From Minisyncoccota bacterium (GTDB lineage Bacteria > Patescibacteriota > Microgenomatia > UBA1400 > PJMF01): a stretch of DNA of 33,894 nucleotides. Positions 1 to 33,894 of this stretch are shown here, piece by piece. Location of the stretch: the NCBI GenBank assembly GCA_029881675.1, contig JAOUMD010000012.1, forward strand, positions 1 to 33,894. The letters are read 5' to 3'. The position numbers were made by a program, and so were the translations under genes. Numbering within the stretch: position 1 is the stretch's first letter; each line of letters begins with the position of its first letter. Under the pieces are notes generated by a model. It had not been told where the DNA came from. It made no database searches and was given only the letters and a program-made list of their open reading frames with translations.

Positions 1-762
1 AACATTATCTTCTCCAGCTATAATGTCGGCGACAGGTTGACTATCTGCTACAGCAATAGTTAAGTTAGAAGTAAGTGATGGGGATGTACCTTGAACAAAA
101 ATAGTTAAGTTGTCAGTCTCATTGATAGTAGCATAGCCACTTCCATCAGCTTTACGAGCATTAGAAAGAGGAATAGCCCAACTACCTGAAGACTTAACAA
201 GAGAAGACATTTCTCCTACGCCTGGAAGAGTAACATACACAATAGCACCATTTTCAGGGCTACCAGATTTATTCAGGACATTTCCGTAAGCAGTTTTTGC
301 AGCAGAAGGAGCTCCTCCACGAGCAGCAGTCTTAACGGTAAATGGAGACCCATTATCATCATAAGAAGCATTAGAGCCTGTACCTAAAACATAATAGTAA
401 GCAGTACTAGGTTTTAAACCTCTTACAGTAATATGGTGTAATTTATAATCACCGACTGTTCCTGATAATTGATCTCTATCATCTCCTGTTTGGGACTTAA
501 TAGTCTTTGAATCAGTACCATACTTAATGTATCCAGGAGTAGCTGCAGAGGTGTAAAAAGAAACTGTAAACCCTGCATCAGTCACATTGGTTAATTTAAT
601 CTTACTAGGAGTTGTTTCAGGTGTTGCACGAGGTGCAAAAACTCCTGGACCTGTTCCTAAGAAAATAACTCCTACAATAAGACCAACCACAAGAACACCA
701 AGTCCTACCATTGTAGGAATTCTCTTTTTCATCAGTGCTTGTTTATCATTAATTGGTTGCAT
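1..762 (-). CDS. Membrane-anchored fibronectin type III-like surface protein (C-terminus beyond window edge)
   Basis: Manual translation of the minus strand from ATG at 762 is open to position 1: MQPINDKQALMKKRIPTMVGLGVLVVGLIVGVIFLG...TPSKIKLTNVTDAGFTVSFYTSAATPGYIKYGTDSKT...HHITVRGLKPSTAYYYVLGTGS...; N-terminal TM followed by an FN3-like pattern. Missing from the ORF track because it is truncated. Confidence 0.75.
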   Translation of the reverse strand, partial: MQPINDKQALMKKRIPTMVGLGVLVVGLIVGVIFLGTGPGVFAPRATPETTPSKIKLTNVTDAGFTVSFYTSAATPGYIKYGTDSKTIKSQTGDDRDQLSGTVGDYKLHHITVRGLKPSTAYYYVLGTGSNASYDDNGSPFTVKTAARGGAPSAAKTAYGNVLNKSGSPENGAIVYVTLPGVGEMSSLVKSSGSWAIPLSNARKADGSGYATINETDNLTIFVQGTSPSLTSNLTIAVADSQPVADIIAGEDNV

Positions 763-861
763 ATTAAAACCTAAAGGGCCAAAATTTACCCTCTACATAT
801 AAATCTAGAGAAAAAGTGGCTACTATGCAACGCGAAGATTTTACGAAACATGGCTTTTTTC

Positions 862-1401
862 TTAGTCTAAATAAAATCGACCATCATCGCCAAAACCTTC
901 TACTCCTCTCGGACGAGGTGAGGCTAACGGAGTAGGAGATGTTGTCGTATCTAAATCTTGTCCTTCTAAATCAAAAGTACCATTACCAGAGTCAATCTGA
1001 GATTCTAAATTTGATCTTGGAGCAATATTTTGAGTAGTTTTTTCTTGACGAGTGATTATTTGAATCTCCTCTTCTGAAATTTCATTTTGATTACTTTCAA
1101 TAGGAACTACCTGTTGAATACGACCATCTTTGCTTTTTATTATCTTATAAATTTGAAAAGAGGCTAATTCTTGATCAGAGTAATTTGAACTTTGTTCAAT
1201 ACGATTAATTAACTCTATATTAATTGTTGGACTAAGTGGCGTAGCTAACTCCAATAAATCAGGAGATATTCCACTTTTTCTTTGAGATTTAAATAAACTT
1301 CCACTAATCCAAATTAAAACAGTAACAAATGAAAAAATTAGCACATACAATGCTTGCTGTTTGATCTTTAGGTTTGATAGTTTCTTTTTTGCTGGCTTCA
1401 T
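862..1401 (-). CDS. Single-TM protein in the PilP-like position of a pilus assembly operon (hypothetical)
   Basis: 179 aa, one N-terminal TM, start overlaps the stop of the PilO-like gene (ATGA). The PilP-like assignment is positional only. Confidence 0.5.
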   Translation of the reverse strand: MKPAKKKLSNLKIKQQALYVLIFSFVTVLIWISGSLFKSQRKSGISPDLLELATPLSPTINIELINRIEQSSNYSDQELASFQIYKIIKSKDGRIQQVVPIESNQNEISEEEIQIITRQEKTTQNIAPRSNLESQIDSGNGTFDLEGQDLDTTTSPTPLASPRPRGVEGFGDDGRFYLD

Positions 1402-2015
1402 TTTGTTTTTTCTCCAAAATATGGAACACTTAAAGTAATTGTAGCTCTTAACTTCTTTTGTCCTCTTTCTTCGCTAGTAGAAAAAATAACTGTATCAGTA
1501 ACAAAACTTCTTCTATAATTTAGTAAATCTTCAACAAATTGACGAATCTGACTATATTCTCCGCTTAGAGATAAACTGATTGGAAAAGAATTCTTTTTTA
1601 ATTTAGAAAAAGGTGTTTCTAATCCTACTTCTCGAGGGATTTCTGACACCGATAAACTATCAATTAAGATATCTTGATCACTTGCGATCTTTTCAATAAC
1701 TTTAATTGAGTGAATAAAATCTGGTGTAGAAGGCAATGCTTGTTCTAAAAGATACAATCTATCTTGAACTTCTAGATAAGAAGTCTGTGCTGTAGATAAT
1801 GAAGCAATTTTTTGAGTTAACTTTTGATCCAATTCTTTTTTATCCTCAATTTCTTTAACAAGATCTGACATTGTAACTAAGGTAGGTCTAATAGCAAAAA
1901 CTGCAAAGAAAATAACAGCTCCAACACTTAAAAACAATTCTAATGAAACCTTTGCTACAGGCCGTTGGTAGAATTCATTTAGTGTTTTAGTGACTTGCTG
2001 TCTTTTTGTCGGCAT
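1398..2015 (-). CDS. PilO-like type IV pilus assembly protein
   Basis: 205 aa: N-terminal TM, coiled-coil, then ferredoxin-like pattern (PISLSLSGEYSQIRQFVEDLLNYRRSFVTDTVIFS) typical of PilO; follows a PilN-like gene. Confidence 0.7.
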   Translation of the reverse strand: MPTKRQQVTKTLNEFYQRPVAKVSLELFLSVGAVIFFAVFAIRPTLVTMSDLVKEIEDKKELDQKLTQKIASLSTAQTSYLEVQDRLYLLEQALPSTPDFIHSIKVIEKIASDQDILIDSLSVSEIPREVGLETPFSKLKKNSFPISLSLSGEYSQIRQFVEDLLNYRRSFVTDTVIFSTSEERGQKKLRATITLSVPYFGEKTK

Positions 2016-2016
2016 T

Positions 2017-2646
2017 TTATAAGTTATCTATTCCTTGTGATCTATCTAAAATATTTGTTTTTTCAGCTTCTCTTGCTGATTGTGTTACAACTTCTACTTT
2101 TCTAGTATTAGCCCTAATGACAAAGTTAAATCCTCCACCTTCATCAGTAGTATTTGACTCAATCTTATCTACAGAAACATTAGAAAAACGATCAGATAAC
2201 TGAATATTATTAATTATAGTATTTAGAGAGCTTTGTTTGATTGTCTTACCTGAGAAAGAAATTTGATCTGGTCTTAAAACTAATTCATTTAAAACAGTAT
2301 CTCTAGGGATAATTCTAGTTAATTCAGGGAAAACCTCTGTAATATTGACTTGTTGTTCTAGTAATGAGTATTCTTCAAGAACAGATTGAATTTGTCTAAC
2401 AGATTCTTCTAAGTCACCATAAGACTCAATCACTGTTTTCTTCTGACTAATAGCATCATTTAAATCTGTGACTTGTCTATCTAAACTAAATCTTGTTACA
2501 AAACTTAAAATGACAACTAACTCGGTAAAAATAACAATATAACGACCAATTGATAAAGCCCACTTCAAAATCTGACCAGCAGGAGTGGCAAAGAAAGGAT
2601 CTTTGGGGATTAAATTAATGTCAAAAGAGACAACCTTTTTTTTCAT
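2017..2646 (-). CDS. PilN-like type IV pilus assembly protein
   Basis: 209 aa: FDINLIPKDPF start, TM, coiled-coil, 'ITEVFPELTRIIPRDTVLNELVL...FSGKTIKQSSLNTIINNIQ' as in PilN. Confidence 0.75.
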   Translation of the reverse strand: MKKKVVSFDINLIPKDPFFATPAGQILKWALSIGRYIVIFTELVVILSFVTRFSLDRQVTDLNDAISQKKTVIESYGDLEESVRQIQSVLEEYSLLEQQVNITEVFPELTRIIPRDTVLNELVLRPDQISFSGKTIKQSSLNTIINNIQLSDRFSNVSVDKIESNTTDEGGGFNFVIRANTRKVEVVTQSAREAEKTNILDRSQGIDNL

Positions 2647-2675
2647 AGGACAGAGTTATAAACTCATTCTACAAG

Positions 2676-4358
2676 TTAAAGCTCCTCACCCTCAACACCA
2701 GTTTCTAGTAGGACTTCTTCTGACTTGGCTAGGATCTTTCTCCATGGACCAAAATTATTTAATAAATCTACGACAATTTTTAATTCTCTTATCTCAAATA
2801 GTGCTGCAAAGTAAAGATAGACAACCATACCAATTGTTCCTGTTGTAATAGATAAGGCAATTAATTCTATTGTTTTTGCAGTATTAAAAACAAGTTCATC
2901 CAAGACTCTAAAAGGAAGATAAAGTGATACGGCCATAAAGAAAGCTGAAACTAACATTTTTATTTGCGGGACCCACAAAGCCTTTTGTAATAAGCCACCT
3001 ACTTTTCTATGTAAGAAAATTAATAAGAAAACCAATTCAGCAAAGGCTGTAATAATAGTAGCAAATGCTAAGCCCATTACTCCCCAGCCAGTGTGAAATA
3101 CAAAATAGTAACTCAAACAAAAGTAGATGATCAAATCGATACTAGATATTAACAAAGGTGTCTTTGTGTCCTTAAGAGCATAAAATGCTCTATTTAATAA
3201 ATGTGATAAAGCTTGAGCTGTGATAGAAATAGCTAAAACTGCTACTAACTTACCCAATAGGACAGTTGAAGTCCAAGGAAAACTTCTAGTACCAAATACC
3301 AATCGAACTGCTGGAATTCTTAAAATTAACAATAAAACAGTGGCTGGAAATGTTAAAAAAGAAATTTGATTGAGAGATTGCAATACTAACCCAACAAACT
3401 TGCCCCTCTCACTTTCTCCTGATTTTTCTGAAAGAAATGGTAAGGAAGCTTGTCCGATAGGAACTCCAAATAATCTAATCGGAACAGTCATTAGTGTCAG
3501 TGCATAGAACATTGATAAATAACTAAGTGATCCTAATGAAGTAGTAAAGAAACCAAGAGCCAACTTTCTGACCTCACTAGCTCCAATAGCAAAGACTCTA
3601 GGTGGCATTATCTTGAAAAATTGTTTAATTCCAGGATATTTAAAATTCAATGAGAAACTATATTTAAAACCAAGCTTGTACACCAAAGGAATTTGAATAG
3701 CTAAATGTAAAAATGATCCTATTACTACACCAACTCCAGCAGAATAAATACCAAGTTGTGAAGAAAATAATAAAACTCCTAAAATAATTCCAAGATTATA
3801 AAAAATTGGAGAAAGTGCTGGGATAATAAAACGCTGAAAAGACTGCAATATACCAGTCATAAAATTGGAAATAGCAAAGAAAAACTGGGCTAATAACATC
3901 AGCCTTGTTAAATTAACCACTATATCTATTTGTTCTGGCTTTATCTCTGCTCCAGTTCTAAAAACTGTAATTTCTCTGGCAAATATAAAAACAATTACAC
4001 CTACAACAATAAAAGACAAAAGCAAAATATTCATCATGATAGAACTCATATGAAATGCTTTTTGATAACTTTGTTTCTTTGAGCTAGTAAAGATAGGAAT
4101 AAAAGCAGCAGAAAGTGCTCCGAGAATAATAAGCTGGAACATCATATCTGGAATTTGAAAAGCTAACCAGAATGCTTCCAAAGCAGACTCAGAATTTTCA
4201 ATAAAGAAATGATTTAAAATACGCTTAATTAAAAGACCGGCTACAGCAGATAATGAGCTTGCTGCGGTCATAATTGTGGCAGCAGATAGTATAGATGTCT
4301 GCTGTTTTTCTAACCACAATGTACTAGGGTTTAAAAATTTAGGAAGCTTAAAAGTCAT
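2676..4358 (-). CDS. murJ: Lipid II flippase MurJ (MviN family)
   Basis: Polytopic; SALSAAFIPIF..., SGILQS-like, PIGQASLPFLSE motifs. Start reassigned from 4412 to ATG at 4358 (MTFKLPKFLNPS), 6 nt after TATAAT. Confidence 0.9.
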   Translation of the reverse strand: MTFKLPKFLNPSTLWLEKQQTSILSAATIMTAASSLSAVAGLLIKRILNHFFIENSESALEAFWLAFQIPDMMFQLIILGALSAAFIPIFTSSKKQSYQKAFHMSSIMMNILLLSFIVVGVIVFIFAREITVFRTGAEIKPEQIDIVVNLTRLMLLAQFFFAISNFMTGILQSFQRFIIPALSPIFYNLGIILGVLLFSSQLGIYSAGVGVVIGSFLHLAIQIPLVYKLGFKYSFSLNFKYPGIKQFFKIMPPRVFAIGASEVRKLALGFFTTSLGSLSYLSMFYALTLMTVPIRLFGVPIGQASLPFLSEKSGESERGKFVGLVLQSLNQISFLTFPATVLLLILRIPAVRLVFGTRSFPWTSTVLLGKLVAVLAISITAQALSHLLNRAFYALKDTKTPLLISSIDLIIYFCLSYYFVFHTGWGVMGLAFATIITAFAELVFLLIFLHRKVGGLLQKALWVPQIKMLVSAFFMAVSLYLPFRVLDELVFNTAKTIELIALSITTGTIGMVVYLYFAALFEIRELKIVVDLLNNFGPWRKILAKSEEVLLETGVEGEEL

Positions 4359-4364
4359 ATTACA

Positions 4365-4370
4365 ATTATA
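4365..4370 (-). promoter_or_regulatory. Predicted -10 (TATAAT) of murJ, 6 nt before ATG
   Basis: Minus-strand TATAAT-TGTAAT-ATG. Confidence 0.55.
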
Positions 4371-4382
4371 TAGTCCAAGAGA

Positions 4383-4388
4383 TATAAT
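4383..4388 (+). promoter_or_regulatory. Predicted -10 (TATAAT) of the giant secreted protein gene, 7 nt before GTG
   Basis: TATAAT-ACGAAGA-GTG. Confidence 0.55.
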
Positions 4389-4395
4389 ACGAAGA

Positions 4396-7300
4396 GTGAA
4401 AAGGCTTAACAAACTGTTACTAGCTCTATTTGTGTTTACTGCTGGTCCTTTTTTATTTCCTCAATCAATCCAAGCAATCGAAGTAAACTGTTCCAATTCT
4501 GGGACAATCAATGTTGAAGAATATGTCGCCCCACGTTGTGGCGGTGGTGATTGCCCTGTTGTGGGTGCTTCATCTATTGGCGAAGGATTTGCCTATATTG
4601 GTAACGTAACTAACTATGTTGAATGGGTTAGTGATTCAAAATTCAAACAACACTCTAATGATGTTCATTTCCTTTATACAGTAGAAGGTAATGTCATTAA
4701 ATTTTTAAGAGACACAATCTGGGGAGGTGGCCCAGCTAATGGATTTTTTGCTTGTGATGGGACTAGCCAAGAAGCATTTTATCAAGTCTATGACGCAAAC
4801 AATAACTGGGGTCGTGGGATTCTGGCAACCTCAATGAGTTGTGGACAAATCTATGAGAGCTCAGGACATATTGAATCTTATGCAAAGGATCCCAGCATGG
4901 AAACAAATATGAACGAAGGCCCTTTTAACTCATGTAATGTCCAAGGTCAAACAGGAATTGTCACACCCGGTGCACAGCAACTTATTTTTGAAGGACCTGC
5001 TATTTGCAATTCTTTAAACCCAATAGATGTAATTATCACTACTAATTTAGGAGGGGCTGGAGCAGGTGAAGTCTATGTTTACTGTAAAGGTTATGGACTT
5101 TGTGCTTGGTATCAATCTATAGATTTTGATGTTGATTCTCCAGCAGATTGGGATGAGACTACCGATGTTTGTGCGCTTGATGCGAGCTCTTCTATTGATA
5201 GAGATCCATATTTTGTCGAACCAATAAATGGTATGTATGACTTTGAACTTAATAACTATAAAGATCCAGGGAATTTAATCTTTGATAAAGTCTATGAAGA
5301 TTTAGTAGCTCAAGGGTATCAGGCATATTGTAGTATTCCAGATCTTAAATATATTGCTTCATCTAACACTAATGAAATAATGCTTGAGGATATTATCGGA
5401 ATTGCACCAAACGATGTAGGAGGTCCTGCAGAATCAAAACCTGGGAATAGAGTAACTGTCTCAATTGAAGACTATAAACAATTCTTTAGTTACATTGACT
5501 CACAAACACCACTTTGGAGAAAAGATGGTATTTTTGTTTTAAAAGATAAAGACTCATTAGAAAATTTCTGGAGTAATAAAAATACTACACCAAGAGAGGG
5601 ACTTAGAAATGCTGAGTTTTCACCAGCCTTTAGTCTTCTTACCCCAAAAGAACAATGTGTAGAAAAAAAGAAAATCCTTAAAGCAGTTGATAAAAAATGT
5701 AGAACCTTAGAAAACTCAGAGACATGTGCTCTGAATATTTCTTATTCTCCTGGTAGCCAAGCGTACTGGGATTTACATAGATCAATAGAACAAAATGGTT
5801 TTGAATGTGATTTAATGAACCAGCCTGATGAGAATTTAAGTCCTTCCCAAGTATCCATAAAACATAACTTACTTGATATGCCTTTTGTGTTACCCACTTC
5901 GTATCGCTATGCTTTTGTTGTCTATTCTGCTGAACTAAGAGAACCTCGTATTGTAGATTCTCAAAGTGCTATCTGGAGTGAAACCACAAGAAAACCTGGT
6001 TTTGACTTCTTAAGATACACTGATAAAGAAGGTAAAACATTAACTGAGCCTAATGCGAAACCTAGAAATGAAGTAAGAATCCTAGCTTTCTTAGTTCCTG
6101 ATTTTACTACTAATCAAGATGATTTTGAATTTACATACACTCCTCCACCAGAAATAAAATATCCTACTCTAAGTTCAACTGGAGGAACGCCTAGACTACA
6201 TCAGCCAACTTATGCAAAACCTGATCTTAATTTCAAAGATTCAGTAAAAATAGCCAGAAATGCAATCCAAAAACTTGAAGTTCAAGATGCTTATCTTGCA
6301 AAGTGGCGAGCAATAAAAGAAGGGAACCCTATCCTTGATCCATTTAAAAATGATGGAGTGACTTGGTTTACTCCTTTTGAAGGAGAGCCTGATCCCGATA
6401 GTGAAGAAGATAAATTAATTGAATGCCTATATTGGCATGGCCAACCCACTATTGGTGCATATAGTTGTGTGGCTCCAATGGAAAAAGCTCTCACTACTTT
6501 TGTAAATAGAAGAATTGAAAATCCTGCTGATTGCAATGAAGAAATTATTAAGTGGGAAGAAAATAGAACAATATATTCAGATGCAGGAATCACTAGAGCT
6601 GATGCTGGACTTTTCCATCTTTATAATGGATCTGCTGGAGACTTTCTATCTGGCAATGTTCACATCCCAGAAGGAGACACTTCAGTCCATATGCTAGATA
6701 ACGGGCTATATCCAAATGATGTAGCAAATATCATAGATAACACTGATGATGATAGTGCTGAGCCAATTACTGACTTGAAGAAAAAAGTTTTCTCATTTAG
6801 ATTCCTTTCACATTATTCATTCTCATCATTCTATGACGGAAACGACCCTCTTTATGGTGGTGAAGAACATCAAAAAAGCCAAGATACACAAGCAGTAATT
6901 CACGGATATCTTGTATATCCAGTAGGATATGAGTTAAAAGGAGCTGAAGAAACTTTCCTTCGTGAATTCTTAACTACAGAGCAAATTAAACAATTTGAAG
7001 ATGAATGGGACTCAGATATTGCAGGTGATGATGTTAGAGATCCTTGGTTCAAAATGGAAAATGTTGATATTGAACTATCTGCAAATACAGCCACACATCC
7101 AGAAAAATTCTTATATAAAACAGATAGTGATTGTAGAAGTTCATATAATTCATATGTAGCTAGCGATCCTGACCCACTACAAAGCTATGATGACTTTAAA
7201 TTATCCTCATGTAGAAAATCTCCTGAGGCCTCTATCAAAATATTTTCCAAAAAAGATCTAGAACCAAGAATATTAGGTGCTAAATTTGGTCTAGTTACAA

Positions 7301-8175
7301 TTAAGTTTCAGCAGGCTTTAAGAGAAATTGGTTCTCCAACATGGGACTACATCACCTCATGTCTAGAGAGTGATACTCCTACTGAAGATTTCTTAACTGG
7401 AAGATGTAGTGGAGTTGTTGAAAGAGATGGTATGCAAGATAATGAAGAAGATCCTGATACAGATTATATGAATACAGAATTAATTGTAGATGTAACTACT
7501 GACTGTAGTGGTGTTCGTAGATTTGATGGAAGTGTTGGAGCATATGAGCTTCAATTATCAGAATTTTCTTGTACTATTGACGACTCTATTACAGGATCAT
7601 CAGATAATGCTGTAGAGTATATTGATGATATCCATGGTATAGATGAGTGGACAAATGGTTCTGACAGAATTACTTGTGGTAAAGATTTATATGAAATGGT
7701 AGGTTGTACATTCCAAAGTGGAGGAAGACCAACCCTCATTTCTCATGAAGTAGATAGTTCTGGAAAATTTGAAGAAGGCACTGGGACAACAGCTTGTGAG
7801 TATGTACAGGATAGAGCAGCAGAGCAGAATGTCAGCCCAAGGCTTGCTCTTTCTATCTGGATTGAAGAAACTGGAGCAAGTGCATATACTTCAGAATCAG
7901 GAGGACCAGACTTTGGAGTTTTAAGTCAAAAAACATCTCGCCAAAGCGGAACTATTGAAGATCAGCTAAGACTATTCTTAGGAACAATTAATAGTAATCG
8001 TAACATTGCCTATCCAAGATTCTTACTACAATATTCAGGAGAACTACTATATGCTAGTGATGATCCAGACCAAAACTGGAGAGATTGGCAAGTAGGAGAT
8101 CCTGTCTTATTTTGTAGAAACAGAGCATTTGCCGGAAGACTAAAACATACTTACGAACAACTGGGAAGATTTTAA
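4396..8175 (+). CDS. Giant Cys-rich secreted protein with C-terminal lysozyme/SLT-like domain
   Basis: Signal peptide from GTG at 4396 (VKRLNKLLLALFVFTAGPFLFPQSIQAIEVNC); many Cys; C-term 'ACEYVQDRAAEQNVSPRLALSIWIEETGASAYTSESGGPDFGVLSQ' resembles a lytic transglycosylase core. ORF-track start at 4276 overlaps murJ and lies upstream of the promoter. Confidence 0.75.
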   Translation: MKRLNKLLLALFVFTAGPFLFPQSIQAIEVNCSNSGTINVEEYVAPRCGGGDCPVVGASSIGEGFAYIGNVTNYVEWVSDSKFKQHSNDVHFLYTVEGNVIKFLRDTIWGGGPANGFFACDGTSQEAFYQVYDANNNWGRGILATSMSCGQIYESSGHIESYAKDPSMETNMNEGPFNSCNVQGQTGIVTPGAQQLIFEGPAICNSLNPIDVIITTNLGGAGAGEVYVYCKGYGLCAWYQSIDFDVDSPADWDETTDVCALDASSSIDRDPYFVEPINGMYDFELNNYKDPGNLIFDKVYEDLVAQGYQAYCSIPDLKYIASSNTNEIMLEDIIGIAPNDVGGPAESKPGNRVTVSIEDYKQFFSYIDSQTPLWRKDGIFVLKDKDSLENFWSNKNTTPREGLRNAEFSPAFSLLTPKEQCVEKKKILKAVDKKCRTLENSETCALNISYSPGSQAYWDLHRSIEQNGFECDLMNQPDENLSPSQVSIKHNLLDMPFVLPTSYRYAFVVYSAELREPRIVDSQSAIWSETTRKPGFDFLRYTDKEGKTLTEPNAKPRNEVRILAFLVPDFTTNQDDFEFTYTPPPEIKYPTLSSTGGTPRLHQPTYAKPDLNFKDSVKIARNAIQKLEVQDAYLAKWRAIKEGNPILDPFKNDGVTWFTPFEGEPDPDSEEDKLIECLYWHGQPTIGAYSCVAPMEKALTTFVNRRIENPADCNEEIIKWEENRTIYSDAGITRADAGLFHLYNGSAGDFLSGNVHIPEGDTSVHMLDNGLYPNDVANIIDNTDDDSAEPITDLKKKVFSFRFLSHYSFSSFYDGNDPLYGGEEHQKSQDTQAVIHGYLVYPVGYELKGAEETFLREFLTTEQIKQFEDEWDSDIAGDDVRDPWFKMENVDIELSANTATHPEKFLYKTDSDCRSSYNSYVASDPDPLQSYDDFKLSSCRKSPEASIKIFSKKDLEPRILGAKFGLVTIKFQQALREIGSPTWDYITSCLESDTPTEDFLTGRCSGVVERDGMQDNEEDPDTDYMNTELIVDVTTDCSGVRRFDGSVGAYELQLSEFSCTIDDSITGSSDNAVEYIDDIHGIDEWTNGSDRITCGKDLYEMVGCTFQSGGRPTLISHEVDSSGKFEEGTGTTACEYVQDRAAEQNVSPRLALSIWIEETGASAYTSESGGPDFGVLSQKTSRQSGTIEDQLRLFLGTINSNRNIAYPRFLLQYSGELLYASDDPDQNWRDWQVGDPVLFCRNRAFAGRLKHTYEQLGRF

Positions 8176-9161
8176 ATCCTTCTTCCTAAGTTATCAGGAA
8201 GGTAATCTTTATCTCTCATTGGATTCTGTTCTTGTGAATTGTCTTTATGAACCTTCTTAGACTTATTTTTCTTTTTCTTAGGTAATAGTCTCTTCTCCAT
8301 TTGAGAATTCAGATCAAACTCATTTTTCTTTATCTTTGCTTTTTCTAAAGCCAACTCAAAAGAAGTCTTTTTTTCTTGTTGAATATCTATTTTCTTTGAA
8401 GATAATTGTGGATTAGATTGAGCTACTTTTTTAGGATGAATTCTCCTTGCTCCAGCTCTCAATAATTTAGCAACGCTCTCAAAGGTATCTGCAGATGCGG
8501 TAAAAGAAGAAAGATTATTTGTTGCATTCTCTATTGCATAAAGTAAATTTGTTGCAGCCACATTATTTAGTTCTAAGCCTAGCTTTTCAATCAGACTCAA
8601 AGTTGTTTCACTCCAGCATGATTTACCAGAAATATCTAATTTAATATCACCAATCTCTGGCTCAAAATTATGTACAGTTACTACGGTAGCATTATCATAT
8701 ACCTCGCTATAGTTAGAATAAAGATGGTCTAATGATTGATATTGATGAACTCCAAAAAGAAAAATAACATCTGCTTGAGCTCCAACGTAATCAAAACTAA
8801 CAGATTTTGTATCTAAAGGGCTATAACCTTTTTTAGGTTTTACAACTAAGTAAAACTTACCTTTTGTTTCATCAATATGGTAGCTAACCTTATCTACAGA
8901 TGCTTCATCATAGTCAAAACTGACAGATAAATCTTTGTTACCTAACTTCTGCTTTATTTCATCTTGACCTTGTAAATTAGCAAATGAGAACTCCTCAGGA
9001 GAACAGATATTAACTTCTGTCTTTAAATCTTTGAGGGATTGATAAAATGAAATTGCACTCGCAGTCTGATCTATATTTGCATTGGGACCTAAAATAACCA
9101 AAGCTGTGTGAGCTTGATCTAAAACAACCTTTAACTGTGAGAGTGATATTTCATTTAACAT
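8172..9161 (-). CDS. DHH-phosphoesterase-superfamily-like protein with degenerate motifs (NrnA-like fold, inferred)
   Basis: N-term 'ALVILGPNANIDQTASAISFYQSLKDL' aligns by eye with 'HxxPDxDAIGSALAL'; 'VVTVHNFEPEIGDI' sits where the DHH motif is expected. Basic tail. Confidence 0.6.
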   Translation of the reverse strand: MLNEISLSQLKVVLDQAHTALVILGPNANIDQTASAISFYQSLKDLKTEVNICSPEEFSFANLQGQDEIKQKLGNKDLSVSFDYDEASVDKVSYHIDETKGKFYLVVKPKKGYSPLDTKSVSFDYVGAQADVIFLFGVHQYQSLDHLYSNYSEVYDNATVVTVHNFEPEIGDIKLDISGKSCWSETTLSLIEKLGLELNNVAATNLLYAIENATNNLSSFTASADTFESVAKLLRAGARRIHPKKVAQSNPQLSSKKIDIQQEKKTSFELALEKAKIKKNEFDLNSQMEKRLLPKKKKNKSKKVHKDNSQEQNPMRDKDYLPDNLGRRI

Positions 9162-9162
9162 A

Positions 9163-9615
9163 TTACTTTATATATAACCTATCTTTAATATGTCTGTCTA
9201 TATCTTTTTTTATTGCTTTACTTTTTAGGATAGCTCTTTTCTCAAATTCTTTCTTTCCTCTACCAAGACCGACATTTAATTTAATCTTATTTCTAACTAT
9301 CTCAAAACTCAATGGAACAAGTGACCAACCTTTTTTTTCTGTATAGCCAATCATCTCTACGATCTCTTTTTTCTTAAGCAAAAGCTTACGAGTCCTCTTT
9401 GGATCGTAATCGGTATTATCTGCAAACTTATATGGAGTTATTTGAGCATTAAGTAAAAAGACTTCTCCTCCTACCACTTTGACATAACTACCAGCCAAAC
9501 TCCCCGACTTATTTCTTAAACTCTTTACCTCTGCTCCACTAAGAGAGATACCAGCTTGAAAGGTTTTTTGAATTTGATAATCGTGATTAGCTTTTTTATT
9601 AATGAGAAGTTTCAT
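9163..9615 (-). CDS. smpB: SsrA-binding protein SmpB
   Basis: NKKANHDYQIQKTFQAGISLSGAEVKSLRNKSGSLAGSYV...YDPKRTRKLLLKKKEI...KGWSLVPL: full SmpB signature. Confidence 0.97.
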   Translation of the reverse strand: MKLLINKKANHDYQIQKTFQAGISLSGAEVKSLRNKSGSLAGSYVKVVGGEVFLLNAQITPYKFADNTDYDPKRTRKLLLKKKEIVEMIGYTEKKGWSLVPLSFEIVRNKIKLNVGLGRGKKEFEKRAILKSKAIKKDIDRHIKDRLYIK

Positions 9616-9623
9616 GACCTGTA

Positions 9624-11612
9624 TTATAACCCGACCTCAAAAACTAAAGAGCCACTAATCACAATCGCCTTATTTAACGATTCACTAACTACTAGGCCAC
9701 TAGCAGATGCTAGAGAGATACTCTTAATCTCTTTTATAAAATTACCCTCTTTATCTAAGATAATTAATCTTGAGCTACTTGGTTCTAATATATATAAATT
9801 GTTATATTCAGGCTTTGTAAAAACATAAGACTGGTCAGACAATGGCTCTGATAAACCATTAATTTCTAATACAGAACCTTCACCTCCACTAAGCTTGAAA
9901 ATTTGACCTAATTTAATTGACAACCAAATATCTCCATCAACTGCCATAGAACTAATTAGATCAAATTCTAACTCTTTGGCAGACTTAACCCATCTGATTG
10001 GATCTGAATATTCTGAATTTGAAGAATCATAACTGTACTTATATATATTCCTTTGTTCTTGATTTAAAACATAAACATTATCATTAAAAACACTGAGATA
10101 TTTTGCTTCTTTATTTGATTTTCCTTCATCAATGACTCTCTCTATTCCTTCACTTGTGAAACTCTTTTTGTGTACTCCCCCTCCAAGTAAATATATATTT
10201 TCTTCATTTACTGCAATGTCTTTAATATTCTCTAAGTCACCTAGTTCTATAACTTCAACTTTTTTATTTCCCAATTCTAATGTAATAATTTTCTTTTTAT
10301 CTTTATCTAAAAAGTAAGCAATCTCTCCAACTAACTTTGCTTTACTAGCAATAAAATCAGATTCGACCAGTTGAAAATCAAAAAAGACATCTAGTTCATT
10401 AAAAACTTCTTTACCAGAAATTGAATCATAATATTCTTTTACAATAGATAAGTGATCAATAATATATTCTTGACCAAATTTTTTCTTTGAAAAAGCTTTT
10501 TCTTTAGATTCAAGATTATCTATTATCCCTTCAATTATTTCTCTAGATTTAATTGGGTCTTCCTCTACATCTTTCTTAATTTCTTCAAATTCAGCTAACA
10601 ACGGTGATAATTCATTGGTCGCCTCTCTGACTTGAGCATCTACACTTAGTTTAAAAATTAGGGATGGAATAGAAACTAATAGAATAACTATTATTCCTAA
10701 GACCAATACTCTCATTCTTTTCTTGGCTATCTTAGAACTATCATCAACATAAACTTCATTTGAGAATAATTGCCTTAAAAATTTAAATATCTTTAATAAT
10801 AATAAATATATAAAGCGTAAGACTTTTTTAAATAAACCTAGTATTAATAATACTAAGCTAATCAATTTTTTCTTATCAAATTTTATTTTTTTCTTACCTG
10901 ATTGTGCTTCAAAAATTGGTTTGTCTTGTTGTAGTTCTTTTGTGTGTGAAATATTTCCAGACTCATCTAAATTATCATCCATAAACTCAATTGTAGGTTC
11001 CTCATCAGCACTAATATTAGAAAATTTATCTTTAGATCCATTACTATATCCCTCTGGTAAATCAGACAAAAAGGCCATTGCAACTAATGAGGAATTTTCT
11101 AAATTCTGAACTCCTGGCACGATTGAAGCAACTGTTGTATCAGCATCTAAACCTTGTGATAACTTTTGAAATATTTCTCCTTTAAATTCTAAAGATGAAT
11201 TTGTAGCAAGAACAAAGATGTCTTCAGGAATTTTCTTTCCTTCAATAACTTTAATTTGATCTTCTGCATAAAGAATACTACCAACTTTTCCATTTCTTTT
11301 TAAAAGAAGAGACCCGTTATATGCAGCAAAGATAGTTTGAGATGAGGTTAGAAAACTAGCAGATAGTTCTAAATGACAATCTTTTTCAGATACAAACCTA
11401 ACAATTCTCTTCATGAGAGAATATACAGCAGTTGCAGAATCAGGAGAATTACTTTTGATTAGATCTACTAGATCTCTACCGACATTGCCGGCTTGAGAAC
11501 CATAGACCCCAAAAGCACAAATAAACTGACCATCGGAGCTCTGAGTTACCTGAGCCCAACCATTGATCTGAGGCAGGCCAATAATAGGCGTTACTAAAAC
11601 TTTTTGGATCAT
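9624..11612 (-). CDS. PP2C-like cytoplasmic domain - TM - propeller-like extracytoplasmic domain protein
   Basis: N-term ~200 aa has a PP2C-like pattern (IFAAYNGSLLLKRNGKVGSIL...EDIFVLATNSSLEF...DTTVASIV); TM RMRVLVLGIIVILLVSIPSLIF; C-terminal repeats of short beta-strand-like segments. Confidence 0.6.
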   Translation of the reverse strand: MIQKVLVTPIIGLPQINGWAQVTQSSDGQFICAFGVYGSQAGNVGRDLVDLIKSNSPDSATAVYSLMKRIVRFVSEKDCHLELSASFLTSSQTIFAAYNGSLLLKRNGKVGSILYAEDQIKVIEGKKIPEDIFVLATNSSLEFKGEIFQKLSQGLDADTTVASIVPGVQNLENSSLVAMAFLSDLPEGYSNGSKDKFSNISADEEPTIEFMDDNLDESGNISHTKELQQDKPIFEAQSGKKKIKFDKKKLISLVLLILGLFKKVLRFIYLLLLKIFKFLRQLFSNEVYVDDSSKIAKKRMRVLVLGIIVILLVSIPSLIFKLSVDAQVREATNELSPLLAEFEEIKKDVEEDPIKSREIIEGIIDNLESKEKAFSKKKFGQEYIIDHLSIVKEYYDSISGKEVFNELDVFFDFQLVESDFIASKAKLVGEIAYFLDKDKKKIITLELGNKKVEVIELGDLENIKDIAVNEENIYLLGGGVHKKSFTSEGIERVIDEGKSNKEAKYLSVFNDNVYVLNQEQRNIYKYSYDSSNSEYSDPIRWVKSAKELEFDLISSMAVDGDIWLSIKLGQIFKLSGGEGSVLEINGLSEPLSDQSYVFTKPEYNNLYILEPSSSRLIILDKEGNFIKEIKSISLASASGLVVSESLNKAIVISGSLVFEVGL

Positions 11613-11639
11613 TCGGGTTTATTCTACCACGAAGATATT

Positions 11640-11897
11640 TTAGAGAATAAGCAAAAATAGTAGTCCTACCAATCCAACTACAATTAAGTGACCATACCCA
11701 ATGGTAAGCACTACTGGAGAAAATGGAGTAATTAAAGTTTTCTTCATGATATGAATTTGTCTGACAATAATTATGGCAAAAATAAAGTAAAGCAAAACTC
11801 CAACTAAGAACATTCCTTTTACCCCCATTAAAAGTAAGCTTGAAAGTGTATCAGCATTTGCTGATTGTGTACCAAAGGCTAAAGTAGTTTGTAACAT
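11640..11897 (-). CDS. Small two-TM membrane protein, hypothetical
   Basis: 85 aa, two hydrophobic helices; start 1 nt after the stop of the upstream gene (TAA-T-ATG). Confidence 0.7.
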   Translation of the reverse strand: MLQTTLAFGTQSANADTLSSLLLMGVKGMFLVGVLLYFIFAIIIVRQIHIMKKTLITPFSPVVLTIGYGHLIVVGLVGLLFLLIL

Positions 11898-11898
11898 A

Positions 11899-12600
11899 TT
11901 AGTTTACCCTCCCTTCAATCTTTTCTCTCTCTTCTTCTAGCATAAGTTCATTAAGTAGTTTTGTAACTCTTGATGGATGAGGAATACTTTCAAACTCAAT
12001 CTCTGTCTTTGCTCCTGCTGTCTGGATTTTAATAGATCCATAATCAAACATTGATTGGAGTGCTCCACCTGTAACAGTAGTGACGTCTTCAATCTTGTCA
12101 GTTTTTGCTGAAGAAATATCCTTATAAATAAGAGATATAAAATCTACATCAATAATTCTCTCGTCTGTAATAATATAAACACTGAAAAACCATGTTAAGA
12201 ATACTTCAAGGACAAATCCAAAAGTAATTAAATACCAGAGAACTATGGCAGCAAATTGATAATTACCAGGTAAGAATGAAAACATTCCCACAGCATTTAA
12301 AAATGCAGGCATAAATAACATTAGGAATGCGATTAAAAGAGATTTAAATAAAGTAAGTGGATGTCGTCTTAAAACTAAGACTATGTTTTCTGAACTGTCT
12401 TGATTATCAAAAGCAACCGAGACTGGTTTTGGCATAAAAGCAGACAACAATCCTGTCGCAGGAGTTTCTGCTCTCATCACTTCAGAATATTCATCTACAT
12501 GACGGTGACAAGCTTTGTGATCATCATCTATATTGTGCATTGATTCTGTTTCTTTCTTTGAGTCTTTAGTCTTCATACTTGAGTCAAAAACATTGGGCAT
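11899..12600 (-). CDS. Bacterial PH-domain (YdbS/bPH_2-like) membrane protein
   Basis: VLRRHPLTLFKSLL..., two TMs, 'YIITDERIIDVDFISLIYKDISSAKTDKIEDVTTVTGGALQSMFDYGSIKIQTAGAKTEIEFESIPHPSRV'. Confidence 0.8.
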   Translation of the reverse strand: MPNVFDSSMKTKDSKKETESMHNIDDDHKACHRHVDEYSEVMRAETPATGLLSAFMPKPVSVAFDNQDSSENIVLVLRRHPLTLFKSLLIAFLMLFMPAFLNAVGMFSFLPGNYQFAAIVLWYLITFGFVLEVFLTWFFSVYIITDERIIDVDFISLIYKDISSAKTDKIEDVTTVTGGALQSMFDYGSIKIQTAGAKTEIEFESIPHPSRVTKLLNELMLEEEREKIEGRVN

Positions 12601-12617
12601 GGACTCATTATATACTA

Positions 12618-14387
12618 TTATCTTTTCAAAACGGCTAAGAAAGACTCCTGGTTCAGCTCAACTCTACCAAATTGTTTCATTCTTTTCTTACCTTTAGCTT
12701 GTTTTTTCAATAACTTTTGACGTCGGGTGACATCACCACCATATAATTTTGCTGTAACATCTTTTCTAAAAGCTTTGATAGTCTCACGAGCGATAATTTT
12801 TCCTCCGATAGCAGCTTGAATAGGCAACTCAAACATTTGTCTTGGGACAACTTCTTTAAGCTTCTTAACTAGTCTCTTCCCTTCCTGTTCTGCTTTTTCT
12901 TGAACAGTAATTAAACTCAAAGCATCGACTGGTTCCTTATTGAGTAAAATAGAAACTTTAACCGCATCTACTTCTTTATATCCAGATAATTCATATTCTA
13001 ATGAAGCAAATCCTGATGTAAGTGACTTTAAAGTGTCATGAAAATCAATAATAATCTCAGCCAATGGAATAGAGGCTTTAACTCTCATCCTCACACCGAC
13101 ATTCTTTACTTCTTTTAATTCGCCACGTCGATCTCTAATCATCTGCATAATTGCTCCGTAGTATCTTTCTGGAGTAAAGATCACCGAATTGGTCATCGGC
13201 TCTTTGGTCATTTTAATAAAAGTTGGGTCAGGCATCTCAGAAGGAGTATGAATTTCTATTTCTTTACCATTATTATCTGTAATTTTATATGTCACAGTTG
13301 GAGCAGTAGCAATCAGGTCTAGAGAAAATTCTCTCTTTAATCTTTCAAGAACAATCTCAGCATGTAAAATTCCAAGGAATCCTACTCTTAAACCATTTCC
13401 AAGTGCAGTAGAGTGAGTCCCGGCATAAACAAGAGATGAATCATGAAGAGCAAGCTTTTCCATTGCATCTTGGAGTAGAGTAAATTCATCACCATCAATT
13501 GGATAAATCTCCATATAAACCATTGGAGTAGGTAATTTAAACCCTTCTAATGGCTTAATATCATCTCTATTTTTAAACTGAGTAATAGTATCACCAACTT
13601 TTAAATTTGAAACGTCTTTAAGACCAGTAGCGACATAGCCTACTTCTCCAGCTTTTAATTCTTTAGTTGGAGTCATCTTTGGCGTAAAAAATCCGACCTC
13701 ATTAGGCAAAAAACTTTCTCCAGTGGCAAACATTGTTAATTTTTCTTGTTTTAAAACGCCATCTATTACTCTTACGTAAACGATAGCACCCTTATGCTGA
13801 TCAAATTTTGAAGTTAAAACCATCCCTCTGAGCTTATCTGATTGGCTTGGTTTTGGAGCAGGAATACGATCAATAATTGCATCAAGAAGTTCTTCAACTC
13901 CTTGTCCAGTTTTTGCTGAAACAGATAAGATCTCATCTTCTTCAACTCCAAAAGTCTCCATACACTCAAGCATCACTTCCTCTTTATTTACAGAAGGTAA
14001 GTCCATTTTGTTAAGTACTGGGATAATTTTAAGATTTAAAGCCTTAGCTTTTTCAAAGTTAGTTAAAGTTTGAGCTTGAATACCTTGAGAAGCATCGACT
14101 AAAAGTAATACCCCTTCACAGGCAGCCAAAGAACGGCTGACTTCATAGCCAAAGTCTACATGACCTGGGGTATCAATTAAATTAAAAATATAGCCCTTAT
14201 AATCCATACGGACTGGGGCTAATTTAATAGTAATACCTCTCTCCCTTTCAATTGGGTTTGAGTCCATTATTCTGTCTTTATAATCTAGGGCTGAAACTGT
14301 ACCTGTAGTGGCCAAAAAACGATCAGTCAAGGTAGTTTTACCGTGATCGATGTGAGCAATAATAGAAAAGTTGCGAATTTGGTCCAT
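12618..14387 (-). CDS. lepA: Elongation factor 4 (LepA)
   Basis: IRNFSIIAHIDHGKTTLTDR, RERGITIK, DTPGHVDF, NKMDLP, C-term GKKRMKQFGRVELNQESFLAVLK. Start reassigned from 14402 to the ATG of MDQIRNFS. Confidence 0.97.
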   Translation of the reverse strand: MDQIRNFSIIAHIDHGKTTLTDRFLATTGTVSALDYKDRIMDSNPIERERGITIKLAPVRMDYKGYIFNLIDTPGHVDFGYEVSRSLAACEGVLLLVDASQGIQAQTLTNFEKAKALNLKIIPVLNKMDLPSVNKEEVMLECMETFGVEEDEILSVSAKTGQGVEELLDAIIDRIPAPKPSQSDKLRGMVLTSKFDQHKGAIVYVRVIDGVLKQEKLTMFATGESFLPNEVGFFTPKMTPTKELKAGEVGYVATGLKDVSNLKVGDTITQFKNRDDIKPLEGFKLPTPMVYMEIYPIDGDEFTLLQDAMEKLALHDSSLVYAGTHSTALGNGLRVGFLGILHAEIVLERLKREFSLDLIATAPTVTYKITDNNGKEIEIHTPSEMPDPTFIKMTKEPMTNSVIFTPERYYGAIMQMIRDRRGELKEVKNVGVRMRVKASIPLAEIIIDFHDTLKSLTSGFASLEYELSGYKEVDAVKVSILLNKEPVDALSLITVQEKAEQEGKRLVKKLKEVVPRQMFELPIQAAIGGKIIARETIKAFRKDVTAKLYGGDVTRRQKLLKKQAKGKKRMKQFGRVELNQESFLAVLKR

Positions 14388-14443
14388 AATATTCAAATAC
14401 ATTATCCAGTTTCAAGAAAGAAAGCTAGAAACTGTAAATGAAA

Positions 14444-14683
14444 TTACTTAGTTGTAACTAACTTGCTAAGTTGTGATTTAACTCTAGCAGCTTTGTTAGG
14501 TTCAATAAGATTTTTCTTTTTTGCTTTATCAATAGCAGAGAAAGCCAAACTTAATGTAGCTACTGTTGGGGACTTTTTAAATCCATCAACCATAGTCTTA
14601 AGTTTAGATCTTACTCTATTATTAACAACAGTCTTTCTTTGACTGCTTCTTAAAGCTTTTTTGGCGTTCTTTAGTATCGGCAT
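14444..14683 (-). CDS. rpsT: 30S ribosomal protein S20
   Basis: MPILKNAKKALRSSQRKTVVNNRVRSKLKTMV...AIDKAKKKNLIEPNKAARVKSQLSKL. Confidence 0.95.
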   Translation of the reverse strand: MPILKNAKKALRSSQRKTVVNNRVRSKLKTMVDGFKKSPTVATLSLAFSAIDKAKKKNLIEPNKAARVKSQLSKLVTTK

Positions 14684-14691
14684 AGGCGACT

Positions 14692-14720
14692 ATTATACTT
14701 GAGAAAGATAGTTTTTGCAA
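14692..14720 (-). promoter_or_regulatory. rpsT promoter (TTGCAA-17-TATAAT), -10 ends 8 nt before ATG
   Basis: Minus strand TTGCAA (14720-14715), 17-nt spacer, TATAAT (14697-14692), AGTCGCCT, ATG. Confidence 0.6.
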
Positions 14721-14809
14721 AGACAAGATTTGAAAATATAAGTTCTTTGTTGAAAAGCTTAATTTATGCTAGACTTAACTACACAAATAATAATTATAAT
14801 TTAACCATT

Positions 14810-15058
14810 ATGCCTAAAAGAGTTTTTTGGCCTGCTGCCCTGGTTACTATGGGTTTGATATTTCTAGCTTCAAATCTTGGTTTACTTCCTTTAGCTTTCT
14901 GGAACCTATGGCCAATCATCCTGATTGTCGTCGGTCTCGGTGGACTTCTCCTTTCTGATAAAGAAGATTGGGATACTGCTTCTACTCCAAAGACAAAGAG
15001 AAAAACAGCAAAGAAAACTACTGTAGCCAAGAAAAAAACAACCCGCAAGAAGAAATAA
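14810..15058 (+). CDS. LiaI/DUF5668-like two-TM protein with histone-like Lys-rich C-tail
   Basis: MPKRVFWPAALVTMGLIFLASNLGLLPLAFWNLWPIILIVVGLGGLLLSDKE... + KTKRKTAKKTTVAKKKTTRKKK. Start moved from 14699 to the ATG 9 nt after TATAAT (14795-14800). Confidence 0.75.
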   Translation: MPKRVFWPAALVTMGLIFLASNLGLLPLAFWNLWPIILIVVGLGGLLLSDKEDWDTASTPKTKRKTAKKTTVAKKKTTRKKK

Positions 15059-15060
15059 AT

Positions 15061-15762
15061 ATGAATTTCCACATTGCTATTGATGGACCCGTTGCCGCTG
15101 GTAAAGGGACTATATCTAGACTAGTTGCAGAACGATTAGGATATCTATATGTAGATACAGGAGCAATGTATCGTATGACTGCTTTGCTTGCCATTAATGC
15201 AGGAGTTGATCCTAAAGATGAAGACACTGTTGCAAAGCTTGTTGAAAATTCCAAAATGGAAATGAGAACACCTAGTGAAAATGAGAAAGATGGTCGTCTT
15301 TCTACTATTTTTTTAGATGGTGAAGATGTCTCCTGGAAAATCAGAACAGAAAAAGTCAGTCTTGGTGCTTCAAGTGTTGCACAACTTCCAAAAGTAAGAA
15401 AAATCTTAGTAAAAAAACAACAAGAAATCGCCAAAGGACAATCTGTCATTATGGAAGGCAGAGATATTACATATAGGGTATTACCTGATGCTGATCTCAA
15501 GATATTCTTGACTGGATCTGATGTAGTCAGAACTAAACGTCGTCTAACTCAACTACAGGCAAAAGGTGAAGATGTGACATTTGAAGAGGTCCTAAGAGAT
15601 CTGATCAAAAGAGATAAGCAAGACATGACTAGAAGCACTGATCCATTAAAAATAGTTGATGATGCAATAGTAATAGACACAAGTGACCTTTCAATTCAAC
15701 AAGTTGTAGAAATTATTGTTTCAAAAGCAAAAATTATGATTGAAAAGAAAAATAATGCCTAA
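15061..15762 (+). CDS. cmk: Cytidylate kinase
   Basis: HIAIDGPVAAGKGTISRLVAERLGYLYVDTGAMYR; GRDI, RRLTQL, RDxxDxxR-like region. Start at 15061 rather than 14968. Confidence 0.93.
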   Translation: MNFHIAIDGPVAAGKGTISRLVAERLGYLYVDTGAMYRMTALLAINAGVDPKDEDTVAKLVENSKMEMRTPSENEKDGRLSTIFLDGEDVSWKIRTEKVSLGASSVAQLPKVRKILVKKQQEIAKGQSVIMEGRDITYRVLPDADLKIFLTGSDVVRTKRRLTQLQAKGEDVTFEEVLRDLIKRDKQDMTRSTDPLKIVDDAIVIDTSDLSIQQVVEIIVSKAKIMIEKKNNA

Positions 15763-15976
15763 GTTTTCAAAATCCAAAGAAGAAATACAAGATATTCAAG
15801 TTAGAACTGAAAAAATTGAAGCTCAGCAAGAAGAAAAGAGATTAGAACGAGAAGAAAGAAAGAGACAAAAGGATTTAAAAAAACAACGTGAGTTCAGAGA
15901 GAAACTGGTAGGACCAATTCTTCTAATCATTACTATAGTTATTACCCTCTTAATTAAAATGTTTTCAGCAAAATAA
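15755..15976 (+). CDS. Small highly charged coiled-coil protein with C-terminal TM anchor
   Basis: MPKFSKSKEEIQDIQVRTEKIEAQQEEKRLEREERKRQKDLKKQREFREKLVGPILLIITIVITLLIKMFSAK; start overlaps end of cmk. Confidence 0.65.
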   Translation: MPKFSKSKEEIQDIQVRTEKIEAQQEEKRLEREERKRQKDLKKQREFREKLVGPILLIITIVITLLIKMFSAK

Positions 15977-15989
15977 TTTATATATTTTA

Positions 15990-18488
15990 TTATTTAGGAT
16001 TAGTAAACTGAGCAAAGATTCCATTTTTACAATTATTTGTAGGCTCAGTTCCATAGATAAAATACTCACTAGTAGTACGACAACTCTGACATGGTAGTGT
16101 ACCTGCTAATGCACAGACATCTTGTTTTAAGATACCAGCCGGTGAAGCAAACTGATGAGGCTCATCTTGACTTAGGTTTAACCTCATAATTTGATTCCAA
16201 ATTGGAGAAGCTCCAGTAATTCCAGAAGCGACATAGCTCATTGAAGTATTGTCATTATTACCAACCCAAACGGCTACTACTCTGTCACTGGTATACCCAA
16301 TAGTCCAGTTATCACGAAGGGAATTTGTTGTACCTGTTTTTACCGCCACCTGTTGGTCAGGAATATTAAGGACAGAGTAAAGACCAAAAGCTGGCTTTCT
16401 TGCCTCATTATCAGATAAGACATCACTAATTAAAAAAGCTACTCTTGGATCTACTGACTGAAGTGAAAAACAATTTTTACCATTAAGAGCACAATTATTT
16501 TTATACAATAGTTTTCCATTTACATCTCTGACTTCCAACAATGGATTTAATTCCATAGTTTTACCTTGATTTGCAAAAGTTCCATAGACTTGGGCCAATT
16601 CTGTCATTAAAACTTCGCCACCTCCTAAAGTTAATGACAAGCCAAATCTCTTACGATCTTGCCAAGTAGTCACTCCCATCAGCTCTGCTTTATCTATCAT
16701 CTTTTCTACTCCCAGTTCTGCTAGTAACTTTACTGCTGGGATATTGTATGAACTGGCCAAAGCTTGTTTGAGAGGAACATTGCCATGGTATTTACCATCA
16801 TAATTTTTTGGACTATATGGTGGGCTACCCACAACTTGATATGTAATAGGCGTATCTTGAATCGTAGAAATAATACTCTTGCCACTTTCTAGAGCTAAAG
16901 CATAAGTAATTGGCTTAATTGAAGATCCTGGTTGTCGTGGTCTTAAAGTTACATTAACTTGACCATCATTTTCAAAATCAAAGTAATCTTTACTTCCAAT
17001 CATACTTAAAATTTCACCTGTCTGAGGATTTGTTACTAATGATGCACCATTCTGGATATTAAGCCGTTCTAAAGTAGCTAATTCATTTACTAAGGCTTCT
17101 TGGGCATCTTCTTGCAAGGATAAATCTAGTGTAGTTCTAACTTCCAAACCACCTTGATTAACAACATCTTCTCCATACTTTTGAGCTAACAATTCTTTGA
17201 CATACATAACAAAGTGAGGTGCCCTAATATCAATTGAATCTGACTTAAACTGCAGCTCTTCACTATATGCCTCTTGAGCCTGTTCTTGGCTGATATAACC
17301 ATCTTCAACCATCCTCCTTAGTACCTCTGCTTGTCTTGCATATGCAAGTTCTGGATTAGATCCAAAAGGAGTATATTCTGATGGAGCTTTGGGTAACCCT
17401 GAAAGCATTGCTCCCTCTGCAAGAGAAAGTTGTCCAACAGATTTTCCATAATACTTTTGCGCCGCTTCTTCAATTCCGTAAATTGCTCCACCATATGCAA
17501 TCTCATTAAAATACATCTCTAAGATTTCATCTTTTTCAAAAGTACCTTCGACTAATACAGCAACAATAATTTCTCTAATTTTTCTTTCTATGGTTCTCTC
17601 TGGACTTAGTAATCTATTTTTCACTAACTGTTGAGTAATCGTTGATCCACCTTGGACAGGTTTACCCTGAATATTTGCAATTGATGCCCTAATAATTCCG
17701 CTGATGGAAAATCCAGGATGTTTATAGAAATCTTTATCCTCAATCGCAATGGTGGCTTGTTTGACATGCTCAGGGATTCTTGAGATAGGAATTAAAGTTC
17801 TATTTTCATCTTTATAAATTCTAAACAATACCTTGCCATTCCTATCTAAAATTCTAGTGGTAACTATTTGTTCTTTTTCGACTAATCCATGAGGAGATGG
17901 TAGATCTTTCAGTACTCTTTCATAAAAAAGATATGTACTTCCAAAAAGCATTAAACTAAAGATCACAGAAAATAATATCTGAAATGGATGATTTTTATAG
18001 TAATTGAAGACGTTCTTAAAATGGTTAGAGTAATAAATAACTCCTGATTTTGATTTAACCTTAAATGTTTTTTTCTTGGTTTTCTTTTTTAAATTATTGT
18101 TTTTATTTTTTTGTTTTCTTTTGAGTAGGTTTTTATAATTAAAATTATTTTTAAAATCATATTTTGCAAAGAATTCGACAAGTGAAAAACTAGACTTAAC
18201 TTTCTTACGAGGTCTACCTCTCTTTTTCTTTTTAATAAATATGGATGTTATCTTTTCCTCAGTTTTATCTAGATTCTTATAAATCTTTTTCTCATAATAA
18301 ATCTTTGATTTAATATAATTAACTTTAAAACTTCTAAACCTCTTTATAGGTGCAACAATTCTATCCACTAAAACTTTACTCAACCCGACCTCTCTTAGTT
18401 TTTTCTTTAACTTTCTAAGATCTATTTTTGAGTTTTTATTTAATGGATTATTCTTTATTTTGCTTGCAGATTGTTTCTGCTGAACCAT
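15990..18488 (-). CDS. Class A penicillin-binding protein (PBP1A-like) with long basic N-terminal cytoplasmic region
   Basis: GT51: EDKDFYKHPGFS, GGSTITQQLVKN; transpeptidase: GSSIKP, SYN, KTGT. Start reassigned to MVQQKQ at 18488, 8 nt after TATCAT. Confidence 0.93.
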   Translation of the reverse strand: MVQQKQSASKIKNNPLNKNSKIDLRKLKKKLREVGLSKVLVDRIVAPIKRFRSFKVNYIKSKIYYEKKIYKNLDKTEEKITSIFIKKKKRGRPRKKVKSSFSLVEFFAKYDFKNNFNYKNLLKRKQKNKNNNLKKKTKKKTFKVKSKSGVIYYSNHFKNVFNYYKNHPFQILFSVIFSLMLFGSTYLFYERVLKDLPSPHGLVEKEQIVTTRILDRNGKVLFRIYKDENRTLIPISRIPEHVKQATIAIEDKDFYKHPGFSISGIIRASIANIQGKPVQGGSTITQQLVKNRLLSPERTIERKIREIIVAVLVEGTFEKDEILEMYFNEIAYGGAIYGIEEAAQKYYGKSVGQLSLAEGAMLSGLPKAPSEYTPFGSNPELAYARQAEVLRRMVEDGYISQEQAQEAYSEELQFKSDSIDIRAPHFVMYVKELLAQKYGEDVVNQGGLEVRTTLDLSLQEDAQEALVNELATLERLNIQNGASLVTNPQTGEILSMIGSKDYFDFENDGQVNVTLRPRQPGSSIKPITYALALESGKSIISTIQDTPITYQVVGSPPYSPKNYDGKYHGNVPLKQALASSYNIPAVKLLAELGVEKMIDKAELMGVTTWQDRKRFGLSLTLGGGEVLMTELAQVYGTFANQGKTMELNPLLEVRDVNGKLLYKNNCALNGKNCFSLQSVDPRVAFLISDVLSDNEARKPAFGLYSVLNIPDQQVAVKTGTTNSLRDNWTIGYTSDRVVAVWVGNNDNTSMSYVASGITGASPIWNQIMRLNLSQDEPHQFASPAGILKQDVCALAGTLPCQSCRTTSEYFIYGTEPTNNCKNGIFAQFTNPK

Positions 18489-18584
18489 ATAAAAAAATGA
18501 TAGCATTTGATCTACTATGAAACAACTGTTGTAAATGTAGAATTTGATGAAAAATAGATATAAAACTGAGCAAAAATATTAATA

Positions 18585-19820
18585 TTATAATTTACGCCCA
18601 ATTGTCTCCCATAATTCTCTAGAATCTCCCTCATATCCCAAAGCCCAAATAGCAATCCCACCTAAGTCTAATTGATTAACTAAATCTAATTTATATGATA
18701 ACGAACGAGAGTTCTCATAATATACAACAAATATTTCTCCATCTTCTATATATGACACATATGGAGAAAGAGCATCTTCATTCCAACTCTCTTCAACTCT
18801 TAATTTTTCTTTTGTTTCTGGTTCTAGTAAGGTCTGAACTCTTTCATAACTAGCCGTTGCTCCAGTATCTGGAAAAGTATGAGCTCTTGGATCACGAGAA
18901 GTAGTTTGCCATTCATATCCATAAAATGGAACTCCAAGTAGAATTTTTTCTTTGGGCATAACTGCAATAAAACTTTGCAGATAGTTGCTGATGTCACCAT
19001 CCCAAAGATCTTTACCACCAAAGAGTGGTGCGACAGGACCTGCTTTTACAGAAGATCTCCTATGAAAATCATATGCCATTACAACTACATAATCAGCAGC
19101 TTCCCCAATAGGACCAATATCCCAAATTGAATTACCTTGTGCAGCACTCGCATATACTGAAACAGATAAGTTTATATGTGAATATTTCTCACTAAGCCTT
19201 TCTTTAAGATCAACAATGAACTGGCTAAAATTAGTTCTTAATTTTTCATCAACTGTCCCTCCGTATTCAATATCTATATTAATTCCTGAGAATGGATATG
19301 AAAGTAAAACAGATTCTACTGAGGTGTAAAATTCTTCTTGAGATTTTTTTGAGTTAATAAAAGCATATATATCATCGGCATTAAATTGAATTAAAGTTAA
19401 CTCTAATTTTTGTTTATTATCTTTTAGAGCTGCACTGATACTAGCTAATTCATCAGAGTCTAACTTGTAATATCCAGGCTCTCCTCCTTCTGAGGTTCTA
19501 GTCAGTAATTCTCCTCCAGCTCCAATTGTTAATCCAAAGTAACTAAGGTGAGTTAACTCTGGCTGAGGTGAAACTTTCTTTAAATTCCAATATGGTAAAA
19601 ATCCGTAAACAACTTTTCCTTCACTACTCTTTGTCCCTCTAAGAAATCTAAATGTAGAACTTGTTGTCAAAGGAGAAACAATGGGAACATCAGAAAAAAA
19701 CCATGCTAAAAAAACTACTAAAGCAATTAACCATAAAAAAACAAACAAAGATAAAGATTTTCCAGAAAGTCCAAAAAACTTACGGGGTAATTTGCTCAAA
19801 CCCATTATCATCCCTTTCAT
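18585..19820 (-). CDS. Membrane-anchored glycoside hydrolase family 18 protein
   Basis: N-terminal TM; 'VVYGFLPYWNL', 'SGINIDIEYGG' (DxxDxDxE-type with D and E retained), 'VVVMAYDFH', 'GVPFYGYEW', 'GGIAIWALGYEG'. Start could be 19820 or 19805, overlapping the upstream PBP stop. Confidence 0.87.
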   Translation of the reverse strand: MKGMIMGLSKLPRKFFGLSGKSLSLFVFLWLIALVVFLAWFFSDVPIVSPLTTSSTFRFLRGTKSSEGKVVYGFLPYWNLKKVSPQPELTHLSYFGLTIGAGGELLTRTSEGGEPGYYKLDSDELASISAALKDNKQKLELTLIQFNADDIYAFINSKKSQEEFYTSVESVLLSYPFSGINIDIEYGGTVDEKLRTNFSQFIVDLKERLSEKYSHINLSVSVYASAAQGNSIWDIGPIGEAADYVVVMAYDFHRRSSVKAGPVAPLFGGKDLWDGDISNYLQSFIAVMPKEKILLGVPFYGYEWQTTSRDPRAHTFPDTGATASYERVQTLLEPETKEKLRVEESWNEDALSPYVSYIEDGEIFVVYYENSRSLSYKLDLVNQLDLGGIAIWALGYEGDSRELWETIGRKL

Positions 19821-22284
19821 CAGGCAGCAACTTTACGATAGATTTCTCATAAATAGTTTTTCCTTGTTCATCAATTGCTCGATTACAATCTGCACAATAA
19901 TTCTCAAAAACAGGGTCAGAATAAAACTCATGTTCTTCTAAAACCAAGCCTTCAGCTTGCTCCCCATAGGCAGGTGGTAAACCTGTCTCTGGTCTTATCC
20001 AAACATTTTGTTTTATAACTTTAGACTCAGAAGGTCTTGAATATTCCCAGAATATATCTGTATATCTGACAGCACAGCCATTGCCATTTTTGGATGGAAA
20101 ACCACTAGCACAAACACCAGCAGACTTAACATCAGCTGGTTTTTCTTGCCAGATAGGCTCCTGATCTTTTAAGACATAACTCATAATGTCATTCCAAATT
20201 GGGGCAGCTCCAGTTACACCAGAAACTAGGTATTGATTCATAGAAGTATTATCATTGTTACCAACCCAAGTAATAGTCAAAAACTCTGGGGTAAAACCAA
20301 CCGTCCAGTTATCTTTGACATTATTTGTTGTCCCTGTTTTTGCACTAACAACCTGTCCTGGGATAACAAGTTGTGATCTTGAACCAAAAGCAGCTGTACG
20401 AGCATTATTATCCTGCATAATATGAGCAGTCATATATGCTGGGGCCTTATCCATAACTCTAACTAGATCATCTTTCTTTTCTTCTCCGTCATATTCTGTT
20501 AGATACTTTAAATCTTCTTTTCTTTTCTCTACATCAACTTTTTTAATCACTTCACCTCTAAAGTCAGTAATTTCTAAAATAGGTAGTAAAGGAACTTTGA
20601 CTCCTCCGTTAGCAAGAACTCCAAATGTTTGAGCCATATCTATCATTCTCACTTCACCACCACCTAAAGTTAGTGAAAGACCATATTGAGAAGGATCTAG
20701 CCATGTTGTAATTCCCATTTTTGTGGCTTGTGCCATAAAGTCTTCTACTCCAATAGCTTTAAGGCCTTTGACAGCAGGAATGTTTAAAGAGTTACCAAGA
20801 GAATTTCTGACGCTAATCGGACCTTTAAAAGAACCATCATAGTTTTTAGGACAATATTCTGGTTGTCCTGGCAATTCAAAACAGGTTGGGATATCAAGAA
20901 GGATAGTGCCTGGATTTAATAATTTATTTTGAAAAGCAGTCGCATACATGATTGGCTTTATTGAGGAACCAGGCTGTCTATGAGCAAGTGTCACATTTAC
21001 CTGTCCATCATTGTCTGAATCAAAGTAATTAGTAGAACCAATCATGCTTAAAATCTCACCAGTATTTGGCTTTACAACCATTGCCGCTCCGTTACCCACT
21101 TTATAGTTACCTAATGTTTCAATCTCAGCTGACAATGAAGCTTGAGCTGCTTCATGTAATTCTAAATCAAGAGATGTTAAAACTCGGAGTCCTCCTTTTT
21201 CTACCATTTCAACTCCATACTCTTCATATAAAAGATCACGAACATAAAAAACAAAGTGTGGAGCTTTAATATCTGTCTTTGATAAAGCAAATTCTAGTTG
21301 TACAGAGGCTGCATCAGCTGCCTCTAATTCAGAGATATATCCATCATCAAGCATTCTATTTAATACTTCTTGTTGTCTTTGTTTTGATTGATTACCATCA
21401 GAAGAAAAAGGAGAATATCTGCTTGGTGCTTGAGGTAAACCGACCAGTAATGAAGCTTCAGCCAAAGTTAAATCCTTAGCATGCTTATCAAAATACTGGT
21501 TGGCAGCTGACTCAATTCCAACAGCAGTCCCTCCATATGAAATATAATTAAGATACATCTCCAGAATTTCTTCTTTGGTGTATAGAATCTCTGTCATAAC
21601 AGCCAAGATAGCTTCTTTAATTTTTCTTTTGAATGTTTTTTCTCTAGTCAATAGAGCATTTTTTACTAGTTGTTGTGTAATTGTTGATCCACCCTCTGAA
21701 ATTCCCCCACCTTTTATATTAGCTACTACAGCTCTAGAGATACCGATCAAATCAAAACCAAAGTGGCTATAAAAACGCCTATCCTCAATTGCAATTGTCG
21801 CTTCAGCGATATGAGGAGGTAAATCACCAAGTGAGATAGGGATTCTATTCTCATCAGCAAAGATTTCATACAATAAGATGCCATTTCTATCAAAGATCTG
21901 AGTACTAACATTATAGTTACCATTTGAGGTAAGATTTTTTGGAGAAGGTAAGTCCTTCATTAAATATACAAGAATACCAATTCCTAAAAGTATTAATAAA
22001 ATTATTGCCAAGACAAGTTTCTTTAACTTCCCGCCAACCTTCTCATTGCTAAAAAATGGTAAATTAACTTTATATTTAGCCTTTGACTTCTTGTTTGAAA
22101 CTTTTCCCCAATATTTTGTCTTGTTTGATGGATTTTTAAAGAATTTATCAAAATTTAGTTTAAATAAAGGAGTCTTGGTTCTTTTTACAGAACTGACACT
22201 ACCTTTTAAGGCATCTCCGACCTTTTTCTTGGTAGGAAGAGTCTTTCTGGATCTGACTGGTCGTTTTTTTCTTTTAGACACCAC
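19780..22284 (-). CDS. Class A penicillin-binding protein (PBP1A-like), second copy
   Basis: EDRRFYSHFGFD, GGSTITQQLVKN, GSSIKP, SLN, KTGT; C-term CxxC. GTG at 22284 favoured over ATG at 22290 because TATACT (22296-22291) directly abuts that ATG. Confidence 0.9.
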   Translation of the reverse strand: MVSKRKKRPVRSRKTLPTKKKVGDALKGSVSSVKRTKTPLFKLNFDKFFKNPSNKTKYWGKVSNKKSKAKYKVNLPFFSNEKVGGKLKKLVLAIILLILLGIGILVYLMKDLPSPKNLTSNGNYNVSTQIFDRNGILLYEIFADENRIPISLGDLPPHIAEATIAIEDRRFYSHFGFDLIGISRAVVANIKGGGISEGGSTITQQLVKNALLTREKTFKRKIKEAILAVMTEILYTKEEILEMYLNYISYGGTAVGIESAANQYFDKHAKDLTLAEASLLVGLPQAPSRYSPFSSDGNQSKQRQQEVLNRMLDDGYISELEAADAASVQLEFALSKTDIKAPHFVFYVRDLLYEEYGVEMVEKGGLRVLTSLDLELHEAAQASLSAEIETLGNYKVGNGAAMVVKPNTGEILSMIGSTNYFDSDNDGQVNVTLAHRQPGSSIKPIMYATAFQNKLLNPGTILLDIPTCFELPGQPEYCPKNYDGSFKGPISVRNSLGNSLNIPAVKGLKAIGVEDFMAQATKMGITTWLDPSQYGLSLTLGGGEVRMIDMAQTFGVLANGGVKVPLLPILEITDFRGEVIKKVDVEKRKEDLKYLTEYDGEEKKDDLVRVMDKAPAYMTAHIMQDNNARTAAFGSRSQLVIPGQVVSAKTGTTNNVKDNWTVGFTPEFLTITWVGNNDNTSMNQYLVSGVTGAAPIWNDIMSYVLKDQEPIWQEKPADVKSAGVCASGFPSKNGNGCAVRYTDIFWEYSRPSESKVIKQNVWIRPETGLPPAYGEQAEGLVLEEHEFYSDPVFENYCADCNRAIDEQGKTIYEKSIVKLLPDERDDNGFEQITP

Positions 22285-22370
22285 GTGCATAGTATACTAG
22301 TAAAAAAAGTCACTTAGTAGAGGTACAAAAAATGCGGTATGATATCAGAATAGAATAAAAGGAGCCAAAC

Positions 22371-23012
22371 ATGCCAAACATCCGTAGCTACAACTACCAC
22401 AACATAGCAATCTCTGGACTTCCCGGAAGTGGATCAACTACTTTATTAAGATTACTTAAAGAACATTTAGACTTAGATGGATGGCGAGGTTATTCTGGTG
22501 GTGAATTCATGAGAGCTTATGCTGCAGAAAAGGGTTTGTTTGACAATAATAAAAAACTCCATCACAAAGCTACTCACTATGAAGATGAATTCGATCGTCA
22601 AATTGATATGGGTGTTAGAGAAAAATTAAAAACAGAAAAAAAATGGATTATTGAATCTTGGTTAGCTGGTTTTTTAGCTCAAGAAGTTCCAAAAACCCTT
22701 AAAGTTTTATTAATTTGCACTGATGATGCGGTCAGAATTGATAGAATTGTAAACCGAGACGAAGTCAATGTTGATGAAGCCAAACACCATATCAAAGAAA
22801 GATATCAAGACAATTTAGCTAAGTGGTCTCGCATGTATGAAAAAGAATGGAAAGAGTGGGTCGTAAAACCAGAAACTCTCAGTATCCATAATCCAATTGA
22901 TTTTTGGAATCCAAAACTCTACGATGTAGTTATAGATACTTATTCTACAAATCAATCTAAAACATTGGATATTGTCCTAGATGCCATCACAAAAAAGAAA
23001 AAAGCCAACTAA
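22371..23012 (+). CDS. Cytidylate-kinase-like P-loop protein with altered Walker A
   Basis: NIAISGLPGSGSTTLLRLLKEHLDLDGWRGYSGGEFMR...; kinase-like lid/RxxxR region 'RIDRIVNRDEVNVDEAKHHIKERYQDNLAKW'. SD AGGAG at 22360-22364. Confidence 0.75.
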   Translation: MPNIRSYNYHNIAISGLPGSGSTTLLRLLKEHLDLDGWRGYSGGEFMRAYAAEKGLFDNNKKLHHKATHYEDEFDRQIDMGVREKLKTEKKWIIESWLAGFLAQEVPKTLKVLLICTDDAVRIDRIVNRDEVNVDEAKHHIKERYQDNLAKWSRMYEKEWKEWVVKPETLSIHNPIDFWNPKLYDVVIDTYSTNQSKTLDIVLDAITKKKKAN

Positions 23013-23670
23013 ATTCAAAAATATTCCAAGAATTAATCATAAATTCTTTTGGCCTTTAGTTATTCTTGTTGGGGTTCTATGGTTTATTTACAGAGCATTA
23101 TTTAACTTTAGTGTATTCTTTGATGAAACAATTGGTAAGGCAATCTTCTTTGGCTTCCCAGTACTCCTTTATATTTCAGTCAGTAACTTTATCAAAATAA
23201 AAGACAGCCTTGATCTAAATAAGATGCATAAAGGAATGTTACTTGGTATTGCCTATGGGGGAATTTACGGTTTTGCAGCTGCGATCACTTCATATGCAAT
23301 AAACAAACATGGAGTACAAGCTGTTGATCTATTTAGTTCTAGTGCATTCTGGTGGGAATTCTTCCTAGCTCTTTTGACTGCTTTCTGGGAGACTATTTTC
23401 TTCTTTAGTTTTATCATGATGGTTTTAGAAGACAGAATGAAAAAATGGAGTCTAACAAAACTTGTTCTTGTAACTGCAGCTATTTTTGCTATTTTTCATG
23501 CACCAAATGCAATCTTGCGCTTTGACCTTTCCTTAGTCATAGCTCAGGTTGCCTTAATGTTTATCTTTGGGCTTGGGCAGGCTCTACTCTTTAGCAAAGA
23601 GAAAAACGCCTATGCACTAATGATCTCTCATGCAATTTGGGGGATGGTCTTATTAGTTCATTGGGGTTAG
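22981..23670 (+). CDS. CPBP/CAAX-like intramembrane protease family protein (motif 1 degenerate)
   Basis: Polytopic; 'FWETIFFFSF' (EExxxR position), 'FAIFHAP', 'ISHAIWG'. Start overlaps the upstream gene. Confidence 0.65.
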   Translation: MPSQKRKKPTKFKNIPRINHKFFWPLVILVGVLWFIYRALFNFSVFFDETIGKAIFFGFPVLLYISVSNFIKIKDSLDLNKMHKGMLLGIAYGGIYGFAAAITSYAINKHGVQAVDLFSSSAFWWEFFLALLTAFWETIFFFSFIMMVLEDRMKKWSLTKLVLVTAAIFAIFHAPNAILRFDLSLVIAQVALMFIFGLGQALLFSKEKNAYALMISHAIWGMVLLVHWG

Positions 23671-23686
23671 AATCATCGCTTCTAAT

Positions 23687-24232
23687 ATGAAACCGTTAAA
23701 AATTACATTCTCTATTTTTGGACTTTTTGTAGCCAGTGCCGTTCTAGCGGTATCTTTAGCTAGTAGTGTTCCATCAGCATATTCTGCCGGAGATAAATTT
23801 AAATCAAATGATAAACAGTTCTATTTAAACGGAGAAATATTACCAGACCATACTCTTTATCCAGTAGTGATGGCTGCAGACAAACTTAAGCTAGAAATGG
23901 CAAATCCTCAAGAAAAGATAAATATCTATACTACCTATGCCAATCTTAGACTCTCGGCAGTTGAATCACTCTTAGAAAAAGATAATCCTCAATTAGCACT
24001 GACAACATTAACCAAATCACAAAAATACCTCCTCAGAGCAGCCTCAGAAACAATTAACCAAGATTCCTCACAAGCAACAAAGCTCCACGTACTAAAGACA
24101 CTTCTTTACCACACAAATAAACATCAACAACTAAAAGAACAATTCTCAGCAGAAGAAAAAAATATTATTGATCAACTTGATATGGAATGCCTTGTTTTTG
24201 TTGATAGCCTAAAAACCAGCCTTATCTTATAA
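23687..24232 (+). CDS. DUF5667-like secreted protein
   Basis: Signal peptide; 'LPDHTLYPVVMAADKLKLEMANPQEKINIYTTYANLRLSAVESLLEK' resembles DUF5667 (LPDsPLYxxK...). Confidence 0.65.
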   Translation: MKPLKITFSIFGLFVASAVLAVSLASSVPSAYSAGDKFKSNDKQFYLNGEILPDHTLYPVVMAADKLKLEMANPQEKINIYTTYANLRLSAVESLLEKDNPQLALTTLTKSQKYLLRAASETINQDSSQATKLHVLKTLLYHTNKHQQLKEQFSAEEKNIIDQLDMECLVFVDSLKTSLIL

Positions 24233-24239
24233 TAAGGCT
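24218..24239 (+). repeat. Perfect inverted repeat AGCCTTAT-CTTATA-ATAAGGCT spanning a -10 and a stop codon
   Basis: 8-bp arms 24218-24225 / 24232-24239; TATAAT 24228-24233; ATG of pilin 1 at 24240. Confidence 0.7.
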
Positions 24240-24590
24240 ATGTCTTTTAATTTAATTCCTAAAGTATATGCTGCCTGTGAAGATGCAAATGGTCTTGACC
24301 TTGGTTGTAAATTCACTCTTGGAATAAGTGGTGATCCAGTCAAAGACATTTATCAAACCCCCGCAGACCTCGTAAACTTAATTGTCAGTAACCTAATGGT
24401 TCTTGGTGGAATCATTCTTTTTTTCATGGTTATTTTAGCTGGATTTAAATTCCTACAAGATACAACCAAAGGAAAAGAAGAAGCAATGAAGATTATGAAA
24501 TCAGCTTTGATTGGCTTTATTCTCATGTTCTCTGCTTACTGGATAGTTCAAATTGTAAAGGCTATTACTGGGACAAACATTGTATTATAA
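24240..24590 (+). CDS. T4SS pilin-like protein 1 (divergent)
   Basis: Two TM helices flanking a short loop (FLQDTTKGKEEAMKIMKSALIGFILMFSAYWIVQIV); TATAAT 6 nt before ATG. Confidence 0.75.
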   Translation: MSFNLIPKVYAACEDANGLDLGCKFTLGISGDPVKDIYQTPADLVNLIVSNLMVLGGIILFFMVILAGFKFLQDTTKGKEEAMKIMKSALIGFILMFSAYWIVQIVKAITGTNIVL

Positions 24591-24610
24591 ATAAGTGATA
24601 TAATAATTTT

Positions 24611-24988
24611 ATGGTAAGAAAACTAATAGCAGACGCATCAGCTACTTTTGGGACAATTGATGCTCCTGCAGGAGTTGTTGACTATAATATAGCCGCTGGA
24701 GGTGGAGATGCTATTGGTATCTTAGTTTTTATAACTAGGTTTATCCAACTTATCTTTGTTATAGCTGGGATCTGGGTTATGTATAACGTAATCTCAGCTG
24801 GTTTTATTTATCTTGGAGCAGAAGGTGATTCAAAAGCTCATTCAAAAGTAAAAGATCAAATTACTATGAGTGTGATTGGTCTTATTATTATTGTCGCTTC
24901 ATATGGAATTGCTTCTATAATCGGACTAATATTCTTTGGCAGAGCTGACTTTATTCTTAATCCAATTATTCAAGGACCAACTCCATGA
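24611..24988 (+). CDS. T4SS pilin-like protein 2
   Basis: Two TMs; 'AGFIYLGAEGDSKAHSKVKDQITMSVIGLIIIVASYGIASIIGLI'; TATAAT 24599-24604, 6 nt before ATG. Confidence 0.78.
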   Translation: MVRKLIADASATFGTIDAPAGVVDYNIAAGGGDAIGILVFITRFIQLIFVIAGIWVMYNVISAGFIYLGAEGDSKAHSKVKDQITMSVIGLIIIVASYGIASIIGLIFFGRADFILNPIIQGPTP

Positions 24989-25377
24989 TGATATTTAATT
25001 TACTTGCTGCCGCAAATTTTGGACCAACTGGACTTCAGCCACAAGGTGGCACTACTGAAGGAATAGCAAATTTTGATACAGCTACTCCATTAACATCCTT
25101 AGAATTATGGATATCAAGATTACTTGGTATGATTACTACTATAGGAGCAATTGTTTTTATCTTTATGTTTTTCTATGGAGCATTCAGATGGCTCAGTGGT
25201 GGAGATGACACTGCAAAGATCGGGAAAGCCAGAGACCAAATGGTTCAAGGTGTCATTGGTATGATTATAATGGTAGCTGGCTATGCAATTATTGGGCTGA
25301 TTGGAGAAATGATTGGTATTGATATTCTAAACCCAGCACAACAAATTAGAGACGTTACAGGTATTACTGGAAATTAA
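24985..25377 (+). CDS. T4SS pilin-like protein 3
   Basis: 'GAFRWLSGGDDTAKIGKARDQMVQGVIGMIIMVAGYAIIGLI'; ATG overlaps previous TGA. Confidence 0.82.
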   Translation: MMIFNLLAAANFGPTGLQPQGGTTEGIANFDTATPLTSLELWISRLLGMITTIGAIVFIFMFFYGAFRWLSGGDDTAKIGKARDQMVQGVIGMIIMVAGYAIIGLIGEMIGIDILNPAQQIRDVTGITGN

Positions 25378-25380
25378 ACT

Positions 25381-25749
25381 ATGTTATTAAATTTTATTGT
25401 CACCAAAGCACAAGCTGCAGTTACAAATCCAGCCATTGGAGAACTCGGTGATGAAGCAGCTGCTGTTTCAGCAAAAGAAGGCACATTATTCACTAGTTAT
25501 TTTTTAAGAATTTGGAATGGAGTTATAACTATTGGTGCTTTAATGGTTATTGTTTATTTTCTATGGGGCTCAATTGGTTGGATTACGGCTGGTGGAGACT
25601 CTGCAAAGATTCAAAAATCCAGAGATAGAATGGTGCAAGCTGTAATTGGCTTAATCCTTCTTGTGGGTTCATTTACCTTACTTGGATTCATCAGTTCTAC
25701 ATTCTTTGGAACAGACTTTAATATTCTACAACTAAACTTTGGAGTGTAA
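25381..25749 (+). CDS. T4SS pilin-like protein 4
   Basis: 'GSIGWITAGGDSAKIQKSRDRMVQAVIGLILLVGSFTLLGFI'. Confidence 0.82.
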   Translation: MLLNFIVTKAQAAVTNPAIGELGDEAAAVSAKEGTLFTSYFLRIWNGVITIGALMVIVYFLWGSIGWITAGGDSAKIQKSRDRMVQAVIGLILLVGSFTLLGFISSTFFGTDFNILQLNFGV

Positions 25750-25752
25750 CCT

Positions 25753-26187
25753 ATGTTAATGACACTTTACGCAGCAACAGTAGACTTCACCACAGCCACT
25801 AGTGATACATTAGCTGGTTCTGAAAAAACTTTCCCTGAATGGCTTGCAATGCTTATTAACTCAGTAATGATTGTAGCTGCTCTACTTCTGCTTATTTATA
25901 TGCTGTGGGGTGGTATCGCTTGGCTTACAGCTGCCGGAGATTCAAGTAAAATTTCAGCAGCTAGAGATAAAATGACTCAAGCAGTTATTGGAATAGTTGT
26001 CTTATCTGCCAGTATTGCTATTTTCATGCTTGTCCAAACTATCCTTGGAATAGAAGTCTTGAATTTCACTGGTGGAACACCTACTGGAACATCATATTCT
26101 TCAACAACAGGATCCACGGTTACAACTTCACCTAGAACAAGAAGGAGTGGAACAAGTGGATTTACCTTAAGAGGGACTGATGAATAA
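25753..26187 (+). CDS. T4SS pilin-like protein 5 with Thr/Ser-rich C-tail
   Basis: 'GGIAWLTAAGDSSKISAARDKMTQAVIGIVVLSASIAIFMLVQ'; tail GGTPTGTSYSSTTGSTVTTSPRTRRSGTSG. Confidence 0.82.
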   Translation: MLMTLYAATVDFTTATSDTLAGSEKTFPEWLAMLINSVMIVAALLLLIYMLWGGIAWLTAAGDSSKISAARDKMTQAVIGIVVLSASIAIFMLVQTILGIEVLNFTGGTPTGTSYSSTTGSTVTTSPRTRRSGTSGFTLRGTDE

Positions 26188-26228
26188 TATAAATTAATTA
26201 AAGATTGTCCATATTTGTAAAGATCTGG

Positions 26229-26234
26229 TACAAT
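26229..26234 (+). promoter_or_regulatory. Predicted -10 TACAAT for pilin 6 (with TTGTCC at 26205-26210, 18-nt spacer)
   Basis: Leader of roughly 40 nt ending in AGGAG (26271-26275). Confidence 0.5.
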
Positions 26235-26279
26235 ATTAAATAAGAAAAGCTTTTTAGCTATATATAAATAAGGAGAAAT

Positions 26280-26660
26280 ATGAAGAAAAGACTTCAAAAG
26301 CTAGCAGTCGCCACAAGTAGTGCAGTTGCTGCTTTCCCATTATTAGCAACTGGAGTAAGCGCTGAAGCAATCGGTGCTGAATTAGGAACTGGGTTCTTCA
26401 CTGACATTGGTCAACTATTTAACACAGTACTTAGATTTGTTTTAATCATTTCTGCACTGTTAGTGTTCGTGTACTTAATTTGGGGTGGTATTGAATGGGT
26501 TACATCAGGTGGTGATAAAGGAAAGACTGAATCAGCACGTAACAAAATTACAGCTGCTGTCATTGGTTTAGTCATCGTTGCTGCTTCATATGCAATCTTC
26601 ACTCTAATCATCAAGGCAGTATTAGGAGTTGATGATATCAATACTCTTATTAACCCTTAA
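26280..26660 (+). CDS. T4SS pilin-like protein 6, candidate major pilin
   Basis: Canonical signal peptide MKKRLQKLAVATSSAVAAFPLLATGVSAEA; 'GGIEWVTSGGDKGKTESARNKITAAVIGLVIVAASYAIFTLIIK'; own promoter, SD and terminator. Confidence 0.87.
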   Translation: MKKRLQKLAVATSSAVAAFPLLATGVSAEAIGAELGTGFFTDIGQLFNTVLRFVLIISALLVFVYLIWGGIEWVTSGGDKGKTESARNKITAAVIGLVIVAASYAIFTLIIKAVLGVDDINTLINP

Positions 26661-26686
26661 AAGTTAATATAAAATAGAAATTAATA

Positions 26687-26718
26687 AAAAAAGCTCGGTC
26701 TGTTGATCGAGCTTTTTT
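26687..26718 (+). terminator. Rho-independent terminator after pilin 6
   Basis: AAAAAAGCTCGGTC-TGTT-GATCGAGCTTTTTT: GC-containing stem (one G-T wobble), 4-nt loop, T-tract. Confidence 0.9.
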
Positions 26719-26743
26719 AGTTCTATTAAGTATATTAACAAAA

Positions 26744-26755
26744 CTACTCGAGTAG
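26744..26755. repeat. Perfect 12-bp palindrome CTACTCGAGTAG at the -35 region of pilin 7
   Basis: CTACTC/GAGTAG; TATAAT of pilin 7 lies at 26773-26778. Confidence 0.7.
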
Positions 26756-26785
26756 GAGATTGCTAAATAGGGTATAATTACAGCC

Positions 26786-27571
26786 ATGAAAGTTATCAAT
26801 TCAAAAAACACTTGGTATTTAATTTTTGGAATATTATTTATCCTAGTTATTACCTTGGTTGTCTTTAACTTAATCTTCAAAAGAACTGAAAATAGATTGA
26901 AAAGTACTTCCCCAGATCAAAGAGAAACTTTGATTACTCAAAAGGATGAAAGTAAATCTGGGATAACCTATATAAAAGCTTCACCCAAGCCAACTGCAAA
27001 ACCTTCAGCAAAACCATTGTTTGCCCTATTTAATACTTCACCAAAACCGACTCCTAGCCCTTCCCCTACTCCAAATATTAAAGAACTTAAAGTTGAGCAA
27101 GATAGTGTCACTGCTTCTGTAACAATTGATCAAAAACCTACTAAAGGAGGTATGGTTGCTTCTAAGTCTGGAGACTTAGAATTAGTTGATGAAGATGGAG
27201 TTGTATATCTTTCTACAAAAAATCAAGATGGGAGTGAAGACTCTAGTGTAAAGAAAAACAGAATTGGTCTTTCAGAAATTATCAGTCCTCCACCAGGCTA
27301 TGCACAAGACCTTGGAGCATTTATTAATAAACTAGTCAGACTATCATTAGTATTTGCATCACTGTTAGTCTTTGTCCAACTGGTACTTGGAGGTATTCAA
27401 TGGCTCACTTCAGGTGGGGATAAAGGTAAAGTAGAAGAAGCAAGAAATAAAATTACTGCAGCGGTTGTTGGACTAATAATTGTAGCCTCATCATATGCAG
27501 TATTTACACTGGTTCTACAATCATTAGGTATTGGAGATATTAATGCACTTATAGAAAGTGCTTTCCCTTAA
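26786..27571 (+). CDS. Membrane-anchored pilin fusion: N-terminal TM + Pro-rich linker + T4SS pilin domain
   Basis: N-term TM WYLIFGILFILVITLVVFNLIF; linker SPKPTAKPSAKP...SPKPTPSPSPTP; C-term 'GGIQWLTSGGDKGKVEEARNKITAAVVGLIIVASSYAVFTLVLQ' near-identical to pilin 6. Confidence 0.82.
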   Translation: MKVINSKNTWYLIFGILFILVITLVVFNLIFKRTENRLKSTSPDQRETLITQKDESKSGITYIKASPKPTAKPSAKPLFALFNTSPKPTPSPSPTPNIKELKVEQDSVTASVTIDQKPTKGGMVASKSGDLELVDEDGVVYLSTKNQDGSEDSSVKKNRIGLSEIISPPPGYAQDLGAFINKLVRLSLVFASLLVFVQLVLGGIQWLTSGGDKGKVEEARNKITAAVVGLIIVASSYAVFTLVLQSLGIGDINALIESAFP

Positions 27572-27622
27572 TATTTATATTAGAACAATAGTTCAACTAA
27601 TTTGTTATAATTTAGAATAGAC

Positions 27623-28069
27623 ATGATAAAAAAATTCAAAAAATTTTCCCTAATCCTATTTACCTTTATAACTTTATTCCATAGTTTCAGCTATAACGTT
27701 CAGGCCCAAGAAGAGTGGGACTCTAGTACTCTTAATTGTACTGGAAGTGGTACAGGTATTGCGGATGCGAGTGATGTTGCAACCATCCAAGGTTTTGCCT
27801 GCTTAATTGGAAATGTCTTATCTGTTGCAATCACTTTAATAGGAATGTTAGCTCTTGTTATGTTTGTTATTGCTTCCTTTAGATACTTAACTTCTGGAGG
27901 TAACTCAAAGTCTACAGAACAAGCGAAAGGGACAATTACATATGCTGTAGCAGGGCTTGTTGTCGCCGTCTCAGCCTTTATCATTTTAAATTTAATCTCA
28001 AACTTTACCGGTATAGATGTCTCAACCTTTGTCATTCCAGATGCAGGTACATCTGTAGAGCCAATATAA
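27623..28069 (+). CDS. T4SS pilin-like protein 8
   Basis: Signal peptide; 'FACLIGNVLSVAITLIGMLALVMFVIASFRYLTSGGNSKSTEQAKGTITYAVAGLVVAVSAFIILNLI'. Confidence 0.8.
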   Translation: MIKKFKKFSLILFTFITLFHSFSYNVQAQEEWDSSTLNCTGSGTGIADASDVATIQGFACLIGNVLSVAITLIGMLALVMFVIASFRYLTSGGNSKSTEQAKGTITYAVAGLVVAVSAFIILNLISNFTGIDVSTFVIPDAGTSVEPI

Positions 28070-28112
28070 AATAGCAATTAAAAGAAAGTCTGATTTAGGT
28101 TACAATATAGAT

Positions 28113-29711
28113 ATGAAATTAAGGGTATTATTCCTATCCGCTATTCTTTCCTTTGGACTATTTTTTTCTTCGCTTTCAGTTAACCAAGCTAATGCAAGTT
28201 TTTTTGATGATCTCTTTACTACTATTAGAGAATGGGAAACAGCCCTTACTCCAGAATCAGGTGAAGAAGTTGTAGAACCTAATATTATTGATACAACTGG
28301 AACTCAATTCAAATCAAATCAAGTAAACCTCTTACATGCCGTTAGTAAAGGTGAGGAGAGTGCAATTAATGGAGCTGGTGATGCTCTTAGCTCTCTTTTC
28401 AAACATTCTCCTGCAAGTGGAGAAACCTATGTTGCAGATCTCTTACAAAATATGAAGATTGGTCCAGCCGAACCTGCCTATGCACAAGTTGGAGGACTTG
28501 GATTTGCTGCTTTAGAGCCTGTTTTATATGCATGGAAAGCATTCAGAAATATTGCCTACCTATTCTTTATTATCATCACTTTGATAATTGGTTTTATGAT
28601 TATGATGAGACAAAAGATTGGAAGCCAAGCTGCCGTTACAGCACAACAAGCTATCCCTCAAATTGTTATTGCTTTAATAACAGTTACCTTCTCTTATGCC
28701 ATAGCTGGCTTCATGATTGATATGATGTATGTTTTTATGTTCCTTCTGATTGGATTATTTCCTGATCAAACTGGAACTAATCCTATATCAAAAAACTTAA
28801 TACAAATTGGTTATGAAATGTTTACAAATGGAATTGGGACTGCATTTGATGCAGTACAAACTTTTGTCGCAGAACAAGTAGATAGTGAAGTAGTTGGTTT
28901 TATGACTGGATTAACTTTTTCTATTATCATTGCTATTGCCTATCTATTTGCAGTAATTCAGTTATTCTTTGAGTTACTTAAGACTTATATTGCCATTGTT
29001 GTCAGTATAGTGTTATCTCCTCTACTTCTCATGATGGGTGCCCTTCCTGGTAGAAGTGATGTTTTTGGAGGGTGGGTTAAGAGTCTTGTCGGTAATTTGA
29101 TTGCATATCCAGTTGTATTACTCTTAGTAATATTACAAAAGCTATTAACAGAAGGTTCTGCTGCACAGGGTGGATTCTTACCTCCATTCTTAATGGCTAG
29201 AGGTGAAAGTGGTGGTATTATTGCATTGATGGGCTTATCTATTATGTTAATTGCTAAAGACTTAGTAGTACAAGCAAAGAAATCTGTTAATCCAAAAGGT
29301 GGCGGTATCTTTGAACAATTTGGTACTGCACTTTCATCTGCTGTATCTAAGGGATGGAAAGGTGGAGAGCTTATTCCTGGTGTTGGTTTGACTGATACAA
29401 ATAAGATACCTGGTGTTGGTAAGTATATGGGTAGTGGTAAGAGTATTCTGCAGAGTGGGCTTACTGGACTTAGTGCTGGAGCTGGTGGTCTTGTTGGGGC
29501 TGGTAGGGGTATTAAAAGAATGGCAATTGATTCAGATACCAGAAAACAAGCTGGGCAAAGTATTATCAGAGGTGTTAGAGGTGGAGGTAGATTTACAGCT
29601 GATGTTATCGGATCTGAAGCATTTAAAACAAATCGAAGCGAAAGACAAAAAACTTCTGTACTTACAGATAGATCAAAAATAAAGACACTTCAAAGTAAAG
29701 AAGGTAAATAA
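28113..29711 (+). CDS. TrbL/VirB6-like polytopic membrane protein
   Basis: Signal peptide, several TMs, Gly-rich cytoplasmic-type C-tail; follows the pilin array; TACAAT 6 nt before ATG. Confidence 0.72.
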   Translation: MKLRVLFLSAILSFGLFFSSLSVNQANASFFDDLFTTIREWETALTPESGEEVVEPNIIDTTGTQFKSNQVNLLHAVSKGEESAINGAGDALSSLFKHSPASGETYVADLLQNMKIGPAEPAYAQVGGLGFAALEPVLYAWKAFRNIAYLFFIIITLIIGFMIMMRQKIGSQAAVTAQQAIPQIVIALITVTFSYAIAGFMIDMMYVFMFLLIGLFPDQTGTNPISKNLIQIGYEMFTNGIGTAFDAVQTFVAEQVDSEVVGFMTGLTFSIIIAIAYLFAVIQLFFELLKTYIAIVVSIVLSPLLLMMGALPGRSDVFGGWVKSLVGNLIAYPVVLLLVILQKLLTEGSAAQGGFLPPFLMARGESGGIIALMGLSIMLIAKDLVVQAKKSVNPKGGGIFEQFGTALSSAVSKGWKGGELIPGVGLTDTNKIPGVGKYMGSGKSILQSGLTGLSAGAGGLVGAGRGIKRMAIDSDTRKQAGQSIIRGVRGGGRFTADVIGSEAFKTNRSERQKTSVLTDRSKIKTLQSKEGK

Positions 29712-29855
29712 ATCTTTCTTTAATAAACTTCTATTATATTTGACAAATTGAAAACATAATTAATACTTATCTTTATTACTGTTTACAAAATATAAATTAA
29801 GTTGAAAAAAAATATTTATATATTAATGTATCTTCTATAAAAATTAAATTAAGCT

Positions 29856-32800
29856 TTAATCGCCTTTGGCTTGTTTATCTTCAGCTTCTTTGACTGCCTT
29901 ACTTTCTGTATTCAATAAACCTGCATTTGTTAACACCGCGAAGTTTGGATCAGCAAAACCAACTTTGTTATAGCGTTGAAGTGCTTGGTAATATTTAGTT
30001 CTATTAATCTCAGTAAACCAATCTCTCTGCTCAATTCCTCCAGAATATATTGTTCCTTTTGCTCTACCAATTGGAGTATTAGGATTATGACCTTTTTTTA
30101 ATCCTAACCAGAAATTATTTAGTGCTTCGCCAATAGATTGAGCAGGCGATTCAATTGGTGCAACAGTCAAAAGAGCATCTCTAAGAGAGCCTCTTTTGTG
30201 GCTACCATCAGGTTGAGGAATAATAAATAATTCTTTACTACCAACTCCAATTTGACCAGAATCATATATATATGTTTCTATAGCATCAATTAAATTTCTT
30301 ATGACTTTATCCTTTCCAATCAAACCATCAAACCATCCTTCTTCAGGCCCATCAAAAACATCATCGTGCTTTTCACGATATGTATAAATCATTGCCTTAA
30401 TTCTCATATCTAATAGTTCATAAAAATATACCCAATCAACCATATTAGCTGATGTCTTTAGAGGTGAAGTCGCTGAAAATAACTTGGTCAGATCTTCATG
30501 AATAAGCAGGACATCTCCTACAACATCTCCAGTTAATTTTGGAACAGGAGCATTAAATTTATCATAAGTCTCTTTATATGCATCGTGAACTGATAATTGA
30601 GTTTTATGAACTTGGTCACCTCTTGATGCAGCAATCCCTGCTTCAGCCATATCCTCATCACTTAAGTCTAATGCATCATATGGGTTATCTTTTTCATCTA
30701 AATTTGCTCCATACTCTGCCAAGAAATGTCTTGGTGGAGCAATTAAATGTTGTAAAAATTGACCATTTGTTGGATTTGTTGGTTTTCTTTGAAGATGAGT
30801 TGCTGCTTGATCATCAGTTCTTTCAGCTACAAAATGTCCATAAAGCCTTGCTTCTGACTTATTAGGAATTAATATTTTCTTACCTGATGCATCTATCACT
30901 TCACTTCCAGAATATGAAACAAAACTTGATCCAAGTAAATCTCTCTTCAGTCTTGAGATATTAACTGAAATTAATATTTTTCTAAATCTTAAAAATTTTC
31001 CTAATTTTGATGCATGTTCTTTTAGTTGAGCCTCAGTTAATTCTCTAATTGCTTGTAATCCTCTAATATCTTTATTTCCATCAATATTTGTTATCTCTTC
31101 CTCAAATTCTGCTTGAGATTTTATTTTAAATAGTTTTCGAAGATCGGGATCAGTAATCATTAAGCTCATTAATCCTGTGGAAATAGCTCCACTTACAAAG
31201 AAACTATTTGGGACATCTCCTCCAGCTACAATATATGGTATTTCTAGGATATTCTCCTTACATTTATTTAGTTCTTTTGCTAGTGGGAAGCATTCAGCCA
31301 TCCTGCCCATATTAGGTGCTGAATAAGGTGAGTTCCCCACAGGCCAATATTTTGATGTAAATATTTGTTCTCTTGTTGCAGACAAACCATTTAAATCTAC
31401 TGCTATAGCTATTGCTTGATCTAACTCTTTTCCTGTAATAACTTTTTTCTTATCCAAAGTTATCTCTGTTTTAACTCCTGGTACTTCTTTCCTATCCTCG
31501 CCATATGTATATACAACTTCACCATTAAGGTGTGTTCTCCTGACTCCTGGGATACATGCGAAATCTCTCAATAACCTGGCTTTCATAGCTTTGGTTTTCT
31601 TACCACCCTCATCACTCATCCACTTGGCTCTACCAAATGAGAAATATCCTCTTTCAGTAACATCTTGACCTAGAGTATCTTCAAACTTTTTATATAATGA
31701 AGAATCTAGTTCTTCAGGAGTTCTTCCATGTTTTTTTGCAAGATAATCTTTATTTCCACTAATCTCTAAAACATTTCCTTCTGAATCTTTAACAACATAC
31801 ATTGCACCATACTTATCTTCTAAAATTGCTTTAGGGTGTTTTCCAGCTAATTCAGTTCTATCATAACTTTCCCCCAAAAATTTACCATTATGATCTCTAG
31901 CAACCCATAGTGTTCCCCACTTATCTTCAACAGACATACCAGGATACTTTGACTCTAATAGATCTTTATCAGCTCCTTCTTCTAAAATTTTTCCGGATTC
32001 ATCTCTTACAACCCACATCCTTTTTTTTCCAATCATTATGGGATTGCCATCCTTATCAACCTTATCCTCATATTGTACAAATCCATCGTTCATTTCATCA
32101 TAATAAAGAGTCATTGCCTGATCTAGTGCTCTAATTACTCTGTAATGAGGATGTGAATGCTTTTCCCTATTTCTTGCCCCATCTCTATTTAGTCTAATAT
32201 TAGAACCTGTAAAATAGTCCACAATAAATCTTCCAAATTTGGGAATTGTCTCTTTAAAAGCAGCTTCAAAATTAATAGATACAATAGAGGACTCTCCATT
32301 CATATGTGCTTGATCTGCTAGAGCCAAACGGTTATAAATTAATTGATAGTATTCTCCAAGGACATCACCTTCTTTCTTTCCATGCATCACCCCTGCTTTA
32401 TCAACACTATATCCACCTACACTTGATTCTCCTAAAAAGGTCATTAACGAAGTAAATTTTCTACTCTCTAAAGTACCCTTAAAATATGCTCTTTCATCAA
32501 ACTTAGAAATTGCATCTTCCATCTCCAAAATAGTTCTTCTAACTACTTCATTAAAACCTTTTTTGTCTGTTGGATTAATATCCCAAATTCTTTTCCATTC
32601 AGCCGCATATTTATTCTTATCATCAGTATCAGGTTTCACAAATTCAAAACGAGAATCTAATTTCTTCTCTACTTCGTAGTTAACAATACTAGTTCTCTTT
32701 TTTGTTAACTCATAAACTTCGTTAACTAATTCTAGATACCTCTTAATTTTTTCTTTTGCTCTTACTGGCAAGTCAAATGTCTTATCTAAAATATCCAGTC

Positions 32801-33278
32801 TATATTGTTCATCAAATGTTTTACTTGCTCTATTTGAGATTACCTTAACATCATCTTGGTCTGTTATAGCTTGTTTCTGCTTGCCTTCCAAAAGATCTAA
32901 TAAATCTTTATAGCGATCTATATCTGCACTTTTGCTTGTAATATTAGATGATATTGCACTTTCTAATACATTAGCTAATGAAACTTTTGTTCTTAAAATA
33001 ACGCCATCTCTCATCACTTGATATCTCTTATTTGCCATATCATCTACAATACCAACGTCAGGTGGAATCTTTGATTTATCCCATGATACACCTACAATTA
33101 TTCCACTTTCTGCGATATCTCTAATTAAAACCGTTTCTAATTCAAGCCTTTTATCTTCTAACAAAAGCAAACTTTTTGAAACCGAAAATTGATCTGAAAG
33201 TTTTGTATCAACATCTTTAAAACGTTTTCCAAAGAGTTTATCCATCTCAGCTAGTGTTTGTGAAATCTCTTTAGACAT
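29856..33278 (-). CDS. Large (1140 aa) hypothetical protein with internal 36-aa repeats
   Basis: Long uninterrupted ORF; three tandem 36-aa repeats at aa 421-526; no family recognised. Start 7 nt after the stop of the upstream gene. Confidence 0.85.
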   Translation of the reverse strand: MSKEISQTLAEMDKLFGKRFKDVDTKLSDQFSVSKSLLLLEDKRLELETVLIRDIAESGIIVGVSWDKSKIPPDVGIVDDMANKRYQVMRDGVILRTKVSLANVLESAISSNITSKSADIDRYKDLLDLLEGKQKQAITDQDDVKVISNRASKTFDEQYRLDILDKTFDLPVRAKEKIKRYLELVNEVYELTKKRTSIVNYEVEKKLDSRFEFVKPDTDDKNKYAAEWKRIWDINPTDKKGFNEVVRRTILEMEDAISKFDERAYFKGTLESRKFTSLMTFLGESSVGGYSVDKAGVMHGKKEGDVLGEYYQLIYNRLALADQAHMNGESSIVSINFEAAFKETIPKFGRFIVDYFTGSNIRLNRDGARNREKHSHPHYRVIRALDQAMTLYYDEMNDGFVQYEDKVDKDGNPIMIGKKRMWVVRDESGKILEEGADKDLLESKYPGMSVEDKWGTLWVARDHNGKFLGESYDRTELAGKHPKAILEDKYGAMYVVKDSEGNVLEISGNKDYLAKKHGRTPEELDSSLYKKFEDTLGQDVTERGYFSFGRAKWMSDEGGKKTKAMKARLLRDFACIPGVRRTHLNGEVVYTYGEDRKEVPGVKTEITLDKKKVITGKELDQAIAIAVDLNGLSATREQIFTSKYWPVGNSPYSAPNMGRMAECFPLAKELNKCKENILEIPYIVAGGDVPNSFFVSGAISTGLMSLMITDPDLRKLFKIKSQAEFEEEITNIDGNKDIRGLQAIRELTEAQLKEHASKLGKFLRFRKILISVNISRLKRDLLGSSFVSYSGSEVIDASGKKILIPNKSEARLYGHFVAERTDDQAATHLQRKPTNPTNGQFLQHLIAPPRHFLAEYGANLDEKDNPYDALDLSDEDMAEAGIAASRGDQVHKTQLSVHDAYKETYDKFNAPVPKLTGDVVGDVLLIHEDLTKLFSATSPLKTSANMVDWVYFYELLDMRIKAMIYTYREKHDDVFDGPEEGWFDGLIGKDKVIRNLIDAIETYIYDSGQIGVGSKELFIIPQPDGSHKRGSLRDALLTVAPIESPAQSIGEALNNFWLGLKKGHNPNTPIGRAKGTIYSGGIEQRDWFTEINRTKYYQALQRYNKVGFADPNFAVLTNAGLLNTESKAVKEAEDKQAKGD

Positions 33279-33285
33279 ATATCTT

Positions 33286-33894
33286 TTAATTTCCCAATTT
33301 CATTACTGTTGATTGACCCTCAGATTCTCCAATTTTTGATCCAAGAATACTCTTCAGTTTTTTCTTAGTCTCATCTAACTTATCAGTAATAATTTGAACC
33401 ATTTCTGTAATCATGTATGCATATTCTCCATCTTTTGTTACCTCTGCTTCTTCAAGCTGCTCAGCTGTCATCTCAGATATTTCTTCATTTGTTAAGCCTG
33501 CATTATCACCAATCATATATTTAGGTAATTCTTTATCAACTTTTTCTCTTAATTTTTCATCTAATACAGCAAATGTTGCTGCATTTTCAATAACTACACC
33601 TAAATTAGCATCATCAATATCACTCAATCTTGGATCTTTAATTCTCTTTAACTTTGCTAAAATAGCCAAGTAATATATAACCTCTCTTTCAGTTCCTTCT
33701 TTTTCAAGTAATCTGGAAAAGTGCTCCCTATTGAAAATAATTTTATCTGCTGGTTCTTCCTCTACAACTGGTTCTTCCTCTACAACTGGTTCTTCCTCTA
33801 CAACTGGTTCTTCCTCTACAACTGGTTCTTCCTCTACAACTGGTTCTTCCTCTACAACTGGTTCTTCCTCTACAACTGGTTCTTCCTCTACAAC
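33286..33894 (-). CDS. Hypothetical protein with (VVEEEP)n tract, N-terminus beyond window edge
   Basis: Frame of the 33669 ORF is open upstream to 33894: (VVEEEP)x8-ADKIIFNREHFSRLLEKEGTEREVIYYLAILAKLKRIKDPRLSD... The TTG at 33669 is not the true start. Confidence 0.8.
   Translation of the reverse strand, partial: VVEEEPVVEEEPVVEEEPVVEEEPVVEEEPVVEEEPVVEEEPVVEEEPADKIIFNREHFSRLLEKEGTEREVIYYLAILAKLKRIKDPRLSDIDDANLGVVIENAATFAVLDEKLREKVDKELPKYMIGDNAGLTNEEISEMTAEQLEEAEVTKDGEYAYMITEMVQIITDKLDETKKKLKSILGSKIGESEGQSTVMKLGN
33751..33894 (-). repeat. Perfect tandem repeat, 18-bp unit x 8, reaching the window edge
   Basis: + strand TGGTTCTTCCTCTACAAC repeated eight times without mismatch (33751-33894); encodes VVEEEP on the minus strand. 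Confidence 0.97.

Follow-up and report, generated by a model that had tools for sequence, protein, structure and literature searches.

What does a bacterium do with eight T4SS pilin genes in a row, and are such copies interchangeable variants, alternative filaments or distinct parts of a single machine? We addressed this for a window of 33,894 bp, which constitutes an entire contig (C20) of a draft genome of 1.08 Mb in 44 contigs. The original prediction had described eight consecutive same-strand genes followed by a gene for a polytopic protein, and all of these open reading frames were recovered at the place and on the strand it gave. They are listed below as genes P1–P8 with their positional groups (slots S1–S7, described further on) and their scores against the Pfam family PF18895:

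24240..24590, forward strand: P1, slot S1 pilin, 116 aa; 35.5 bits; lacks the SGGD loop
24611..24988, forward strand: P2, slot S2 pilin, 125 aa; 26.8 bits; slot 2 group
24985..25377, forward strand: P3, slot S3 pilin, 130 aa; 28.5 bits; slot 3 group
25381..25749, forward strand: P4, slot S4 pilin, 122 aa; 27.3 bits; slot 4 group
25753..26187, forward strand: P5, slot S5 pilin, 144 aa; 27 bits; slot 5 group
26280..26660, forward strand: P6, slot S6 pilin, 126 aa; 37.6 bits; proposed major pilin
26786..27571, forward strand: P7, S6 duplicate, 261 aa; 31.2 bits, residues 178–241; S6-type by tree and profile
27623..28069, forward strand: P8, slot S7 pilin, 148 aa; 42.3 bits; slot 7 group
28113..29711, forward strand: VirB6/TrbL-like polytopic protein, 532 aa, by predicted fold; homologues in 43 of 52 relatives

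Evaluating family membership, we found that all eight array genes exceeded the curated Pfam cut-off of PF18895 (T4SS_pilin, 26.6 bits) with scores of 26.8–42.3 bits, and the predicted T4SS-pilin identity thus held in the HMM check for eight of eight. Because the family is frequent among relatives (51 of 52) and across the phylum (139 of 143 genomes) and rare among control genomes (1 of 14), the array is not a chance assembly of matches. Gene 5 gave a second, marginal match to fumarate reductase C that is probably compositional, and the pilin profiles found no match among the sequences of solved structures. The reading frames of P2 and P3 share 4 bp. Genes 6 and 7, which had been called near-identical, turned out to be 59% identical over 88 aa; they are nonetheless the closest pair in an array whose identity is otherwise low. 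P7 carries an additional N-terminal TM segment and a Pro/Ser/Thr-rich linker, and is present in members of the window's family. Together, the family matches support assigning the eight genes as T4SS pilins of an ultrasmall bacterium with a Microgenomatia-type Patescibacteria genome. The rarity of multi-pilin arrays implied by the original prediction did not survive the literature, where 441 arrays of 2–11 genes have been reported for Patescibacteria, with the highest abundance in Microgenomatia and Saccharimonadia (PMC12102498).

For comparisons between genomes, the array locus was taken from 40 relatives. In a relative of the same genus, all eight genes were reciprocal best hits in identical order at 48–71% identity; P1 was the reciprocal best hit of the first array gene in relatives, and the gene sequence S1–S7 persisted across families of the order. 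A gene tree of 70 pilins from ten arrays of exactly seven genes grouped the copies by slot, requiring 7 position-label changes where the minimum is 6 and shuffles average 48. We also built one profile per slot and applied these to 80 named loci of another collection, counting only loci without training proteins, and found 514 gene pairs in slot order, 10 reversed and 16 tied. Order was kept in other orders of the class as well (G055, G162 and G103), with the arrays of G055 and G162 reading S1-S2-S3-S4-S6-S7. Genes 1–6 and 8 of the window correspond to S1–S7 and gene 7 is a family-specific duplicate of S6. The number of parts is not strictly fixed, since certain lineages lack S5, the least constant slot, and others have a duplicated S6. 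These comparisons show the pilin genes to be an old, ordered set of positional orthologues across the class, and this fixed orthology supports the predicted functional specialisation of the copies. In other Patescibacteria classes, slot labels gave 39 pairs ordered versus 27 reversed, and we rejected the transfer of slot identities to those classes. The relatives included Pacebacteria, Woesebacteria, Roizmanbacteria, Gottesmanbacteria and Collierbacteria, all of which we take to belong to the class Microgenomatia.

One slot, S6, stood apart from the others. It is the most conserved (50% mean identity between genomes, versus 35–41% for the other slots) and is preceded by a gap of 38–136 bp, versus medians of about 5–10 bp for S2–S5. 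In the window, three signals flank it:

26205..26234, forward strand: promoter-like site of S6, TTGTCC, 18 nt, TG-TACAAT, extended -10; 9 of 12 matches
26270..26275, forward strand: RBS of S6, Shine-Dalgarno AAGGAG
26687..26718, forward strand: intrinsic terminator directly 3' of S6, 14-pair hairpin and T tract

The corresponding promoter-like site of the same-genus relative has TTGTCA in place of TTGTCC and reaches 10 of 12 matches. Scanning the 110 bp before each slot at 57 loci for sigma70-like promoters (threshold at least 10 of 12 matches), we found one before S6 in 61% of loci, compared with 3% of dinucleotide shuffles and 0–10% for other slots, where the loci are mutually related and the DNA upstream of S2–S5 is mostly coding, which lowers promoter matches there. 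Promoter-like sites were not overrepresented in the window region overall (19 found versus 29 expected), so the case for an S6 promoter rests on the cross-locus comparison. Shine-Dalgarno strength was highest for S6 among all slots, and an intrinsic terminator followed S6 in 39% of loci and any other slot in 0%. These sequence-level signals, a promoter and a terminator of its own and the strongest RBS, suggest separate and strong expression of S6, which would make it the only transcriptionally insulated slot and probably the abundant major pilin. In other Patescibacteria classes, no clear pattern of a single insulated pilin emerged. Multi-pilin arrays themselves being already published, what is new here is the fixed slot orthology together with the insulated S6, for which a limited literature search found no earlier report.

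The polytopic protein had been predicted to be a TrbL/VirB6-like channel protein, and both its predicted fold and its homologues support this. Two of 28 homologues matched PF04610 (TrbL; best 5.2e-6). The 532-aa protein itself matched no Pfam or NCBIfam family, and we therefore name it VirB6-like rather than place it in a Pfam family. Its profile found no match among the sequences of solved structures, and the PF19590 (TrbL_3) profile was uninformative, matching nothing anywhere, controls included. An AlphaFold model built from a 63-sequence alignment had a mean pLDDT of 74, with much of the membrane core at about 90 or higher, and its best eight matches in the PDB were all chains of the R388 stalk complex (TrwI/VirB6), with probabilities of 0.96–1.00 that fall sharply after these eight and E-values of 0.0013–0.22, the best just above 0.001. 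Relative to R388 TrwI, the protein is longer: it has an additional region at its N-terminus and a C-terminal tail modelled with low confidence. VirB6 has been reported as scarce in Microgenomatia, with extreme divergence suggested as the cause (PMC12102498), and on its modelled fold the 532-aa protein is a good candidate for it. In relatives, homologues of a further large protein stand between S7 and the VirB6-like gene, and its gene is displaced in this genome:

4276..8175, forward strand: large protein, 1299 aa

One homologue of this protein has a C-terminal SLT_3 lysozyme-like match, which makes it a VirB1-like candidate; Pfam and PDB searches found no lysozyme domain in the window's own copy.

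Turning to the remainder of the secretion system, the statement that no VirB4 or VirD4 is visible was true of the window, which is one complete contig and for that reason shows no ATPase, though not of the genome: a search of the other contigs found one VirB4, on contig C38, above the cut-off of NCBIfam NF045971 (CD1110-family equivalog; 380 bits). Its neighbours there include a TrsD-like partner (weak, 2.3e-4, under the cut-off) and a PrgI-like protein (26.1 bits, just below the cut-off of 27), and it adjoins genes that, as named from their sequences, are presumably dnaA and dnaN. A VirB4 with such partners is as expected of a Patescibacteria (MPF-FATA-like) T4SS, and its presence supports the T4SS assignment of the array. 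VirB4 was found in 49 of 52 relatives. In 19 of them, the VirB6-like gene is followed by VirB4 about 8–22 kb further downstream, with both genes on one contig and strand, so C38 plausibly continues C20. At the VirB4 of another genome (G028), an apparent reading frame of 24,242 aa was discarded as an artefact, at least its last 12 kb being a masked N run. The edge of contig C34 carries part of a VirD4-like gene, and a search for relaxases of the PF03432 class, the one class searched, found none in the genome (94.6% complete) and did find one in a control.

Beyond the seven slots, many relatives carry two more orthologous genes, A and B, either at the array locus or upstream of the array. Contig C30 encodes both in this genome (431 and 237–270 aa), and contig C19 encodes two further A-type proteins (296 and 443 aa); these C30 and C19 proteins score 143–156 bits with A or B profiles and at most 82 bits with any S slot. 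The A type is usually a large fusion in which a cysteine-bearing N-terminal ectodomain precedes the pilin domain, as it is on C30 and C19, and such an ectodomain-pilin would be a candidate adhesin or tip subunit.

The explanation we consider probable is a chromosomal T4SS with an abundant major pilin, S6, and a fixed set of minor pilins that are not interchangeable. The array would then be the pilin complement of such a system in Microgenomatia-type Patescibacteria, comprising seven different VirB2-like pilins (S1–S7) that are ancient and vertically kept, to which the window's family would have added the S6 duplicate (gene 7). S1–S5, tightly packed in tandem with a few bases between neighbours, would probably be co-translated minor subunits, while S6, with its own promoter, RBS and terminator, would be dosed as the major one. 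The VirB6-like protein may serve as the membrane platform for pilin assembly, which would be driven by VirB4 and the TrsD- and PrgI-like partners encoded on C38. We infer that the pilins co-assemble into one heteromeric filament or channel, and that the system serves host-cell contact. A more specific version, a VirB2-type pilus or channel obligatorily made of at least seven different pilins in conserved order, with a separately dosed major subunit and A and B as possible tip or adhesin components, we put forward tentatively, at a little short of even chances. To our knowledge, no characterised T4SS pilus is built of a fixed multi-pilin set.

Among the alternatives, the one that survives best, although we regard it as unlikely, is that a mixed ring of these two-helix proteins sits in the cell membrane or wall, with no extracellular filament. 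Monoderm MPF-FATA systems lack pilins (PMC12102498), S1 lacks the canonical loop, and the AlphaFold model of S6, with two long helices (40–75 and 80–115, mostly pLDDT >90) joined by the loop TSGGDKGK, had no significant fold match to solved pili, its weak match to the Aeropyrum conjugation pilus (8dfu) standing at rank 9 with E 1.5 and probability 0.80. The two long hydrophobic helices and short loop of the S6 model are those of a VirB2-type pilin. Membership in PF18895 argues for pilins nevertheless, as do the weak Pfam similarity of S6 to TrbC/VirB2 and CagC and the pilin-like NCBIfam matches among the array genes. S6 (3.7e-7, 29.7 bits) and S7 (2.6e-5, 23.8 bits) match the Mycoplasma ICE pilin-like family NF045849 (Mbov_0395 family), both below its 40-bit cut-off.

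We give still less weight to alternative homopolymers, one filament per pilin for a separate stage or task with VirB4 and VirB6 in common, and think this improbable. The genome has only one VirB4, and S1–S5 are spaced by about 4–10 bp or overlap, with internal promoters and terminators not above background, so these pilins are probably made together rather than as alternatives, even if old specialised paralogues would be equally expected of separate filaments and S6 does carry separate transcription signals. Least of all do we favour antigenic or host-range variation, in which cells would swap, recombine or differentially express the copies as alternative surface variants: low paralogue identity (about 25% in PMC12102498, 26.6% here) and the differing copy number of lineages fit this very unlikely reading, but each copy is orthologous to the same-place copy in other families with order kept, and the same slot is on average more alike between genomes (35–50%) than paralogues are inside one genome, a between-genome comparison that gives no sign of gene conversion or concerted evolution and in which we found no recent, recombining or interchangeable copies.

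The major-and-minor-pilin explanation differs in this respect from the published interpretation of Patescibacteria arrays, which draws on Bartonella and Anaplasma as analogues to suggest that they serve host versatility or antigenic variation (Quinonero-Coronel et al. 2025, PMC12102498). Those arrays resemble the window in belonging to the same Pfam family, in their tandem arrangement and in a T4SS without relaxase; whereas their variability was taken as possible host versatility, we observe fixed, ordered orthologues, one insulated slot and a VirB6-like neighbour. Bartonella Trw likewise has multiple VirB2 paralogues in a T4SS, and multiple VirB5 in addition, and antigenically variable pili have been proposed for it (PMC12857230), whereas slot orthology here is stable with no sign of variation. 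A closer parallel in composition is Southlakia epibionticum, which has several structurally similar but sequence-divergent VirB2-like pilins with VirB6- and VirB4-like genes; its six-pilin T4SS array has been described as essential for survival, with a pilus-like conduit speculated (PMC12857230). It belongs, however, to the class Saccharimonadia, and slot profiles of the window's class assign no pilins outside that class.

The Patescibacteria T4SS has been described as the first shown to be essential for a bacterium's survival (PMC12857230, PMC11665869). The fixed-set model predicts that S6 is abundant, that the pilins are non-redundant and that they co-assemble. Class-wide slot orthology would point to a machine of several parts, one of them the major subunit, rather than to a system resembling those of immune evasion or one for host versatility.

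Further genes of note besides the pilin array, in the window and on other contigs or in related genomes, are as follows.

Window 15990-18506 and 19780-22290 (-): a pair of putative penicillin-binding-protein-like genes, named by sequence alone
Window 23687-24232: DUF5667 gene, its 3' end 7 bp ahead of the first pilin
Window 29856-33278 (-): gene for a 1140-aa protein, convergent with the VirB6-like gene
Loci L010:7719-9985 and L009:8182-10204: pilin-domain proteins of slots A and B, away from the array
L012:11952-18270 (-), contig C38: 1512-aa and 589-aa proteins adjoining the PrgI/VirB4 genes
L192 (G049:C4:42500-47000) and L193 (G050:C23:14000-18500): VirB4 with an intein-like insert

The DUF5667 gene likewise adjoins the first pilin in the same-genus relative, and it probably forms one operon with the array. 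Farther upstream, a putative glycosyl hydrolase 18-like gene, also named by sequence, lies between the two putative penicillin-binding-protein-like genes. Outside the array, the A-type pilin-domain proteins carry large, cysteine-rich ectodomains.

At the contig end, an ORF (33720-33894, -) is broken within a VVEEEP repeat, which may be what stopped assembly between this contig (C20) and its likely neighbour C38. There, the 1512-aa protein has hydrophobic glycine-rich stretches and an HEFGH motif, with Pfam giving no function for it or the 589-aa protein. In two relatives, an in-frame intein-like insert with an HN-S terminus splits VirB4 at the Walker A motif (SGAGK).

Most relatives encode a minus-strand protein of 850–1300 aa at the position equivalent to that of the 1140-aa protein, which has no evident signal peptide. 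Because BLAST found no significant similarity between this protein and its counterpart even in the same-genus relative, whose pilins are by contrast 50-69% identical to those of the window, this T4SS-adjacent gene is regarded as fast-evolving; its product is possibly a T4SS substrate or effector.
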